Assembly: GCF_007970665.1 (NCBI RefSeq)
Contig: NZ_CP042430.1
Span: 806,001 to 870,000 of the forward strand
Source: Baekduia soli
GTDB lineage: Bacteria; Actinomycetota; Thermoleophilia; Solirubrobacterales; Solirubrobacteraceae
Length of the DNA: 64,000 bases
Reading direction: 5' to 3'
Shown here: one piece after another, positions 1-64,000 of the stretch
Layout of the letters: the number at the start of each line of letters is the position of its first letter
Numbering within the stretch: position 1 is the stretch's first letter
The notes under the pieces: model-generated
Told to the model about the DNA's origin: nothing
Seen by the model: only the letters and a program-made list of their open reading frames with translations
Databases searched by the model: none
Program-made: the position numbers and the translations under genes

Positions 1-807
1 GGGCAGGCGGGTCGCCTGCTTGACGCGCCAGAGCACGTCGAGGTAGGGCACGGCGGGCTTGACCATGACGATGTCGGCCCCCTCGCCGACGTCGAGCAGC
101 ACCTCGCGCAGGGCCTCGTCGCCGTTGGCCGGGTCCATCTGGTAGCTGCGCCGGTCGCCGAAGGCCGGCGTGCTGCCCGCGGCCTCGCGGAACGGCCCGT
201 AGAACGCCGAGGCGAACTTGGCGCTGTAGGCGATGATCGGGGTGTCGGCGAACCCCTCGTCGTCGAGCGCCTCGCGGATGGCGCCGACGCGCCCGTCCAT
301 CATGTCGCTCGGCGCGACGGCGGCCGCGCCGGCGCGCGCGTGCGAGACGGCGGTGCGCCCCAGCAGCTCCAGCGTGGCGTCGTTGTCGACGCTGCCGTCG
401 TCGCGAAGGCGGCCGCAGTGCCCGTGGTCGGTGTACTCGCACAGGCAGACGTCGGTGAGCACGAGCAGCTCGGGGTGCGCGGCGGTGATCGCGCGCACGG
501 CGAGCTGGACGGCCCCCTCGTCGTCCCAGGCGCCGGTGCCGTCGGCGTCCTTGGCGGCGGGGATGCCGAACAGGATGACCGCGGGGATGCCGAGGGCGTG
601 CGCCTCGCCGGCCTCGCGCACCACGGAGTCCAGACCGTGGCGGTCCACGCCGGGCATCGACCCGATCGGCGTGCGGCCCTCCAGGCCCTCCTCCACGAAC
701 AGCGGCAGGACCAGGTCGGAGGGCGCCAGCGTGGTCTCGCGCACGAGGTCGCGCAGGGCGCCGGTGCGGCGCAGGCGGCGCAGACGGGTTCTCGGGAAGG
801 CGGACAT
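1..807 (-). CDS. hemB: Delta-aminolevulinic acid dehydratase (porphobilinogen synthase), C-terminus cut by window edge
   Basis: Condenses two 5-aminolevulinate molecules to porphobilinogen in cytosolic tetrapyrrole synthesis. The frame is open from an ATG at 807 to the left edge, 269 residues of the usual ~325. The zinc-site signature TDVCLCEYTDHGHCG is present with cysteines at about 121, 123 and 131. The two Schiff-base lysines lie in AYSAKFAS (about 197) and MVKPA (about 250). A GAGGGG ribosome site precedes the ATG. It is the last visible gene of the minus-strand run that begins with the AI-2E gene. The cysteines suggest a Zn-dependent rather than Mg-only enzyme (inference from the family). 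Confidence 0.96.
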   Translation of the reverse strand, partial: MSAFPRTRLRRLRRTGALRDLVRETTLAPSDLVLPLFVEEGLEGRTPIGSMPGVDRHGLDSVVREAGEAHALGIPAVILFGIPAAKDADGTGAWDDEGAVQLAVRAITAAHPELLVLTDVCLCEYTDHGHCGRLRDDGSVDNDATLELLGRTAVSHARAGAAAVAPSDMMDGRVGAIREALDDEGFADTPIIAYSAKFASAFYGPFREAAGSTPAFGDRRSYQMDPANGDEALREVLLDVGEGADIVMVKPAVPYLDVLWRVKQATRLP

Positions 808-873
808 GCCCCTCGGAGGGTAGCCCTGCGGGCGTGACCCGCGCCCGCCCGCCCCGGTCCGGGCGCGCCGCGA

Positions 874-1473
874 TCAGCGACCGACCGGCCGGTCGCTGCG
901 CGCCAGCCAGTCCTCGAGCGTCATCGCGAAGATGTCGTGGTCCTCCCAGCGGCCCGCGATGTTGAGGTAGTGCAGGGCTCGGCCCTCACGCCGGAAGCCC
1001 GCCTTCTCCACGACGCGGATCGACCGGATGTTGCGCGGGATGACCGCCGGCTGGACGCGGTGCAGCCCGGCGTGGTCGAACGCGAAGGCGCAGATGAGCT
1101 GCGCGGCCTCCGTGGCGTGCCCGCGCCCGCCCGCCGCGGCGGCCACCCAGTAGCCCAGCGTCGCGTTGCGCCACGCGCCGTGCACCACGTTGCCCAGCGC
1201 GATGCGCCCGATGATCCGGTCGCCGGCCCCGCGGTCCAGGATGGAGAACGCGTAGCCGGTGCCCAGGTCCCAGGCCTCCGCATCGCGACGCAGCGTCTCG
1301 GCCTGGCCGGCGCGGGTGTAGTGGGCCTCGGCGTGCACGGGCTCCCAGGGCTGGGTGTGCTCGCGGTTGGCGGCCACGGCGGCCGCGTACTCGTCGACGT
1401 CGGCGGTGCTCAGCGGGCGGATGGCGGTCGTCCGGCCGTCGAGCCGGATGCGCGGGGGGACGTGGCCGAGCAC
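874..1473 (-). CDS. GNAT N-acetyltransferase, RimJ/RimL type
   Basis: 199 residues with a GTG start. Predicted to transfer acetyl from acetyl-CoA to an N-terminal or small-molecule amine. Family features are the early TAIRPLSTADVDEY strand, the central GRIALGNVVHGAWRNATLGYWV stretch, and the GRGHATEA acetyl-CoA loop near residue 115. These are followed by NIRSIRVVEKAGFRREG, typical of ribosomal-protein acetyltransferases. It follows the ABC permease by 26 bp and is probably cotranscribed. No clear ribosome site precedes the GTG, so the start is uncertain. The substrate cannot be told; RimJ-like is only a family assignment. Confidence 0.85.
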   Translation of the reverse strand: MLGHVPPRIRLDGRTTAIRPLSTADVDEYAAAVAANREHTQPWEPVHAEAHYTRAGQAETLRRDAEAWDLGTGYAFSILDRGAGDRIIGRIALGNVVHGAWRNATLGYWVAAAAGGRGHATEAAQLICAFAFDHAGLHRVQPAVIPRNIRSIRVVEKAGFRREGRALHYLNIAGRWEDHDIFAMTLEDWLARSDRPVGR

Positions 1474-1499
1474 GCCGCGAACGTAGCAGCGGGCGCGCG

Positions 1500-2855
1500 T
1501 CAGGCGAAGCGCTGCAGCCCGAGACGCGCGACGACCGCCCAGCCGGCCACGAGGGCGGCCAGATGCGCCAGCGCGCCGCCCAGACCGCCGGCGCCGTTGA
1601 CCGCGGCGTCCACGGCGTCCAGCGACGCCCGGAAGGGGAAGAGCGCCGAGACCACCCGCAGCACGTCGAAGAGCCCCGGCGCCACCGTCCCGCTGGGCAC
1701 GAGGGCCAGGAACGCGATGGGCAGCGCGAGCAGGATGGCCAGCAGCGACGCGACACGGACCTCGCGGGCCAGCGCGCCGATGGCGGTCCCCAGGGCGCCG
1801 AACGCCAGCCCCCCGGCCGCCAGCGCGACGACCCAGAGCCCGAACCGCCCCCAGTCCAGCGACACGAAGATCGACACGCCGGCCGTCATGACCAGCGTCG
1901 CCGCCGCCGCGCAGGCCGCCGACAGCAGGACCTTCTCGGCCAGCAGCGCCCAGCGCGACACGAGCCCGCGCACGAGCCGGGCGAACGCGTGCTCCTCGCG
2001 CTCGAGGGCGAGCATGCCGGCGGCGAGCAGCACGCAGACGAGCATGAGCGACAGCGTGACCGCCACGGACACCGCGTAGGCGTCCAGCGGCGTGCGGCGG
2101 CCCCGCACGATCTGGCGGTCGACCCGCACGGGCGTCCCGAGCGAGCTCAGCACGGCGCCGGACAGGTCGAGGTTGTCGATGGCCAGGCCCGCGAACGTCG
2201 AGACGCGCTGCAGCGCCGCGCGATCGGGCGAGCCCCGCGGCGTGCGGGTGAGCACGGAGTCGATGAGCGCCTTGGACCGCTTGAGGCCCAGGATCTCGAA
2301 GTCCTTGCCCAGGATGGAGAACGACCCGCCCGAGAGCAGGATGTCCAGGTAGCCCCCGGTGATCTCGGTCAGCTTGCCCGTGACCGCCCGGTTGAGGTCG
2401 CCGACGCGGGCGTCGATCGTGGACTCCACGAACTGCTGCTTGACCGGGTCCTCGGCGTTGTAGAGGACCTGCACCGTGGGCTTGGGCCCGGTCCCCGACA
2501 GCGAGATCTCCTGCTGGAGGCGCTGGACGAGGTCGCGCGGCACGATGATCGCCGCGAGCACGTCGCCGTCGGCGACCTTCCGGCGCGCCTCGGCGCGGCT
2601 GTGGACGGTGACGGGGTCGATGGACTGGAACAGGCGCCGGGCGTAGTCGCGCGGGTCGACCTTCGTGCCGCCGACCGACACCTGCCCCGAGGATGGCGGC
2701 AGCTCGTTGAGGACGGCGACGCGCGGCTTGCCCGGGCCCTTGGACAGCGCGAGGCCGATGAGCACCGCGATGAGCACCGGGTAGGCGACCAGCAGCGTCA
2801 CCAGCAGCGGCGAGCGGCGCAGGATCCGCAGATCCTTGAGCAGCAGGAACCGCAC
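1500..2855 (-). CDS. ABC-2 type transporter permease
   Basis: 451-residue membrane subunit of an exporter. One N-terminal membrane segment (about 18-38) is followed by a soluble domain of about 220 residues, then five to six C-terminal membrane segments (from about 262). This is the layout of ABC-2/YhgE-like permeases. The start is a GTG four bases beyond the stop of the ATPase gene, so the two subunits are translationally linked. The exported substrate cannot be read from the sequence. The large extracytoplasmic domain recalls sodium/drug or lipid exporters (family-level inference only). Confidence 0.85.
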   Translation of the reverse strand: MRFLLLKDLRILRRSPLLVTLLVAYPVLIAVLIGLALSKGPGKPRVAVLNELPPSSGQVSVGGTKVDPRDYARRLFQSIDPVTVHSRAEARRKVADGDVLAAIIVPRDLVQRLQQEISLSGTGPKPTVQVLYNAEDPVKQQFVESTIDARVGDLNRAVTGKLTEITGGYLDILLSGGSFSILGKDFEILGLKRSKALIDSVLTRTPRGSPDRAALQRVSTFAGLAIDNLDLSGAVLSSLGTPVRVDRQIVRGRRTPLDAYAVSVAVTLSLMLVCVLLAAGMLALEREEHAFARLVRGLVSRWALLAEKVLLSAACAAAATLVMTAGVSIFVSLDWGRFGLWVVALAAGGLAFGALGTAIGALAREVRVASLLAILLALPIAFLALVPSGTVAPGLFDVLRVVSALFPFRASLDAVDAAVNGAGGLGGALAHLAALVAGWAVVARLGLQRFA

Positions 2856-2858
2856 GGG

Positions 2859-3587
2859 TCAGTGGCCCCGCTCGTGCAGGAAGCGGACGAAGGCCGCCTC
2901 GAGGTCGCGCCGGCCCTCCGCGTCGTCGACGGCCTCGTGCAGCGCGGCGGGCGTGCCCTCGAACAGCAGCTCGCCGTCGGCCAGGACGAGCACGCGGTCG
3001 GCGTAGCGCTCGGCCTCCCCGACGTTGTGGGTCGTGAAGATCACGGCCGTGCCGCCGCGTGCGAGCGCTCCGACGAACTCCCAGAGGCGCGCGCGCTGGC
3101 GCGGGTCCAGCGACGAGGAGGGCTCATCGAGCAGCAGCACGTCGGGGTCGGCCAGCAGCCCGACCGCGATGTTCACGCGCTGGCGGTTGCCGCCCGACAG
3201 CGTGCCGAGCTCGTCGCCGGCGCGGTCGCGCAGGCCCGTCTGGTCCAGCATGCGGGCGACGACCGCCCCGGGGTCGGCCACGCGCTCCAGGCGCGCGAAC
3301 AGCGCGAGGTTCTCGGCGACGGAGAGCTTGGCGTACACCGCCGGCTGCTGGGGCACCCAGCCGACGTCGCGCGGGTCCCGGCTCACGTCGCCCGAGGTCG
3401 GGCGCAGCACCCCGCCCAGGATCGACAGCAGCGTCGTCTTGCCCGCGCCGTTGGGCCCGATGATCGCGATCGTCTCGCCCGCGGCGGCCTGGAAGGTGAT
3501 CCCGCGCAGCGCCTCGCGGTCGCCGAAGCGCCGGGTGACGTCCCGCGCGGCCAGCGCGGGGACGGCCTGCGCCTGCGCTGCGCTCAC
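2859..3587 (-). CDS. ABC transporter ATP-binding protein
   Basis: 242 residues from a GTG at 3587 that overlaps the zinc-ribbon stop in a GTGA. A longer in-frame ATG at 3680 exists but would overlap the upstream gene by 97 bases. Walker A GPNGAGKTT lies near residue 40, the signature LSGGNRQRVN near 130 (N replaces the usual Q), Walker B VLLLDEPS near 150, and the switch histidine in FTTHNVGEAE. It powers the permease encoded immediately downstream. The short spacing of AI-2E, zinc-ribbon, ATPase and permease genes implies one operon. Confidence 0.92.
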   Translation of the reverse strand: MSAAQAQAVPALAARDVTRRFGDREALRGITFQAAAGETIAIIGPNGAGKTTLLSILGGVLRPTSGDVSRDPRDVGWVPQQPAVYAKLSVAENLALFARLERVADPGAVVARMLDQTGLRDRAGDELGTLSGGNRQRVNIAVGLLADPDVLLLDEPSSSLDPRQRARLWEFVGALARGGTAVIFTTHNVGEAERYADRVLVLADGELLFEGTPAALHEAVDDAEGRRDLEAAFVRFLHERGH

Positions 3588-3736
3588 CGGGGCGAGGCCA
3601 CTTCGGTGGGCTGGAGCTCCGCGCCGCAGGTCCGGCAGAAGCTGTCGCGCCGTGCCGGCGACGCGCCGCACTCCGGACATCGCGCCGGCGCGGGCCGCGG
3701 GCGCTCCGGCCCGCCCGCGATCGCCAGCGGGCTCAT
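3584..3736 (-). CDS. Small zinc-ribbon protein (50 residues)
   Basis: A tiny gene read as MSPLAIAGGPERPRP followed by two CxxC knuckles: CPECGAS and, eleven residues after the second cysteine, CRTCGAEL. This is a classic four-cysteine zinc ribbon as in DUF7577 or double-zinc-ribbon stubs. Its ATG overlaps the AI-2E stop (ATGA), and its TGA overlaps the GTG of the ATPase gene (GTGA). Two translational couplings in a row make it very likely to be expressed. Function unknown; it could be a regulatory or assembly partner of the adjacent ABC exporter (inference from position). Confidence 0.82.
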   Translation of the reverse strand: MSPLAIAGGPERPRPAPARCPECGASPARRDSFCRTCGAELQPTEVASPR

Positions 3737-4905
3737 CGTCCCCACGGCTCGAGCACGAGGTGGCGCCGCAGGTAGACGACGGTCTCGCGCAGCATCGCGG
3801 CGATCGGCAGCGACAGCAGCGCGCCGAGGAAGCCGTAGGCCTCCCCGCCGAGCAGCAGCGCGAAGATGACCAGCAGCGGGTTGATCCGCAGGGTGTGGCC
3901 GAAGATGTAGGGGGCGACGACGTGGCCCTCGAGCTGCTGCAGCGCCGTGAAGAAGATCGCCAGCCACACGGCGGTCAGCGGGTCCTGGATGAGCGCGACG
4001 ACGAGCGGCGGCAGCGCGCCCAGGAACGGCCCGATGAACGGCACGAGCTCCATGAAGCCGAACCACGCGCCGAACGCGAACGCGTAGGTCCCGCCGTCGG
4101 GGAACACGCCGGTGATGCCGAACACCCACATGCCCAGGCCCGCGCCGCAGCCCATCGCGATGCTGAAGAGCGTCTGGCCGCGCAGGTAGCCGCCGACGGC
4201 GCGCTGGATGCGCGTCGGGAAGTCGTCGGCGGGGGTGCCGTCGCCGGGCGGCATCACGCGGCGCACGATCGCCCCGATGCGCTCGCCGTAGATGAGCATG
4301 TAGACCGACAGCACGATCACGAGCAGCAGCCCGAGCCCGGTCGTCACGACGCTCTTGAGGATCTGCGTGCCGAAGTTGACGATGTCGCTCGTGCCGCCGA
4401 CGACCTTCTCCTGCAGCGTCTGCAACGCGGTCTCGCCCTGGCGCTTGACCTCGATGTTGACGCCCTTGCGGTCGAAGTAGGCCTGCAGGTCGGCCAGGCG
4501 GCTGTTGGCGTCGTCGATGATCCGCGGCACGTCGTCGCCGAAGCGCTGGGCCTGGTCGGCGACGGGGTTGGCCAGCAGCACGCCCACCCCGCCGACCACG
4601 AGGACCAGCCCGACGTAGACGGCCAGGATGGCCAGGCCGCGCGGCAGGCGGCGGGCCTGCAGGAACGACACGATCGGATTGAGGATGAGCGCCACGATCC
4701 CGGCGATCGTGAACGCCAGGAGCACGACCCCGGCGGCCCGGGCCACGAAGAACACCGCGATGACCAGCAGCGGCAGCGCCACGAGCTGGATCCACCGGGG
4801 CACGACGACCTTCTCGGGCGCCGCCGGCCCGGCCGGCGGCTGCTCGTCGAGCGGGTCCTGCTCCTCCCAGTCGGCCTCGGTGGTGGGTGGCTCGGTGCTG
4901 CTCAT
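3733..4905 (-). CDS. AI-2E family transporter (PerM-like membrane protein)
   Basis: 390 residues. A proline- and acid-rich N-terminus is followed by about eight membrane segments in the arrangement of the AI-2E/UPF0118 family. Hydrophobic pairs flank a periplasmic amphipathic stretch (about 100-150), with FGMELVPFIGPFLGA-like motifs near 265 (here FMELVPFIGPFLGALPP). Family members are permeases or ion/H+ exporters; few have proven substrates. It heads the minus-strand operon, divergent from the YmdB-type gene with only 26 bp between start codons. Confidence 0.9.
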   Translation of the reverse strand: MSSTEPPTTEADWEEQDPLDEQPPAGPAAPEKVVVPRWIQLVALPLLVIAVFFVARAAGVVLLAFTIAGIVALILNPIVSFLQARRLPRGLAILAVYVGLVLVVGGVGVLLANPVADQAQRFGDDVPRIIDDANSRLADLQAYFDRKGVNIEVKRQGETALQTLQEKVVGGTSDIVNFGTQILKSVVTTGLGLLLVIVLSVYMLIYGERIGAIVRRVMPPGDGTPADDFPTRIQRAVGGYLRGQTLFSIAMGCGAGLGMWVFGITGVFPDGGTYAFAFGAWFGFMELVPFIGPFLGALPPLVVALIQDPLTAVWLAIFFTALQQLEGHVVAPYIFGHTLRINPLLVIFALLLGGEAYGFLGALLSLPIAAMLRETVVYLRRHLVLEPWGR

Positions 4906-4923
4906 CTCTGGAGTCCGCCAGAG
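4906..4923. repeat. 6-bp inverted repeat in the divergent AI-2E/ymdB gap
   Basis: CTCTGG and CCAGAG separated by six bases fill most of the 26-bp gap between two divergent start codons. It could be an operator seen by both genes, or an RNA hairpin at the 5' end of either mRNA. Nothing further supports either role. Confidence 0.35.
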
Positions 4924-4931
4924 TATGCGAC

Positions 4932-5750
4932 GTGCCAGCGGCCCCGACCATCCTGTTCGTCGGCGACGTCGTCGGGGGCCTGGGCCGCCGGACGCTGCTC
5001 GGCCTGCTCCCCGAGCTGCGTCGCCGCCACGAGCCCACGTTCGTCGTCGTCAACGGCGAGAACATCGCCGGCGGCCTCGGGATCACGCCCAAGCTGGCCG
5101 ACGAGCTGCTCGCGGCGGGCGTCGACGCGATCACGCTGGGCAACCACACCTACCGGCGCGCGGAGATCAACGGCTACCTCGACAGCGGCAAGCCGATCGT
5201 GCGCCCGGCCAACTACCTGACGACCCAGCCCGGCCGCGGCTCGTGCGTCGTGGAGCGCGACGGGATCCGGCTCGGTGTCGTCAACCTCAGCGGCAACGTC
5301 TTCCTGCGGGCCGGCCGGGTCGCGTTCCTGGAGATCGACACGGTCCTCGCCGAGCTGGAGGGCAAGGTCGACCACGTCCTCGTCGACTTCCATGCGGAGG
5401 CCACGAGCGAGAAGGTCGCCATGGGCTGGTACCTCGACGGGCGCGTCACCGCCGTCGTGGGCACCCACACCCACGTGCCGACCGCCGACGCGCGGGTCCT
5501 GCCCGGCGGGACGGCCTACATCTCCGACGTCGGGATGACCGGGCCGCGCGGCGGGGTCATCGGCGTCAAGAAGGAGCAGGCCATCGCGTCGCTGCGCACG
5601 CACATGAACGTGCGCTTCGAGACCAGCGAGGACGACCCATGGCTCATGGGGGTGGTCATCCGGGCGGCGGAGCGGCCGATGCAGGCCGAGGCGATCGAGC
5701 AAGTGCTGCAACCGTGGCGGCCAGCGCCGCAAGCAGCAGGGCGTTCCTGA
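4932..5750 (+). CDS. YmdB/TIGR00282 family metallophosphoesterase
   Basis: 272 residues from a GTG. An in-frame ATG at 4887 lies inside the divergent gene and is less likely. The dimetal phosphoesterase motifs are in order: GDVVG (about 10), NGEN (about 42), GNHTY (about 74), DFHAEATSEK (about 155) and GTHTHVPTAD (about 178). Family members hydrolyse 2',3'-cyclic nucleotides and, in Bacillus, influence biofilm and motility choices. The 3' end overlaps the convergent GT87-like gene by 95 bases. No classical ribosome site is near the GTG, so leaderless translation is possible. Confidence 0.9.
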   Translation: MPAAPTILFVGDVVGGLGRRTLLGLLPELRRRHEPTFVVVNGENIAGGLGITPKLADELLAAGVDAITLGNHTYRRAEINGYLDSGKPIVRPANYLTTQPGRGSCVVERDGIRLGVVNLSGNVFLRAGRVAFLEIDTVLAELEGKVDHVLVDFHAEATSEKVAMGWYLDGRVTAVVGTHTHVPTADARVLPGGTAYISDVGMTGPRGGVIGVKKEQAIASLRTHMNVRFETSEDDPWLMGVVIRAAERPMQAEAIEQVLQPWRPAPQAAGRS

Positions 5751-6873
5751 CGGCCACCGCGCCCACGGCCCAGTCGTGCTGGAAGACGATGTCGAAGTAG
5801 CGCGAGGGGAACCACACCTGCGTCAGCGCCGACGCCGCGGCCACGCACGCCGGCCCGACCCACGCGCCGCGCGCGGCGACGACCGCGGCCGGCGGCAGCA
5901 TCCAGCACAGGTACTGCGGCGAGAGGACCTTGCCCAGCGCCACGAACGCGACCGTCACGCCGAAGGCCGCCAGGAGCAGATCGCGGTCGGTCCGCCGGCG
6001 GTGGGCCAGCGCGAGGAGCACGAGCCCGACGACCCCCAGCGCGAGCGTCGTGCCGGTCAGCACGACCCCGGCCGGGCCGCCGGCCAGGCCGTTGGACTTG
6101 AAGCGGTCCTCGAGCACGGGATGGCCCGTGACGTGCGTGCCGCCGACGGCCTCCAGGATGCTGGCCGCCGTGGACTCGATCTGCACCGGGCGGTCCAGGT
6201 GGAAGCGCACCATGACCGACGGGAAGCCGCCCAGGACGGCGAACGGCACGCCGATCGCCAGCGCGACGACCACGAACACGGCGGCGCCGCGCACCGCCGC
6301 GCGGCCCTCGCCGCGGCCCACGAGCCAGACGAGCACGACGGCGCCGACGGCCGCCGGCCAGAGCTTGGCCATCGTCCCGATCGCCAACAGCGCCGCCGCG
6401 CCCTCCACCCCCCCGCGGGGGCGGGCGACGACGAGCGCCAGGGCGACCATCGTCAGCGCCGCGGGCAGCAGGTCCAGGTGGGTGCGCACGAGCGCGCCCG
6501 CGAGGACGGGGAGCGCCACGGTCAGCCACCCGGCCACCGGGCCGCCGAGGCTCCAGGCCGCGAGCTGGCCGGCGATCGCGCAGCCCAGCATGAGCAGCGA
6601 CATCTGTGTCTCGTCGCCGCCCACGAGCCAGATCGGCGCCAGCGCGACCGGCGGGTACTCGAACGAGAAGTCGCGGAACGGGACCAGGCCGCTGTGGAGC
6701 AGGTCGTGGTACTGGGCGTAGAGGTACAGGTCGCTGACGCGGGTGTCGCTCAGCGGGCCGTGGTTGGTGACCACGAGCCAGACGACGCCGAGCGCCAGGA
6801 CGCTGAGCGCTACGCCGGGTCGGGGACGCGATAGCGCGCGAAGAGCGCGACGGCCAGGAATGGGAAGAACCAC
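5656..6873 (-). CDS. GT87-like (DUF2029) polyprenol-phosphate glycosyltransferase, membrane protein
   Basis: 405 residues with about ten hydrophobic segments. An early loop after the first membrane helix carries HGPLSDTRVSDLYLYAQYH, matching the acidic first-loop signature of GT-C mannosyltransferases, and FSFEYPPVALAP follows, typical of DUF2029/GT87. Predicted to use polyprenyl-phosphate sugar on the outer membrane face for lipoglycan or arabinan-like polymer synthesis (family inference). The ATG at 6873 lies 64 bases inside the upstream gene, and a later start is possible. The 3' end overlaps the convergent ymdB-like gene. Confidence 0.8.
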   Translation of the reverse strand: MVLPIPGRRALRALSRPRPGVALSVLALGVVWLVVTNHGPLSDTRVSDLYLYAQYHDLLHSGLVPFRDFSFEYPPVALAPIWLVGGDETQMSLLMLGCAIAGQLAAWSLGGPVAGWLTVALPVLAGALVRTHLDLLPAALTMVALALVVARPRGGVEGAAALLAIGTMAKLWPAAVGAVVLVWLVGRGEGRAAVRGAAVFVVVALAIGVPFAVLGGFPSVMVRFHLDRPVQIESTAASILEAVGGTHVTGHPVLEDRFKSNGLAGGPAGVVLTGTTLALGVVGLVLLALAHRRRTDRDLLLAAFGVTVAFVALGKVLSPQYLCWMLPPAAVVAARGAWVGPACVAAASALTQVWFPSRYFDIVFQHDWAVGAVAVRNALLLAALAATVAALARSPRPASAAPPPG

Positions 6874-8537
6874 ACGAGGTAGAGGTAGAACCAGTAGGTG
6901 ACGCCGAGCTGCAGCCCGATGACCACGGCGGCCGCCATCGCGGCCAGCCCGACCATGTCGCGCCGGCGCGGGACGAGCGCCGCGCCGACCGCGATGAGCA
7001 CCGCGACGACCTGCCAGGCGTGCTGCAGCGTGACGAGGTCGTACAGCCCCCAGATCGAGAACGGGGCGCCGCGCGAGGCCTGGAAGGCGATCGTGCGGTC
7101 ATAGATGGTGTGCAGCGGCTCGCCGCGCAGCAGGATCGGCAGCCAGACCAGCGCGCTCACGGCGACCAGCGACGCGGTGAACGTCGCGACGATCCGCCGC
7201 CAGGTCCCGCGGCGCGCGCCGTGCATGGCCAGCAGCGGCACGAGCGCCAGCCCCGCGAGCTTGGAGAACCCGGCGAGCGCCGCGACCGCGCCACGCGACG
7301 CGGGCGACGAGGCCACCAGCAGGACGAGCGCCGCGAGCGCGGCCACCAGCCCGTCGTTGCTGTTGCAGTTCAGGACGTAGAGCGAGAACGGCCACGCCGT
7401 CCACGCGTAGGCCAGCACGACGCCCAGGCCCGGGCCGCGGATCCGCCGCCCGGCCAGGAAGAGGAGCAGGATCGTCAGCAGGTCGAACGCGATCGCCGCG
7501 GCGTGGGCCGCGGGGAGGCTGTCCCAGCGCCCGCTCCAGGGCAGGGCCTGCTCGAACGGCACGTAGGCCTCGTAGGCGAACGGCCCGTAGGTGTCGCCGT
7601 GCTCGTCGTCGGCCGGGAAGTTGTTGTAGAGCTTGGTGCCGTCGACGAGGTGGTCGGCGCCGATCACCCCCGAGTAGCCCACGTCGATGACGTTCGAGCT
7701 CGTGAGGTTCAGCCCGATGCGGAAGCCGACCAGGAAGATGAGCGCCACGACCAGCCACGACGTGCGCACGAGCATCGGCAGCACGGGGCGCTCGCGATCC
7801 TCGTCGCGCCGGCGCAGGCCGATCCACAGCATGCGAGCCAGCAGGTAGGCCAGCAGCGGGGCCACCAGCGGGACCGACACGTCGAGGTTGGCGTCGTTGA
7901 AGAACGCCACCGACACCCCGAAGGCGACGAGCACGAGCAGGTCCAGGTGCAGCACCCGCAGCAGGCGGCGGCGGTCGATGAACGGCACCACGAACAGCAC
8001 CGACAGCGGGATCCACACCCACGGCGAGTTGACCTTGCGCCCGAACGCCCCGGGGTAGCCGCGCGCCATCGTCCAGGCGACCTGCGGCCCCGTCCACGCC
8101 TCGAGGATCTGCGCCGAGCGGTCGTCGACGAGGACCTGGGCGATCTCCTTGCGGGCGTCGCCGGTGCCCGGCGTGAACCAGCTCACCTGCCAGCGCGACG
8201 GGCCCTTGAGGAACACCTCGGGCCGCGCGGTGCGGTGCTTGCGCAGCGACGCCTGCACCTTTGCGCTGCGGCCGGCGATCGCCATGGCCTGCAGACCCGT
8301 CAGCCGGTGGTCGGGCGGGCGACCGCCCAGGGTCTGCGGGCGGCTCAGCGCCTCAGGGTCGCTCGGCGCGCGGGGCAGCAACGCCGGGCTGCCGCCCGCC
8401 TCGGTGGTCTGCGTGGTCTGCGGGGTCTGCGCGAGGGCGGCGGGCGCGGCGACAAGGCCGACCAGCGCCGTCGCGGCCAGCAGCGCGGCGCAGATCAGCC
8501 GTCGAACGTCCAGAGCTTGTTCCCGATGAAGTTGCAC
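6810..8537 (-). CDS. Membrane protein with signal peptide, extracytoplasmic domain and GT87-like region
   Basis: 575 residues. A secretion-type N-terminus (hydrophobic about 15-35, ending AALAQ) is followed by a Q/T/P-rich linker and a soluble stretch of about 100 residues. That stretch contains WQVSWFTPGTG and VLVDDRSAQILEAWTG, resembling a PepSY-like fold. About ten membrane helices follow from residue 160. The DGTKLYNNFP and YGPFAYEAYVPFE motifs recall DUF2029/GT87 donor-site loops. It overlaps the GtrA gene at its start and the next GT87-like gene at its end, so all three are probably one unit. Exact reaction unknown. Confidence 0.7.
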   Translation of the reverse strand: MQLHREQALDVRRLICAALLAATALVGLVAAPAALAQTPQTTQTTEAGGSPALLPRAPSDPEALSRPQTLGGRPPDHRLTGLQAMAIAGRSAKVQASLRKHRTARPEVFLKGPSRWQVSWFTPGTGDARKEIAQVLVDDRSAQILEAWTGPQVAWTMARGYPGAFGRKVNSPWVWIPLSVLFVVPFIDRRRLLRVLHLDLLVLVAFGVSVAFFNDANLDVSVPLVAPLLAYLLARMLWIGLRRRDEDRERPVLPMLVRTSWLVVALIFLVGFRIGLNLTSSNVIDVGYSGVIGADHLVDGTKLYNNFPADDEHGDTYGPFAYEAYVPFEQALPWSGRWDSLPAAHAAAIAFDLLTILLLFLAGRRIRGPGLGVVLAYAWTAWPFSLYVLNCNSNDGLVAALAALVLLVASSPASRGAVAALAGFSKLAGLALVPLLAMHGARRGTWRRIVATFTASLVAVSALVWLPILLRGEPLHTIYDRTIAFQASRGAPFSIWGLYDLVTLQHAWQVVAVLIAVGAALVPRRRDMVGLAAMAAAVVIGLQLGVTYWFYLYLVWFFPFLAVALFARYRVPDPA

Positions 8538-8962
8538 GGCGTCGCGGCCGCCACGGCGATGGCCTGCGCCGGCACCTCGGCGAGGCCTGCGGCGCTGACC
8601 AGCACCTCGAGGAGCACGAGGTTGACGACGAACGCGGCGACGCTGACGATCAGGAAGCGCACCGCCTGGCGCCCGGCGTGGCCCTCACCCGCGTCGAACG
8701 TCCAGTGCCGGTTCCACCAGAAGTTGTTCGTCACCGCGACGAGGAAGGCGGCGACGGCGGCCAGGCGGTAGTCGACGCCCAGCAGGTGCACGCAGACCGT
8801 GAACGTGAGGAGGTTGACCGCGTAGCCGCTGGCCCCGACCGCGGTGAAGCGCGCCAGCTGCCACCAGTTGTGCGCATGCCGCAGGCCGTCGCGGACGCGA
8901 TCGCGGCGGCTCGTCCTCACGCGGGCGGCGTCGGTCACGCGGGCCAGGGTACCCGGAGTCAC
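8495..8962 (-). CDS. GtrA family membrane protein
   Basis: 155 residues with four membrane segments. The family pattern is clear: RFTAVGASGYAVNLLTF near 38, NNFWWNRHWTF near 80, and a second half ending FIGNKLWTF. GtrA proteins are thought to flip polyprenyl-phosphate-linked sugars for wall or antigen glycosylation. The gene heads a cluster with two GT87-like membrane proteins, consistent with donor supply to extracytoplasmic transferases (inference). Confidence 0.88.
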   Translation of the reverse strand: MTPGTLARVTDAARVRTSRRDRVRDGLRHAHNWWQLARFTAVGASGYAVNLLTFTVCVHLLGVDYRLAAVAAFLVAVTNNFWWNRHWTFDAGEGHAGRQAVRFLIVSVAAFVVNLVLLEVLVSAAGLAEVPAQAIAVAAATPCNFIGNKLWTFDG

Positions 8963-9012
8963 CCGCCGGAGCGCCGGGGCTCCGGGGCGGGGGTGCCGCG
9001 GTCACGCGACGC

Positions 9013-10464
9013 TCAGTCCGCGCCGAAGTGCGCGCGGACCATCGGCGCGACGTCGGTGATCGACCACGCGCCCGGCCCGCGGCCCGGCGGGGGCTGCACG
9101 CCGCAGTAGGCCAGCGCCCCGAGCGAGTCCGACCGGTGCAGCGAGCCGTGGCTGCCGCCGCCGACGTGGTCGGCGCCGCCGAAGTCGGGGAACTCGTAGC
9201 CCGGCCCGGCCGAGAGCAGGACGTCGCCGGCCGTCGCGCAGGTCAGCGCCGCCCACACGCGGCGCAGGGCGTCGGGGTAGTCCGGGCTGTCGAACGTGCC
9301 GTCGCCCGTGGCGGCCGACAGCGCGCCGAGGTCGCCGTCGACGCTCCAGGCGTTGCCGCGCGCGTCGCGCAGGTCCCCGCCCGGGGCGAAGCGCAGCTCG
9401 CCGCGGCCCGGCGCGCGCACGACGCCGCGCCCGTCCTGCATCCAGGCCAGCACGTCGACGCCGGCCACGTCCTGCGCCGTGGCGACGATCCGAGGCACAG
9501 CCGCGGCGCGGTCGGTGTCGCCCAGCACGTAGATCATCGCCGCGCGCTGGTTGGGGCAGATCGCGATCTCGGCCTCCTCCACCGCGCTGGCGCCCGGGCC
9601 CACGACCGCCCAGTCCTCGAACGCCGGGCGCAGCTCGAGGCGGCGCTCCACCGCGGCGTGCGAGTGGTCGGCGCAGATGATCACCGCGTGGGTGTCCAGC
9701 AGCCGCTCGACTCCGCCGACGGCGTCGGCGACCCGCGCGAGCTGGCGGTCGGCCGCGGCGATCGACGTCGGCTGGGCGTGTGGGCCGTTCTTGTGCGACC
9801 ACGTGTCGTTGTCGGGCAGCGACAGCAGCAGGAAGTCGTACAGGTCACGTGCGGCCAGCCAGGACGCCACGCACCCCGAGTGCTGGTCGCGGATGCCCGG
9901 CAGGCCGAGCTGGCTGCGGCAGCCCGTCTCGCGGCTGGCGAAGATGTCGGCGTAGAACAGCTCCCGCGGGCCCATCACCGAGCGGCGGAACAGCGTCCCG
10001 GCCAGGCGCGTCAGCGCGGTCTCGCGCGAGATCTGGTGCTCGTGGCGGCCGCGGTAGACGAGGTAGGTCGTGCCGGCGGTGCGCACGCCGGCGTCGTCGA
10101 GCGACTCGTAGACCGTCGGCGTGTCCGGGTCGAGGTGGACGCCGTTGAGGTTGTACACCGTGTCGGTCAGCTGGCGGGCGATCCCGAGCTTGCGCGCCGC
10201 CTTGAACGACGAGCCGTACTCGACGTAGCGACCCTCCGCGCGCGACCACCAGTTCATCGCCGCGATGCGGTGGCGGTCCTGCAGCACGCCGGTGGCGATC
10301 GACGTCGCGCACACCGGCGTCACCGACGGGAACGCGGCGCACAGCTCGGGCACGAAGCTGCCGCGCTCCAGCACGGCCTCGATGACCGGCGCCTCACCGC
10401 GCTGCACCGCACGCTCCAGCATGGAGGGCTTGCAGCCGTCGATGACGGCCAGCAGGAGCTTCAT
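9013..10464 (-). CDS. Alkaline-phosphatase-superfamily phosphodiesterase/nucleotide pyrophosphatase
   Basis: 483 residues. The start MKLLLAVIDGCKPS supplies the first metal-binding Asp. FPSVTPVCATSIATG near 45 holds the probable nucleophile Thr, and HAVIICADHSHAAV near 260 is the metal-ligand DxSH pattern of the NPP/phosphopentomutase fold. Unlike secreted homologues it has no signal peptide, so it probably acts in the cytoplasm. Its ATG overlaps the stop of the DUF4126 gene (TGATG), implying coupling. Substrate unknown; phosphonoacetate hydrolase or nucleotide pyrophosphatase are alternatives. Confidence 0.82.
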   Translation of the reverse strand: MKLLLAVIDGCKPSMLERAVQRGEAPVIEAVLERGSFVPELCAAFPSVTPVCATSIATGVLQDRHRIAAMNWWSRAEGRYVEYGSSFKAARKLGIARQLTDTVYNLNGVHLDPDTPTVYESLDDAGVRTAGTTYLVYRGRHEHQISRETALTRLAGTLFRRSVMGPRELFYADIFASRETGCRSQLGLPGIRDQHSGCVASWLAARDLYDFLLLSLPDNDTWSHKNGPHAQPTSIAAADRQLARVADAVGGVERLLDTHAVIICADHSHAAVERRLELRPAFEDWAVVGPGASAVEEAEIAICPNQRAAMIYVLGDTDRAAAVPRIVATAQDVAGVDVLAWMQDGRGVVRAPGRGELRFAPGGDLRDARGNAWSVDGDLGALSAATGDGTFDSPDYPDALRRVWAALTCATAGDVLLSAGPGYEFPDFGGADHVGGGSHGSLHRSDSLGALAYCGVQPPPGRGPGAWSITDVAPMVRAHFGAD

Positions 10465-11051
10465 CACCGCAGGATGCGCAGGCCCGCGTACTTCTGGCCG
10501 GCGCGCCGGCGTCCGGTCACCAGCAGGGCCAGCAGGAACCCGATCGCCAGGATCGCCAGCGGCGGGAACAGGACGCTGGCCCCGGCGATCACGACGCCGG
10601 CGGCCTCGGCGTAGAACGGCAGCGCGGCGGCCGCCGCCGCGTCCCCGGCCGAGGTGAAGCGCGCGCGGACGCGCGCGAACAGCTGCCGGGAGACCGAGCT
10701 CGCCAGCAGGGCCAGCAGCGCGCCGAGGATCAGCCCGTACCACCAGGTGCCGTGGCGGTCGTCGATCGACGCGGCGCACAGCAGCGCCCCGAGGCCGATG
10801 CCCAGGCCGCTCAGCGCGGCCTCGCCGGGTCCGGACTCCAGGACCCTGCGCAGCAGGACGGAGGCGACGAGCGCCGCGGCGAGCGCGAGCAGCCACCACG
10901 GCGACTCCAGGAACGCGAACTGCGTGCCGTGGAAGTCCACGCCGAGGTTGCCGCTGGCCAGCGCGCCGGCGAGCAGTGCGGGCAGGAACGGCCTCAGGCC
11001 CACCGCCGAGGCGAGGCCCAGGCCCTGGAGGATGTCGAGAGCGAGCTTCAT
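10464..11051 (-). CDS. DUF4126 family membrane protein
   Basis: 195 residues, four to five hydrophobic segments. The N-terminal LQGLGLASAVGLRPFLPALLAGALA matches the DUF4126 signature, followed by a second membrane pair and a short basic C-terminus. Function is unknown in the family. It is coupled to the downstream phosphodiesterase gene by a TGATG overlap and is divergent from the aminotransferase gene across about 70 bp. Confidence 0.82.
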   Translation of the reverse strand: MKLALDILQGLGLASAVGLRPFLPALLAGALASGNLGVDFHGTQFAFLESPWWLLALAAALVASVLLRRVLESGPGEAALSGLGIGLGALLCAASIDDRHGTWWYGLILGALLALLASSVSRQLFARVRARFTSAGDAAAAAALPFYAEAAGVVIAGASVLFPPLAILAIGFLLALLVTGRRRAGQKYAGLRILR

Positions 11052-11119
11052 CGGTACCGTGCCCGGGGACCATGACAGACCGAAGGTCCGAAGGTCCCGA
11101 CGGCGAAGGGAACCACCGT

Positions 11120-12502
11120 ATGCCTCCGCCGCGCCGTGCCCAGCGCTCCGCCGCCCACGACCTGGAGCGCTACGCCGGGCTGTTCTCGGCGCGCACGCGC
11201 GAGATGAAGTCCTCGGCCATGCGCGACCTCATGGCCATCACCGAGCGCCCCGAGGTCATCTCGCTCGCCGGCGGCCTCCCCGACACGTCGACGTTCCCGG
11301 CCGAGAGCTTCGCGGCGATCATGGCCCGCGTCGCGGTCGACTCCTGCGCAGCCGCGCTGCAGTACGGACCGACCGAGGGCCTGGCGATCACCAAGGACGC
11401 GATCCGCCACGTCATGGCCGCCGAGGGCACGGAGGTCGACCCGGAGGACATCCTCGTCACCACGGGCGGCCAGCAGGTCATCGACCTCGTCTGCAAGACG
11501 CTGCTGGACCCCGGCGACGTCGTCGTGGCCGAGGCCCCGACCTACCCCGGCGCCGTTCCCGCGTTCTGCTCCTACCAGGCCGACGTGGTGCAGATCGAGA
11601 TGGACGCCGACGGCATGCCGATCGACGTCCTCGAGGAGACCCTGGACCGCCTGGAACGCGAGGGCCGCAAGCCCAAGTTCATCTACACGATCCCCAACTT
11701 CCAGAACCCGGGCGGCGTCACGATGTCGCTGCCGCGCCGCCGGCGGCTCGTCGAGGTCGCGGCCGAGCGCGAGATCCTCGTGCTCGAGGACAACCCCTAC
11801 GGCCTGCTGCGCTACGCCGGCGAGCCGCTGCCCACGCTGCTCTCGCTCGGCGGGGAGGGCTACACGATCTACCTCGGGACGTTCTCGAAGATCCTGTCGG
11901 CCGGGCTGCGCCTGGGCTGGGCCGTCGCGCCGGCGCCCGTGCTGTCCAAGATGAACCTGGGCAAGCAGGCGACCGACCTGTGCTCGTCCTCGCTGACCCA
12001 GCACTTCGTCAGCGCCTACTTCGCCGAGGGCCGCTGGGAGCCCTACCTCGAGTCGCTGCGCGAGCTCTACCGCGGCCGCCGCGACGTCATGCTCGACGCG
12101 CTGCGCGAGCACTTCCCCGCCGAGGCCACCTGGACGGAGCCCGACGGCGGCCTGTTCGTCTGGGTCACCCTGCCCCCGGAGGTCGACACGACCGACCTGC
12201 TGGCGCGGGCGCTGCAGCGCAACGTCGCGTTCGTCCCCGGCCGCGGCGCCTACCTCGACGGCCGCGGCGGCGCGTCGATGCGCCTGAACTTCTCCGGCGT
12301 CGGCGAGGCCCACATCCGCGAGGGCGTGCGCCGCATCGGCGAGGTCATCGGCGAGCAGCTCGAGCTCGTCCGCGCCGTCTCGGGTGCCCGCCCGGACCCG
12401 GCGCCGCAGGCCCCGGCCGCGCCGGACCCGGCGCTGGCCGACGTGCTGCACCTGCCGCGGCCCGCGCGCCCCGACGCGCGGCGCTCGGATGGTTCGCGGT
12501 GA
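11120..12502 (+). CDS. PLP-dependent aminotransferase, class I/II (2-aminoadipate/aromatic type)
   Basis: 460 residues from an ATG with GAAGGG eight bases upstream; an ATG at 11074 is an alternative. Fold-type I features are LQYGPTEGLAITK near 75, TTGGQQVIDLV near 113, DNPYGLLRY near 223, and the PLP lysine about 257 in GTFSKILSAGLRLGW. This resembles LysN/MocR-type aminotransferases acting on 2-aminoadipate, kynurenine or branched amino acids. It carries a proline/alanine-rich C-terminal tail of about 40 residues. Its TGA overlaps the GTG of the ligase gene (GTGA), so the pair is translationally coupled. Confidence 0.92.
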   Translation: MPPPRRAQRSAAHDLERYAGLFSARTREMKSSAMRDLMAITERPEVISLAGGLPDTSTFPAESFAAIMARVAVDSCAAALQYGPTEGLAITKDAIRHVMAAEGTEVDPEDILVTTGGQQVIDLVCKTLLDPGDVVVAEAPTYPGAVPAFCSYQADVVQIEMDADGMPIDVLEETLDRLEREGRKPKFIYTIPNFQNPGGVTMSLPRRRRLVEVAAEREILVLEDNPYGLLRYAGEPLPTLLSLGGEGYTIYLGTFSKILSAGLRLGWAVAPAPVLSKMNLGKQATDLCSSSLTQHFVSAYFAEGRWEPYLESLRELYRGRRDVMLDALREHFPAEATWTEPDGGLFVWVTLPPEVDTTDLLARALQRNVAFVPGRGAYLDGRGGASMRLNFSGVGEAHIREGVRRIGEVIGEQLELVRAVSGARPDPAPQAPAAPDPALADVLHLPRPARPDARRSDGSR

Positions 12503-13446
12503 GCGTCGTCGCAGTGCTCAAGGGCGGCCGCTCGCTCGAGCGCGAGGTCTCGCTGCGCTCGGGCGCGCGCGTCGAGGACGCGCTGAAGCGCCTCGGCCAC
12601 GACGTCCGCGGCATCGACGTCGACCACGACCTCGTCCGCACCCTGCGCGACCTGCGCCCCGACGTCTGCTTCCTCGCGCTGCACGGGCGCGACGGCGAGG
12701 ACGGGACCGTCCAGGAGCTGCTCGAGATCCTCGGGCTGCCCTACACGGGCTCGGGCGTCTCGGCGTGCATCCGCTGCTCGGACAAGGTGCTGGCCAAGCA
12801 TCACATGCTCGACGCCGGGCTGCCCACGCCCGACTTCGTCGCGTTCACCGAGACGGCGTTCAAGCAGCTCGGCGCGGCCGAGGCGCTCGGCGAGATCGAG
12901 GTGCGCCTGGGCTTCCCGATCGTCGTCAAGCCGGCCGACCAGGGCAGCGCTCTGGGCCTGCGGATCGCCCACGGCGTCGCCGACGTGCCGGCCGCCCTGG
13001 TCGCCGCGTTCTCCTACTCGGGCAAGGTGCTCCTCGAGCGCCACGTCGCCGGGCGCGACCTGGCCGTCTCCGTCCTCGACGGCGAGGCCCTGCCCGTGGT
13101 CGAGGCGGTGCCCGAGGGCGACGTCTACGACTTCGACGCCCGCTACGAGATCGGCCGCACCGCGTTCGTCTGCCCGGCCGACCTGCCCGTGGAGGTCACC
13201 ACGCGCGCGCAGGAGCTGGCGGTGGCCGTGCACGACCTGCTGGGCTGCCGCGACGTCTCGCGCGTCGACCTGCTGTGCGACGCGGACGGCGGGCTCCACG
13301 TCCTGGAGGTCAACGTCATCCCGGGGATGACGGACACGAGCCTGCTCCCGCAGGCGGCAGACGCGGCGGGCATCGGCTTCGACGAGCTCATCGAGCGCCT
13401 CGTGCGGCGGGCGCTCGAGCGCTCGGCGGCGGGCCGCCCGGCCTGA
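12499..13446 (+). CDS. ddl: D-alanine--D-alanine ligase (first of two paralogues)
   Basis: 315 residues from a GTG in the GTGA overlap with the aminotransferase. ATP-grasp motifs are GGRSLEREVSLRSG at the N-terminus, LHGRDGEDGTVQ near 60, CSDKVLAKHHML near 93, KPADQGSALGLR near 152, DFDARYEIG near 212 and LEVNVIPGMTDTSLLPQAA near 270. Ligases of this family join two D-alanines for peptidoglycan in the cytosol. A second, clearly different ligase is at 44717-45685. Coupling to an aminotransferase raises the possibility of a different D-amino-acid substrate (inference). Confidence 0.9.
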   Translation: MSVVAVLKGGRSLEREVSLRSGARVEDALKRLGHDVRGIDVDHDLVRTLRDLRPDVCFLALHGRDGEDGTVQELLEILGLPYTGSGVSACIRCSDKVLAKHHMLDAGLPTPDFVAFTETAFKQLGAAEALGEIEVRLGFPIVVKPADQGSALGLRIAHGVADVPAALVAAFSYSGKVLLERHVAGRDLAVSVLDGEALPVVEAVPEGDVYDFDARYEIGRTAFVCPADLPVEVTTRAQELAVAVHDLLGCRDVSRVDLLCDADGGLHVLEVNVIPGMTDTSLLPQAADAAGIGFDELIERLVRRALERSAAGRPA

Positions 13447-13470
13447 CGCGCGCGTCGCCGGCGGGCCGGG

Positions 13471-13959
13471 TCAACCCTCGCTGGCGAAGTCCTCCGGGGA
13501 CACCTCGTCGAGGAACTCCTTGAAGCGGTCCACGACCTCCTCGGTGTCCTCGACCTCGTGCTCGAACTCGATCGCGGACTCCGCGATGACCTCCTCGGCG
13601 GCGAAGATCGGCGCGCCGGAGCGCACGGCGATCGCCAGCGCATCGGAGGGGCGGGAGTCGATCTCGACGTCGCGGTCGCCGACATGCAGTGTGATCGTCG
13701 CGAAGAAGGTGTTGTCGCGCAGCTCGGTCACCGAGACCTGGGTGCACTTGACCTCGAGCTCGCCGAGCATGTCGCACAGCAGGTCATGGGTCATCGGCCG
13801 CGGCGTCGTGGCGCCCTGGAGCTTCATGAGGATCGCGGCAGCCTCTGGGTGCCCGATCCAGATCGGCAGGAACTTGTTGCTGTCGACGGTCTTCAGCAGC
13901 ACGATCGGCTGCTTGCCGACCATGTCGAAACTGACGCCGTAGATGACCATTTCCTGCAC
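13471..13959 (-). CDS. Bifunctional nuclease family protein (BFN/DUF151)
   Basis: 162 residues. The domain runs from about 5 to 130 with LKTVDSNKFLPIWIGHPEA, TRPMTHDLL-like RPMTHDLLCDML and the terminal DSRPSDALAIAVRSGAPIF, all family hallmarks. An acidic tail of about 35 residues (EFEHEVEDTEEVVDRF) follows. Plant homologues show RNase/DNase activity; the bacterial role is not established. The gene converges on the D-Ala-D-Ala ligase and is divergent from the PAS kinase. Confidence 0.9.
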   Translation of the reverse strand: MQEMVIYGVSFDMVGKQPIVLLKTVDSNKFLPIWIGHPEAAAILMKLQGATTPRPMTHDLLCDMLGELEVKCTQVSVTELRDNTFFATITLHVGDRDVEIDSRPSDALAIAVRSGAPIFAAEEVIAESAIEFEHEVEDTEEVVDRFKEFLDEVSPEDFASEG

Positions 13960-14064
13960 GAGAAGAGCTCCTCGGTGGGGTGCCGCCAGTATAGGCGCGG
14001 CCTGCGGGCCCTCCCGCGCCGCCCCGCCCCCTCACGGGCGGTGAGAGACTGTCGGGGTCCACCC

Positions 14065-15543
14065 ATGAGCGACCCTGGTCCAGCATCCGACACCCCAGCC
14101 TCCGCGGGCGTGTCCGAGGCGCTCGCCGCGCCGCTGTGGGCCGTGGCCGAGGCCGTGCAGGATGGGGTCGTCTGCAGTGACCTGCGGGGCACGATCACGC
14201 TGTGGATGGGCGGCGCGGAGACCCTGTTCGGCTGGAGCTCGCAGGAGATCCTCGGCCGCTCGCTGGCCGTGCTGGTCCCCGAACGCCTGCGCTCGGCCTA
14301 CCTGGCCGCGTTCGCGCACGCCGCCGAGGGCCGGCGCAGCGACCTCGTCGGCGCGGGCGTCATCGAGGTCGAGGGCCTGCGGCGCGACGGCACCGCCTTC
14401 CCGGCCGAGCTGACGCTGAGCCGCGGCTCGGCCCACGGGCAGCCGTTCCTCGTCGGGATCGTGCGCGACATCAGCAGCCGTCGCAGCGCCGAGGTCGAGC
14501 TGGCCCTGGCGCGCACGCGCTTCCGCAGCGCATTCGAGCACGCCGCCACCGGCATGACGATGACCTCGCCGGCCGGGCGCTTCCTGGCCGTCAACGCCGC
14601 GTTCTGCGCGCTCGTGGGCCGTACGCAGGACGACCTGAGCGAGCTCGCGTTCTCCGACATCACCCATCCGGCCGACCAGGAGGACGACCTGCACCACGTC
14701 ACGCGCATGGCCGCGGGCGAGGTCGACCACGTCCCCATCGCCAAGCGGTACCTGCGGCCGGGGGGCGAGGTCGTGTGGGTCGAGGGCAACGTCTCCCTCG
14801 TGCGCGACGAGCACGGCCGCCCGCAGCACTACCTGACCCAGGTCATCGACGTCAGCGAGCGGCGGCGGGCGGCCTCCGAGCTCGAGCGCTCCAACGCCGA
14901 GCTCGACCAGCTCGCCGCGGTGGCCGCGCATGACCTCAACGCACCGCTGCGGATCGTCGAGGGCTTCCTGCGGCTGCTGGAGGGGCGGGCCGGCGACGCG
15001 CTGGACGCCGACGCCCGGCGCTTCGTGTCCGAGGCGCTGGGCGGCGCCCGGCGGATGCGCGACCTCATCGAGGCCCTGTTGGGGTACGCCCGCGTCGGCG
15101 GCGACGCGGTGCGCCGTGAGGCGGTCGAGCTGGGGCGCGTGGCGGCGGAGGCCGAGGGCGCGCTGGCCGGCGCGATCCGCGGACGGGGCGTGCGCGTGCG
15201 CGTCGACGCGCTGCCCACGGTGCGGGGCGACCCGGCGCTGCTGCGCCAGGTGCTGCAGAACCTGCTCGGCAACGCGGTGATCCACGCCGACGCCGTGGAC
15301 CCGGTCGTGACGGTGTCGGCGCGCGGGACCCCGGAGGCGTGGGAGATCGCCGTGGCCGACAACGGCCCAGGGGTGCCGGACGACCTGCGCGCCACGGCGT
15401 TCGACCTCTTCGCCCGCGGGGAGGGCGGCGGCACGGGGCTCGGGCTGGCGATCTGCCGCCGCGCGGTGGAGCGCCACGGCGGACACATCTGGATCGCGGA
15501 GGGCACCCGCGGCGCGGACCTGCGCTTCACGCTGCCGCGGTGA
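14065..15543 (+). CDS. PAS-domain sensor histidine kinase
   Basis: 492 residues, soluble. Two PAS/PAC modules lie at about 20-135 and 145-265 (second with FRSAFEHAATGM), followed by a coiled linker, HisKA with the phospho-acceptor His about 288 in VAAHDLNAPLR, and HATPase_c with N-box LLGNAVIHAD near 405, G1 DNGPGVP near 432 and G2 GTGLGLAICRR near 455. It lacks membrane segments and a fused receiver, so it should sense a cytoplasmic signal and act on an unlinked regulator. No response regulator gene is adjacent. The ATG at 14065 was chosen over longer in-frame starts that cross the divergent gene. Confidence 0.9.
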   Translation: MSDPGPASDTPASAGVSEALAAPLWAVAEAVQDGVVCSDLRGTITLWMGGAETLFGWSSQEILGRSLAVLVPERLRSAYLAAFAHAAEGRRSDLVGAGVIEVEGLRRDGTAFPAELTLSRGSAHGQPFLVGIVRDISSRRSAEVELALARTRFRSAFEHAATGMTMTSPAGRFLAVNAAFCALVGRTQDDLSELAFSDITHPADQEDDLHHVTRMAAGEVDHVPIAKRYLRPGGEVVWVEGNVSLVRDEHGRPQHYLTQVIDVSERRRAASELERSNAELDQLAAVAAHDLNAPLRIVEGFLRLLEGRAGDALDADARRFVSEALGGARRMRDLIEALLGYARVGGDAVRREAVELGRVAAEAEGALAGAIRGRGVRVRVDALPTVRGDPALLRQVLQNLLGNAVIHADAVDPVVTVSARGTPEAWEIAVADNGPGVPDDLRATAFDLFARGEGGGTGLGLAICRRAVERHGGHIWIAEGTRGADLRFTLPR

Positions 15544-15544
15544 G

Positions 15545-15618
<74 letters not shown>

Positions 15619-15644
15619 GCAACGGGCGGGAAGTGTAGCGCGGC

Positions 15645-16502
15645 TCAGCCGGAGCGGCCGACTCGCCCGGCGAGCTCGAGGGCCTCGTCCAGCGAGTCCA
15701 CCGCAAGCTCGATCCGGTACCCGGTGCCGCGGGGCCGGACCCGGACCTCGGTGCCCAGCGCTCCGCCCAGGGCCTCGGCGATCTCGGAGGCCGCAGCGGC
15801 CTGGTCCGGGTGCACGGCGGAGCGGTGCCGGCCCGGACCGCCGCCCCGGGCCTCGGCGTTGGCCTCTCGCGCGCGGGCCTCCGTGACGCGCACGGACCAG
15901 CCGCCCTCGGCGGCGGCGCGGCCGAGCCGGCGCCGGTCGGCGTGGTCCTCGGCGAGCAGGAGGGCGCGCCCGTGCCCCTCCGACAGCTCACGCGCCTCGA
16001 GCAGGGCCAGGACCTCGTCGGGCAGGTCCAGGATCCGCAGCAGGTTGGAGATCGCCACGCGGCTGCGGCCGACGCGCTTGCCGACGGCCTGGCGTGTGAG
16101 CCCCAGCTCCTCGACGAGCGCGGCGACGGCGCGGGCCTCCTCGACCGGGTTGAGGTCCTCGCGCGCCATGTTCTCGACGAGCGCCGCCTCGAGGGACGCT
16201 GCGTCGTCGCGATCCTGGATGAGGGCCGGGATCCGCTCGAGACCGGCGAGCTTGGCGGCCCGCCAGCGGCGCTCCCCGGCGACGATCTCGAAGGTCCCGC
16301 CGGGCCGCGGGCGAGCCAGGACGGGCTGGAGCACCCCGCGGTCGGCCACGGAGGCCGAGAGGGCCTGCAGCGACTCCTCGTCGAAGCTGCGCCGCGGCTG
16401 GCCGGCGTTGGGGCGCAGGAGCTCGACGGCGACCTCGCGCAGCTCCGGACCGCCGCCCTCGGGAGCCGAGACGCTGAGGATCGCGGCCAGGCCGCGACCC
16501 AT
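15645..16502 (-). CDS. parB: Chromosome-partitioning protein ParB
   Basis: 285 residues starting MGRGLAAILS, the usual ParB N-terminus. The CTPase/ParB-N domain has IVAGERRWRAAKLAG near 85 and LVENMAREDLNPVEEA near 120; the helix-turn-helix is LTRQAVGKRVGRSRVAISNLLRI near 147; a dimerisation domain lies at the C-terminus. It binds parS, loads as a CTP-dependent clamp and works with ParA, encoded seven bases upstream. Four parS-like sites occur 2-3.5 kb away at 18543-20017. Confidence 0.96.
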   Translation of the reverse strand: MGRGLAAILSVSAPEGGGPELREVAVELLRPNAGQPRRSFDEESLQALSASVADRGVLQPVLARPRPGGTFEIVAGERRWRAAKLAGLERIPALIQDRDDAASLEAALVENMAREDLNPVEEARAVAALVEELGLTRQAVGKRVGRSRVAISNLLRILDLPDEVLALLEARELSEGHGRALLLAEDHADRRRLGRAAAEGGWSVRVTEARAREANAEARGGGPGRHRSAVHPDQAAAASEIAEALGGALGTEVRVRPRGTGYRIELAVDSLDEALELAGRVGRSG

Positions 16503-16509
16503 TCCCCGG

Positions 16510-17268
16510 TCAGCCACGGGCCGCGACCTCCTTGGCCAGCTCGAAGTAGGCGTCGGCGCCCGCGCAGTGCGGGTCGTGGTGGATGACGGGCCGCCCGTAG
16601 CTCGGCGCCTCCCCGATGCGGACGTTGCGCGGGATGACCGTGTCGAAGACCAGGTCCGGGAAGTGCTCACGCACCTCGCGCTCGACGTCGCGGCCCAGGC
16701 GCGTGCGCCCGTCGTGCATCGTGAGCAGCATCCCGGCGACCGACAGCCGCGGGTTGAGCTCGCGCTGGACGAGCGCCAGGGTGTCGAGCAGGCCGGCCAG
16801 GCCCTCCAGGGCGAAGTACTCCGTCTGGACGGGGACGATGACGCGGTCGGCCGCGACCAGCGCGTTGACGGTCAGCGGTCCGAGCGACGGCGGGCAGTCC
16901 AGCAGCGTGAAGGCGAACCGGTCGCGGATCGGCGCCAGCGCGTCGCGCAGGCGGTTCTCCGAGCCCGGCTGGCGCGGCAGCTCGACGTTGGCGCCGGCGA
17001 GGTCCGGCGAGGCCGGCAGCACCGTGAGGTTCTCGATGGACGTCGGGACGAGCGCCTCCTCGGCGCGGGCGTCGCCCGAGAGGACGTCGTAGATGTTGGG
17101 CTCGGCGTCCTTGGGGAGCCCGAGCCCGACGGTGGCGTTGGCCTGCGGATCGATGTCGACCAGCAGGGTGCTATAGCCCGCCTCGGCGATGCAGGCCGCG
17201 ACGTTGACGGCGGTGGTCGTCTTGCCCACCCCGCCCTTCTGGTTCGCGATCGCGTACACCGTGCCCAT
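16510..17268 (-). CDS. parA: Chromosome-partitioning ATPase ParA/Soj
   Basis: 252 residues. The deviant Walker A KGGVGKTT is at about 11, DIDPQANATVGLG near 40 and LLDCPPSLGPLTVNAL near 122. The short N-terminus is typical of chromosomal Soj-type ParA. It forms ATP-dependent DNA-bound dimers that move ParB-parS complexes. The order parB-parA-rsmG on the minus strand is the conserved origin arrangement. A perfect 18-bp palindrome lies 43 bases upstream of the ATG. Confidence 0.96.
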   Translation of the reverse strand: MGTVYAIANQKGGVGKTTTAVNVAACIAEAGYSTLLVDIDPQANATVGLGLPKDAEPNIYDVLSGDARAEEALVPTSIENLTVLPASPDLAGANVELPRQPGSENRLRDALAPIRDRFAFTLLDCPPSLGPLTVNALVAADRVIVPVQTEYFALEGLAGLLDTLALVQRELNPRLSVAGMLLTMHDGRTRLGRDVEREVREHFPDLVFDTVIPRNVRIGEAPSYGRPVIHHDPHCAGADAYFELAKEVAARG

Positions 17269-17310
17269 TCCCCGCCCACGGTAGCGGCGGCGGCGGTCGG
17301 ACGCGCGGTG

Positions 17311-17328
17311 TCGTTCGGGCCCGAACGA
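17311..17328. promoter_or_regulatory. 18-bp perfect palindrome upstream of parA
   Basis: TCGTTCGGGCCCGAACGA reads the same on both strands and lies between rsmG and parA. A related CGTTC-N7-GAACG repeat occurs 65 bases away at 17396-17412 inside the end of rsmG. Either a repressor operator or an RNA stem between the two genes is possible; no U-tract follows, so a terminator is less likely. Confidence 0.5.
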
Positions 17329-17346
17329 TCATCCTGGCCCTCGACC

Positions 17347-18057
17347 TCAGCCTGCGAGTGGTCGTTTGCGGGCCATTCCAGGGCGACGCGGGAATCGTTC
17401 GGGGGTGGAACGAACCTTCAGGTAGACGTAGAGATCACGTCGGCCCGACTCGGCGTAAGGCTCCACGGCGACCGGTGGGCGGGGCTCGAGGCCGACGATG
17501 CCCGCCGCGGTGGCGCCCGCCTCGGCCTCGGCCGGTGCCACCCTCGCCTTCCACGCGACGAGGGCGCCACCGTCTCGCAGGAGGGGGGCGGCGTACTCGG
17601 CGAGGACCGCGAGCGAGGCGAGCGCACGGGCCGTCACGACGTCCTGGGTTCCGAGGCCGTCACGCCATTCCTCGGCGCGGGAGTGGCGCACCTCGACGTT
17701 GTGGAGCCCTGCGGCCGACGCCGCTCGCCCGAGGAACTCGCACTTGCGGCCGACGCTCTCCACCAGCGTCACGCGAGCAGCCGGGAGGGCGGCCGCGAGG
17801 GCCAGGCCGGGGAAGCCGCCACCGGCGCCGAGGTCGGCGATCGCCGCGGCGGTGCGGACCTCCGGCACAGCCAGCCCCGAGAGCGCGTCGGCGACGTGGA
17901 CGTCCACCGCGACGGCCGGATCCCGGACCGACGTGACCGACGACGGCTCGAGCTCGAGCTCGGTCAGCAGCGTCGCGAGCTGCCCGGGAGCCGTGGCGGG
18001 CAGCGCCCAGCGCACACTGAGCTCCTGCAGGCGGGCCTGGACGTGGGCGGCGGGCAC
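17347..18057 (-). CDS. rsmG: 16S rRNA (guanine-527-N7)-methyltransferase RsmG
   Basis: 236 residues from a GTG at 18057; the frame stays open upstream but is unlike the family. The SAM-binding motif AIADLGAGGGFPGLALA lies near 87, followed by VTLVESVGRKCEFL near 113 and DVVTARALASLAVL near 160. It methylates G527 of 16S rRNA; loss confers low-level streptomycin resistance in other bacteria. In most actinobacteria jag directly precedes rsmG. Here 2 kb with parS sites and a dead insertion sequence separate them. Confidence 0.94.
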   Translation of the reverse strand: MPAAHVQARLQELSVRWALPATAPGQLATLLTELELEPSSVTSVRDPAVAVDVHVADALSGLAVPEVRTAAAIADLGAGGGFPGLALAAALPAARVTLVESVGRKCEFLGRAASAAGLHNVEVRHSRAEEWRDGLGTQDVVTARALASLAVLAEYAAPLLRDGGALVAWKARVAPAEAEAGATAAGIVGLEPRPPVAVEPYAESGRRDLYVYLKVRSTPERFPRRPGMARKRPLAG

Positions 18058-18542
18058 CGCGGGAGCGTAGGGGCTGCGTCGGCGCCACGTCTGCCGGCCG
18101 TGTGCCAGGCGGGCGGCCGCACCGCGAGGTCGCGGTCGCGCGCACCCGTGCCCACGTCGTGGTCCCGGCGGGCAACAGGGACGGCTCGGCCGGGACGACC
18201 TGGGCGTACCAGCCCCACAGCGTGAGCCGGGCCGGAGTCCACTCGCGCACGACCGCATGCGCCATCGCCCTTGCGGAAGCGCTGCCCGCCCGCGAGCGCG
18301 GAAGGGTGCCACCAGGACAACGACTCATCCGCGCGTTCCCGAGCCCGGTCGTCCCGGGCGACCCGGGGGATCGCGGCGGACGTCGAGCGCCCGGTGACGA
18401 CCGAAGTCCTCGGCCCGCGCCGCGGGCGCGACCGCCGCCGAGGACACCGTGAGGGTCCCCAGCACCGCCCCTGACGACCGCCCAGACGAGACGATCCTGA
18501 TGCTGCAGACGACGAGAACCCGATGTTCGGCTGCCGCTCGAG

Positions 18543-18558
18543 TGTTCCACGTGAAACG
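18543..18558. promoter_or_regulatory. parS-like ParB-binding site
   Basis: TGTTCCACGTGAAACG matches the 14-bp parS consensus GTTTCACGTGAAAC at 13 of 14 core positions. It is located in the intergenic region upstream of rsmG-parA-parB. Confidence 0.85.
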
Positions 18559-18656
18559 CCGTGGCCCGACGGTCGGCTGGATGGCATCCGGTGAGATGAG
18601 GGGCGGCTCGCGCCTCGCTCGCTGTTCCTGTCCGCATTCGGGTGCCCGACGCGACC

Positions 18657-18670
18657 GTTGCACGTGAAAC
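18657..18670. promoter_or_regulatory. parS-like ParB-binding site
   Basis: GTTGCACGTGAAAC, one mismatch to the parS core, 114 bases from the previous site. Confidence 0.8.
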
Positions 18671-18785
18671 CGTCGAGGGGAGGCCGCGCGTGCGCGCCCC
18701 GGGGCTCGGGAGGCCGACGGGACGCCGGTGATCGTAAGGTCTCGGGCGGAGCGGCCCGAAGCGTCGCCCCGGAGCCAGCTGTCCC

Positions 18786-19832
18786 TGCCTGCGGACCTGA
18801 ACGCGGGTGATGGGTGCCCGGCCGCCGGCGGCGCTGTGTGGGCGCCAGCGGTTCTCGTACCTCAAGAACGCTGACAGCTTGCGGTCGCGCTGGTCTGAGG
18901 TGGGCCAGATGCGGCGGTGAGCCCATGCGTCTTCGAGGGTGCCGACGAACCGCTCGAGCTTGCCGTTCCAGCGCGGCGTGTAGGGCGGGATGCCGATCTG
19001 GCTGGCGGCGAGCTGGGCCAGCGTGGCGTGAAACAGGTTGCCGGTCTAGCACTCGGCGTTATCGGACATGACCGCCTCGATCGGGCCGCAACCCTGTTGG
19101 CGCATCCAGACCGCCGCGCGTGCCAGGCCGGCCGAGACGTTGGCGGCGCTCTCGGCGCTGTGAAGCTCGGCGTAGACGATCCGCGAGTGGTCGTCCTGGA
19201 CGGCCATGACGACCGCGTGGCCCGGGCCGCGGACGCGATCGCGCTGGTCGCGCGGCCCGGTCGTGCGATGGCCGGGTTCCGGGAGCTTCGGTGCCTTGTA
19301 GGCGTCGATATGCCCCAACGCGCAGGGCTGGCCCCACTCAAAGCGCTTGAACGTCTGGCGCTCGCCGCGTCGCCCGCGCGAAACGCCATGGCGCTTGAGG
19401 ACCTTCCACACCGTCGCGCGATGCCGGCCGGTCACCGCGGCCAAACGCATCGGCCCCCAGTTCCTCCGCGCCCGGGCGTCAAGGATCTGCTGCGCCTGGG
19501 CCGCGCTCAACGCATGCGGACAGGACGTCGCGATCGGCCGACGCGGCAACAAACTGGCTCGTACGGCGTGGGCGCGCTCGGAGGCCGGCGATCAGCTTTC
19601 GCGGTCGACCTGTTGGGCGAACACGCCAGCGACGAGCGCTCGCCCGAAACGATTCACGGCCTCACGGCGCTGGACCATCTCGACCCGCACGGCCAGGCCG
19701 AACCGACACCTACGGTCTGTCATGTCCGGTCTCCTCGGAGCGGTGAGCTGATTCGCACCTCTCAGCCTGCGCGGGAGCCCGGACATCTCCCATCGCAAAA
19801 CCGGGACTAGGTGTTCACCAAGTCCGCAGGCA
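18786..19832 (-). mobile_element. Decayed IS481-family insertion sequence
   Basis: An element of about 1047 bp bounded by an 11-bp inverted repeat: TGCCTGCGGAC at 18786-18796 and GTCCGCAGGCA at 19822-19832, both reading TGCC inward. It holds one IS481-type transposase frame broken by two in-frame stops. The length agrees with the family. No target-site duplication is visible, suggesting age or a mis-set edge. It sits between jag and rsmG, with parS-like sites on both sides. Confidence 0.75.
18788..19723 (-). pseudogene. IS481-family transposase, two nonsense mutations
   Basis: From the ATG at 19723 (GAGGAGA ribosome site) one frame of about 312 codons runs to the element edge. A TGA stops it at 19592-19594 after VDRES, and a TAG at 19046-19048 after SDNAEC, where relatives have tyrosine. 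The catalytic DDE residues remain readable: HIDAYK, SDNAEC and GKLERFVGTLEDAW. The helix-turn-helix stretch LGPMRLA-like WGPMRLAAVTGRHRATVWKVL is also intact. No normal stop occurs before the inverted repeat. The element is therefore inactive by itself. Confidence 0.88.
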
Positions 19833-19897
19833 CCTCACCCAGCCCAGCGCGGGGACGGAGTGCACCACTTCGTAGGCATCGCGATCCGTCGTCCGAC

Positions 19898-19911
19898 GTT
19901 CCACGTGAACA
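19898..19911. promoter_or_regulatory. Degenerate parS-like site
   Basis: GTTCCACGTGAACA differs from the parS core at three positions and keeps the central CCACGTGAA. It lies between the insertion sequence and jag. Confidence 0.55.
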
Positions 19912-20003
19912 CCCCGCTGGGCAACTCCGCGCCATGCACCAGCAGACGACACGGGGCCCGCTCGCGCCGACCACCCTCGGCGCAAACCAGACCGACGGCC
20001 ACC

Positions 20004-20017
20004 GTTCCACGTGAAAC
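20004..20017. promoter_or_regulatory. parS-like ParB-binding site
   Basis: GTTCCACGTGAAAC, one mismatch to the consensus and the same core as the site at 18544, lies 22 bases from the end of jag. Confidence 0.85.
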
Positions 20018-20039
20018 ACCCGCGGCCGCGGCACCGCCC

Positions 20040-20501
20040 CTAGGGCAGGGGAGTCACCACGAGGTGCCGCTCGGGCTCGTCGCCCTCGCTGTGCGTGTCC
20101 ACACCGCCACGCTCCCGCAGGTACTCGTGCACGTGCTTGCGCTCACTCGCGGTCATCGCGTCGAGGGCGACGGGCCGCCCGTACTGGATGGCGTCGTCCG
20201 CCGCGACATCGGCCTGCTTCTCCAGCGCATCGCGCCGCCGGGCACGATAGCCCTCCGCGTCCACCACGACCCGGCGCCGCTCCACGGTGGGATCGGCGAA
20301 CAGGACCCGCTGGGCCAGGTGCTGGACCGCGTCGATCGTCTGCCCGTGGCGGCCGATGAAGATGCCGAGGTCCTCGCCGTGCAGCGTCCCGACCAGGCCA
20401 TCGTCGTCCGACGTGACCTCGACGGTCGCCTCCAGGCCGAGGCCCTCCGCGATGTGGCCGAGCAACTCCTGGAGCCGCTCCTCCTGCGACCGCTCGGGCA
20501 T
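20040..20501 (-). CDS. jag: Jag/KhpB-like KH-R3H RNA-binding protein
   Basis: 153 residues, lacking the N-terminal Jag-N domain. The KH domain has the diglycine-type loop DLGIFIGRHGQTIDAVQHL near 45, and the R3H motif lies in ALDAMTASERKHVHEYL near 112. Homologues bind RNA, often with KhpA, and affect cell division and elongation. It lies directly after yidC (no gap), as in most Gram-positive origin regions. Confidence 0.92.
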   Translation of the reverse strand: MPERSQEERLQELLGHIAEGLGLEATVEVTSDDDGLVGTLHGEDLGIFIGRHGQTIDAVQHLAQRVLFADPTVERRRVVVDAEGYRARRRDALEKQADVAADDAIQYGRPVALDAMTASERKHVHEYLRERGGVDTHSEGDEPERHLVVTPLP

Positions 20502-21482
20502 CTACCGACGCCGCCCGGACCGCTTGCGCTTGCGCTGTTTGGGGGGCGGGGGCGGCGCCTTGGTCACGCGCGTCTCCTCCGGGGCCTTCGCCGCGCTCTT
20601 ACGCTCCTTCGCCGCGTTCGCCTGGGCCCCCGCGATCCGCCCGAACAACCCGCCCGAGCCACCGGTGCCGGACGACGACGCACCACCCCCGCCGGCGGCG
20701 ACGGACCCGCCTCCGGCCGCGGCCGCGGCCGCGTGAGCAGCCGCCATGCTCGCCGGCGTCTCGCCCTTCCCGATCACCCGACGCAGGAACTGCTGCTGAC
20801 CGATGGTCCAGAAGTTCGTCGTGATCCAGTACATGATCAGTCCCGCCGGGAACCGGAACACGAAGCCGACGAACAGGAACGGCATGACCAGCATGATGAT
20901 CTTCTGGTTCTGGTCGGCCGTCGCGGTCATCATCAGCAGGCTGGAGACCAACTGCGTGCCGACGTACAGGACGAGGAGCGCGATGAGGACCGTGCCCGTC
21001 GCCTTGTCGGTGATGTCGTGGATGAACCAGAACTGCGACTCGCCCGTGGGACCACACGGCTTCGGATTCGACAGGTGGTGCCCGTTGACGATGTTGATCT
21101 CGGGGCAGATGTCGATGCGCAGGTCCTTGCGCAGCATGTAGAACAGCGACAAGAACACAGGCAGCTGCGCCACGAGCGGCAGGCAGGAGGCGAAGGGGTT
21201 GACCTTGTTCTCCTGATAGAACTTCATCGTCTCCTGCTGGAGACGCTGCTTGTCGTCCTTGTACTTCGCCTGCAGCTCCTTGAGCTGCGGCGCGATGCGC
21301 TGAAGCCCCTGCATCGAGCGGAACTGCTTGACCGCCAGCGGCAGCAGGGCCGCGCGGACGACGATCGTCAGCATGATGATCGACAGGCCCCAGCTGGCAC
21401 CGATCGACTCGTGGAAGAACCGCAGGATGCTCTCGAAGACATCGACGAGCGGCTGGAGGATGTTCGCGGTGATGAAGACCAT
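20502..21482 (-). CDS. yidC: YidC/Oxa1 membrane protein insertase
   Basis: 326 residues. Five membrane segments fit the Gram-positive YidC fold. The first hydrophobic region is followed by WGLSIIMLTIVVRAALLPL (conserved groove arginine), a cytoplasmic coiled hairpin with QRIAPQLKELQAKYKDD, then NPFASCLPLVAQLPVFLSLFYML and the C-terminal helices. A glycine/alanine-rich tail ends in a strongly basic stretch (KQRKRKRSGRRR) suited to ribosome contact. There is no signal peptide lipobox. It inserts membrane proteins alone or with Sec. Confidence 0.95.
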   Translation of the reverse strand: MVFITANILQPLVDVFESILRFFHESIGASWGLSIIMLTIVVRAALLPLAVKQFRSMQGLQRIAPQLKELQAKYKDDKQRLQQETMKFYQENKVNPFASCLPLVAQLPVFLSLFYMLRKDLRIDICPEINIVNGHHLSNPKPCGPTGESQFWFIHDITDKATGTVLIALLVLYVGTQLVSSLLMMTATADQNQKIIMLVMPFLFVGFVFRFPAGLIMYWITTNFWTIGQQQFLRRVIGKGETPASMAAAHAAAAAAGGGSVAAGGGGASSSGTGGSGGLFGRIAGAQANAAKERKSAAKAPEETRVTKAPPPPPKQRKRKRSGRRR

Positions 21483-21488
21483 GTGGGA

Positions 21489-21773
21489 TTAGGCGTGCGG
21501 ATGCCGCGCTGAAGGCTGCTGCGGACGGAAGAGGCGCTGCTCGTCGACGGGGTCGTAGCCGCCGTGGCTCCAGGGGTTGCAGCGCAGCAGCCGCCACACG
21601 GCGAGGACCGAGCCCCGGAGTATGCCGAACCGCCTGATGGCCTGCGCGGCGTAGGACGAGCACGTGGGCTCGTACTTGCACCGCCGCGGCAGCAGTGGCG
21701 AGATCACCCGTTGGTAGACGACGATGGGGGCGACCGCCACGCGACGGGCGGCCTCGGCCACCCGCGCGATCAC
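21489..21773 (-). CDS. yidD: Membrane protein insertion efficiency factor YidD
   Basis: 94 residues from a GTG that overlaps the rnpA stop (GTGA). It carries the family core VVYQRVISPLLPRRCKYEPTCSSYAAQAI and RLLRCNPWSHGGYDPV, with its cysteines and an amphipathic N-terminus. It is thought to assist YidC-dependent insertion near the ribosome exit. Confidence 0.95.
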   Translation of the reverse strand: MIARVAEAARRVAVAPIVVYQRVISPLLPRRCKYEPTCSSYAAQAIRRFGILRGSVLAVWRLLRCNPWSHGGYDPVDEQRLFRPQQPSARHPHA

Positions 21774-22192
21774 GACGCTGCCGCGGACTTCTCGCCGACG
21801 GCGCGGCCGACGAGGTCGGCGAGCGCGGCGCGCACACCCTCCAGGCCCTCGCGCTCGGCGAGCTCCCTCGCCTCGGGCCGCGCGACCACCACGGCGTCGC
21901 TGTCCGGGGCCAGGCGCTCCCCCTCGAGCGCGAACGCCTCGCGCAGCAGCCGCTTCACGCGGTTGCGGTCGACGGCGCCGCCCACCTTGCGCGACACGGA
22001 CAGGCCGACGCGCGGGCCGGCGGTCAGCTCAGGGGCCGGCGTCGCCTCCCCACGCGGGAAGACGTAGAGGACGAGGTGGCGGTTGCCGACGGAGCGGCCC
22101 TGCCGGTAGACACGCTCGAACTCCGCGCTGCGCGACAGCCGGCCACGCTTCTGGCGACGGGCGCTGCCACTCACGCGAACCGGCGCCTCCAC
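21770..22192 (-). CDS. rnpA: Ribonuclease P protein component
   Basis: 140 residues. The RNR signature reads GGAVDRNRVKRLLREAF near 78, preceded by GRLSRSAEFERVYRQGRSV and GLSVSRKVG. It is the basic protein cofactor of RNase P for tRNA 5' maturation. It lies three bases after rpmH and overlaps yidD by four, in the conserved operon. Confidence 0.96.
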   Translation of the reverse strand: MEAPVRVSGSARRQKRGRLSRSAEFERVYRQGRSVGNRHLVLYVFPRGEATPAPELTAGPRVGLSVSRKVGGAVDRNRVKRLLREAFALEGERLAPDSDAVVVARPEARELAEREGLEGVRAALADLVGRAVGEKSAAAS

Positions 22193-22194
22193 GG

Positions 22195-22329
22195 TCAGAC
22201 GGTCAGCTGCTTGCGGCCCTTGTCGCGCCGGCGCTTGAGCGTCAGGCGACCGGCGCGGGTCGACATCCGGGTACGGAAGCCGTGCGCGCGGGCGCGCTTG
22301 CGTCGTTTGGGCTGGTAGGTGCGCTTCAC
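22195..22329 (-). CDS. rpmH: 50S ribosomal protein L34
   Basis: 44 residues from a [21 protein letters not shown] followed by [23 protein letters not shown], the full L34 sequence pattern. It is the first gene of the minus-strand origin operon. A candidate -10 box (TAGACT on the minus strand, 22365-22370) lies 36 bases upstream. Confidence 0.97.
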
Positions 22330-22630
22330 GTCAGTGCTCCAAGGGGTCCGGTGACCGGCGGGCCAGTCTAGCGGGCCGGGCGCCGCGACGATCCCTCCAC
22401 AGCTTCGTCCACGCGGCTCCACAGACTTCCACACGGCCCGGCGGCACCGCTCCGGACGCGATTTCCCGTCATTTGCGGAGTCGCTCGGATCGCCCGCCCG
22501 GGGCGGACCTGACGGCTCCAGACCACGTGCTACGTTTTCACCGCGTCGGCGCCGGGCCCTGCCGTCCGGACCCCCGGCTTCCTCTCCCATCCTCGCAACA
22601 CCGCTCCCGAGGAGCCCGTAGACCGCTGCC
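22330..22630. other. oriC: rpmH-dnaA intergenic region, candidate origin
   Basis: 301 bases between divergent rpmH and dnaA. Four TCCAC-type nonamers lie in tandem at 22393-22433: CCCTCCACA, a copy with CGTCCACG at about 22405-22413, GGCTCCACA and ACTTCCACA. They are about 10-11 bases apart on the same face and resemble weak DnaA boxes (actinobacterial consensus TTGTCCACA). An A/T-richer patch, ATTTCCCGTCATTTGC, follows near 22460. This could be part of oriC or a DnaA autoregulation site. Confidence 0.5.
22509..22536 (+). promoter_or_regulatory. Putative dnaA promoter
   Basis: CTGACG (-35-like) and TACGTT (-10-like) are 16 bases apart, ending 94 bases before the dnaA GTG. This is the best vegetative match in the intergenic region. 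Confidence 0.45.
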
Positions 22631-24019
22631 GTGACGACGGACCCCGACCACATCTGGACGTGCCTGCAGGCAGAGCTCCGGCGCCGGGTCCCGGCCTCGA
22701 CATACGACATCTGGCTCGAGCCGCTGCGCTTCGGCGGACTCGAGGGCGACCTGCTCGTCCTCCTGGCCCCGGCGGAAGTCCGTACGTGGATCGAGCAGCG
22801 CTTCGCCGCGGTGCTGCAGGCCGCCGGCCGCGACCTGCTGCCCGGCGCCCTGCGCATCGAGCTGCGGCCCCTGGCCGACGGCCCTGCGGCGGCAGCCCGA
22901 CCCCGTGGTGCCCGCGGCGACGCACCGACGACGCCCGGCGCCGGCGACGCCAAGCCGCTCTTCGGGCCCGAGACCGAACGCCTGAACCCCAAGTTCACGT
23001 TCGAGCAGTTCGTCATCGGCGACGCCAACCGCTTCGCGCACGCCGCGGCGCTCGCCGTGGCCGAGCTGCCGGCGCAGGCCTACAACCCCCTCTTCATCGT
23101 CGGGCCGCCCGGCGTGGGGAAGACGCACCTGCTGCACAGCGTCGGCAACTACGTCCGGGCCTACGGCGGCGGGATGACCGTGCGCTACACGACCGTCGAG
23201 CGCTTCACGAACGAGTTCCTCTCCGCGCTGCAGAACCGCGATGTCGAGGCCTTCAAGCAGCGCTACCGCAACAACGACGTGCTGCTCATCGACGACGTCC
23301 AGTTCCTCGAGCGCAAGGTCAAGACGGAGGAGGAGCTCTTCCACACCTTCAACGCGCTCCACGAGACCGGCAGCCAGCTCGTCCTGACCTCCGACCGCCC
23401 GCCCCGCGACATGGACGCCCTGCAGGAGCGCATGCGCCAGCGGTTCGAGTCCGGCCTCCTGGTCGACATCCGCGCCCCGGACGAGGCCACGCGGCTCACC
23501 GTGCTGCGCAAACGCGTGCACCACGACGGCATCGAGCTCGCCGAGGACGGGGTGCTCGAGCTCATCGCCGATCGCGTCGCCGAGAACATCCGAGGCCTCG
23601 AAGCCGCTCTCATCCGGGTCGTGGCCTACGCGTCGCTCACCGACGCGCGGATCGACCGCGCCCTGGCTGAGGAGGTCCTCGCCCAGCTCTACGGGCCGGG
23701 CGCCCAGCGCCGCAGGACCGACCCGCCCACCCTCGCCGCGATCCAGCAGCTCGTCGCGGGCCGGTTCGGCCTCTCGCGCGAGGAGCTCATCTCCGCCAAC
23801 CGCACTGCCCGCGTGGCCTGGCCGCGGCAACTGGCCATGTACCTCGCCCGCGAGCACACCAGCGAGTCCCTGCCGGCCATCGGGCGCTCCTTCGGCGGCC
23901 GCGACCACTCCACCGTCCTGCACGCCTGCAAGCGAGCCGCCGACCGCCTCGGGAGCGACCCGGAGGCCTACGAGACGGTTCGGGCCCTCACCGAACAACT
24001 CACAGGGCCTCACGCATGA
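22631..24019 (+). CDS. dnaA: Chromosomal replication initiator DnaA
   Basis: 462 residues from a GTG. Domain I covers about 1-80 and a short proline/alanine linker follows. The AAA+ domain has Walker [13 protein letters not shown] near 158, Walker [11 protein letters not shown] near 218 and the arginine-rich [10 protein letters not shown] segment near 268. The DNA-binding domain IV contains [20 protein letters not shown] near 420. It opens the origin and also represses its own gene in many bacteria. The order rpmH-dnaA-dnaN-recF is the ancestral bacterial arrangement. Confidence 0.98.
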
Positions 24020-24100
24020 GCACGGGTCCAACCGGCGGTGTTGACAGACTCCATCGGCTCGTGTGCGTGAGAACCCCGCAACCTCCGGTCATCCTGGCGT

Positions 24101-24109
24101 CTGTCCACA
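24101..24109 (+). promoter_or_regulatory. DnaA-box-like nonamer in the dnaA-dnaN gap
   Basis: CTGTCCACA differs by one base from TTGTCCACA. It lies in the 136-bp dnaA-dnaN spacer, the usual actinobacterial oriC location. A perfect TTGACA hexamer sits upstream at 24041-24046, without a convincing -10 box. With only one good box visible, the main origin may instead be upstream of dnaA. Confidence 0.5.
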
Positions 24110-24155
24110 TCTTCACAGGCCTGATGACTCCTGAATCCGTCTTGAGGTCTCCATC

Positions 24156-25283
24156 GTGAAGCTTTCGACGTCGGGCGCCGAACTGCTCGCCCAGCTCCAG
24201 GCCGTCTCCCGCGTGGCCTCCACCCGCAGCGCCGTGCAGGCCCTGTCGGGCGTGCAGGTGGCGGCCACCTCCACCGGCGTGGAGCTCCGTGCCACCGACA
24301 TGGAGATCGCGCTGCGTGTCCCGCTCACGGCCGAGGTCGCCCGCGAGGGCACCGTCGTGCTGCCGGCCCGGCTGCTGCTCGACGTCGCCCGGAGCCTGCC
24401 CAAGGTCGCCGATCGCGTCGAGCTCGAGCTGCGCGCTGAGCAGCAGGACGTCGAGGTGGTGGCCGGCTCGGCGAAGTTCCACCTGCGCACGCTGCGCGCC
24501 GAGGACTTCCCGCCACTGCCCGGCGTCGGCGGCTCCGACGCGCAGGACACGGTCGTCACCGTGCCCGCCGCGGCCTTCGTGGCCACGATCGAGAAGGTCT
24601 CCAAGTCGGCCTCCCGCGACGAGACGCGCCCCATCCTCACCGGGATCCTCGTCTCGGCCTCCGGCGCCGACCTTCGTATGGTCGCCACGGACTCCTACCG
24701 ACTGTCGGTCAAGGAGACCACGCTCGAGAGCCCGCTGGATGGCGGCTTCGAGGCCAACGTGCCGGCGCGGGCCCTCGACGAGCTGCGCACGATCGTCGGC
24801 TCGACCGGCGCCGAGGCCATCCGCATCGGCGTCCGCGCCAACCAGGTCGTCTTCGAGGTCGGCGGGGCCGTGCTCTCCTCGCGGCTCATCGACGGCCAGT
24901 TCCCGAACTACCGCCAGCTCATCCCCGAGGGCTACGAGCACCAGCTGCGGATCAGCGGCGAGGAGCTCGGCGACGTCGTCAAGCGCATCAGCCTCATGGC
25001 CCAGAAGAACGCGCCGCTGCGCCTGAGCTTCGCCGAGGGCGAGCTGACCGTGTCGGCGCAGACGCCCGACGTCGGCGAGGCCAGCGAGCCGCTGCCGGTG
25101 CCCTTCGCCGGGGAGGCGTTCGAGATCGGCTTCAACCCCGACTTCCTGCGCGACGGCCTGGACAGCGTCGGGTCCGGGGACCTGCTGCTCAAGCTCATCA
25201 GCCCCTTGCGGCCCGGCCTGATCGAGGGCGCCGACGACAGCGGCTTCCTCTACCTGATCATGCCGATCCGCCTGAACGTGTAG
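24156..25283 (+). CDS. dnaN: DNA polymerase III beta subunit (sliding clamp)
   Basis: 375 residues from a GTG (VKLSTSGAELL). Three clamp-domain repeats are seen. Landmarks are GVQVAATSTGVELRATDMEIALR near 30, DETRPILTGILV near 152, LRMVATDSYRLSV near 172, and the C-terminal GFLYLIMPIRL (canonical YLxMPxRL). It forms the ring that holds polymerase on DNA. It is followed six bases later by recF. Confidence 0.97.
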   Translation: MKLSTSGAELLAQLQAVSRVASTRSAVQALSGVQVAATSTGVELRATDMEIALRVPLTAEVAREGTVVLPARLLLDVARSLPKVADRVELELRAEQQDVEVVAGSAKFHLRTLRAEDFPPLPGVGGSDAQDTVVTVPAAAFVATIEKVSKSASRDETRPILTGILVSASGADLRMVATDSYRLSVKETTLESPLDGGFEANVPARALDELRTIVGSTGAEAIRIGVRANQVVFEVGGAVLSSRLIDGQFPNYRQLIPEGYEHQLRISGEELGDVVKRISLMAQKNAPLRLSFAEGELTVSAQTPDVGEASEPLPVPFAGEAFEIGFNPDFLRDGLDSVGSGDLLLKLISPLRPGLIEGADDSGFLYLIMPIRLNV

Positions 25284-25289
25284 GCGCCG

Positions 25290-26405
25290 GTGCGGGTCGA
25301 GCGCCTGCGGCTGCGCGACTTCCGGACCTACGCCGCTGCGGAGGTGGCGATCGGACCGTCGCTCACGGTGGTCCACGGGCCCAACGGCGCCGGCAAGACC
25401 AACCTGCTGGAGTCCTTGTACTTCGGGTGCACCTCGCGCTCCTGCCGCACCACGAACGAGCGCGAGGTCGTGCGCTTCGGCGCCCCCGCGGCGCGGGTCG
25501 AGGTCGACGTCTGCGACCGCGACGGCAGCCACGAGCTCAGCGTCGGGTTCGAGCCCGGCGCGCCGAAGCGGCTGCGCGTGGACGGGGCGCCCGTCGAGCG
25601 CATGGCCGACAGCCCGGCGCGGCCGCTCATCAGCGTGTTCCTGCCCGACCGCCTGGAGCTTGTCAAGGGCGCGCCGTCGCTGCGGCGGGCGCATCTCGAC
25701 CAGCTCGTCACGGCGCTCTGGCCGGCGCGTGCGGCGACCCGAGTCGCCTACACGCGCGCCCTCGCCCAGCGCAACGCGCTGCTCGGCCGGATCCGCGCCG
25801 GCCGCGTCGGGCCCGCGGCCCTCGACGCCTGGGATGCGGAGCTGGCGCGGTGGGGAGTGGCCCTGCGCGACGACCGCGCGGCGGCGGTCGACCTCGTCGC
25901 GGAGCGCTTCGGCGCCCAGGCGACCGACCTCGGGCTCGCCGGCGCCGCCGAGCTGCGCTACCGGCCGCGGTCGCGGGCCGCCGGCGCCGAGGCCCTGTCC
26001 GCCGAACTCGCCGAGCGCCGCGGGTCGGACCTCGAGCGCGGGTTCACCCAGCACGGCCCCCACCGCGACGACCTCCTGCTGATCCGCGACGGGCGCGAGC
26101 TGCGCGCCTACGGCTCCCAGGGCGAGCAGCGCCTGGGGCTGCTGGCCCTGTTGCTGGCCGAGCGGGAGGCTCTGGCGGCCGAGCGGGGCGCCCCGCCGCT
26201 CCTGCTGCTCGACGACGTGATGAGCGAGCTGGACGCCGACCGCCGGGCGCTGCTCGTCGCCCGGCTGGACGACGGCGGCCAGGCCGTCATCACGACGACC
26301 GACCTCGCGCACGTCCCGGGCGCCGATGCCCCCGGCGTGGTGCGCCTCTCCGTGGCGCCGGGCTCCGTGCTCCAGGACGCCGGCGTGGCGAGCCGGGCCG
26401 CATGA
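25290..26405 (+). CDS. recF: DNA replication and repair protein RecF
   Basis: 371 residues from a GTG. The SMC-like ATPase features are Walker A GPNGAGKTNLLES near 30, signature GSQGEQRLGLLALLLAE near 275 and Walker B LLLLDDVMSELD near 303. The N-terminus LRLRDFRTYAAAEV is typical. It loads RecA at gaps with RecO and RecR. Its stop overlaps the DUF721 start (ATGA). Confidence 0.97.
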   Translation: MRVERLRLRDFRTYAAAEVAIGPSLTVVHGPNGAGKTNLLESLYFGCTSRSCRTTNEREVVRFGAPAARVEVDVCDRDGSHELSVGFEPGAPKRLRVDGAPVERMADSPARPLISVFLPDRLELVKGAPSLRRAHLDQLVTALWPARAATRVAYTRALAQRNALLGRIRAGRVGPAALDAWDAELARWGVALRDDRAAAVDLVAERFGAQATDLGLAGAAELRYRPRSRAAGAEALSAELAERRGSDLERGFTQHGPHRDDLLLIRDGRELRAYGSQGEQRLGLLALLLAEREALAAERGAPPLLLLDDVMSELDADRRALLVARLDDGGQAVITTTDLAHVPGADAPGVVRLSVAPGSVLQDAGVASRAA

Positions 26406-26725
26406 GGCGCCGCAGCCCGAGGCCGCTGTCGTCGGCCATCGGCGACCTCACCGACCGCCTGGCGCCGCGCACGACGCTGGCCGACGTCCAGCGCGTGTGG
26501 CCCGACGCCGTCGGGGCGGCGATCGCCCGCGAGGCGCTGCCGACCGCCGAGCGCGGAGGCACGCTGACCGTCACCTGCCGGTCCTCCGTGTGGGCCCAGG
26601 AGCTCGATCTCATGGGCCCCGAGCTCGTCGGCCGGATCAACGCGGCGCTCGGCGCCGAGCGCATCTCGGGCCTGCGCTGCGCCGCCGCCGCGCCCCGCTC
26701 GTGGGCCGCCCGCGGCGAGGACTGA
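26402..26725 (+). CDS. DUF721 (DciA-like) protein
   Basis: 107 residues coupled to recF by an ATGA overlap. The family core is read as VQRVWPDAVGAAIAREALPTAERGGTLTVTCRSSVWAQEL, then LVGRINAALGAERISGLR. DUF721 proteins between recF and gyrB are widespread in actinobacteria. The proteobacterial relative DciA loads or stabilises replicative helicase, so a replication role is plausible but inferred. Confidence 0.88.
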   Translation: MRRRSPRPLSSAIGDLTDRLAPRTTLADVQRVWPDAVGAAIAREALPTAERGGTLTVTCRSSVWAQELDLMGPELVGRINAALGAERISGLRCAAAAPRSWAARGED

Positions 26726-26846
26726 GGCGCGCGGCCCTGGCGGGGCGGAGAACGGCGGGGCAAGTCGATGCAGAACACCCTCGTTTTGCCCGCATTTGCA
26801 GGTCTTTACGGTGGCCGGGCTGCCCGGGTTCGGCGGGTCGTTGTGC

Positions 26847-26927
26847 TATCCTTCTGACAACTACTTCCCCCGCCCCGGTCGGGCTCGACCGAGCCCGGGA
26901 CCGGGGCGTTCTGCGTCAGGAACGCAG
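26847..26927 (+). promoter_or_regulatory. gyrB promoter -10 and structured leader
   Basis: TATCCT at 26847-26852 is a good -10 box. The transcript would begin with a strong hairpin at 26871-26908 (10 plus 6 base pairs around a GACC loop, with a GG bulge). A second small hairpin follows at 26911-26927 (CTGCGT/ACGCAG), whose loop CAGGA is the only ribosome-site-like sequence before the gyrB ATG at 26936. The rest of the 210-base recF/DUF721-gyrB gap shows nothing else. Confidence 0.55.
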
Positions 26928-26935
26928 TCACGAAC

Positions 26936-29371
26936 ATGGCGAACGAGAACGGCAAGCAGAAAGATGCGCGCCAGGGCTCGGCCGCCTACGGAGCCCAGGA
27001 CATCACCGTCCTCGAGGGCCTCGAGGCGGTCCGCAAGCGCCCGGGCATGTACATCGGGTCCACGGGGCTCCGTGGCCTGCACCACCTGGTCTACGAGGTC
27101 GTGGACAACTCCGTCGACGAGGCCCTGGCCGGCTTCGCCTCGCGGGTGGACGTCACGATCCACCCCGACAACAGCGTCACGGTCGTCGATGACGGGCGCG
27201 GCATTCCGGTCGGCATCGTGGAGAAGGAGGGGCGCCCGGCCGTCGAGGTCGTGCTGACCGTCCTGCACGCCGGCGGCAAGTTCGGCGACGGCGGCGGCTA
27301 CAAGGTCTCCGGCGGTCTGCACGGCGTGGGCGTCTCGGTCGTCAACGCGCTCTCGGAGACGGTGCGTGTCGACGTGCACGTGGAGGGCCACGTCTGGACG
27401 CAGGAGTACGACCGCGGCGTCCCGCGCTACGACCTGCGCAAGGGCGATCCGCTGCCCAAGGGCGCCGGCACGGGGACGTCGGTCACGTGGCTGCCCGACG
27501 CCGACATCTTCGAGACCGTCGAGCACGACTTCGGCGTGCTCGAGCAGCGCCTGCGCGAGACGGCGTACCTCACCCGCGGGCTGCGCATCACGCTCACCGA
27601 CGAGCGCGCGGCCGGCAAGCGCGTGGAGTTCCACTTCGAGGGCGGCATCGAGGACTTCGTCTCGTACCTGAACGAGAACAAGGAGCCGCTCGGCAAGAAG
27701 GTCATCTTCTTCGAGGGCGATTCCGACGAGGGCTACGTCGAGATCGCCATGCAGTGGAACGGGACCTACCAGGAGTCGGTCTTCTCGTTCGCCAACAACA
27801 TCAACACCCACGAGGGCGGCTCGCACCTCTCGGGCTTCCGCTCGGCGCTGACCCGCACGGTCAACCGCTACGCGCGCGAGAAGGGCGAGCTCAAGGAGAA
27901 GGACGACAACCTCACGGGCGAGGACATCCGCGAGGGCCTGACGGCCGTCATCTCCGCCAAGCTCGCCGACCCCCAGTTCGAGGGCCAGACCAAGACCAAG
28001 CTCGGCAACCCCGGCATGGAGGGCTTCGTCGCCAACGTCGTCAACACCAAGCTGGCGGAGTTCCTGGAGGAGAACCCGGGCGAGGCGCGGGCGATCATCC
28101 GCAAGGCCGTCCAGGCCTCGCAGGCCCGGTCGGCCGCCCGCAAGGCGCGCGACCTGACCCGGCGCAAGAGCGCGCTGGAGAACTCGCCGCTGCCCGGCAA
28201 GCTGGCCGACTGCTCGGTCAAGGATCCGTCGCTGGCCGAGATCTTCATCGTCGAGGGCAACTCGGCCGGCGGCTCGGCCAAGCAGGGGCGCGACCGCCAC
28301 ACCCAGGCCGTCCTGCCGCTGCGCGGCAAGATCCTCAACGTGGAGAAGGCGCGGATCGACCGCGTCCTCAAGAACGTCGAGGTCCAGGCCCTCATCACGG
28401 CCCTGGGGACCGGCATCCGCGACGAGTTCAACCTCGAGAACGCCCGGTACCACAAGGTCGTGCTGATGACGGACGCCGACGTCGACGGCGCGCACATCCG
28501 CACGCTGGTGCTCACGCTCCTGTTCCGCGAGATGCCCGAGCTCATCGAGGCCGGCTACGTCTACATCGCCAAGCCGCCGCTCTACAAGGTCAAGCAGGGC
28601 CGCAGCGAGCGCTACCTGGAGAAGGAGTCCGAGCTCGAGGACCTCCTGCTCTCCGACAAGCTCGAGAAGATCCACGTCGCCGACCGCACCGGCGCCGAGT
28701 TCAGGCTCACCGAGGCCCGATGGCAGCGCTACTCGCGCCTGCTCAAGCAGTTCGAGGGCTGGGGCAGCTCGCTGCGCGCCGAGCACGGCCACGAGGCCGT
28801 GCGCTTCCTCGGCGAGGCCGGCCTGCTCGACGACCAGGCCGCCGACCTGGCGGCCGTCGTCGCGTCGCTGGAGCGCAACGACGAGACGCGCCCGCACACG
28901 ACGGAGATCCTCACCTCCGACGACGAGCTGCTCGTGGTCAAGGCGATCGAGCGCCAGAGCGGCCTGGCCCAGACGCACCGCCTCGCCCGCTCGCTGTTCG
29001 ACTCCAACGACTACCACCAGTTCGTGAAGGTCAACGCCCAGCTCGTCGAGCTGGCCGGCGCGCCGCCGTTCAGCGTGGCGCTCGGCGAGAAGTCCGAGCA
29101 GGCCTACTCGTTCGAGGCGCTGCGCCACGCCGTCCTGGAGGTCGCGCGCCGCGGCGTCAACGTGTCGCGCTTCAAGGGCCTGGGCGAGATGAACCCCGAC
29201 CAGCTGCGCGAGACCACGATGGACCCGGCCACGCGCACCCTGCAGCAGGTCAGCGTCGAGGACGCGGCCGAGGCCGACCGCCTGTTCACGATGCTCATGG
29301 GCGACGTGGTCGAGCCGCGCCGCGCCTTCATCGAGCAGAACGCGCGGGCCGTGGTCAACCTCGACGTCTGA
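26936..29371 (+). CDS. gyrB: DNA gyrase subunit B, long form with insert
   Basis: 811 residues. The ATPase domain has [26 protein letters not shown] near 38 and DDGRGIPV near 85. The TOPRIM has [15 protein letters not shown] near 439 and DADVDGAHI near 513. The C-terminus has [13 protein letters not shown] near 745. Between LYKVKQG (about 550) and RFKGLGEM there are some 190 residues; mycobacterial GyrB has only a short spacer there, whereas E. coli has a ~170-residue insert. It supplies ATP hydrolysis for negative supercoiling with GyrA, encoded 57 bases downstream. Confidence 0.97.
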
Positions 29372-29428
29372 TGCGCCGCGCTTGCGCGGCACGGAACCGC
29401 TCTACCACCACCAAGGAGGTGAGGACGC

Positions 29429-32002
29429 ATGGCCACTGACGTCATCGGCGGCGGCAACATCGAGCCGCGCGCGCTCGAGGACGAGATGCGCAACGCGTAC
29501 CTCGACTACGCCATGTCGGTCATCGTCGGACGCGCGCTGCCCGACGTCCGCGACGGCCTCAAGCCCGTCCATCGCCGCGTCCTCTTCGCCATGAACGAGG
29601 CGGGCCTCGGCCCGACGCGGCCCTACGTCAAGTCGGCCCGCATCGTCGGCGACGTGATGGGCAACTACCACCCGCACGGCGACGCGTCGATCTACGACAC
29701 GCTCGTGCGGCTGGCGCAGGACTTCTCCATGCGCCACATGCTCGTCGACGGCCAGGGCAACTTCGGCTCGATCGACGACGACGACGCGGCGGCCATGCGG
29801 TACACGGAGGCGCGGCTGACGCGCATCGCCATGGAGATGGTCCGTGACATCGACATGGACACCGTCGACTTCACGCCCAACTACGACGGGTCCAAGCAGG
29901 AGCCGACGGTCCTGCCGTCCCGGTTCCCCAACCTCCTCGTCAACGGCGGCACCGGCATCGCGGTCGGGATGGCCACCAACATCCCGCCGCACAACCTCGA
30001 GGAGGTCATCAGCGCGACCGTCGCGTTCCTCGAGGACCCGTCCGTCGAGCTCGACGAGCTCCTGACCCACATCCAGGGCCCCGACTTCCCGACCGCCGGC
30101 ATCATCATGGGCCGCTCGGGCATCCGCGACGCCTACGAGACCGGCCGCGGCCGCATCAAGGTCCGCGCCAAGGCGCACATCGAGGAGATCCACCAGGGCA
30201 AGGAGGCGATCATCGTCACCGAGCTGCCCTACGCGGTCAAGAAGGGCGGCGACAACGGCCTCATCACGAAGATCGCCGACCTCGTGCGCGAGAAGAAGAT
30301 CCCCGAGATCTCCGACCTGCGCGACGAGACCGACCGCCGCGGCATGCGTCTCGTCATCGAGCTCAAGCGCGCCGTCAACCCGAAGGTCGTCCTCAACAAG
30401 CTCTACAAGCACACCCCGATGCAGTCGACGTTCGGGGTCAACATGGTGGCCCTGGTCGACGGCGTCCCGAGGACGCTGTCGCTGCGCGAGGTCCTCTCGG
30501 CCTACGTCGCCCACCAGCGCGAGGTCATCGTCCGGCGCGCGAAGTTCGAGCTGGCCCAGAAGGAGGCGCGTGCGCACGTCCTCGAGGGCCTGCTCATCGC
30601 CCTGGACAACCTCGACGCCGTCATCGAGGTCATCCGCCAGTCGCGCGACCGCGAGTCCGCCCGCGAGGAGCTCGTCACCCGCTTCTCGCTGTCGCAGATC
30701 CAGGCCAGCGCGATCCTCGACCTGCGCCTGTCGCAGCTCACCGCGCTGGAGAGCGATTCGATCAAGCAGGAGCACGCCGACGTCACCGAGCGCATCCGCG
30801 AGCTGCGCGAGCTGCTGGGCGACGAGGCCAACGTGCGCGCGCTGATCAAGGAGGAGCTGCTGGAGATCTCCGAGCGCTTCGCCGAGCCGCGCCGCACGGA
30901 GATCGCGCCGTCGGAGGACGAGCTCGACATCGAGGACCTCATCGCCGACCAGCAGATGGTCATCACCATGACCAAGTCGGGGTACATCAAGCGGGTGCCG
31001 CTGGACACCTACCGCCAGCAGCGCCGCGGCGGGGTCGGCATCACCGGGATGGACCTCAAGGAGGGTGACTACATCGAGCACCTCTTCGTGTGCTCGACCC
31101 ACGACTTCCTGCTCTTCTTCTCCAACCGCGGCAAGGTGTACCGCTCCAAGGTCTACGAGCTCCCCGAGGGCCCGCGGCAGTCCAAGGGCCGGGCGCTGGT
31201 CAACATCCTGCCGCTGCGCGAGAACGAGCGGATCCAGTCCGTGCTCTCGACCCGCGACTTCGCGGAGTCGCCCTACCTCGTCTTCGCCACGCGCAGGGGC
31301 GTCGTGAAGAAGACGGAGTTCCAGGCCTACAACACGCCGATCAAGGCCGACGGCATCATCGCCATCAAGATCCGCGACGACGACGAGCTGATCGCGGTGC
31401 GCCGGGTCGACGAGGGCGACGAGATCATGATGATCTCGCGCGCCGGCCTCGCGGTGCGCTTCGAGGAGAGCCAGGCGCGGGCGATGGGCCGCGACACCGG
31501 CGGCGTGCGCGGCATGGACGTCGGCGACGAGGGCGAGGTCATCGCCATGGACGTCGCGCGCGACGACATGGACCTGCTTGTCATGACCGAGGCCGGCTAC
31601 GGCAAGCGGACGCGGATCGACGAGTACCGCAAGACCTCACGCGGCGCCAAGGGCGTGCTGACCATCAAGCTGACCGAGGCCAAGGGCGGCCTGGCCGGCG
31701 CGCTCGTCGTGCGGCCCCATCAGGAGCTCGTCTTCATCTCGCAGAACGGGATGATCCAGCGCACGGGCGTGCGCGGCATCTCCCAGCAGGGCCGCTCGGC
31801 CACCGGGGTGCGGGTGATGAACCCGCGCGAGGGCGACCAGGTCAGCGCCGTGGCGCTCATCGTGGAGTCCGAGGACGACGACGGCGCGACCACGCTGGAC
31901 GTCGAGGGCGAGGCCGTGACGGTGGAGGCCACCGAGCCGCCGGCGCCCCTGGACACCGACGAGCCGCAGGACGCCGAGGAGGATCTCGCCGAGGACGCGT
32001 AG
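29429..32002 (+). CDS. gyrA: DNA gyrase subunit A
   Basis: 857 residues, preceded by AAGGAGGTG. The catalytic tyrosine is about residue 125 in [11 protein letters not shown]. The quinolone region [14 protein letters not shown] has alanine at the E. coli Ser83 position and Asp at 87, as in mycobacteria. The C-terminal beta-pinwheel starts with the GyrA box QRRGGVG near 530 and shows repeated blades. An acidic tail of about 40 residues closes the protein. It cuts and religates DNA in the A2B2 complex. Confidence 0.98.
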
Positions 32003-32111
32003 CGGCGGCGGGCCATCTCCGTCCGGGCAGCGACGCCGGCCTCCGAAGACCGTCACAGGTCGTCGGAATGGGGTGCTACATTGCGCCTACCAGAGAAAGG
32101 AGGTGGTCCGA

Positions 32112-32159
32112 ATATCTAGTCATAGTACTTGCGGGACCCTGGAGGTGGCCGGCCGCTAG
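32112..32159 (+). CDS. Possible 15-codon peptide with AUA start
   Basis: Eight bases after the GGAGG core of the extended ribosome site, a frame reads ISSHSTCGTLEVAGR then TAG. The first codon is ATA; the only in-frame conventional start upstream is a GTG at 32103, inside the ribosome site itself. The ribosome site is unusually strong and ideally spaced, but the start codon is abnormal, so translation is uncertain. I do not recognise a family. Confidence 0.3.
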   Translation: MSSHSTCGTLEVAGR

Positions 32160-32283
32160 ATCGGTCGGGGCTGGAGTTGATCCAGCGAATCCACGCCGGG
32201 CCACCCTCGCCCCTGTGATGCCGGGTTTCGTCCCTCCGGCCGTCAGACCGTCACGGTGCGAGCAAAGTCCAGTCCAGTGGTGT

Positions 32284-32320
32284 GCGAAGGGCGCCGCGGC
32301 AGCGGCGTCCTTCGCCGTTT
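32284..32320. terminator. Intrinsic terminator between gyrA unit and HNH gene
   Basis: A 14-pair stem (GCGAAGGGCGCCGC with GCGGCGTCCTTCGC, one G-T pair) around loop GGCA is followed by CGTTT. It can serve both the plus-strand unit and the convergent HNH gene. Confidence 0.8.
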
Positions 32321-32359
32321 AACCACCCGGTGGCCGGTGCACCGCCGGCCGTGCGCGGG

Positions 32360-32944
32360 CTACGCCGCGGCCTCGGCGTCGGCCGGCAGCCAGTGGCGCC
32401 ACGCCGCCGGGATCGTCGGCGTCGCGACGTGGATGAACACGTGGGGCTGGGGCATCGTTGGCGTGCGCCGCGGATGCATCCCCGCCTTGTCGGGCAGGTG
32501 GTCGGCCTTGCGCCGGTTGCAGGGCGCGCACGAGGCGACGATGTTGTCCCACGTCGACGAGCCGCCCTTGGAGCGGGGGATGACGTGGTCGACGGTCAGG
32601 TTGGAGCGCGACCCGCAGTACTGGCAGGTCCAGTTGTCGCGGGCGAAGACGGCGCGGCGCGTGATCTTGCGCCGGTGCGTGTCGCGCGGGACGACGACGT
32701 AGGTCACGAGCCGGATGACGACGGGCCGCGACATCGTCGCGCGCTCCGAGCGCAGCTCCCAGGTCGCGTTCTCCACGACCTCGGCCTTGGCCTTGAGCAG
32801 GAGCACCACGGCGCGGCGCACCGTGCACACGTTGACCGGCTCGTACGACGCGTTGAGGACGAGCACCCGGCCACCATCACGTCCGCGTCGCCGGTGCTCG
32901 TCGGGCGACGCGGACCGCATCGGGTGTGGTGGCGGGAGGGTCAT
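32360..32944 (-). CDS. HNH endonuclease family protein
   Basis: 194 residues from the ATG at 32944. A GTG at 32866 would give the family-like start VLVLNASYEPVNV, and no start has a good ribosome site. The HNH domain holds paired cysteines CQYCG near 125, DHVIPRSKGG near 138 and the CAPCNRRKAD pair near 158. The N-terminal region LNASYEPVNVCTVRRAVVLLLKAKAEVVE is conserved in actinobacterial homologues. Their DNA target and biological role are unknown. The gene converges on gyrA and is followed by the bidirectional terminator. Confidence 0.88.
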   Translation of the reverse strand: MTLPPPHPMRSASPDEHRRRGRDGGRVLVLNASYEPVNVCTVRRAVVLLLKAKAEVVENATWELRSERATMSRPVVIRLVTYVVVPRDTHRRKITRRAVFARDNWTCQYCGSRSNLTVDHVIPRSKGGSSTWDNIVASCAPCNRRKADHLPDKAGMHPRRTPTMPQPHVFIHVATPTIPAAWRHWLPADAEAAA

Positions 32945-33020
32945 GGGACCGCGATTCCACGCGGAACCGTACCACCCGGACCTGCGGGGATCCGCCGCCT
33001 TGTCGCGCCGGATCCGCCGC

Positions 33021-33872
33021 TCAGGCGGCGGCGGGGTAGGAGCCCAGCACGCGCACCTGCTCGCAGTGGGCGGCCAGCGCGGCGATCGCCCCGGCGACGT
33101 CGGGGTCCTGCGCGCGGCCCTCGAAGTCCACGAGGAACTGGTAGTGGCCCAGGCCGCGCTTGAGCGGCCGCGACTCGATGCGCACGAGGTTGATGCCCCG
33201 GGAGGCGAATGCGCCCAGGCAGCCCACGAGCCAGCCCGGCGTGGTGTCCCCGGCGCCGTGGAACACGAGCGAGGTCTTCCACGCGCCGCCGGCGCCCGCG
33301 GCGAACGGCGCTTCGGGCGGACCCGGGCCGGCGACCCAGATGAAGCGGGTGACGTTGCCGTGCTCGTCCTCGATGCCCTCCCGCAGCACCACGCAGCCGT
33401 GCAGTGCCGCGGCGGCGGCGGGACCGATCGCGGCCCAGGGCTCCGTCGCGGCGGCGACGGTCCGGACGGCCTCGGCGGTGGCCGTGGCGGCGACCGCGCG
33501 GCGCCCGGGCAGCACATCGGCCAGGAAGCGCCGGCACTGGCCGAGGGCCTGCGGATGGGAGACGACGACCTCGATCGCGGCTTCGGCCACGCCGGGGCGC
33601 GCGATGAGGGCGTGGGAGATCGCCAGCAGCTCCTCGCCGACGATCCGGGCCTGCGGCGCGTCGAGGGCCAGCGTGTCCAGCGTGGCGTTGACGCCGCCCT
33701 CCAGCGCGTTCTCGATCGGCACGAGCGCGGCGTCCACCGCCCCGGACTCGGCCGCGAGGATCGTCTCGCGCTCCGTCGCGAACGGGACGGCCTGCGCGCC
33801 CTCCGCGTGGCGCGAGGCCAGCAGGGCCGCGTGCGTGAACGTGCCCTGCGGACCGAGGAAGCCCAGCCTCAT
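33021..33872 (-). CDS. pheA: Prephenate dehydratase
   Basis: 283 residues. The catalytic domain (about 1-180) opens RLGFLGPQGTFTHAA and has VPIENALEGGVNATLD near 50, VVSHPQALGQCR near 108 and the catalytic NVTRF near 173. A C-terminal ACT domain (about 195-275) contains the phenylalanine-binding ESRP motif in INLVRIESRPLKRGLG. It makes phenylpyruvate for phenylalanine and is feedback-inhibited by it. No chorismate mutase domain is fused. It overlaps the DUF4446 gene by four bases. Confidence 0.96.
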   Translation of the reverse strand: MRLGFLGPQGTFTHAALLASRHAEGAQAVPFATERETILAAESGAVDAALVPIENALEGGVNATLDTLALDAPQARIVGEELLAISHALIARPGVAEAAIEVVVSHPQALGQCRRFLADVLPGRRAVAATATAEAVRTVAAATEPWAAIGPAAAAALHGCVVLREGIEDEHGNVTRFIWVAGPGPPEAPFAAGAGGAWKTSLVFHGAGDTTPGWLVGCLGAFASRGINLVRIESRPLKRGLGHYQFLVDFEGRAQDPDVAGAIAALAAHCEQVRVLGSYPAAA

Positions 33873-34390
33873 GGCAGCGGCGGAGGCTCGGGGGGCGGCT
33901 CGCCGGCGAGGGCCACCCGCACCGCCTCGGCCTCCTCGGGCGACAGCTCGAGCTCCGGCGTCCCGCCGACGAGGTGCTTGACGTAGAGCCGGGCCTGGTC
34001 GCGGTGGTGGATGCTCGACAGGACGATCCCGGAGCGGCGGGCGTCCAGGAGCGCGATGGAGCAGGACTGGCGGCCCGACATCTCGTTGTAGGCGTCGAAG
34101 CGCACGAGGCCGCGGTAGGCGATCGCGCCGTCCAGGCGCTCCTCGGCCGTGGCCAGGCGGCCGTCGAGCCGCGCCGCCACGTCGCCGACGTAGGCGTGCA
34201 GCCCCCGGAACTCCTGGTCGAGCCGCGAGGCGTGCGCGACGAGGTCCTCGGGGGCGCCGCCGCCGAGCACGACCCGCTGGTCGGCGCGCAGGCGGCGCAG
34301 GGCCAGCACGGCGATCAGGGCGGCGACGAGTGCGGCGGCCGCGACGGCGCAGCCGGCGATCGCGACGATCCCCGCGGTCGATGCATCCAC
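33869..34390 (-). CDS. DUF4446 family protein
   Basis: 173 residues. One N-terminal membrane anchor (about 8-31) is followed by a predicted coiled region to about 85. The DUF4446 core follows, RGLVRFDAYNEMSGRQSCSIALLDARRSGIVLSSIHHRDQARLY (about 93-137), with a proline tail at the end. Function unknown. In many Gram-positives it lies near the origin with parAB genes. Here its stop overlaps the pheA start (ATGA). Confidence 0.88.
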   Translation of the reverse strand: MDASTAGIVAIAGCAVAAAALVAALIAVLALRRLRADQRVVLGGGAPEDLVAHASRLDQEFRGLHAYVGDVAARLDGRLATAEERLDGAIAYRGLVRFDAYNEMSGRQSCSIALLDARRSGIVLSSIHHRDQARLYVKHLVGGTPELELSPEEAEAVRVALAGEPPPEPPPLP

Positions 34391-34448
34391 GCTCCCGACG
34401 TTACTGGCCCGTCCGGAGAGGACGCGCCGCGCGGGCGCGGGCGGCCGG

Positions 34449-35573
34449 TCAGCCGGTGAAGAGGATCGTGTAGTGCTGGGTGTTGTTGTCGGTCTTCTTC
34501 TCGCCGGGGACCGGCGCGACGGCGACGGTCATCGTCGCCGACGTGCCGCGCGGCGGGACCGTGCTGAGCTGCAGCGTGACCGTGGCGTTCGTGCCGGCCT
34601 TGGTCTGGTTCAGCCGCTTCTTGACCGAGATGTTCTTGGGGCCGCCGGTGACCTTGACCGAGACCGTGACGTTGGTCTCGTCGTTCTGGCCCTGGTTGGC
34701 GAACGTGACGTCGACGGGCAGCGGGGCGGTCGCCGGCACGCGGTTGACGATGGTCCCCGGCTGCAGCGTCACGGAGCCCGCCGTGACGCTGACGAGGCCG
34801 TGACCGTGGGTGCCCGGCCTGGGCTGGCCGGCCTTGGCGCCGCTGCTGACCCCGGCGTCGGGGTTGAGCTTGTCGCCGACCTGGCCGGGATCGAGCCAGC
34901 CGATGCTCGGCAGGAACTTGGATCCGGCGATGGTCTGGTCGCCGATGCCGTTGCGGTCCAGCGCCTGGCGGATGAGCGGCGCCACGCGCTGGGAGTAGAT
35001 CACGTCGGAGGCCAGGAACGCCTGCATCTGCCCCGTGATCGTGTTGATCGCGGCCACCGCGCTGGGCTGGTTGCTCAGCGCCTTGGTGATCTGGTCGGCG
35101 ATCTTGCGCACGCCCTCGGCCCGGAGGTCCAGGGCCAGCTCGAGGTCGCGCTGGGCCGCCTTGGTCTCCGTGTCGCCGGGCGGGCTGAGCGCGCGGGCCC
35201 GCTTGGCGTCCTCCTCGGCGACGATCCGCACCTGCTGGACGGCGACCTGGACGTCGGCGGCCTGGCCCCCGCCGCCGAGCACGTCGAAGAGCTGCTTGGA
35301 GACCTGGTCGTCGGAGCTCTGGATGACCGAGGCGACGTCGCGGTTGTAGTTCTTCAGCGCCGTCTTGTGGCGGCTGCTGGCGCAGCTCTTGAAGAGGAAG
35401 ATGAGCAGCAGCGCGACGACCGCGAGGACGGCGAAGAAGCCGATCCGCCGCTTGGCGACGACGTCGGGCCTGGGTGCGGCCGCGGTCCCTCCTCCGCGCG
35501 GCGCGGGACGGCGCGGGCGGGCCGGCCTGGTGACTCGGGTGGGCTCGTCGGGCTCGTCGTCGAAGAAGGACAC
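34449..35573 (-). CDS. Membrane-anchored protein with C-terminal CARDB/Ig-like domain
   Basis: 374 residues from a GTG with AGGAG at good distance. A basic, proline-rich cytoplasmic N-terminus (about 1-45) is followed by a membrane helix (about 47-68) and a helical extracytoplasmic region to about 240. A beta-rich domain follows with VDVTFANQGQNDETNVTVSVKVTG near 290, the CARDB pattern, ending NNTQHYTILF. It is divergent from the kinase gene and likely a surface or division-associated protein. No enzyme motif seen. Confidence 0.75.
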   Translation of the reverse strand: MSFFDDEPDEPTRVTRPARPRRPAPRGGGTAAAPRPDVVAKRRIGFFAVLAVVALLLIFLFKSCASSRHKTALKNYNRDVASVIQSSDDQVSKQLFDVLGGGGQAADVQVAVQQVRIVAEEDAKRARALSPPGDTETKAAQRDLELALDLRAEGVRKIADQITKALSNQPSAVAAINTITGQMQAFLASDVIYSQRVAPLIRQALDRNGIGDQTIAGSKFLPSIGWLDPGQVGDKLNPDAGVSSGAKAGQPRPGTHGHGLVSVTAGSVTLQPGTIVNRVPATAPLPVDVTFANQGQNDETNVTVSVKVTGGPKNISVKKRLNQTKAGTNATVTLQLSTVPPRGTSATMTVAVAPVPGEKKTDNNTQHYTILFTG

Positions 35574-35692
35574 GTCCGCTCCTGGTCGCGCGGGCGAAGG
35601 GGCCAGTATGACCGGCGCGGCCGTTGTCACGCCCTGGTGCAAGTTCGCGCCCGTGCGCAGGACCCCTGCATCGGGCCCGGAACGGGGAGTCG

Positions 35693-37375
35693 GTGGAGAC
35701 CGCCGAGCACCTGACCTCGAGCCCCGCCTCCGAGCCCGCGGAGGTGGTCCTGGACCGTTACCGCCTGCTGAGGCGGCTCGGCGGGGGCGGGTTCGGCGTG
35801 GTGTGGCTGGCCCACGACCTCAAGCTCGACCGGGCCGTCGCGGTCAAGCGGATCCCGACCGGCGACGCCGGCACCGCCCAGCGCGCCCGGCGCGAGGGCG
35901 TCGCCGCCGCGCGCCTGCAGCACCCGGCGATCGTCGCGCTGCACGAGGCGGGCGCCGACGAGGAGGCCGTCTACCTCGTCTCCGAGCTCGTCCACGGCGA
36001 GACCTACGCGCGGCTGCTGGCCGACGGCGAGCTGTCCGACCGCGACGTCGTGGCGATCGGCGTCGCGCTGTGCGACGCGCTGGCCCACGCCCACAAGCGC
36101 GGCATCATCCACCGCGACGTCAAGCCCGCGAACATCCTGATCCCCGAGGCCGGGCCCGACGGCACGACCGACGGCGGGCCACCGGCCAAGCTCACCGACT
36201 TCGGCGTGGCCCGCATCGCCGGTGACGACGCGCTGACGCGCACCGGCGACGTCGTCGGGACGCTGGCCTACATGGCGCCCGAGCAGGCCGACGGCGGCGA
36301 CGTCGGTCCAGCAGCCGACCTCTACGCGCTGGCGCTCTGCCTCTACGAGGGCCTGTCGGGCGTCAACCCGGTCCGCGCGCGCGGCGCCGGGGCCACCGCA
36401 CGCCGGGTCGGCCGGCGCCTGCCGCCGCTGGGCCGCCTGCGCCGCGACCTCCCGCTCGAGCTCTGCGAGGCCATCGACGCCGCCGTGTGGCCCCGTCCCG
36501 AGGACCGCGGCACGCTCGCGGACCTGCGCCGCGCGCTGGCCCGCGCGCTGGCCGACGTCGACGACGAACCGGGGACGATCGCCGGCGGGGCGCTGGAGCC
36601 GATCGCCGCCGTCGCGCCCCCGGTGCGCAGCGGGCTGCCCGCCCGCGCGGCCGCCGCGGCCGCGACGGGCGGCCTGACGGCCGCGGCGCTGCTCGGGCTG
36701 CCTCCCCCCGACGCCCCCGTCGCGCCGGCCACCGGCGCCCTGGTGGCCGCCCTGGCGGCGATCCTGCTGCCGCGCCTGGCCTGGACGGCCGCGGCGGCGG
36801 CCGTCGTCGGGTGGCTCGCGGGTCCGGCGCCCGACCGCGCCTGGCTCGTCGGCGCGGCCGTGCTGCCCGTGCCGATGCTGCTGCGCGGCGCGCCCGCGCC
36901 GGCCTGGTCGCTGCCGGCGGCCGCCCCGCTGCTCGGGCTGGCGGCGATCGCGGGTGCGTTCCCCGCCCTGACGGGGCGGATGGCGCGCCCGCTGCACCGC
37001 GCCGCCGTGGGGGCGCTCGGGGCCTGGTGGCTCGCGCTGGCCGAGGTGCTGACGGGCCGGCGGCTGCTGCTCGGCGCCCCCGCGGGCGCCCACGGGGGCT
37101 GGGACGCGGTCACGGCCGTGGCCAGTGGCCCGACCGTCGCCGTCGCGGGCGTGTGGGCGGTCGCCGCGCTTCTGCTCCCGGCGTTCGTGCGCGGGCGCGT
37201 CCCGGCGGCCGATGTCGTCGGCGCCGTGGCCTGGGCGGCGGGGCTGGCGGCCGCCGTGCAGGCCGTCAGCACGGCGCCGACGGGCAGGGTCGTGGCGGGC
37301 GCGGTGGCGGCGGGCGCGATCGCGCTTGTCGTGCGACGTCACGTGGCCAGCCCGGCGCACGTTTCGCTTGCGTAG
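35693..37375 (+). CDS. Ser/Thr protein kinase with multi-pass C-terminal membrane domain
   Basis: 560 residues from a GTG preceded by GGGGAG. The kinase domain (about 20-285) has the glycine loop GGGGFGVVW, AVKRIP lysine, catalytic HRDVKPANIL near 140, DFGVA near 170 and YMAPEQ. From about 310 to 555 there are about nine hydrophobic alanine-rich segments instead of the usual single helix and sensor. It precedes the FHA/PP2C/PASTA-kinase operon on the same strand by 64 bases. It probably senses something in or near the membrane (inference). Confidence 0.88.
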   Translation: METAEHLTSSPASEPAEVVLDRYRLLRRLGGGGFGVVWLAHDLKLDRAVAVKRIPTGDAGTAQRARREGVAAARLQHPAIVALHEAGADEEAVYLVSELVHGETYARLLADGELSDRDVVAIGVALCDALAHAHKRGIIHRDVKPANILIPEAGPDGTTDGGPPAKLTDFGVARIAGDDALTRTGDVVGTLAYMAPEQADGGDVGPAADLYALALCLYEGLSGVNPVRARGAGATARRVGRRLPPLGRLRRDLPLELCEAIDAAVWPRPEDRGTLADLRRALARALADVDDEPGTIAGGALEPIAAVAPPVRSGLPARAAAAAATGGLTAAALLGLPPPDAPVAPATGALVAALAAILLPRLAWTAAAAAVVGWLAGPAPDRAWLVGAAVLPVPMLLRGAPAPAWSLPAAAPLLGLAAIAGAFPALTGRMARPLHRAAVGALGAWWLALAEVLTGRRLLLGAPAGAHGGWDAVTAVASGPTVAVAGVWAVAALLLPAFVRGRVPAADVVGAVAWAAGLAAAVQAVSTAPTGRVVAGAVAAGAIALVVRRHVASPAHVSLA

Positions 37376-37439
37376 CATGGATCACCGCCCCCACCCCGTG
37401 TGGGCGGTCTCCCCGACGGGGAAGTACGTCCCTCCTGGC

Positions 37440-38222
37440 ATGAGCGTCCTCCGCAGTCTCGAAGAGAAGATCGCCGGCCTCGTCGAGGGGACGTTCGGCC
37501 GCGTCTTCAGGTCGGAGGTCCGCCCCGTCGAGCTGGCGCGCAAGCTCGCCAAGGAGATGGACGAGCACCGCACGGTCTCCGTGTCGCGCACCTACGTGCC
37601 CAACGAGTACGTCGTCTGGCTCTCGCCGCAGGACCGCGAGCGCTACGAGGGTGTCGAGGCGTCGGTCATCGACGAGCTCGGCGCCTACCTGCTCGAGCAC
37701 GCCCGCCGCGAGCGCCTCGTGCTCGTCAGCCGCCCGCAGATCGAGTTCCGCACCGACGAGCGCCTGGCCCTGGGCGAGTTCGGCATCCAGGCGCGCCTGG
37801 TCGAGCCCGCCGGCGGTGCGTCGGCCGGAGCCGCCGCCGCGCCCCCGCGGCCCGCGGACATGGGCCACACGATGGTCTACTCCTCCAGCGACCGCCACCA
37901 GTCGGCGCTGGAGGAGGTCGGCTCGGGCGCCGGCGTCGCCCGCCGCCACGCGGTCGTCGTCGCCGACGGCAAGCGGCTGGTCGTCCCGTCCTCGGGCGCC
38001 CTGCTGGGCCGCAGCCGCGAGTGCGACATCGTCCTCGACGACTCCAACGTGTCGCGCCGCCATGCCCAGATCTCTCCGAGCGGCCCGGGATGGCTGATCC
38101 AGGACCTCGGGTCGACGAACGGCGTGCGCGTCAACGGCCGCCGGGTCGACGGCCCCCACCCGCTGGAGAGCGGCGACCGCGTCGAGCTGGGCACCGTCGA
38201 CATCGGGTTCGAGGTCGAGTAG
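37440..38222 (+). CDS. fhaA: FHA-domain protein FhaA-like (DUF3662-FHA)
   Basis: 260 residues from the ATG at 37440, where homologues begin; an ATG at 37378 is also open. The DUF3662 domain (about 1-120) contains FGRVFRSEVRPVELARKLAKEMDEH and YVPNEYVVWLSP. A variable linker follows, then an FHA domain (about 175-258) with LLGRSRECDIVL, NVSRRHAQI and DLGSTNGVRVNG, the phosphothreonine-binding loops. In mycobacteria FhaA binds phosphorylated MviN and regulates peptidoglycan precursor export. First of the conserved fhaA-fhaB-pstP-rodA-pbpA-pknB order. Confidence 0.94.
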   Translation: MSVLRSLEEKIAGLVEGTFGRVFRSEVRPVELARKLAKEMDEHRTVSVSRTYVPNEYVVWLSPQDRERYEGVEASVIDELGAYLLEHARRERLVLVSRPQIEFRTDERLALGEFGIQARLVEPAGGASAGAAAAPPRPADMGHTMVYSSSDRHQSALEEVGSGAGVARRHAVVVADGKRLVVPSSGALLGRSRECDIVLDDSNVSRRHAQISPSGPGWLIQDLGSTNGVRVNGRRVDGPHPLESGDRVELGTVDIGFEVE

Positions 38223-38224
38223 CC

Positions 38225-38728
38225 GTGCTGGATCCCGTCGCCGTCGCGCTGAAGTTCGGCTTCCTGGCCATCCTCTACCTGTTCCTGCTCTGGGTCTCAC
38301 GCAACGCGCTCAAGGACCTGCGGCGCACGTCGGCGACGATCTCGCCCCAGGGCTACACGCCGGCGCCGCCGCCGGCCGACGCGACGGGCATCTACTCGCC
38401 GACCGCGGCGGGCCGGGGACCCGAGGGCGAGCCCGACCCGCGCCTGGTGGTCGAGCGCGCGCCCGGGCACGTGGCGGGCATGGAGTACGAGGTCGGGGAG
38501 GGTGCCGTGCTCGGCCGCGGCGACCAGGCCGAGATCCGCCTGGAGGACCCGTTCGCCTCCTCGCGCCACGCCCGGCTCGTGCGCCAGGGCGGGGTCATCG
38601 TGCTCGAGGACCTCGGGTCGACGAACGGCACCTACCTCAACGAGGAGCTGCTCAGCGGCCCGCAGCCCCTGCATCCCGGCGACCGCGTGCGCATCGGCGA
38701 CAGCGAGTTCACGTTCCTGGACCGGTAG
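38225..38728 (+). CDS. fhaB: FHA-domain membrane-anchored protein FhaB-like
   Basis: 167 residues from a GTG two bases after fhaA. A single N-terminal membrane helix (about 6-26) is followed by a linker and an FHA domain (about 75-165) with VLGRGDQAEIRLED, SSRHARL and DLGSTNGTYLNEE. It recruits phosphorylated partners at the division or growth site in relatives. It lies between fhaA and the phosphatase gene with almost no spacer. Confidence 0.93.
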   Translation: MLDPVAVALKFGFLAILYLFLLWVSRNALKDLRRTSATISPQGYTPAPPPADATGIYSPTAAGRGPEGEPDPRLVVERAPGHVAGMEYEVGEGAVLGRGDQAEIRLEDPFASSRHARLVRQGGVIVLEDLGSTNGTYLNEELLSGPQPLHPGDRVRIGDSEFTFLDR

Positions 38729-38730
38729 CC

Positions 38731-39969
38731 GTGCTCCGCGTCGCCGATCACGCCGCCCGGACCGACACGGGCCGACAGCGCCCCGCCAACGAGGACAGCT
38801 ACTGGGTGAGCGCCCCGCTGTTCGTCCTCGCCGACGGCATGGGCGGCGCCCAGGCGGGCGAGGTCGCCTCGCAGACCGCGGTCGAGGTGTTCAAGGGCGG
38901 CCTGCCCGACGGCCCCGGATCGGCCGAGGAGCGCCTGGCCGGCCTCGTCGAGCGCGCCAACGCCGCGGTGCACGCCCTTGCGCAGGCCGACGAGCAGCAC
39001 GCCGGCATGGGGACGACCCTGACCGCGGCCTACGTCGCCGAGGACGACCTCGCGATCGCCCACGTCGGCGACAGCCGCTTCTACGTCCTGCGCGACGGCG
39101 AGCTCTCCCAGCTGACCGACGACCACTCGCTCGTCGGCGAGCTGGTGCGGCGCGGGCAGATCAGCGCCGAGGAGGCCGAGGACCACCCGCAGCGCTCGAT
39201 CATCACGCGGGCGCTGGGCATCGAGGGCGAGGTCGTCGTGGACCACCTCACCTGGCCCGTGCGCGACGGCGACGTGTTCCTGCTGTGCTCCGACGGCCTG
39301 ACCTCGATGGTGCACGACGCCGAGGTCGCGCGCATCATCTCCGCGGCCGGCAGCCTCGGCGAGGCGGCGTCGCGGCTGGTCGCCGCCGCCAACGGCGCCG
39401 GCGGCCGCGACAACATCACGGTCGTCCTGTTCCGCGTCGAGGAGATCACCCCCGGCGAGGGCGGCGTGCTGGGCAGCCAGCGCACGATGGCCGGCGCCGC
39501 GGCGCCGAGCGCCGAGGAGATCCGCGCGGCCGCGCCCGCCCCGACGGCGCGCGGCGCGGTGCAGGCCGCCGAGCGCCCCGTGGTCGCGCCGCGGGCCCCG
39601 CGCCCGCCCCAGGGCGGGCGGCCGGGAGGCCCTTCCGTGCGCCGGCGGCGGCGCTGGAGCGGGCCGCTCAAGGCGCTGACCGCCGTCGTGGTGCTCCTGG
39701 CGATCGTCGCCAGCGGCGCGTGGATCGCCAGCCGGGCGGTCTACTTCGTCGCCACCGACGACGACGGCTACGTGGCGCTCTACCAGGGCCTGCCCTACGA
39801 CCTGCCGGGGCTGAGCCTCTACCAGCAGCAGTTCATCAGCGGCGTGCCGGTGCAGACGCTGTCGCCCCGCGTCCGCGACACCGTGACCGCGCACAAGCTT
39901 CGCTCGCAGCACGACGCCGTCGATCTCGTCCGTCAGCTCGAGCGCGGCGACCTGGCCGGGCAGTCCTAG
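38731..39969 (+). CDS. pstP: PP2C-family Ser/Thr phosphatase
   Basis: 412 residues from a GTG. The catalytic domain (about 1-240) carries the metal-binding motifs RPANEDSYWV, LADGMGGAQAGE, GMGTTLTAA, AHVGDSRFYVL, SDGLTSMV and DNITVVLFRV. A disordered alanine/proline region precedes a membrane helix (about 318-338) and a small outer domain. It reverses phosphorylation by the linked kinases, notably PknB and FHA partners. Confidence 0.95.
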   Translation: MLRVADHAARTDTGRQRPANEDSYWVSAPLFVLADGMGGAQAGEVASQTAVEVFKGGLPDGPGSAEERLAGLVERANAAVHALAQADEQHAGMGTTLTAAYVAEDDLAIAHVGDSRFYVLRDGELSQLTDDHSLVGELVRRGQISAEEAEDHPQRSIITRALGIEGEVVVDHLTWPVRDGDVFLLCSDGLTSMVHDAEVARIISAAGSLGEAASRLVAAANGAGGRDNITVVLFRVEEITPGEGGVLGSQRTMAGAAAPSAEEIRAAAPAPTARGAVQAAERPVVAPRAPRPPQGGRPGGPSVRRRRRWSGPLKALTAVVVLLAIVASGAWIASRAVYFVATDDDGYVALYQGLPYDLPGLSLYQQQFISGVPVQTLSPRVRDTVTAHKLRSQHDAVDLVRQLERGDLAGQS

Positions 39970-39973
39970 CCGG

Positions 39974-41332
39974 ATGAGCGCCCGCAACCGCGAGCTGTTC
40001 GCCCTCATTCCCGCGGCCCTGCTGGTCAGCGCGGGGTTCGCCGCCGTGTTCCTGTCGCGCGACGACCTCCTCGGCGGGCTGAGCGGCACGAACCGCGTCT
40101 CCAACGTGTCGCTGACCTACGGTGCGATCTTCCTCGGCCTGTGCGTCGCCGCGCACCTGGTCCTGCGCGTCACGCTGCGCCACGCCGACCCGTACCTGTT
40201 CCCGCTCTGCGCGCTGCTGGCCAGCTTCGGGCTCGTCGAGATCTACCGGATCGACGACGGGCTGGCCCGGCTGCAGGCCCAGTGGTTCGTCATCGGGCTC
40301 ATCCTCTTCGCCGGTACGATCATCCTGCTGCGCGACTACCGGCGGCTGGAGCGCTACCGCTACCTCATCGCGATCGGCGGCATCGCGCTGCTGCTGCTGC
40401 CGCGCGCGTTCCCGCCGGTCAACGGCGCCTACCTGTCGATCCGCATCGGCTCGCTCAGCGTGCAGCCCGCCGAGTTCGCGAAGATCGCGATGGTCATCTT
40501 CCTGGCCAGCTACCTGCGCGACACGCGCCAGCTGCTCGTGACCGCCGGGCGCCGCGTGGTGGGCGTGACGATCCCGCCGCTCAAGCACTTCGGGCCCCTG
40601 CTGGTGATCTGGGGCACGTCGATGCTGCTGCTGTTCTACATCCGCGACATCGGCTCGTCGGTCATGTTCTTCGGGGCCTTCCTGGCGATGATCTACGTCG
40701 CGACCGACCGCCTGTCCTTCGTCGTGGTCGGCGTCGGGATCTTCGCCCTGGGCGGCTACCTCGTCGCGGGCCACATCGGCCACATCGCCGACCGCGTCGA
40801 CGCCTGGCGGCACCCGTTCGACCCCAAGCTCCTGCAGCGGGCCTCCGGCGGCAGCTACCAGCTGGCCCAGGGGCTGTGGGCCCAGGCCGACGGCGGCGTG
40901 CTCGGGCAGGGCTTCGGCCAGGCCGTCCTGCGCATCTCGGGCAACCCCGAGTGCGTCTCGACCGTCGACTGCTCCCTGCTGCCCGCGCCGCACACCGACT
41001 TCATCTACGCCGTCATCGTCAACGAGCTCGGCCTGGCCGGCGCCGCGGGCCTGCTCGGCGTCTACCTGCTCGTCGTCCAGCGCGGCTTCAAGATCGCGAT
41101 GCTCGCGCGCGACTCGTTCTCCAAGCTGCTGGCCACCGGCCTGACGTCGGTCTTCGCCATCCAGGTCTTCGTCATCGTCGGCGGCGTCACCAAGCTCATC
41201 CCGCTGACCGGCGTGACGCTGCCGTTCGTCTCCTACGGCGGCTCGTCGGTGCTGGCCAACTTCGTGCTGCTGGCGCTGCTGCTGCTCGTCAGCGACCGCG
41301 CCCGGCGCCCGGACACGGGAGCCGGGGCATGA
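39974..41332 (+). CDS. rodA: SEDS-family peptidoglycan polymerase (RodA/FtsW)
   Basis: 452 residues, about twelve membrane segments. SEDS landmarks include PVNGAYLSIRIGSLSVQPAEFAKIAMVIFLASYL near 150, the large outer loop with ASGGSYQLAQGLWAQADGG near 293, and GVTLPFVSYGGSS near 413. It polymerises lipid II glycan strands with a class B PBP, encoded next by an ATGA overlap. RodA rather than FtsW is suggested by synteny with pbpA; sequence alone does not settle this. Confidence 0.93.
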   Translation: MSARNRELFALIPAALLVSAGFAAVFLSRDDLLGGLSGTNRVSNVSLTYGAIFLGLCVAAHLVLRVTLRHADPYLFPLCALLASFGLVEIYRIDDGLARLQAQWFVIGLILFAGTIILLRDYRRLERYRYLIAIGGIALLLLPRAFPPVNGAYLSIRIGSLSVQPAEFAKIAMVIFLASYLRDTRQLLVTAGRRVVGVTIPPLKHFGPLLVIWGTSMLLLFYIRDIGSSVMFFGAFLAMIYVATDRLSFVVVGVGIFALGGYLVAGHIGHIADRVDAWRHPFDPKLLQRASGGSYQLAQGLWAQADGGVLGQGFGQAVLRISGNPECVSTVDCSLLPAPHTDFIYAVIVNELGLAGAAGLLGVYLLVVQRGFKIAMLARDSFSKLLATGLTSVFAIQVFVIVGGVTKLIPLTGVTLPFVSYGGSSVLANFVLLALLLLVSDRARRPDTGAGA

Positions 41333-42771
41333 ACAAGCCCATCGGCCGCCTGTTCGCCGCGGCGCTGCTCATGTTCGGCGCGCTGCTCGTCTCGACCTCG
41401 TGGTGGACGGTCGTGCGCGCCGACCGGCTCGACCACGACACGGCCAACCACCGCGGCGTGCTGCGTGCGCTGAAGATCCGCCGGGGCCTCATCCGCGCCG
41501 ACGACGGGACCGTGATCGCACGGTCCACGCGCGACGCCGAGGGCGTCTACCACCGCTCCTACCCGACGGGCGCGCTGTTCGGGCACCCTGTGGGCTACTC
41601 CTACGCCGGCATCGGCCAGACCGAGCTCGAGCGCGAGCGCAACGACGAGCTGACGGGCCGGACCAACGCGATCACGACGACCGTCGACCAGCTCCTCGGG
41701 CACAAGGCCGAGGGCGACGACGTCCGCACGACGCTGGACCCCAAGGCCCAGCGCATCGCGCTGGACGAGATCGCGCAGGCCGGCAGGAGCGGCGCCGCGG
41801 TGGCGCTGGACCCGCGCACCGGCGCGGTCAAGGTCATGGCGTCCACGCCGACCTACGACCCCAACGTCATCAAGGACAGCAAGGCGCTGGCCGCCGCCAA
41901 CCGCGACGAGAGCCGCAAGCCGCTCGTCAACCGCGCGCTGCAGTTCGGCTACGCGCCCGGCTCGACGTTCAAGGTCGTCACGTCGACCGCCGCGATCGAC
42001 ACGGGGCGCTTCACGCCCCAGTCCCAGGTCGACGGCAAGAACGGCGTCAAGATCTCCGGCGTGCCGCTGGCCAACGACTTCGGGCGCTCCTTCGGCACGA
42101 TCGACCTCAAGACCGCGCTGGCCCAGTCGGTCAACACGGTCTTCGCGCAGGTCGGCGAGCAGCTCGGCAAGGCGACGATGAAGCGCTACATGGAGCGCTT
42201 CGGCTTCGACAGCAAGCCGCAGCTGGACTACCCCGCCGACTCCATGTCCGCGAGCGTGGTCGCGCCCGATCCGCCGCGCCACGCCGTGCCGCCGACGTCG
42301 AAGTACGTCGACGTCGGGCGCATGAGCATCGGCCAGGGTGGGCTGGAGGCCACGCCGCTGCAGATGGCCCAGGTCGCCGCCGCGGTGGCCAACGGCGGGC
42401 GCCTGATGAAGCCGCACCTGACCGACAAGGTCGTCGACCGCGACGGGCGGACGGTCAAGACCGTCGGCGCGCAGCTGCAGTCCACCGTGATGAAGCCGTC
42501 GACGGCCGCCGCCGTGACCGACATGATGATCGCGGTGGTCCAGAGCGGGACCGGCACGAAGGCCCAGATCCCCGGCACGCAGGTGGCGGGCAAGACCGGC
42601 ACGGCCGAGACCGAGTTCGGGGACAAGATCAACAACGTGTGGTTCATCGGCTTCGCCCCCGCCGAGAACCCGCGGATCGCCGTCGCGGTGACGGTGGCGG
42701 GCGTGACCGGCTTCGGCGGCGACTTCGCCGCGCCGATCGCGCGGGACATCATGGAAGAGCTGCTGAGATGA
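41329..42771 (+). CDS. pbpA: Class B penicillin-binding protein (PbpA type)
   Basis: 480 residues. A membrane anchor (about 8-26) is followed by a pedestal region with NHRGVLRALKIRRGLIRADDG. The transpeptidase domain has active-site Ser about 212 in APGSTFKVV, SVN near 267 and AGKTGTAE near 422. It crosslinks peptidoglycan in partnership with the SEDS protein upstream. Both ends are joined by ATGA overlaps, to rodA and to pknB. Confidence 0.95.
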   Translation: MNKPIGRLFAAALLMFGALLVSTSWWTVVRADRLDHDTANHRGVLRALKIRRGLIRADDGTVIARSTRDAEGVYHRSYPTGALFGHPVGYSYAGIGQTELERERNDELTGRTNAITTTVDQLLGHKAEGDDVRTTLDPKAQRIALDEIAQAGRSGAAVALDPRTGAVKVMASTPTYDPNVIKDSKALAAANRDESRKPLVNRALQFGYAPGSTFKVVTSTAAIDTGRFTPQSQVDGKNGVKISGVPLANDFGRSFGTIDLKTALAQSVNTVFAQVGEQLGKATMKRYMERFGFDSKPQLDYPADSMSASVVAPDPPRHAVPPTSKYVDVGRMSIGQGGLEATPLQMAQVAAAVANGGRLMKPHLTDKVVDRDGRTVKTVGAQLQSTVMKPSTAAAVTDMMIAVVQSGTGTKAQIPGTQVAGKTGTAETEFGDKINNVWFIGFAPAENPRIAVAVTVAGVTGFGGDFAAPIARDIMEELLR

Positions 42772-44720
42772 CGGACGTGCCCGAGACCTCGGCGATCATC
42801 GACGGGCGCTACCGCGTGCTGCAGCGCATCGGCTCGGGGGGCATGGCCGACGTCGTCTGCGCCGAGGACCTCCAGCTGGGCCGCAAGGTCGCGATCAAGC
42901 TCCTGCACCGCCGCTTCGCCGAGGACGCGGAGTTCGTCGAGCGCTTCCGCCGCGAGGCCTCGTCGGCCGCCGGGCTGCAGCACCCGCACGTCGTCGCCGT
43001 CTACGACCGCGGCGAGTGGGACGGCACCTACTACATCGCGATGGAGTACCTGGAGGGCCGCTCGCTCAAGCGCCTCGTGCTCGACGAGGGGCCGCTGGCG
43101 CCCGAGCGGGCGATCGACCTCACGACCCAGATCCTCAAGGCCGCGCGCTTCGCCCACAAGCGTGGGATCATCCACCGCGACCTCAAGCCCCACAACGTCA
43201 TCGTCGACGGCGAGGACCGCGCGAAGGTCACCGACTTCGGCATCGCCAAGGCCGGCGCGTCGGACATGACGCAGACCGGGTCGATCATGGGCACCGCCCA
43301 GTACCTGTCGCCCGAGCAGGCGCAGGGCTTCGCGGTCAGCGCCCCGTCGGACCTGTACTCGGTCGGGATCATCCTGTACGAGATGCTCACGGGGCAGGTG
43401 CCCTTCGAGGGCGAGAGCGCCGTGACGATCGCGCTCAAGCAGGTCGGCGAGGCGCCCGTGCCGCCCTCGGCGATCAACCCGGCCGTGCCCCCCGCGCTGG
43501 AGGCCGTGGTCCTGCGCGCGCTGGAGAAGGACCCGGCGCGCCGCTTCGCCGACGCCGACGAGTTCATCGCCGCGCTGCAGGGCGCCGCCGCCGGCATCGC
43601 CCCCGCGCCCCCGACGGCGCCGACGCGCGTCGAGGCGCTGCAGCCGACGGGCCCGTTCGTGCCGATCCCGCCCGTCGGGGCCTACCTCGAGCCCGACCCG
43701 GTGCGGTACTACGCGCCGCCCCCGCCCTACGTGGAGGAGCCCCCGGTCGACGGCGACGGCCCGAGCCGCTGGTGGGTCGCGCTGCTCGTCGGGCTGCTCG
43801 TGGCGGGCGCGATCGTCGCCGTCCTGCTGCTCTTCCAGAAGGACCAGGTCAAGGTCCCCACTGTCGTCGGCGCGCCCCAGGCCGAGGCCGAGCTGCGGCT
43901 GAAGAACGAGGGCCTGTCCAGCGACGCGATCCCGAAGGAGAGCGCGACGCAGCCCAAGGGCCAGGTCATCGGCCAGGATCCCGCCGGGGGCTCGCGCGTG
44001 GACAAGAACACGGTCATCGACCTCTTCGTGTCCTCGGGCCCGGGCACCGCCGAGATCCCCGACCTGACGGGCCAGCCGCGCAGCGCCGCGCTCAAGGCGC
44101 TCCAGGGCCTCGGGTTCCGGACGACCGAGCAGCGCGCCAGCGACGACACCGTCAAGGAGAACCACGTCATCGAGACGCGGCCCGCGTCGGGCGAGCAGCG
44201 CGACAAGGGCACGACGGTCGTCGTCGTGATCTCATCCGGGCGCCAGCGCGTGCAGGTGCCCAAGGTCACCGACCTCACCGCGGACGACGCGCGCTCGACG
44301 CTGCAGTCGCTCGGCTTCCAGGTCGCGACCAAGCAGCAGGAGGACGACCAGCACGACCCGGGCACGGTCCTGGCCCAGGACCCGGCGCCGGCCACCAGCC
44401 TGCCCAAGGGCGCCAAGGTCACGCTCACGGTGGCCCAGCAGCCCAAGCCGGTCGACGTGCCCGACGTCACCGGCCAGGGCCAGAACGCGGCGACCCGGGC
44501 CCTGGAGAAGGCGGGCTTCAAGGTGACCGTGACCCAGCAGCCGACGAACAACCTCGACGAGGACCGCCACGTGATCTCGCAGGACCCCGCGACGGGTCAG
44601 GCGAAGAAGGGGTCCACCGTGACGATCGCCGTCGGCCAGTTCGATCCCAACCTCAACCCGGAGCCCGGTGCGGGGACGATCCCGAGCGCGGCGACGCCCG
44701 GCACGGTGACCACGCCGTGA
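42768..44720 (+). CDS. pknB: PASTA-domain Ser/Thr kinase PknB
   Basis: 650 residues. The kinase domain (about 10-275) has GSGGMADV, AIKLL, HRDLKPHNV near 134, DFGIAKAG and YLSPEQ. A proline-rich juxtamembrane region precedes one membrane helix (about 336-357). Four PASTA repeats follow (about 362-635), each opening VPxVxG/T-like: VPTVVGAPQ, IPDLTGQPR, VPKVTDLTA, VPDVTGQGQ. PASTA domains sense muropeptides or lipid II. It ends in a short threonine/proline tail. Confidence 0.96.
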   Translation: MTDVPETSAIIDGRYRVLQRIGSGGMADVVCAEDLQLGRKVAIKLLHRRFAEDAEFVERFRREASSAAGLQHPHVVAVYDRGEWDGTYYIAMEYLEGRSLKRLVLDEGPLAPERAIDLTTQILKAARFAHKRGIIHRDLKPHNVIVDGEDRAKVTDFGIAKAGASDMTQTGSIMGTAQYLSPEQAQGFAVSAPSDLYSVGIILYEMLTGQVPFEGESAVTIALKQVGEAPVPPSAINPAVPPALEAVVLRALEKDPARRFADADEFIAALQGAAAGIAPAPPTAPTRVEALQPTGPFVPIPPVGAYLEPDPVRYYAPPPPYVEEPPVDGDGPSRWWVALLVGLLVAGAIVAVLLLFQKDQVKVPTVVGAPQAEAELRLKNEGLSSDAIPKESATQPKGQVIGQDPAGGSRVDKNTVIDLFVSSGPGTAEIPDLTGQPRSAALKALQGLGFRTTEQRASDDTVKENHVIETRPASGEQRDKGTTVVVVISSGRQRVQVPKVTDLTADDARSTLQSLGFQVATKQQEDDQHDPGTVLAQDPAPATSLPKGAKVTLTVAQQPKPVDVPDVTGQGQNAATRALEKAGFKVTVTQQPTNNLDEDRHVISQDPATGQAKKGSTVTIAVGQFDPNLNPEPGAGTIPSAATPGTVTTP

Positions 44721-45685
44721 GGGTCGCGGTGCTGGCCGGCGGCCGGTCCTCCGAGCACGAGGTGTCCCTGGCCAGCGCGGCCTCCGTGCGCGAGGGCCTG
44801 CGCGCCGCCGGTCACGAGGTCGTCGCCGTCGAGCTGGCCCGCGACGGCACGTGGTCGTCCGGCGGCGCCGAGCTGGCCCTGCGCGCGGGTCGCGGCCTGC
44901 TGGGCTGCGACGTCGTCTTCCCCGTCCTGCACGGCCCCTTCGGCGAGGACGGCACCGTGCAGGGCCTGCTCGAGCTGCTCGACGTGGCCTACGTCGGCTC
45001 GGGCGTCATGGCCAGCGCCGTGTGCATGGACAAGGTCGTCTTCAAGGAGCTCATGGCCCGCGCCGGGCTGCCGCAGGTCGGCTACGCCCTGGCCGAGGCC
45101 GGGCGTCCGTGCCCCGACGTCGGCGCCCTCGGCCTGCCCGTCTGGGTCAAGCCCGCGCGGCTGGGCTCGTCGGTCGGCATCGTCAGGGTGCAGCGCCACG
45201 AGGACCTCGACGCCGCGCTGCAGTCCGCGTTCGCCCACGACGACCGGGTGATCATCGAGGCGGCGGCCACGGGGATCGAGGTCGAGTGCTCCGTGCTCGG
45301 CGACACCCACGACGCGCGGGTCAGCGTCCCGGGCGAGATCGTCGTGCTGACGGGCGGCTGGTACGACTACGAGGCCAAGTACACCGACGGCGGCATGCGC
45401 CTGGAGGTGCCGGCGCGCATCTCGGAGACGGCGACGGCGACGCTGGGCGAGCTCGCCCGCCGCGCGTTCGCCACCGCGGGCTGCTCGGGCCTGGCGCGCG
45501 CGGACTTCTTCGTCGACGGCGAGACCGTGCTGCTCAACGAGCTCAACACGATGCCGGGCCAGACCACCACGTCGGTCTACGGCGTGCTGTGGGAGCGCTC
45601 GGGCCTGGCGTACCCCGCGCTGATGGACGAGCTCTGCCGCATCGCGCTGGCCCGCGCGCAGCGCGAGCGCGAGCTGCGCCACTGA
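44717..45685 (+). CDS. ddlA: D-alanine--D-alanine ligase (second paralogue)
   Basis: 322 residues from a GTG overlapping the pknB stop (GTGA). Motifs are LAGGRSSEHEVSLASA, FPVLHGPFGEDGTVQGLL near 75, MDKVVFKELM near 103, VKPARLGSSVGI near 148, WYDYEAKYTDGG near 216 and LNELNTMPGQTTTSVYG near 276. These are closer to canonical DdlA/B spacing than the 12.5-kb copy. Its place at the end of the wall-synthesis operon marks it as the likely housekeeping enzyme (inference). Confidence 0.94.
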   Translation: MRVAVLAGGRSSEHEVSLASAASVREGLRAAGHEVVAVELARDGTWSSGGAELALRAGRGLLGCDVVFPVLHGPFGEDGTVQGLLELLDVAYVGSGVMASAVCMDKVVFKELMARAGLPQVGYALAEAGRPCPDVGALGLPVWVKPARLGSSVGIVRVQRHEDLDAALQSAFAHDDRVIIEAAATGIEVECSVLGDTHDARVSVPGEIVVLTGGWYDYEAKYTDGGMRLEVPARISETATATLGELARRAFATAGCSGLARADFFVDGETVLLNELNTMPGQTTTSVYGVLWERSGLAYPALMDELCRIALARAQRERELRH

Positions 45686-45810
45686 GCGCCGGCGTCAGCG
45701 GAGGGCGCGGCGGGCGGGGGCGCCACGCCGGCGGAGCGAGGCAGGGAGGCCCATGGGCCCCGGTGGTCGACGCGCGCCGTAGGCCGGATGACGGCGCCGG
45801 CGGCCCCGGG

Positions 45811-46677
45811 TCAGCGGGGCAGCGCGCGGGCGGTGGCGCGCAGACCCTCCCACGGGTCCGCGCCGAGCGCGTGCAGGCGGTCGCGCACGCTGGTCAGCGT
45901 CCAGGCGTCGGGCCGCAGGGCGGGGTCCTCGAGCTCCTCCCAGCGCAGGGGCGTGGCCACCGGGGCGTGCGGCCGCGGCCGCGGCGCGTAGGGCGCGACG
46001 ACGGTCTGGGCGGGCCCGTTGCGCGCCACGTCGACGTAGATGCGCCCACCGCGCTGCTCCTTGCGGAACGCCGTGGTCAGCAGGTCCTCGCCCGCGACGC
46101 CCGCGTCGGCCAGGCCCGTGGCGAAGTCGCGCGCCCAGGCCAGCACGTCGGCGGCGGGGCGGGTGCGCCGCAACGCGACGGCGACGTGGACGCCGCGCGA
46201 GCCGGTGACCATCGCGAACGGCTCCAGGCCCCGCGCGCGCAGGGCGTCCCCGCAGGCCAGCGCCGCGCGCCGTACGGCGTCGAAGTCCTCGCCGGACGGG
46301 TCCAGGTCGATCACGAGGCGGTCCGGGCGGTCCAGGCGGTCGGCGCGCGCGAGGAAGACGTGCGGCGTGACGCAGCCCTGCTGGCCCAGCCACTGCAGCG
46401 TGCGCCGGTCGTTGGCCAGGAGCATCGTCACCGAGCCGCCGCGCTTGGGGACCTCGGCGCGGGCCAGCCAGTCCGGGGCGCCGCGCGGCAGCTCCTTCTG
46501 GAAGAACCCGCCCTCGGAGACCTCCGCGCGGAACCGCTGCAGGGAGACCGGGCGGTCGCGGACGTGGGGGAGCATGACCGGCGCCACGTCGCCGAAGTAG
46601 TCGAAGAGGTCGCGCTTGGTCAGCCCATCGGCCGGCCACAGCAGCCGGTCGGGGTGCGTCAGCCGGACGGCGCTCAC
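45811..46677 (-). CDS. LigD-type polymerase/primase domain protein
   Basis: 288 residues from a GTG overlapping the kinase stop (GTGA). The LigD-Pol/AEP domain covers the protein. Features are LTHPDRLLWPADGLTKRDLFDYF at the start, GGFFQKELPRGAP, the catalytic acidic pair in LVIDLDPSGEDF near 120, GSRGVHVAVAL near 152, and NGPAQTVVAPYAPRPRPHAPVATPL near 220. Such stand-alone polymerases add ribonucleotides in non-homologous end joining with Ku and ligase. Neither partner is in this window. The 125-base gap to ddlA holds nothing I recognise. Confidence 0.92.
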   Translation of the reverse strand: MSAVRLTHPDRLLWPADGLTKRDLFDYFGDVAPVMLPHVRDRPVSLQRFRAEVSEGGFFQKELPRGAPDWLARAEVPKRGGSVTMLLANDRRTLQWLGQQGCVTPHVFLARADRLDRPDRLVIDLDPSGEDFDAVRRAALACGDALRARGLEPFAMVTGSRGVHVAVALRRTRPAADVLAWARDFATGLADAGVAGEDLLTTAFRKEQRGGRIYVDVARNGPAQTVVAPYAPRPRPHAPVATPLRWEELEDPALRPDAWTLTSVRDRLHALGADPWEGLRATARALPR

Positions 46678-48170
46678 TGGAAGAGCAGGACCTCGGAGAT
46701 CTCGGCCTTCGTGCGGCCCGGCGGGAGCTTGGTGATCCAGACGAGGTAGTAGCGGAAGCGCTGGCGGGCCGTGTCGAGCTGGACCCGCTGGCGCTTGGCG
46801 GTGATCGTGAAGTCGGCCACGCGCTGCCACCCGTCGAGCGTCTTGGGCGGCCCGGAGCTCGCCACGTAGATCTGGCCCTCCCAGCCCGTGACGGGCGAGC
46901 GGATCTCCATGACCCGCGCCGCGGCGCTCGGATGGGCGTCGACGTAGATGCCCACGCCCTTCTTGCCCGACGCGAACACGCCGTTCTGGTAGCTCTCGGT
47001 CGACCAGGTCGAGTTCGGGTCGCGGTCGATGATCGCCCGGACCTGATCGTGGTGCTCCTGGCCGTCGCCGGGCGGTGGGTCGAAGTCGCCGGCGCCGCTC
47101 TGGGCCAGCGAGACCGACCGCAGGCCAGGGGGCGCCACGACGTTGCGCGGCTGGCCCGTCCCGCGCTGGGTGCGGTCGGCCAGCAGGACGATGGCCAGCA
47201 CCACGACGCCGGCGACGGCCGCCAGCGCCAGCAGCAGCCGGACGGGATGCGTGACCCGCACGGGCAGGCGCCGCCGCGCCGACGGGGGCAGCGTGCGCAG
47301 CACGGCCGTGGCCTGGCCGGTCGCCTGGCCGCTGCGCGCGGTCTCGATGGCCAGGACGTCCTCGAGGTCGGCGATGAACGCGCGGTCGTCGGCGTAGCGG
47401 TGGTCGAGGTCCTTGGCCGTGGCGCGGTCGAGCACCGCCGCCAGCGCGCTGGAGACCTCCGGGCGGCGCATCTGCACGTCGGGCAGCTGCTCGCGGACGT
47501 GCTTCATCGCCACCGCGACCTGGTTGTCGCCCTTGAACGGGACGTCGCCCGTGAGCATCTCGAAGAGCACGATGCCCAGCGAGTACAGGTCGCTCTGCCC
47601 CGTGACCGGGTGGCCGAGCGCCTGCTCGGGCGAGACGTAGTCGGTGGTGCCGAGCACCCGCCCGTCGGCGGTCAGGCCCTCCTGGTCCAGCGTCCGCGCG
47701 ATGCCGAAGTCGGTGACCTTCGCCGAGCCCTCCTCGTCGACCAGGACGTTCTGCGGCTTGACGTCGCGGTGCACGATGCCGCGCTCATGGGCGATGCCCA
47801 GGGCGCGGGAGATCTCGATCGCGTAGGCGACGGCCTCCGAGACCGGCAGGCGCCCGAAGCGCCGGATGCGGTCCTTGAGCGTCTCGCCCTCGACGTACTC
47901 GAGCACGATGTAGGGCGTGTTGTCGTCCTCGCCCGCGTCGATGACCGTGACGATGTGCGGATGGTTGAGCTGGGCGACGGCCCGCGCCTCGCGGCGGAAG
48001 CGCTCGAGCTGGTCGGAGTCCGAGGCGATCTCGCGGTGCATGAGCTTGATCGCGACCTGACGCTCGAGCACGGTGTCGAAGGCGCGGTAGACCGTCGACA
48101 TCCCTCCCGTTCCGATCTGGGCGTCGAGCCGATACCGGCCGTTGAGCAGGGTGCCGACCTGCGAGCTCAC
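46674..48170 (-). CDS. Ser/Thr protein kinase with C-terminal discoidin-like domain
   Basis: 498 residues. The kinase domain (about 10-270) has GTGGMSTVY, AIKLMH, HRDVKPQNVLV near 133, DFGIART and YVSPEQ. One membrane helix lies at about 305-327. The outer region lacks PASTA repeats. From about 365 it reads AIIDRDPNSTWSTESYQN, GVGIYVDAHPSA and RFRYYLVWITKLP, matching the F5/8-type discoidin pattern of carbohydrate-binding domains. The following LigD-Pol gene starts within its stop codon. The ligand is unknown. Confidence 0.88.
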   Translation of the reverse strand: MSSQVGTLLNGRYRLDAQIGTGGMSTVYRAFDTVLERQVAIKLMHREIASDSDQLERFRREARAVAQLNHPHIVTVIDAGEDDNTPYIVLEYVEGETLKDRIRRFGRLPVSEAVAYAIEISRALGIAHERGIVHRDVKPQNVLVDEEGSAKVTDFGIARTLDQEGLTADGRVLGTTDYVSPEQALGHPVTGQSDLYSLGIVLFEMLTGDVPFKGDNQVAVAMKHVREQLPDVQMRRPEVSSALAAVLDRATAKDLDHRYADDRAFIADLEDVLAIETARSGQATGQATAVLRTLPPSARRRLPVRVTHPVRLLLALAAVAGVVVLAIVLLADRTQRGTGQPRNVVAPPGLRSVSLAQSGAGDFDPPPGDGQEHHDQVRAIIDRDPNSTWSTESYQNGVFASGKKGVGIYVDAHPSAAARVMEIRSPVTGWEGQIYVASSGPPKTLDGWQRVADFTITAKRQRVQLDTARQRFRYYLVWITKLPPGRTKAEISEVLLFQ

Positions 48171-48295
48171 GTCTCTATTGTGCTGCCGCGGAGGAGGAAG
48201 TGGTGATGGAGGGTGGATTCGCCACCCAGGGCAGGATCACCTACGTACCCGCTCCGGCGCGCCGGCAGGGCGCGACGCGTGTGGGCCGGCGGCGG

Positions 48296-48343
48296 GCCAC
48301 CGACCCGCCCGTCCGCCTAGGGCAGCGGAGGAGGGTCGGTGGC
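48296..48343 (-). terminator. Putative terminator of the flagellin transcript
   Basis: An 11-bp inverted repeat (GCCACCGACCC and GGGTCGGTGGC) encloses a smaller TCCGC/GCGGA stem, 24 bases past the flagellin stop. There is no U-tract. The rest of the 196-base gap up to the kinase shows nothing else. Confidence 0.5.
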
Positions 48344-48366
48344 GGGGCGCGACGGCCGGCCGGGCA

Positions 48367-49173
48367 CTAGCCCAGCAGCTTCAGGACGCTCTGCGGGGCC
48401 TGGTTGGCCTGCGAGAGCATGGCCGTGCCGGCCTGCTGGAGGATCTGGTTCTTGGTCAGGTTGACCATCTCGTCGGCCATGTCGACGTCGCGGATGCGCG
48501 ACTCGGCGGCGGTCAGGTTCTCCTGGTAGGTCGCCTGCAGCGCCAGGGTGTGCTCGAGGCGGTTCTGGACCGCGCCGAACCCGGCGCGCGCCGTGCTGAC
48601 GGCGGTGATGGCCGCGTCGATCTCCGACAGGTCGACCGCGTTGGCCGTGTCGAGCTGGTAGTAGGAGGTGCCCAGCGTGGAGGCCAGGTCGATCGTCGAG
48701 ACGCCGATGACCTCGCCGTCGTTGGCGCCGACCTGGAACGACACGGTGCCCGTGGCGTTGAGCAGGTGCAGGTTGTCGAACTGGGCCTGCGCGCCGATGC
48801 GCGAGATCTCCGAGGCGAGCTGGTTGACCTCGTTCTGGACCGCCGAGCGGGCGTTGCTGTCCAGCGAGCCGTTCTTGTACTGCACGGCCAGCTCGCGGAT
48901 GCGCTGCAGCATGGAGTGGACCTCGTCGAGGTTGCCCTCGGCGGTCTGCACCATCGAGACGCCGTCCTGGATGTTGCGCTGGCCCTGGGCCAGGCCGCGG
49001 ATCTGGGCCCGCATGGACTCGGAGATGCCGAGGCCGGCGGCGTCGTCGGCCGCGCTGTTGATGCGGTAGCCGCTGGAGAGCTTCTCCATCGACTTGCTGA
49101 TGGCCGAGCTCGTGGTCTGGAGGTGACGCGAGGCATTCATCGCCTCGATGTTCTGGGTGATGCGCATGGACAT
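48367..49173 (-). CDS. fliC: Flagellin
   Basis: 268 residues, short for a flagellin, so the variable surface domain is small. The N-terminal D0/D1 helices read MRITQNIEAMNASRHLQ and KLSSGYRINSAADDAAGLGISESMRAQ; D1 has RNIQDGVSMVQTAEG; the C-terminus has NRLEHTLALQATYQENLTAAESRIRD and ends in the usual hydrophobic helix. It is exported by the flagellar type III system with FliS. It follows csrA and fliW, its likely translational regulators. Confidence 0.97.
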   Translation of the reverse strand: MSMRITQNIEAMNASRHLQTTSSAISKSMEKLSSGYRINSAADDAAGLGISESMRAQIRGLAQGQRNIQDGVSMVQTAEGNLDEVHSMLQRIRELAVQYKNGSLDSNARSAVQNEVNQLASEISRIGAQAQFDNLHLLNATGTVSFQVGANDGEVIGVSTIDLASTLGTSYYQLDTANAVDLSEIDAAITAVSTARAGFGAVQNRLEHTLALQATYQENLTAAESRIRDVDMADEMVNLTKNQILQQAGTAMLSQANQAPQSVLKLLG

Positions 49174-49185
49174 CCGTGGGTCTCC
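49173..49185 (-). promoter_or_regulatory. Candidate CsrA-binding sites in the flagellin leader
   Basis: On the minus strand the leader reads ATCGGAGACCCACGGATG. Two GGA motifs ten bases apart overlap the ribosome site (GGAG) and the first base of the ATG (ACGGA). CsrA dimers bind paired A-N-GGA motifs, as in the Bacillus hag leader. Confidence 0.5.
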
Positions 49186-49242
49186 GATCTGGGTGCCGTG
49201 GAGGGAGTGGTGCGTGAGGGAGCTGGAACTGCGGGGTGCTGC

Positions 49243-49476
49243 TCAGGACTTCTTGCTGGGCGTCGGGACGTCGTCCGGGAGCTGGGCGACGTCGGACGCT
49301 GCGGCGGCGCGGTTCTCCGCCTGGACGGCCGCCCAGATCTCCTCCCGGTACACGGGAATCGACTTGGGGGCGGCGATGCCGATGCGCACGCTCGAGCCAC
49401 TGACCTCGATGATCTCGACCACGACATCGTCACCGACCATGATCTTCTCGCCAGGGCGACGGGTGATGATGAGCAT
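49243..49476 (-). CDS. csrA: Carbon storage regulator CsrA
   Basis: 77 residues. The family core reads MLIITRRPGEKIMVGDDVVVEIIEV, VRIGIAAPKSIPVYREEIW, followed by an alanine-rich tail. It binds GGA motifs in mRNA leaders and blocks translation. FliW, encoded 51 bases upstream, antagonises it; free flagellin titrates FliW. The gene is preceded by AAGGAGGAGT. Confidence 0.96.
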   Translation of the reverse strand: MLIITRRPGEKIMVGDDVVVEIIEVSGSSVRIGIAAPKSIPVYREEIWAAVQAENRAAAASDVAQLPDDVPTPSKKS

Positions 49477-49527
49477 TGGGGGACTCCTCCTTGGAGACGG
49501 ATCAGTTGGGCGAGCGTACCGAGGGCG

Positions 49528-49977
49528 CTAGGCGGCCCTGGAGGGCTCTTCCTGGAGGCCCGCGAAGAGCGGGGCGCGGACCGGGGCGATGGCGGCCTGG
49601 TTGATGACCTGGTGGCCCTGGTTGCCGACCACGAGGATCGGGGCGCGCAGGTTGGCGCAGAAGTCGTCGAGGGCCGGCGCGGAGCGGACGGTCACGTAGA
49701 TCGACGCGTCCTCGGGGCCGGAGATACCGAGGCGCTCGGCCTCGTCGTCGCCGAGCTCGATCTCGTAGTCCTCGAAGAACCGCCAGGGGTTCGTGACGGG
49801 GACCGCGAGGTCGGGGTCGTCCATGGAGTGCAGCCAGACGAAGGCCGACTCCTCGCTGCGGGCCAGCAGCGCGAAGCGCCGCCCTCCCAGGCCGATGAGG
49901 CCGGCCGGGAAGTCGAGGACCGCCTCGGCGGGGATCTGGAGCTCACCGAAGCGGCTCGACTGAAGGATCACGTTCAT
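49528..49977 (-). CDS. fliW: Flagellar assembly factor FliW
   Basis: 149 residues from the ATG at 49977 with GGAGG nine bases upstream. The family pattern includes FGELQIPAEAVLDFPAGLIGL, FVWLHSMDDPDLAVPVTNPW near 46 and LRAPILVVGNQGHQVI near 112. It binds flagellin and CsrA in a partner switch that couples flagellin translation to export. Confidence 0.95.
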   Translation of the reverse strand: MNVILQSSRFGELQIPAEAVLDFPAGLIGLGGRRFALLARSEESAFVWLHSMDDPDLAVPVTNPWRFFEDYEIELGDDEAERLGISGPEDASIYVTVRSAPALDDFCANLRAPILVVGNQGHQVINQAAIAPVRAPLFAGLQEEPSRAA

Positions 49978-50015
49978 GGGTGAGTCGCCTCCATGGGTGG
50001 GGGTGGCCAGCCTGC

Positions 50016-50972
50016 TCATCGGAGGAAGTCCACGAGGGACGGCTGGATGATCTGCGCGCCGACCTTCAGGGTGGCCTGGTACGCGGACTGCTGGGACGTG
50101 TAGTCGGTGAGGGCCTTGGCGAGGTCCACCCCCGTGAGATCGCTGATCCCCTGGGTCGTGAGCTCCTGCAGGTCCTGGAGGCGGCTCGTGGCCGCCTCGG
50201 CGCGGTTCAGCGTGATGCCGACCGCGCCGCGCGCGTTGCTCACCGCGGTCTGCACGGTCTGCAGGCGCCCGAGGTCGCTGTTCTGGATCGCGGTGATGTC
50301 GGCGGCCGTGCCGCCGCGCAGGTGCGCCGACAGGGTCTGCAGCACGTCGAGCACGCGGCCGTCGGCGGCGCCGGCGCCGCCGCCCAGCAGCGAGGCGCCG
50401 GTGAGCGCCTCCGTCGAGCCCGCGGGGGTCGCGCCGACCGCGGCGAACGGCGGGTTGAGCTGCAGGGTGGCGCCCGGCCCGGCCTCGCGGGTGACCGCGC
50501 CGGCGTCGCCCTGGTAGGCGTCCCCGGTCGCGTCGGCGTAGGGCGCGACGTCGGACCTGGTGCCCGAGAAGATGTAGGCGTCGCCGACCTTGACGTTGAC
50601 CGCGTCCTTGGCCGACTTGACGAGCTGGTCGATCTCGTCGGCGATCTGGTTGCGCGCGGCCTGGTTGTTCGTGCCGTTGGCGCCCTGCACCGCGAGCTCG
50701 CGGGCCCGCGAGAGGACGTCGTTGACCGACGACAGCGCCGTCTCGGAGGCGCCGAGCCACGAGGTGGCGGTGTTGACGCTCTCCTGGCTGCGCCTGATGC
50801 CCTCGAGGTCGCCGTTGCGCAGCCGCTCGGTCGCGGCGGCCACCGGGTCGTCGGACGGGCGGTTGACGCGCCGGCCCGAGGAGATCTGCTCCTGGGTGGT
50901 CGCCATGCGCGTGTAGGACGCCTGGAGGTCGGCCAGCACGCGGTTGCCGATGGTGGAGTTCGTGAGCCGCAT
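50016..50972 (-). CDS. flgL: Flagellar hook-associated protein FlgL (HAP3)
   Basis: 318 residues. The flagellin-like N-terminus reads MRLTNSTIGNRVLADLQ, QISSGRRVNRPSDDP and TATSWLGASETALSSVNDVLSRARELAVQGAN. The C-terminus has the amphipathic heptad helix ending LKVGAQIIQPSLVDFLR. It joins the hook-FlgK zone to the filament. It is separated from flgK by three bases. Confidence 0.93.
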   Translation of the reverse strand: MRLTNSTIGNRVLADLQASYTRMATTQEQISSGRRVNRPSDDPVAAATERLRNGDLEGIRRSQESVNTATSWLGASETALSSVNDVLSRARELAVQGANGTNNQAARNQIADEIDQLVKSAKDAVNVKVGDAYIFSGTRSDVAPYADATGDAYQGDAGAVTREAGPGATLQLNPPFAAVGATPAGSTEALTGASLLGGGAGAADGRVLDVLQTLSAHLRGGTAADITAIQNSDLGRLQTVQTAVSNARGAVGITLNRAEAATSRLQDLQELTTQGISDLTGVDLAKALTDYTSQQSAYQATLKVGAQIIQPSLVDFLR

Positions 50973-50975
50973 GAC

Positions 50976-52316
50976 CTAGAGCCCCACCCGTCCGGTGCTG
51001 TTGATGAGGGTGTTGAGCATGTCGTCCATCGTGGTCAGCGCTCGGGCGGCGGCCTGGTAGCCGCGCTGGAAGCGCACCATGTTGGCCATCTCCTCGTCCA
51101 TGGAGACGCCGGAGGTGGACTGGCGCTGCTCGGTGAGCGACCCGAGGACGCGCGTCGTCGTGTCGAGGTCGGCGTCGGCGTTGGCGGTGTCGGCGCCGAT
51201 GGACTGCACGAGGCCGGCGTAGCCGCGGTCGACCGTGCCGCCGCGCAGCGCGGCGATCGCCGTGGCGACGCTGTTGTCGCCGGCCGGGCCGCCGGAGGCG
51301 CCGGCGCTCACGGTGGTCGAGGTCGCCACGACGGCGATGTCGGCCGAGCCCGTGCCGGAGAAGATCGGGGTGCTCGACAGGCCGTTGACCGCGCCGATGA
51401 CCGAACCGGCGACGCCGTTGAGGGTCGTGCGGTAGGACGCGATCTTGGCGGCGACGTCCTGCAGGCCGCCGAGCGTGCCGCCCGGGGTGGCCGACAGCGT
51501 CGCGGCGGTCGGCATCGTGACGGTCGTCTGGGAGACGAGCGGGGTGCTCGCGCCGCCGAAGGAGACCTGGATCATCCCGGGGTAGGCGGGGTTGCCCGAG
51601 CCGTCGAGCGTCGGGTCGGGCGTGACCGAGACCTGGCCGTAGCGCGAGAGGTTGTCGAGCAGCAGGTCGCGGCGGTCCAGCAGGTCGTTGTGGGCGACGC
51701 CGGCTGCCGTGGCCTGGTTGATCTGGGTGTTGAGCTTGGCCAGCTCGTCGGCGATGGGCCGGATCGGGCCCTGGCTGCCGAGGAGGTCGGAGACCGCCGT
51801 GGTGGCCTGCGCTCCGAGGGTCGCGAGGTCGGTGTCCAGGCGCTGGAAGCCGGCGGCGACGGTCTGGGCCGTGCCGACGACGTTGGCCTTGGCCGCATCG
51901 CTCTGCGGGTTGGACGACAGCGTCTGCCAGGCGCTCCAGAACGTGTCGAGCTGGGCGCCGAGGTCCGAGGAGCTGCCGCTGCCGAGCGTCGTCTGCACCT
52001 GGGCCAGGCGCTGGGCGCCGACCTCGGCCTGGCCGCCGCTCATGTTCTGGGCGCGCCACTGCAGGTCGAGGAAGTCGTCGCGCAGGCGCCGGTAGGTCAC
52101 CACGTCGACGCCCTGGCCGAGCTGGGCGCCCTGGCCGAGCTGGTTGGCCCCGGCCGGGATGGTCAGCGTCGGGGCGGCGCCCATCACGGCCTCCTGGCGG
52201 CTGTAGCCGGGGGCCTCGACGTTGGCGATGTTGTGGGAGGTGACGTCGAGCGCGCGCTGCTGCGCGGTCAGGCCGCGCAGCGCGATGTTCAGCCCGTTGA
52301 AGGTCGAGACGCCCAT
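50976..52316 (-). CDS. flgK: Flagellar hook-associated protein FlgK (HAP1)
   Basis: 446 residues, at the short end for FlgK. It starts MGVSTFNGLNIALRGLTAQQRALDVTSHNIANVEAPGYSRQE, the family N-terminus. The C-terminus GVSMDEEMANMVRFQRGYQAAARALTTMDDMLNTLIN is also diagnostic. The middle contains the NTQINQATAAG-like segment. It forms the first hook-filament junction ring. Confidence 0.95.
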   Translation of the reverse strand: MGVSTFNGLNIALRGLTAQQRALDVTSHNIANVEAPGYSRQEAVMGAAPTLTIPAGANQLGQGAQLGQGVDVVTYRRLRDDFLDLQWRAQNMSGGQAEVGAQRLAQVQTTLGSGSSSDLGAQLDTFWSAWQTLSSNPQSDAAKANVVGTAQTVAAGFQRLDTDLATLGAQATTAVSDLLGSQGPIRPIADELAKLNTQINQATAAGVAHNDLLDRRDLLLDNLSRYGQVSVTPDPTLDGSGNPAYPGMIQVSFGGASTPLVSQTTVTMPTAATLSATPGGTLGGLQDVAAKIASYRTTLNGVAGSVIGAVNGLSSTPIFSGTGSADIAVVATSTTVSAGASGGPAGDNSVATAIAALRGGTVDRGYAGLVQSIGADTANADADLDTTTRVLGSLTEQRQSTSGVSMDEEMANMVRFQRGYQAAARALTTMDDMLNTLINSTGRVGL

Positions 52317-52319
52317 GGC

Positions 52320-52880
52320 CTAGGCCTCCAGGTCCAGGGAGCGGCGGATGCGGACCGCCTGGGCGGCGGGCGCGAGCGTGGCGCGCATCGTGGCGCCGGG
52401 CTCGCTGGGCGGCCGGTAGCCGACGTCCTCGGCGTCGATGCCCAGCTGCCGCGTCAGGTGCGAGAGGAAGGCGAGCTCCTGGCGCATGAGCGCCCGGTTG
52501 ATCGTGTGCTCGCGCTGGACCTCGGCGAGCATGCCGCGCAGCTCGGCGCTGCGGCCCTTGGCGGCGAGCGCCTCGTCGGGGTGCAGGAGGCGGACGAGCT
52601 CGTCGAGCGTGACGGCGTGCGGCGGCAGGCCGAGGCCCTGGCCGGCGGTGGTGAGCAGGCGGACGCGCTCGCGCTCGAGCGTGCTGCGGCGCTCCATCTC
52701 GCCCTGCATCTCGGCCAGGCGGGCCAGGACGCCGTCGACGTCGCGGGCGCGGATCGCCGCGCCCTGGCGCAGGACGGCGTCCAGCAGCCGCCGGGCGGAG
52801 GCCAGCTGGGCGTCGAGGTGGCGCAGCACGTCGGCGCCGAAGACCGTCGGGGGCGCCGGGGTGAGCGTCGAGCCTGTCAC
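52320..52880 (-). CDS. flgN: FlgN-like flagellar export chaperone
   Basis: 186 residues, helical throughout, with LDAQLASARRLLDAVLRQGAAIRARDVDGVLARLAEMQGEME near 20 in the FlgN pattern. FlgN holds FlgK and FlgL before export, which fits its location directly upstream of flgK (three-base gap). The last 40 residues are not conserved. Sequence identity with known FlgN is weak; context carries much of the call. Confidence 0.8.
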   Translation of the reverse strand: MTGSTLTPAPPTVFGADVLRHLDAQLASARRLLDAVLRQGAAIRARDVDGVLARLAEMQGEMERRSTLERERVRLLTTAGQGLGLPPHAVTLDELVRLLHPDEALAAKGRSAELRGMLAEVQREHTINRALMRQELAFLSHLTRQLGIDAEDVGYRPPSEPGATMRATLAPAAQAVRIRRSLDLEA

Positions 52881-53194
52881 TTGCCCGACTCCTTGAGGTT
52901 CTCGGCGATCGTGCGGGCCATGCCCAGGCCGCCCGACTGCATGATGCTGTCGGCCAGCACGCCCGGCAGCATCTGCCGGTAGGTCGTCGTCGCGGCCGAG
53001 CTGCCGTCGCCCGAGCCGTCGTCGGCGCCGCCCGAGCTGTCGGGCTGGGCGCTGTCGGAAAGCTGCTGGGTGAGCTGCTGGACGAGCTCGCGCTCGAAGC
53101 TCAGCGCCGTCTTGTACCGCGTCTTGTCGGCCTGCGTGCCGGTGCGCACGTCGGCCGGCAGCACGCGGTCGTCGATCGGGGGCAGCGCGCTCAT
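52877..53194 (-). CDS. flgJ: Rod-binding protein (FlgJ N-terminal domain)
   Basis: 105 residues, only the rod-binding domain and no muramidase. ALSFERELVQQLTQQL is followed by a serine/glycine linker and YRQMLPGVLADSIMQSGGLGMARTIAENL, the typical end. It probably chaperones rod assembly. It overlaps both neighbours by four bases (flgG and flgN). Confidence 0.88.
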   Translation of the reverse strand: MSALPPIDDRVLPADVRTGTQADKTRYKTALSFERELVQQLTQQLSDSAQPDSSGGADDGSGDGSSAATTTYRQMLPGVLADSIMQSGGLGMARTIAENLKESGK

Positions 53195-53931
53195 CGTTTC
53201 ACCTGGTTGGCGATCTCGAGGATCTGGTCCTGCGTCTGGATGGCCTTGCTGGCCAGCTGGAACGCGCGCTGGGCCTCGATCATGTCGGTCATCGCGGTGG
53301 CCTCGTCGACGTCGGAGGCCTCAAGGGTGCCCTGGTGGACGATCGTGCCCTTGCCCGCGCCGCGCGCCGCGCCGCTGCCCGTGCCGGGGATGAGCGTGTT
53401 GTCGGGGCCGCCCGTCAGCGCGCCGGGCGCGGCGACGTCGAGCAGCGTGAGCCTGCCGTAGCTGCGCCCGCCGATGGAGACCGTGCCGTCGGGGGCGATC
53501 CCGATGTTCTCGGGGTCGGTGCCGGCCGGCAGCGTGACGGGCGGCTCCACGTACTCGCCCGTGCTGAGCCTGAGCTTGCCGGTGACGTCGAGGTCGAGGT
53601 TGCCGTCGCGCGTGAGCGCCTTGGTGCCGTCGGCGAGCTTGACCTGGATGAAGCCCGGGCCCTCGAGGGCGATGTCCAGAGCACGGCCCGTGCTCTGCAG
53701 GGCGCCCTGGCCGGTCGCGCGCCCGATGGGCGTCGCGGCCGAGCCCGCGCCGATGCGGACACCCTGGGCAGCGCCGTATCCCTGCGCGTCGTCGTACACG
53801 AGATCGCGGAACGCGACACGCGCGTGCTTGTAGCCCGTCGTGTTCGTGTTCGCGAGGTCGGTCGCGACCGCGTCGAGACGCGTCTGCTGTGCCGCCATGC
53901 CGGCGGCCGCCGTGTACATGCCTTCTAGCAC
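53191..53931 (-). CDS. flgG: Flagellar basal-body rod protein, FlgG/FlgF family
   Basis: 246 residues from a GTG at 53931, chosen because family members begin four residues before YTAAAGM and an AGGAGA lies eleven bases upstream. Features are MYTAAAGMAAQQTRLDAVATDLANTNTTGYKHARVAF, GPGFIQVKLADGTKALTRDGNLDLD near 92 and a C-terminal MTDMIEAQRAFQLASKAIQTQDQILEIANQ. It forms the distal rod. The paralogue at 54111-54803 is upstream; which is FlgF and which FlgG is not certain. Confidence 0.9.
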   Translation of the reverse strand: MLEGMYTAAAGMAAQQTRLDAVATDLANTNTTGYKHARVAFRDLVYDDAQGYGAAQGVRIGAGSAATPIGRATGQGALQSTGRALDIALEGPGFIQVKLADGTKALTRDGNLDLDVTGKLRLSTGEYVEPPVTLPAGTDPENIGIAPDGTVSIGGRSYGRLTLLDVAAPGALTGGPDNTLIPGTGSGAARGAGKGTIVHQGTLEASDVDEATAMTDMIEAQRAFQLASKAIQTQDQILEIANQVKR

Positions 53932-54020
53932 TTGATTCCGGGTCTCCTGAAAGGAGGGGTGGAGCTCCGGCTTCCGCCATACGGGCGGTCCAGCCGAACG
54001 GGGCTCCTCTGTCCTCCCGG

Positions 54021-54047
54021 TGATCGGCAAGGACCGAACCGACTTGA
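54021..54047 (-). promoter_or_regulatory. Sigma-28-type promoter upstream of flgG
   Basis: Minus-strand TCAAGTCG-N11-GCCGATCA, close to the FliA consensus TAAAGTTT-N11-GCCGATAA. Predicted start of transcription about 75 bases before the flgG GTG. Confidence 0.75.
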
Positions 54048-54110
54048 ATGCGGGGCGTTCTGCACCCGCGCGCGCCGGCCGTGGGTGGACGATCGTCGGG
54101 GGAGGCCGGG

Positions 54111-54803
54111 TCAGCCGGGGAGGTTGCCGACCTGGCCGGCAGCCTGCTGCAGGCTCTGGTCGATCGTCTGGATGGCCTTCTGCCCCGCCTCGAAGGCGCG
54201 CAGGGAGGCCATCATGTCGACCATCGTCCGGGCCGCGTCGACGCCCGAGGACTCCAGGCCCCCGGAGACGACGGTGCCGGTCGCGGCGGCGGAGCCCGCC
54301 GTGCCGCTGAAGAGCGAGTCGCCCTGCTTGGTGACGCCCGTCAGGGCGAAGCAGCCGACCTTCTTGACGTCGACGGTGCCGTCGGCGCTGAGCTTGACGG
54401 GCTGCCTGTCGGTGCCGAGGACCTGCTGGCCCGAGGCGTCGACGAGCGTGCGGTCGGGGGCTGCCTGGAACGACCCGTCCCGCGTGTAGCGGACGCCGTT
54501 GGCGGTCTTGATCGCGAAGTAACCCTCACCCGAGACGGCGAGGTCCAGCGGCTGGCCGGTGTCGCGCAGCCCCTCGGGCGTGAGGTCGGTGACGGTCTTG
54601 GTGATGAGCGGGCCGGCGCCGAGCGGGCCGACGGTCTGGCCCGTCTTGGTGTTCTGCAGCAGCAGGTCGCCGAATGAGCGCTGGACGCTGCGGTCGGACT
54701 TGTAGCCCGGCGTGGCCGCGTTGGCCAGGTCGTTGGCGATCTGGTCCTGGCGGGCCATCTCGGCGACCATGCCGGCAGCGGCGATGTAGAGGCCTCGTTC
54801 CAT
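54111..54803 (-). CDS. flgF: Flagellar basal-body rod protein, FlgF/FlgG family
   Basis: 230 residues. The N-terminus MERGLYIAAAGMVAEMARQDQIANDLANAATPGYKSD and C-terminus RTMVDMMASLRAFEAGQKAIQTIDQSLQQAAGQVGNL define the rod/hook family; GEGYFAIKTANGVRYTRDGSF lies near 92. It forms part of the proximal rod. A sigma-28-like site ends ten bases before its ATG, which would make a nearly leaderless mRNA. The 179-base gap to flgG contains that gene's promoter. Confidence 0.9.
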   Translation of the reverse strand: MERGLYIAAAGMVAEMARQDQIANDLANAATPGYKSDRSVQRSFGDLLLQNTKTGQTVGPLGAGPLITKTVTDLTPEGLRDTGQPLDLAVSGEGYFAIKTANGVRYTRDGSFQAAPDRTLVDASGQQVLGTDRQPVKLSADGTVDVKKVGCFALTGVTKQGDSLFSGTAGSAAATGTVVSGGLESSGVDAARTMVDMMASLRAFEAGQKAIQTIDQSLQQAAGQVGNLPG

Positions 54804-54812
54804 CGATCAGGA

Positions 54813-54839
54813 CAGTCGGTCGTGGTCGGGGATCCTTGA
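54813..54839 (-). promoter_or_regulatory. Sigma-28-type promoter immediately upstream of flgF
   Basis: Minus-strand TCAAGGAT-N11-ACCGACTG. It has the same TCAAG-N14-ACCGA frame as the other sites, but a weaker -10, and it lies so close that the mRNA would be leaderless. Confidence 0.45.
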
Positions 54840-54872
54840 GCATGTTCGACGACCTGCGAACCTCCCGTCCCG

Positions 54873-55448
54873 ATGCCCGGCCCCGTCGACGTCGTCCTGC
54901 TGCGCGGACTGCTGCCCGACGTCACGCTGCGCCCCGGGGCGATCCTCAGCGGCCGCGTCCTGGACGCCCGCACGCTCGTGCTCGCCGGCGTGCGCCTCGC
55001 CGCCCGGCTGCCCGAGGGCGTGGAGGCCGGCCAGCACCTGCGCCTGCGCGTGGAGGAGGCCGGCAGCGAGCGCATCCACCTGCGCGTCGTCGAGCAGGCG
55101 CCGGCCGCGCCGGCCGCGCCGGCCGCGATCCCGCCGGCCGCCTACGCGCTGGCGCTGCCCGGCGGCGCGGCGGCGCGGGTCTTCGTGCAGGAGCGCGAGG
55201 ACGCCGCCGGCCGCGGCGGGCGGGCCGCGGCCCGCTCGGTGGTCGTGCGCTACGACTCCCCCACGCTCGGGCGGATGGACGTGCGCCTGGACCGCGGGGC
55301 GGCCGCGGTGCACGTCAGCGCGGGCGAGGCGGCCGACCGCGTGCGCGGGGCGGCCGACGTCCTGCGCGAGGCGCTGAGCCGCGTGGCCGGCGCGCCCGTC
55401 CAGGTCACCGTCCACCCCAGGGAGGAGACGCTGGATGTCCGGGCCTGA
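54873..55448 (+). CDS. FliK-like (hook-length control C-domain) protein
   Basis: 191 residues. An N-terminal half with VTLRPGAILSGRVLD and a proline/alanine linker precede a C-terminal region, SVVVRYDSPTLGRMDVRLDRGAAAVHVSAGEAADRVRGAADVLREALSRVAG. This is the Flg_hook pattern of FliK, in which a strand-rich core is followed by a helix. It is coupled by a 14-base overlap to an FlhB-like gene, matching the ylqG-ylqH pair of Firmicutes. Possible role in substrate switching of the export gate (inference). Confidence 0.65.
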   Translation: MPGPVDVVLLRGLLPDVTLRPGAILSGRVLDARTLVLAGVRLAARLPEGVEAGQHLRLRVEEAGSERIHLRVVEQAPAAPAAPAAIPPAAYALALPGGAAARVFVQEREDAAGRGGRAAARSVVVRYDSPTLGRMDVRLDRGAAAVHVSAGEAADRVRGAADVLREALSRVAGAPVQVTVHPREETLDVRA

Positions 55449-55743
55449 GCGCCGGCGGCGGGCCGCGGCGCTGCGCTACGACCAGGAGGCCGGCGGGGCG
55501 CCGCGCGTGGTGGCGGCGGGGCCCGGGCTGGTGGCCGACCGCATCCTCGAGCTGGCCCGTGAGCAGGGCATCCCGGTGCGCGAGGAGCCGGCGCTGGTGG
55601 AGGCCCTGGCGCGGCTGGAGCTCGAGCAGGAGATCCCCGAGGAGCTGTTCGTCGCCGTGGCCGAGGTCCTCGTGTGGGCCTACGGCCTCGAAGCTGCGGG
55701 ACGCCCGCCCAGGGGGCGGGGTCCCGGGAGCGGGCGCGCCTGA
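55435..55743 (+). CDS. FlhB-like C-terminal domain protein (FhlB/YlqH type)
   Basis: 102 residues. AALRYDQEAGGAPRVVAAGPGLVADRILELAREQGIPVREEPALVEALARLELEQEIPEELFVAVAEVLVWAY follows the cytoplasmic domain of FlhB after its cleavage site. The NPTH autocleavage motif and membrane part are absent, as in FhlB/YlqH stand-alone proteins. A basic glycine-rich tail ends it. It may bind export-gate partners in place of FlhB-C. It converges on fliA with a G/C-rich 54-base gap. Confidence 0.85.
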   Translation: MSGPERRRRAAALRYDQEAGGAPRVVAAGPGLVADRILELAREQGIPVREEPALVEALARLELEQEIPEELFVAVAEVLVWAYGLEAAGRPPRGRGPGSGRA

Positions 55744-55797
55744 CCCGGCGCGCCCACGCGACAGCGGGGTCCCGTGCCGCTGCCGCGGGGAGGAGCC

Positions 55798-56616
55798 CTA
55801 CGCGACGGCGCGGAAGAGCGGCGCGTCGTCGTCGAGCTGCGCGCGCAGCGTCTTCTTGAGCTGGCCGTGGATCTGGCAGACCCGCGACTCGCTGACGCCG
55901 AGGATCTCGCCGATCTCGGCCAGCGTCATGTTCTTGACGTAGAGGAGCACCGCGACCTCGCGCTCGCGCTGGGGCAGCCGGGCGAAGGCCTCGCGGAACC
56001 TGTCCTTGGCCTGCTCCTTGGCGGCCGCGTGCAGCGGGTCGGCCGACGCGTCGGTCGAGGCGATGGTGTCGATGCGCTCGATCGTGGTCTCGTCGTCGCT
56101 GAGGACGAGCGTGTTGAGCGAGGTGAGGTCGGACTGGGTGATCTCGTCGCGGCGCTTGCGCAGCTCGGCGACCGTGGTGCCCATCGACTCGGCGAGCTCG
56201 GCCTGCGAGGGCCGGCGGCCGTGCAGCGTCGTGAACTCGTCGGCGGCGCGCTCGATGTCGCGCTCCCAGCGGCGGACGGAGCGGGGGGCCCAGTCCTGGC
56301 GGCGCAGCTCGTCCAGGACGGCGCCGTGGATGCGCGTCCAGGCGTACTGCTCCAGCGTGGCGCCCTTGGCCGGGTCGTAGCGCTCGATGGACTGGATGAG
56401 CGCCTCGAGGCCGCAGGAGATGAAGTCCTCCACCTCGCAGCGGGCCGGCATCTCGCGGACCTTCTTGTAGACGATGTACTTGACCAGCGGGGCGAAGGTC
56501 AGCACGAGGCGGTCGCGCACGGCGCGGTCGTTCGTGCGGCGGTACTCCTTCCAGAGCGCGAGCGTGTCCTCGGAGGAGAGGCGGCGCTTGGAGGTGGTGG
56601 CGGTGGCGAGGCTCAC
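55798..56616 (-). CDS. fliA: RNA polymerase sigma factor, FliA/WhiG (sigma-28) family
   Basis: 272 residues from a GTG with AAGGAGC upstream. Region 2 contains RLVLTFAPLVKYIVYKKV, FISCGLEALIQSIERYDP and TLEQYAWTRIHGAVLDELRRQDWAPRSVRR; region 3 contains RRPSQAELAESMGTTVAELRKR; region 4 contains LPQREREVAVLLYVKNMTLAEIGEILGVSESRVCQIH. It should direct polymerase to the TCAAG-N14-RCCGA sites seen before nearby flagellar units. Its own 5' region holds three phased AACCTGCA repeats on the opposite strand. Confidence 0.95.
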   Translation of the reverse strand: MSLATATTSKRRLSSEDTLALWKEYRRTNDRAVRDRLVLTFAPLVKYIVYKKVREMPARCEVEDFISCGLEALIQSIERYDPAKGATLEQYAWTRIHGAVLDELRRQDWAPRSVRRWERDIERAADEFTTLHGRRPSQAELAESMGTTVAELRKRRDEITQSDLTSLNTLVLSDDETTIERIDTIASTDASADPLHAAAKEQAKDRFREAFARLPQREREVAVLLYVKNMTLAEIGEILGVSESRVCQIHGQLKKTLRAQLDDDAPLFRAVA

Positions 56617-56752
56617 GGGTGTGCTCCTTGAACTGGGGGGACGCTGGAGATATCGGCCCACCCCCGAACCTTCCGTATCCCCGGTATCCGGTACCGAGGG
56701 GGGGACATGCGGCCAGGCGCGGTCTCCCCACTTCTGGGGATGGTCCCCGGCG

Positions 56753-56781
56753 AACCTGCAACGAACCTGCAAAAACCTGCA
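56753..56781 (+). repeat. Three helically phased AACCTGCA direct repeats
   Basis: Copies begin at 56753, 56764 and 56774, that is 11 and 10 bases apart, on one face of the helix, about 140-165 bases upstream of the fliA start. This spacing is typical of an activator or repressor array. Confidence 0.6.
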
Positions 56782-56872
56782 CAAGACGAGCCCCGAACCC
56801 TCCGCGGCCCGAACGGGTACGGGCTCGCGGTCGTCCGGCCGGCCCCGAACGCCGGCCGGCCGACCGCCCTGC

Positions 56873-56899
56873 TCAAGGGCCCTGTTCGACGGCCGACGA
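56873..56899 (+). promoter_or_regulatory. Sigma-28-type promoter upstream of the glycosyltransferase
   Basis: TCAAGGGC-N11-GCCGACGA. The predicted start gives a leader of about 50 bases with AAGGAG before the ATG. Confidence 0.7.
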
Positions 56900-56957
56900 C
56901 GGAGGGTGGCGGACACCCACTCCGTCCTCCGATCCCTCCAAGGAGCCCTCAGCACCC

Positions 56958-59384
56958 ATGGCGCTTCGCCTCGTCCAGCCGGTCGACGGACCGGCGGCCA
57001 CCAAGCCGTCCGCCGCACGCGTCCCGCTCACGGGCCTCCCGGCCGTCGCCCACGTCACCAACCGCGCCGCCGGCCTGCTCGCCGCGCGCGACCTCGACGG
57101 CTGGCGCGGCCTGGTCCAGGCCGCCGGCGAGCTGCCCGACGTCCACGACCGCTACCTCGCGCGCCGCCTGCTCCTCGAGTCCACGCTCGGCCAGCGCACG
57201 CTCTCGGGCGCGGCCCTGGCCGAGACGTTCCTCGCCGGCGCCCTCGCCGGCCTCGGCGTCCTCGAGCTCGAGCCGCGCGAGCCCGTCCTGCTCAACCTCG
57301 CCGGCGTGCTCCTCTACGAGCTCGGCGTCCTCGTCGCCGCCGAGGCGCTCTTCCGCGCCGCCCACCGCCTCGACCCCGAGCTGCCCGACGTGTCGCGCAA
57401 CCTGCGCGAGTGCCGGCGCCGGCGCAAGCAGGGCGCCGGGCTGCCCCAGGGCCTGCCCGCCACCGTGCTGCGTGCCCTGCGCCCCATCGGCCCGCGCGCC
57501 CAGCGCGTCGCCCAGCGCGCGGTGCCCGCCACGGGCCTCACGCTGAGCCTGTGCATGATCGTCAAGGACGAGGAGGCCATGCTCCCGCGCTGCCTGGCCG
57601 CCGTCGCCGGCCACGTCGACGAGCTCATCGTCGTCGACACGGGCTCCCAGGACCGGACGGTGGAGATCGCCGAGTCCTTCGGCGCGCGCGTCCTGCACCA
57701 CACGTGGGACGGCGACTTCGCCGCCGCGCGCAACGTGAGCCTCGAGGCCGCCACGGGCGACTGGCTCATGTACCTGGACGCCGACGAGGTCCTGGTGGAG
57801 GGCGACGGTCCCCGCCTGCGCGAGCTGCTCGGCCACACCTGGCGCGAGGGCTTCTTCCTCACGGAGACCAACCACGTCGGCGACCTCGAGGACGGCGCCG
57901 CGGTCACCCACAACGCGCTGCGCCTGTTCCGCAACCGACCGGAGTACCGCTTCGAGGGCCGCGTCCACGAGCAGTTCGCCCATCGCCTGCCGAACGTCCC
58001 CGAGCGCCTCGAGCCCTCCGGCGTGCGCATCGAGCACTTCGGCTACCTCGGCGCCGTGCGCGACGCCAAGGAGAAGTCGCGCCGCAACCTCGAGCTGCTC
58101 GAGCGCCAGATCGCCGACGGCGTCGACACGCCGTTCCTGCACTTCAACCTCGGCTCCGAGCGCGCCGCCTCCGGCGACATCCCGGGCTCGCTGACGCACC
58201 TGCGCACGGCGTGGGAGCAGCTGGCCGGCGATCGCGAGCGCACCGTCTACGGCTACTTCCCGTCGCTGTGCTCGCGGTTCGTCAAGGCGCTGGGCGCCAA
58301 CGGCCTGCACGACGAGGCCCTCGCCGTCGCCGACGAGGCGCTGGGCCTGCTGCCCGGCTTCACCGACGTCGTGCTGGAGCAGGCGATGACCCACCGCCGG
58401 CTCGGCGACCGCGACGGCGCGATAGCCCTGTACGAGCGGTGCCTGGAGATGGGCGACGCGCCCGCGCGCTACAGCGCGACCGTCGGCGCCGGGACCTTCC
58501 ACGCCCGCGTCCTGCTCAGCGAGCTGCTCATCGGCGCGGGCCGGCCGGACGAGGCCGAGAAGCACCTGCACCACGTGCTCGTCCACCACCCGAACTTCAT
58601 CGGCGGCGTCGAGCCCTACGCCAAGCTGCTCATCCGCCGCGGGGTGCCCGCCGCCGAGGCGGCCGCCCGCGTCCATGCCCTCGTGCCCGAGCCCACGCCG
58701 GGCCAGCGCTTCCTGCTGGCCGTGCCGCTCTACGAGGCCGGAGCCGTCGAGGTCGCCGAGACCGAGCTGCGCGCGGTGCTCGCCGCCCAGCCCGGCGCCC
58801 ACGCCGCGCGGGTCGCGCTGGCCGAGGCCCTGCTGAGCCAGAACCGCCTCGACGAGGCGGCACGCACGGCGCTGGCCGTCGACCCCGAGGCGCTGCACGG
58901 CCCGGCGGCCGCCAGCACCGCGCTGTTCGCCCGCCTGGCCGGCCGGGTCCCCGAGGCCTTCGTCGTCGAGGCGCTGCAGTATGCCCGCGAGGCGCGCCTC
59001 GGCGAGGCCGAGCTCGCCGCCTTCGGCGCCTGGCACCGCGGCGCACCGGCGCCCGCGTCGGTCCCCGCGGAGGCCGCGAGCCTCGTCGCGGTGATGCTCG
59101 AGGCGCTGGCGCGCCTGGAGGACTTCGACGGCTTCGAGCGCCTGGCCGCGGTGGCCGACGCGCTGGCGCTCCCCGAGCGCGAGCGGCGCGAGCTCCTGGC
59201 GACCGTGTACCTGCGCCGCGGCTACCTGGACTCCGCCGCGGCCGAGTGGATCGGCGTCGTGGAGCGCGGCGGCCCCGACGAGCGCGCCATGCTCGGCCTC
59301 GCGCGGGTCGCCGAGGCCCGCGGTCTGGACGAGGACGCCGAGATCTTCCGCGCCGAGGCCCGCCGTCTCGGAGGCGTCGTCTGA
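56958..59384 (+). CDS. Family 2 glycosyltransferase with TPR repeats, probable flagellin modification
   Basis: 808 residues. The N-terminal helical region (about 1-180) includes a TPR-like pair. The GT2 domain (about 190-380) has LSLCMIVKDEEAMLPRCL, ELIVVDTGSQDRTVEIA and the metal-binding DAD in WLMYLDADEVL. The rest (about 390-800) is TPR-like helices with repeats such as HDEALAVADEALGLLPG and RLDEAARTALAVDP. Location inside the flagellar cluster behind a sigma-28-type promoter suggests O-glycosylation of flagellin. The sugar donor is unknown. Confidence 0.88.
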   Translation: MALRLVQPVDGPAATKPSAARVPLTGLPAVAHVTNRAAGLLAARDLDGWRGLVQAAGELPDVHDRYLARRLLLESTLGQRTLSGAALAETFLAGALAGLGVLELEPREPVLLNLAGVLLYELGVLVAAEALFRAAHRLDPELPDVSRNLRECRRRRKQGAGLPQGLPATVLRALRPIGPRAQRVAQRAVPATGLTLSLCMIVKDEEAMLPRCLAAVAGHVDELIVVDTGSQDRTVEIAESFGARVLHHTWDGDFAAARNVSLEAATGDWLMYLDADEVLVEGDGPRLRELLGHTWREGFFLTETNHVGDLEDGAAVTHNALRLFRNRPEYRFEGRVHEQFAHRLPNVPERLEPSGVRIEHFGYLGAVRDAKEKSRRNLELLERQIADGVDTPFLHFNLGSERAASGDIPGSLTHLRTAWEQLAGDRERTVYGYFPSLCSRFVKALGANGLHDEALAVADEALGLLPGFTDVVLEQAMTHRRLGDRDGAIALYERCLEMGDAPARYSATVGAGTFHARVLLSELLIGAGRPDEAEKHLHHVLVHHPNFIGGVEPYAKLLIRRGVPAAEAAARVHALVPEPTPGQRFLLAVPLYEAGAVEVAETELRAVLAAQPGAHAARVALAEALLSQNRLDEAARTALAVDPEALHGPAAASTALFARLAGRVPEAFVVEALQYAREARLGEAELAAFGAWHRGAPAPASVPAEAASLVAVMLEALARLEDFDGFERLAAVADALALPERERRELLATVYLRRGYLDSAAAEWIGVVERGGPDERAMLGLARVAEARGLDEDAEIFRAEARRLGGVV

Positions 59385-59435
59385 CATGTGCGCCGCCACC
59401 CCGTCGGAAACTCGGCCGATCGTCCAGGGGCCCGC

Positions 59436-59462
59436 TCAAGGGTCCCCCTGGGGCACCGATCA
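59436..59462 (+). promoter_or_regulatory. Sigma-28-type promoter upstream of flaG-fliD
   Basis: TCAAGGGT-N11-ACCGATCA; predicted leader about 50 bases to the ATG at 59518. Confidence 0.7.
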
Positions 59463-59517
59463 GGGAGAGGACAGGGGCGGCCCATGGACGGGCCGGACGT
59501 ACTTCGAAAGGACGCAC

Positions 59518-59868
59518 ATGGAGATCGACGCGACGAAGGGCATCGGACCGGGCACGCACGCCGCTCCGGTCCCGGGCGTCCACGGCACGCACGCAGGGGA
59601 GTTCGCGCGGGTCTTCGATCTGGCCGAGGCCCGTCGTCAGCGGATGACCGGGCCGGAGAAGATCCCGGACGAGATCTGGGACGACATCACGCGCGCCGGC
59701 CAGCTGGCCGACGACCTGGCCGCCCGCGGCCAGCAGGTCCGCTTCGACACCCACCGGCTCACCGGCGGCGTGGTCGCCTCGCTGTGCGACACCCAGGGCG
59801 GCATGCTGCGCCCGGTCTCGCTGCAGGAGCTGCTGGGCTCCGAGCCCGACCCGGCCCCCGCCGCCTAG
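59518..59868 (+). CDS. flaG: FlaG-like flagellar protein
   Basis: 116 residues, AAAGGA before the ATG. The C-terminal half reads QQVRFDTHRLTGGVVASLCDTQGGMLRPVSLQELLG, which fits the FlaG pattern of a strand, then a V-V-D stretch, then I-P-E-E-L-L-like end. The match is distant, but position directly before fliD is the standard place for flaG. The N-terminal region is probably disordered. FlaG affects filament length in other bacteria. Confidence 0.7.
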   Translation: MEIDATKGIGPGTHAAPVPGVHGTHAGEFARVFDLAEARRQRMTGPEKIPDEIWDDITRAGQLADDLAARGQQVRFDTHRLTGGVVASLCDTQGGMLRPVSLQELLGSEPDPAPAA

Positions 59869-59871
59869 CCC

Positions 59872-61248
59872 ATGGCCGGCATCCAGCTCAGCGGACTCGT
59901 GTCGGGCCTCGACACGCAGAGCATCATCAGCCAGCTCATCGCGGTCGAGTCCCAGCCGCGCACGCGGATCACCCAGCAGCAGGCGCAGGAGACCAAGCGC
60001 CAGAGCCTGCTCCAGGACATCGGCACCAAGCTGACGGCGCTCAAGAACGCCAACGACGACCTCAAGTCCGTCCTCACCTGGGCCGACACGCAGACCGTCA
60101 CCACGACCGACGACTCCAAGGTCGCGGTCTCGCGCACGGGCGGCGCGGCGCCCGGCGGCTACGACCTGTCGATCCAGCGGCTGGCCAGCGCCGAGCGCCA
60201 CACCTACGCCTTCACCCCGCCGACGGCCGACGGGCCGCTGACCATCCTCAACCAGGACGGCAGCACCCGCACGTCGGTGGCGCTGAAGGCCGGCGCGAGC
60301 GTCGACGACGCCGTCGCAGCGATCAACTCGAGCACCGACGCCGGCGTGTACGCCGTCAACGTCAACGGCGACCTCGTCATGGCCGCCAAGACGACGGGCG
60401 TCTCCAGCGGGTTCTCGGCCTCGGGCGCCGGCATGGGCAGCGACCTCGAGGCCGTCGCCGGCGCCGACGCGCTGTTCACGATCGGCGCCACGAGCTACCA
60501 GCGCTCGAGCAACGTCGTCACCGACGCCCTGCCCGGCGTGCAGCTCACGCTGAAGGCCAAGACCTCCGGCACCGACACGGTCGGCCTGACCGTCAGCGCG
60601 CCCGGGCCCGACAAGGCCGGCGTGGTGACCAAGGTCCAGGCGTTCATCACCGCCTACAACGCCGTCGTCGACACGACGCGCGCCGACCTCGCCGACAAGG
60701 CCGTCCCGAACCCGCAGACCAACGCCGACGTGACGGCCGGCACGCTCTTCGGCGACTCCGGCCTGTCGGGCATGCTCACGACGCTGCGCACCGCGGTGAG
60801 CTCGACGGTGGCCGGCATGACCGGGCTGACGTCGCTGGCCGACCTGGGCATCACGACCGGCGCGGCCAACACCGGCGCGACGATCAACGACGACTCCGTC
60901 GCCGGCAAGCTCACGCTGGACACCACCAAGCTCAACGCCGCGCTGGACGCCAACCCGCTCGGCGTGCGGTCGCTGCTGGGCGGCACCACGAACGTCGACG
61001 GCTTCTCGCAGGCGTTCAACACGTTCCTGGCGCCGTTCGCGGGCACGAGCGGGCTCATCGCCCAGCGCGTGTCGTCCTCGACGTCGGAGCTGACCGACAT
61101 CAAGAGCCGCCTCGACGCCTTCGACACGCGCATCAGCGCGCGCCAGGACTTCCTCCAGAAGCAGTTCACCAATCTGGAGACCGTGCTGCAGCAGAGCCAG
61201 TCGGTGAACAGCAGCCTCGCCGGCTACCTCTCCTCCAGCGGCGCCTAG
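59872..61248 (+). CDS. fliD: Flagellar filament cap protein FliD (HAP2)
   Basis: 458 residues. N-terminal IQLSGLVSGLDTQSIISQLIAVESQPRTRI is the FliD hallmark; a D2/D3 region with repeated NSSTDAGVYAVNVNGDLVMAAKTTG follows; the C-terminus has LIAQRVSSSTSELTDIKSRLDAFDTRISARQDFLQKQFTNLETVLQQSQSVNSSLAGYL. It caps the growing filament and folds incoming flagellin. It starts three bases after flaG. Confidence 0.96.
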   Translation: MAGIQLSGLVSGLDTQSIISQLIAVESQPRTRITQQQAQETKRQSLLQDIGTKLTALKNANDDLKSVLTWADTQTVTTTDDSKVAVSRTGGAAPGGYDLSIQRLASAERHTYAFTPPTADGPLTILNQDGSTRTSVALKAGASVDDAVAAINSSTDAGVYAVNVNGDLVMAAKTTGVSSGFSASGAGMGSDLEAVAGADALFTIGATSYQRSSNVVTDALPGVQLTLKAKTSGTDTVGLTVSAPGPDKAGVVTKVQAFITAYNAVVDTTRADLADKAVPNPQTNADVTAGTLFGDSGLSGMLTTLRTAVSSTVAGMTGLTSLADLGITTGAANTGATINDDSVAGKLTLDTTKLNAALDANPLGVRSLLGGTTNVDGFSQAFNTFLAPFAGTSGLIAQRVSSSTSELTDIKSRLDAFDTRISARQDFLQKQFTNLETVLQQSQSVNSSLAGYLSSSGA

Positions 61249-61309
61249 AACCTCAAGATCCGCCTCCGGGCGGCGATTCAACCATCTGTCCCCCTCGAGA
61301 AGCGATGCG

Positions 61310-61711
61310 ATGAACCCCTACGGCAACCCCCAGGCCTACCGTGACAGCGCCGTCCTGACGGCCAGCCCCGAGCAGCTCGTCGTGATGCTCTACGACGGGG
61401 CCGTGCGCTTCCTGCGCCAGGGTGAGGTCGCCATGGGCGAGGGCGCCGTGCTGCACGCCGGAGCGAAGCTGACCCGCGCCGAGGCGATCATCGACGAGCT
61501 GCTGGCCACCCTGAACATGGACACCGGGGAGATCGCCGAGCGCCTCCAGGCCATCTACGTCTTCTGCAAGCGCACGCTCATCGAGGCGCGCATCCAGCGC
61601 AGCGCCGAGAAGATCGGCCAGGTCGCGGCGCTGCTGACCAGCCTCCGCGAGGCCTGGGCCAAGCTGGCCGAGCAGGCGGCCGCCCGGCCGCCCGCCCCCG
61701 CCTCCGCATGA
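61310..61711 (+). CDS. fliS: Flagellin export chaperone FliS
   Basis: 133 residues. MNPYGNPQAYRDSAVLTASPEQLVVMLYDGAVRFLRQG is the FliS start; ELLATLNMDTGEIAERLQAIYVFCKRTLIEARIQRSAEKIG follows. It binds the flagellin C-terminus before export. The FliT-like gene overlaps its stop (ATGA). Confidence 0.95.
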   Translation: MNPYGNPQAYRDSAVLTASPEQLVVMLYDGAVRFLRQGEVAMGEGAVLHAGAKLTRAEAIIDELLATLNMDTGEIAERLQAIYVFCKRTLIEARIQRSAEKIGQVAALLTSLREAWAKLAEQAAARPPAPASA

Positions 61712-62052
61712 CCGGCTCGGCGCACCTGTTCGCCGAGCTGGTGGCGCTGGGCCGCGAGGAGCACGGGCTCGTCGTCGACGGCCGCTACGACGACCTCCCG
61801 GCCCTGCACGAGCGCCGCTCCCGGCTCATGGCCGCGCTGCCCGCCAGCGCGCCGCCCGAGGCCCTCGCCGACGTCCGCGAGGCCGCCCGCCTGTCGGGCC
61901 TGGTCACCGAGGCGCTGCGCGAGGCGCGCGACGCCACCGGCGCCGAGCTGGCCCGCCTGGGCCAGGCGCGCGCCGGCGCCCGAGGCTATGCCGCGGGGAC
62001 GGGCCTGCCCGCCGGCCCCCACGCGCACGCCGCGTTCGACCGGGCCGGCTGA
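61708..62052 (+). CDS. FliT-like small helical protein
   Basis: 114 residues, mostly helical, coupled to fliS by ATGA. Segments LFAELVALGREEHGLVVDGRYDDLPALHERRSRLM and EAARLSGLVTEALREARDATGAELARLGQ recall FliT/FlgN chaperones, though no diagnostic motif is present. Position after fliS is the usual fliT location. Chaperone of FliD is the likely role (inference). Confidence 0.65.
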   Translation: MTGSAHLFAELVALGREEHGLVVDGRYDDLPALHERRSRLMAALPASAPPEALADVREAARLSGLVTEALREARDATGAELARLGQARAGARGYAAGTGLPAGPHAHAAFDRAG

Positions 62053-62104
62053 TCGGCGCCCGCGCGCCCCGACGTCGGCGTCCAGACGTCTCTGGACACC
62101 GTCC

Positions 62105-62131
62105 TCAAGCGCGCCGGTGATCGACCGAGAA
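62105..62131 (+). promoter_or_regulatory. Sigma-28-type promoter upstream of flgB
   Basis: TCAAGCGC-N11-ACCGAGAA, with a predicted leader of about 65 bases to the flgB ATG. Confidence 0.7.
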
Positions 62132-62204
62132 CCAGGAGTGGGTCACCAAGGCCGGTGACCGAGGCAGAGCCCAAGGACGGGCGACGAACTTCCGCACGTC
62201 CCTC

Positions 62205-62561
62205 ATGGAGCTCTTCGACACCACCCAGACCGGCCTGGAGCGCGCGCTCTCGGGCTCCGCCCTCCGCCAGGAGGCGATCGCGTCCAACATCGCGAACGTC
62301 AACACGCCCGGCTACCGGCGCCAGGACGTCGACTTCCAGTCCGCCCTGCAGGCCGCCTGGGGCGAGGGCAGGTCGGCCGTGGAGGCGGTGAGCCCCGCGG
62401 TATCGGTCGACCCGACCGCCGCGGTGCGCCAGGACGGCAGCTCCGTCGACATCGACGTCGAGTCGGCCGCCCAGAGCAAGAACGGGCTCCAGTACGAGGC
62501 GATCACCACGGTGCTCAAGACGCGCAACGCGATCCTGCGCTCGGCGATCGGGATCAACTGA
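62205..62561 (+). CDS. flgB: Flagellar basal-body rod protein FlgB
   Basis: 118 residues. LERALSGSALRQEAIASNIANVNTPGYRRQDVDF near 10 and the C-terminal QYEAITTVLKTRNAILRSAIG are diagnostic. Proximal rod subunit. The next gene starts at its last base (TGATG). Confidence 0.95.
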   Translation: MELFDTTQTGLERALSGSALRQEAIASNIANVNTPGYRRQDVDFQSALQAAWGEGRSAVEAVSPAVSVDPTAAVRQDGSSVDIDVESAAQSKNGLQYEAITTVLKTRNAILRSAIGIN

Positions 62562-63004
62562 TGGGCCTCTTCGACGCCATCGACGTCACCGGGTCCGGCC
62601 TGTCGGCCGAGCGCCTGCGCATGGACGTCACGGCCGAGAACCTCGCCAACGCGCAGACGACCAAGGACGCCAGCGGCCAGCCCTACCGCCGCAAGGAGGT
62701 CGTCCTCCAGCAGGCCGGCACCTCGAGCTCCTTCGGCACCGTGCTGCAGAACGCGATGGGCGGCACCTCGGCCGTGCGCGGCGTGCAGGTCGCCGGCATC
62801 GTGCAGGACTCCACCCCGCTCAAGCGCATCTACGACCCCGGGCACCCCGACGCCGACAAGAACGGCTACGTGACCATGCCCAACGTCAACACCGTGACGG
62901 AGATGACCGACCTCATCTCCTCGTCGCGCGCCTACGAGGCCGACGTCACGGCGATGCAGACGGCCAAGCAGATGTTCACCAAGACGCTGGACATCCTGCG
63001 CTGA
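62561..63004 (+). CDS. flgC: Flagellar basal-body rod protein FlgC
   Basis: 147 residues. GLFDAIDVTGSGLSAERLRMDVTAENLANAQTT at the N-terminus; YDPGHPDADKNGYVTMPNVNTVTEMTDLISSSRAYEADVTAMQTAKQMFTKTLDILR at the end is the FlgC signature. It joins flgB and fliE through one-base TGATG overlaps. Confidence 0.96.
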   Translation: MGLFDAIDVTGSGLSAERLRMDVTAENLANAQTTKDASGQPYRRKEVVLQQAGTSSSFGTVLQNAMGGTSAVRGVQVAGIVQDSTPLKRIYDPGHPDADKNGYVTMPNVNTVTEMTDLISSSRAYEADVTAMQTAKQMFTKTLDILR

Positions 63005-63324
63005 TGCCGATCGACCCCTCCATGGCGCTCAAGGGCGTCACCGGCGGCCCGGAGTGGTCCGTCGGCGCGCTCGACGGCACGCCGGTCGGCTCGGGCACCT
63101 CGGGCGCGAGCTTCGGCGCGATGCTCGGCAACCAGATCAGCGCGCTCGAGCAGTCCCAGAGCGCGGCGGCGGGCGCCTCGCGCTCGCTGGCCGACGGGAC
63201 GGCGACCGACCCGACCCAGGCGATCATCGCCGTCGAGCGCGCGCAGCTCTCCATGCAGCTGGCCTCCCAGCTGCGTACGAAGGGCGTCGAAGCCCTCCAG
63301 GACATCTTCCACACGCAGGTCTAA
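63004..63324 (+). CDS. fliE: Flagellar hook-basal body protein FliE
   Basis: 106 residues. A variable N-terminus with SFGAMLGNQISALEQSQSAA precedes the conserved C-terminal helices DPTQAIIAVERAQLSMQLASQLRTKGVEALQDIFHTQV. It links the MS ring to the rod. Confidence 0.94.
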   Translation: MPIDPSMALKGVTGGPEWSVGALDGTPVGSGTSGASFGAMLGNQISALEQSQSAAAGASRSLADGTATDPTQAIIAVERAQLSMQLASQLRTKGVEALQDIFHTQV

Positions 63325-63357
63325 CGCCCCACCCTCCGACTTGGAGCCCCTCCCTCC

Positions 63358-64000
63358 ATGGCTCTCCTGAACTCCATGAGCACGAAGGGCAAGCTGACGC
63401 TTGCCGGCTGTGCCCTCGCCTTCCTGGCCGCCGCCGTCCTCATCATGAAGATGGCGGGCGCTCCGTCGTACACGACGGTGATGACCGGGGTCGACCCGGC
63501 CAAGGCCAGCCAGATCACCGCGGCGCTGAGCGCCGTCGGCGTCTCGAGCGAGATCCAGAACGGCGGTACCGCGATCGCCGTCCAGAAGGGCAAGGAGACG
63601 CTGGCGGCGACGACCCTGGCCGCCAAGGGGCTGAACAGCACCTCGACGCAGCCCGGCTTCGAGATCCTCGACAAGCAGAAGCTCGGCGCCTCCAGCCAGC
63701 AGCAGCAGATCGCCTACCAGCGCGGCCTGGAGGGCACGATCGCCAACACGGTCTCCCAGATCCAGGGCGCCTCCGGCGCGCAGGTGCACCTCACCCTGCC
63801 CCAGGACAACCTCTTCGCCGACGAGTCGCGCGGCGCGACCGCCGCGGTGCTGTTGCCCAACGACGGCAGCGCGCTGGACGGCAACGCCGTGCGCGGCATC
63901 GCCAACCTCGTGGCCTCCTCGGTCCCCGGCCTGAAGGCCTCGGCCGTGACGATCACCGACGGCAGCGGCGCGATGCTCTGGCCCGCGGCCGACGGCGGCT
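63358..64000 (+). CDS. fliF: Flagellar MS-ring protein FliF, 3' part beyond the window
   Basis: 214 residues visible of the usual ~500. A membrane helix at about 14-32 is followed by the ring-building motif 1 region with YTTVMTGVDPAKASQITAALSAVGVSSEIQNGGTAIAV. KLGASSQQQQIAYQRGLEGTIANTVSQIQGASGAQVHLTLPQDNLFADES, typical of the YscJ/FliF domain, comes next. The ATG at 63358 follows a weak ribosome site. It forms the ring that houses the export gate. Confidence 0.95.
   Translation, partial: MALLNSMSTKGKLTLAGCALAFLAAAVLIMKMAGAPSYTTVMTGVDPAKASQITAALSAVGVSSEIQNGGTAIAVQKGKETLAATTLAAKGLNSTSTQPGFEILDKQKLGASSQQQQIAYQRGLEGTIANTVSQIQGASGAQVHLTLPQDNLFADESRGATAAVLLPNDGSALDGNAVRGIANLVASSVPGLKASAVTITDGSGAMLWPAADGG

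What the first reader, a model, noticed from the sequence alone, without database searches (positions are those of the whole stretch)
32077..32320. Isolated transcript unit with a 16-base extended Shine-Dalgarno and an A/T-rich core
Between gyrA and the convergent HNH gene there is a -10 box, a sequence almost fully complementary to the 16S 3' tail, a short A/T-rich patch in a very G/C-rich genome, a second GGAGGTGG, and a strong terminator. The only frame at ideal spacing starts with ATA and ends after 15 codons. No downstream gene needs a leader. It could be a tiny peptide gene with a non-canonical start, an RNA that sequesters 30S subunits through its anti-anti-SD, or a conserved regulatory RNA not known to me.
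Basis: partly seen in the sequence, partly recalled or inferred. Interest (0 to 1): 0.65.

Follow-up and report, generated by a model that had tools for sequence, protein, structure and literature searches.

The report
Ms1-like RNA with conserved mini-ORF
Next to the gyrase genes lies a relative of Ms1, an RNA thought to be non-coding that holds RNA polymerase in stationary bacteria; its family carries a hidden reading frame of 10-22 codons behind an extreme ribosome-binding site, which suggests that ribosomes control this RNA.

Summary
Window 32089-32320 is a free-standing RNA gene: -10 box, +1 at 32089, 16-nt complement of the cell's own 16S 3' tail, terminator hairpin. Rfam Ms_IGR-5 (Ms1, an RNA polymerase-core-binding sRNA) matches it end to end but below the curated cut-off (38.7 vs 45 bits; E 5e-7 genome-wide). 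Relatives occur widely in Actinobacteria and in a phylum titled Acidobacteria, where 17 of 21 tested carriers also have 6S RNA. Two helices covary (P1a, P2). The 15-codon ATA frame is not chance: of 120 loci found by a pattern that ends before its stop, all 120 have a stop at one codon (TAG 95, TGA 15, TAA 10) and an open frame from a start-like codon behind the Shine-Dalgarno, canonical in 105 (3 and 0 in the other frames). In 18 deep members the frame, and so the peptide end, differs while start and stop persist: translation, not peptide, seems selected. Most likely reading: an Ms1-type RNA whose folding, and so polymerase binding or stability, is gated by ribosomes translating its 5' domain. 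The anatomy is shown; the gating is inferred.

The parts
32077..32082 (+). -10 element TACATT
   Evidence: sequence; TANNNT ending 4-9 nt before +1 in 203 of 260 members, 0 in control window
32089..32320 (+). whole RNA gene, inferred +1 (A, 7 nt after the -10) to the end of the terminator
   Evidence: RF02471 alignment begins at 32089; conservation
32089..32268 (+). match to Rfam RF02471 Ms_IGR-5 (Ms1), model 1-184 of 184, 38.7 bits, below gathering score 45
32094..32109 (+). 16-nt complement of the 16S rRNA 3' tail (one G-U), extended Shine-Dalgarno; 32094-32105 lies in an internal bulge between P1a and P1b
32090..32093 (+). P1a 5' strand CCAG
   Evidence: pairs with 32139-32142; 3 of 4 pairs with double changes
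32139..32142 (+). P1a 3' strand CTGG
32106..32109 (+). P1b 5' strand GUCC
   Evidence: invariant in 119 of 119, all selected with this motif; two deep members read UGAUC/GAUCA (L231, L232)
32134..32137 (+). P1b 3' strand GGAC
32112..32159 (+). conserved short reading frame ATA...TAG, (I/M)SSHSTCGTLEVAGR*
32141..32148 (+). second GGAGGTGG; its GGUG (32144-32147) and CCGG (32149-32152) form the 5' strand of P2 and overlap the GAG GTG codons of the frame
32188..32192 (+). conserved AAUCC motif upstream of the P2 3' strand
   Evidence: AATnC followed by YACC in 167 of 261 members, 4 in reversed sequence
32196..32205 (+). P2 3' strand CCGG-GC-CACC
   Evidence: P2 found in 125 of 147 loci, permuted mean 63, max 74
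32220..32240 (+). 3' hairpin GCCGG/CCGGC with loop containing GUCC (32230-32233); a GUCC loop is also in the Rfam Ms1 consensus
   Evidence: 4 of 5 pairs with a double change among 27 sequences
32284..32320 (+). terminator hairpin, 14-bp stem, short U tail

Best explanation
This is a Ms1-type small RNA gene whose 5' domain is a translated mini-ORF. Shown by comparison: it is an independent, conserved unit (promoter, structured RNA, terminator) homologous to Ms1. The 5' end can form hairpin P1, whose bulge holds a full-length complement of the 16S tail and whose loop holds the start codon. The reading frame runs through P1b, P1a and the 5' strand of the long-range helix P2 and stops just after it. 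Inferred: ribosomes load through the extreme Shine-Dalgarno and, while translating, melt P1 and P2. When initiation is scarce (stationary phase) the RNA folds into the form that binds RNA polymerase core (as shown in print for M. smegmatis and S. coelicolor) or is stable. It would thus report translational capacity to the transcription machinery. The weak start codons of many members (ATA, ATC, TTG, CTG, ACG) would make the gate depend on initiation factors. My sub-estimates: homologue of Ms1 0.93; frame translated 0.9; gating as described 0.4.
For: RF02471 aligns over its whole length, E 5.4e-7 genome-wide; the next hits have E 2.3 or more. Score gradient: mycobacteria 175, Nocardiopsis 98, Geodermatophilaceae 80-84, Frankiaceae 73, two Acidobacteria-titled 48-51, window 38.7. 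P1a and P1b: 133 cells with double changes vs 56 in shuffles, 97.6% of cells paired, slid versions at most 47%. P2: 125 of 147 vs 63 permuted, maximum 74. Frame: of 120 loci found with a pattern that ends before the stop, 120 have a stop at one fixed codon (TAG 95, TGA 15, TAA 10); canonical start in phase 105, against 3 and 0 out of phase; with near-cognate starts 120, against 33 and 0. Adding 27 loci found by similarity to the window (which spans the stop): 147 of 147, and no stop at six neighbouring offsets, although the spacing from Shine-Dalgarno to GAGGTG takes ten values from 31 to 49 nt. All 261 members: 261 with a frame, 207 canonical; 1-2 nt deletion control 90 any and 30 canonical of 522. 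18 members keep start and stop in a different frame relative to GAGGTG. In print: Ms1 binds RNA polymerase core, is high in stationary phase and binds less without its internal bubble (PMC4191392 abstract start in the listing, and passages); it is over 60% of reads in the polymerase sample in stationary phase (PMC11077062 passages).
Against: No expression, polymerase-binding or ribosome-profiling data for this genome. The window scores below Rfam's cut-off, and so do 10 of the 18 pattern loci given to Rfam. The gene neighbourhood is not that of known Ms1. P1 is not the minimum-energy fold of the isolated 71 nt (z +1.2). The full-length MFE and RNAalifold on 27 relatives both pair the 16S complement, not the second GGUG, with the downstream CACC; only the flanking covariation favours my P2. 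Most Ms1 was found in gradient fractions with RNA polymerase, while the paper says ribosomes go to the bottom (PMC4191392 section 16). In the Acidobacteria-titled phylum 6S RNA is also present, so polymerase binding may not be the ancestral role. 54 of 261 members (42 of 234 distinct), the window included, have only near-cognate start codons, and with near-cognate starts allowed the +1 frame is also open by chance in 33 of 120. Members found with model R1 were scored partly on CTAG, so they are biased for the stop.
Confidence: 0.45

Rival explanations
1. The short peptide itself is the product; the RNA is a compact mRNA for a conserved micropeptide.
For: Frame, start and stop conserved; E-V in 241 of 261 members; D-S often near the N terminus.
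Against: E-V lies in GAGGUG, which is held by RNA pairing (P2); neighbouring residues vary freely; 20 members lack E-V and end in unrelated residues such as SGGGSS; most of the RNA is a structured untranslated 3' part.
Confidence: 0.15
2. A 30S trap: the 16S-tail complement captures 30S subunits, the reader's sequestration idea, with the weak start codon slowing release.
For: 16-nt contiguous complement in 92 of 114 model-found members, at least 15 nt in 104; at four positions facing U, G replaces A in 44 of 456 cells, while at five positions facing C, A replaces G in 2 of 570. The Alphaproteobacterial sRNA CC2171 has the same complement.
Against: The complement is broken in 6-7 of 114 members at each of five positions. 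Conserved starts and stops argue for productive translation. In print about 400-600 Ms1 stand against about 2800 ribosomes per cell (PMC4191392 passage). P1b conservation is not needed for it.
Confidence: 0.17
3. An ordinary Ms1-type RNA polymerase-core binder; the frame is a passive by-product of RNA constraints.
For: Homology to Ms1; codons overlap paired segments.
Against: TAG, TGA and TAA interchange at one codon and TGG does not occur in 147; starts sit at Shine-Dalgarno distance in phase despite variable loop length; pairing does not require any of this.
Confidence: 0.1
4. A leader or attenuator for a neighbouring gene.
For: Short frame plus terminator resembles leader peptides; in four relatives of the class a tRNA-Glu gene lies just downstream.
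Against: The downstream gene is convergent here (HNH), neighbours differ between clades, and Ms1 homologues are separate transcripts in print.
Confidence: 0.05

Closest known systems
Ms1 / MTS2823 / scr3559 (Rfam RF02471 Ms_IGR-5)
   Same: Full-length covariance match, same 5' start, P1a and P2, AAUnCC motif, 3' hairpin with GUCC loop, own promoter and terminator; origin-proximal, with dnaA, dnaN, recF, gyrB and gyrA upstream, as PMC4191392 reports for 84% of Ms1.
   Different: 38.7 bits against a cut-off of 45; neighbours gyrA and HNH instead of the HAD hydrolase of PMC9130861; polymerase binding untested. The reading frame is in the mycobacterial loci as well but is not mentioned in the passages and sections I saw.
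CC2171 sRNA of Alphaproteobacteria (RF01867)
   Same: Starts with the same 16S-tail complement; 9 of 12 plasmid-borne loci fetched have a 24-26 codon frame (V/M-S-H/N-C...) 7 nt after GGAGG, and the Rfam structure has a long-range helix just before the terminator.
   Different: No clear GAGGUG copy, and no clear match to model R1 (best 12.5 bits, E 0.04): kinship unproven, perhaps convergent.
6S RNA (RF00013)
   Same: Ms1 is described in print as structurally related to 6S RNA (PMC9130861 abstract).
   Different: No 6S match in this genome or 2 relatives. In the Acidobacteria-titled phylum 17 of 21 carriers also have 6S RNA above cut-off.
CoRP RNA of Corynebacterium (PMC11077062)
   Same: Polymerase-associated; the authors could not exclude partial translation (section 28).
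   Different: About 500 nt, close homologs found only in Corynebacterium by its authors; no sequence comparison made here.

Membership tests
Ms1 / RF02471 | Rfam gathering score 45 bits | tested here: not met
   38.7 bits, full length. So it is not filed as a formal RF02471 member; homology is argued from the score gradient and shared helices.
Ms1 / RF02471 | Sequence and structure homology (P1a, P2, 5' motif, GUCC hairpin) | tested here: met
   E 5.4e-7 with the Rfam model, which by PMC9130861's account covers only species close to mycobacteria; covariation across mycobacteria and this clade
[quoted passage not shown]
   -
Ms1 / RF02471 | Abundant, rises in stationary phase | not testable with these tools
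   -
Ms1 / RF02471 | HAD-hydrolase synteny (the search key of PMC9130861, not necessarily defining) | tested here: not met
   gyrA on one side, HNH and prephenate dehydratase on the other
Ms1 / RF02471 | Own promoter; no 6S RNA in the genome | tested here: met
CC2171 / RF01867 | Rfam gathering score 75 bits | tested here: not met
   21.7 bits, similarity mainly in the shared 5' segment
6S RNA / RF00013 | Rfam match | tested here: not met
   no match in G000 at E 0.01

The most novel reading that the evidence does not exclude
Ms1 and its relatives are not non-coding RNAs but ribosome-gated RNAs. A mini-ORF with the longest possible Shine-Dalgarno lets free ribosomes unfold the RNA, so that RNA polymerase is stored only when translation initiation is short. 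The same plan (16S-tail complement, mini-ORF, long-range helix, terminator) recurs in Acidobacteria and in the Alphaproteobacterial CC2171 RNA, defining a widespread class of translation-sensing RNAs.
Probability: 0.3. Interest if true: 0.92.

Novelty: new variant of a known kind. Interest (0 to 1): 0.74.

Why it matters
Ms1 is a well-studied RNA polymerase-storing RNA of Actinobacteria and is treated as non-coding in the passages seen. A start and a stop codon kept in deep branches of the phylum, and in a second phylum, while the peptide changes, would make it a device that ties RNA polymerase supply to ribosome availability, an open question in growth-rate control. It also extends Ms1-like RNAs to lineages that the 2022 survey reports empty (Frankiales, Geodermatophilales) or does not mention (Thermoleophilia, Acidimicrobiia), and shows carriers that keep 6S RNA too. 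If the RNA binds polymerase there, that goes against the proposal of one abundant polymerase RNA type per species (PMC11077062 passage).

Tried and rejected
Non-coding-only reading: rejected after the stop-codon and frame tests. Pure anti-anti-SD: A occurs at the wobble position in 14 of 114, so G is not fixed, but pairing-compatible variation remains. Phage or plasmid origin: the exact pattern has 0 hits in viral contigs and the window block has no match on plasmids. RNAalifold found P1b and the 3' hairpin but neither P1a nor my P2; it pairs the first GGUG with CACC. I named P1a and P2 by eye and tested them. In one search the number of pairs with a double change (3) is no higher than in shuffles; the cell counts and the score are. 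A stricter P2 test anchored on AAUnC found 142 of 261 (permuted mean 50, max 65), so it misses many members. A recombination control left on average 233 of 261 frames open, 184 canonical, because nearly all members share the phase, so it is uninformative; the deletion control was used. tRNA linkage (52 loci scanned): a tRNA-Glu beside 4 short class-level loci, Gly/Cys tRNAs beside L041 (and L246, the same place), a tRNA-Sec 1.3 kb from the RNA in L055, none in the other 45; not general. Chloroflexi-1 and Scr6925 Rfam hits: below cut-off. Dropped before counting: L016, L023, L026 (window relatives whose 5' motif my patterns missed), L031-L034 (second copy of the window and weak own-genome hits), L225 (cut by contig end), L241, L270, L274, L275 (no such RNA by eye; chance hits of R1). 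The 261 contain repeats of one place or one sequence; 234 distinct blocks remain.

Literature: searches. No paper in the held library joins 'Ms1 RNA' with Shine-Dalgarno and 6S RNA, or MTS2823 with ribosome profiling or sORF. Three papers hold both MTS2823 and Shine-Dalgarno; I did not open them, so I cannot say the frame is unreported. Two papers hold Ms1, RNA polymerase core, open reading frame, peptide and sRNA; one is PMC9130861, the other was not opened. Seen: PMC9130861 abstract, section 22, first part of section 23 and a term search; PMC4191392 abstract start, passages and section 16; PMC11077062 abstract start, passages and section 28; PMC8539372 and PMC8628891 passages only.

Full report
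What is there. The window holds dnaA, dnaN, recF, gyrB and gyrA in a row, then the unit in question, then a convergent HNH gene. The unit has a -10 box (TACATT, 32077-32082), an inferred start at 32089, a 16-nt complement of the organism's 16S 3' tail (32094-32109), a second GGAGGTGG (32141-32148) and a terminator hairpin (32284-32315). The exact 16-nt tail occurs once in the genome; the only other site with at most one mismatch is this one.

What it is related to. Rfam RF02471 (Ms_IGR-5, the mycobacterial Ms1 sRNA) aligns from its first to its last position at 32089-32268, 38.7 bits, below the curated 45, E 5.4e-7 for the whole genome. 37 of 41 genomes, the own one included, match the region by DNA, one of them only at the terminator. 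The 80 titles shown are Actinobacteria except two titled Acidobacteria; the other 40 titles were not shown. I chose the pattern from the window and the Rfam consensus together, so it favours shared members. Of 18 such loci given to Rfam, 8 exceed the cut-off for RF02471, with mycobacteria at 175 bits, and 10 do not; the 8 include Blastococcus and another Geodermatophilaceae and a Frankiaceae. The 2022 survey (PMC9130861, section 22 and first part of section 23) lists 14 orders and reports none in Frankiales and Geodermatophilales; 'thermoleophil' and 'acidimicrobiia' do not occur in its text.

Spread. A covariance model of the 5' domain (R1, 49 sequences) hits 150 of 396 genomes of the phylum at E 0.01 and 121 of 199 of the class at E 0.001, nearly always once per genome. 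I read 60 of the lower-scoring phylum hits: L241 is a chance hit and L225 is cut off. In the phylum of L041's genome (record titled Acidobacteria; a neighbour resembles the ADOP permease) R1 hits 35 of 149. Of 28 different places of that phylum read (30 loci, two of them twice), 25 show the motif and 3 do not. In 21 of those genomes 6S RNA was sought: 17 have it above cut-off, 1 below, 3 none; the three actinobacterial genomes in the same call have none.

Structure. P1a (CCAG/CUGG here, CACG/CGUG, CGCG/CGCG and others elsewhere) has double changes in 3 of 4 pairs; with P1b there are 133 such cells against 56 in shuffles and 97.6% of cells are paired, while slid partners reach at most 47% (119 sequences of 147). 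P1b (GUCC/GGAC) never varies there, since the pattern fixed it; two deep members carry UGAUC/GAUCA. Between P1a and P1b lies the purine bulge with the 16S complement. The second GAGGUG copy pairs with a downstream CACC, extended by covarying bases (P2): 125 of 147 loci against a permuted mean of 63, maximum 74 in 200 permutations; under a stricter test 142 of 261 against a mean of 50, maximum 65. Against this, the minimum-energy folds of the window do not choose P1, and both the full-length fold and RNAalifold on 27 relatives pair the first GGUG, not the second, with CACC. The two may alternate; the flanking bases follow the second.

The reading frame. Reading members side by side showed that the conserved end of the block is ...GAG GTG NNN NNN NNN stop. 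In the 120 loci found by the pattern, which ends at GAGGTG, the fifth codon after GAG is TAG 95, TGA 15, TAA 10, nothing else. With 27 loci found by similarity to the window it is 147 of 147 (TAG 118, TGA 17, TAA 12), and six neighbouring offsets give no stop at all. The distance from the Shine-Dalgarno to GAGGTG takes ten values from 31 to 49 nt. Yet the frame is open from a start-like codon 4-14 nt behind GGRGG in 120 of 120 pattern loci, canonical ATG/GTG/TTG in 105; in the +1 and +2 frames the figures are 33 and 0, canonical 3 and 0. Over all 261 members the figures are 261 and 207; deleting 1-2 nt leaves 90 and 30 of 522. Near-cognate starts (ATC, ATA, ATT, CTG, ACG) are common codons, so for the 54 members that have only these, the window among them, the start is inferred from position rather than shown. 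Among the 27 loci found by similarity to the window 9 have a canonical start. Frames are 10-22 codons long.

Peptide or translation. 241 of 261 members carry E-V. 18 members have the stop in another frame relative to GAGGTG: 15 one base earlier and 3 two bases later. Twelve of them are of the window's class and 6 of other families of the phylum. They read GGA GGT and end in sequences such as SGGGSS or SGGDCR, with start and stop kept; two more (L239, L240) have lost E-V. E and V coincide with bases held by P2. I read this as selection on being translated over this stretch, not on the peptide. This is inference, and these members were found with R1, which rewards CTAG.

Complement to 16S. In 114 model-found members (110 distinct) the run of pairs with the 16S tail (G-U allowed) is 16 nt in 92 and at least 15 in 104 (distinct: 91 and 101). 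In four positions facing U, G replaces A in 44 of 456 cells; in five positions facing C, A replaces G in 2 of 570. Elsewhere the complement is broken in 6-7 of 114 at each of five positions and in 1 at the wobble position. R1 penalises such changes and the members are related, so this supports but does not prove pairing with 16S.

How it most likely works. The start codon sits in the loop of P1, and the frame covers P1b, P1a and the P2 5' strand. A translating ribosome must melt all three. In print, Ms1 binds RNA polymerase core without sigma, binds less without its internal bubble, and is high in stationary phase (PMC4191392); more than 60% of reads in the polymerase sample are Ms1 in stationary M. 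smegmatis (PMC11077062 passages). Joining the two: when initiation is plentiful the RNA is kept open, and when it is scarce it folds and holds polymerase. Which form is unstable, and whether the Thermoleophilia RNA binds polymerase at all, is unknown. Its co-occurrence with 6S RNA in the second phylum warns that polymerase storage may be a later role.

A possible wider kind. The Alphaproteobacterial sRNA family CC2171 begins with the same complement. I fetched 12 loci from plasmids and chromids, of 21 records with a match: 9 have a 24-26 codon frame starting 7 nt after GGAGG, with different stops even where the peptide is the same (L284 TGA, L288 TAA); 3 are a longer gene and seem not to be CC2171. 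Of the six loci given to Rfam five match CC2171 at 68-84 bits, two of them above the cut-off of 75. R1 does not recognise them clearly. This is a lead.

Verdict. A conserved RNA gene; Ms1-like though under Rfam's cut-off; with a conserved mini-ORF that I did not find mentioned in the passages and sections of the Ms1 papers I saw. That the clade is Thermoleophilia is taken from titles of matching loci (Conexibacter, Solirubrobacterales) with the same gyrA/HNH neighbours, not from a named record of the window.

Noticed in passing
L024 (G034), around 1484-1576 minus: In this order-level relative the RNA sits between gyrA and HNH but in inverted orientation (HNH upstream, gyrA downstream and opposed), which fits an independently promoted gene.
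   Followed up: partly
L200, L228, L229, L231 (same class, family f5): The RNA lies just upstream of a tRNA-Glu(TTC) gene; CoRP of Corynebacterium is also flanked by tRNA-Glu genes in print (PMC11077062 section 28).
   Followed up: partly
L035, L064, L059: Blastococcus / Geodermatophilaceae and Frankiaceae loci pass the RF02471 cut-off (73-84 bits), although PMC9130861 reports no Ms1 in Geodermatophilales and Frankiales.
   Followed up: yes
L282-L286, L288-L291 (Methylobacterium, Azospirillum, Sphingobium, Skermanella plasmids): CC2171-type sRNA loci carry a 24-26 codon frame V/M-S-H/N-C... behind the 16S-tail complement; it may be another translated 'sRNA'.
   Followed up: partly
L287, L292, L293 (Azospirillum plasmids): A different, longer gene (57-59 codons, MSHGA...) starts behind the same extended Shine-Dalgarno.
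   Followed up: no
window 32360-33010 minus: The convergent HNH protein matches the IscB HNH segment weakly in NCBIfam (65.8 bits, cut-off 175); probably an ordinary HNH endonuclease.
   Followed up: no
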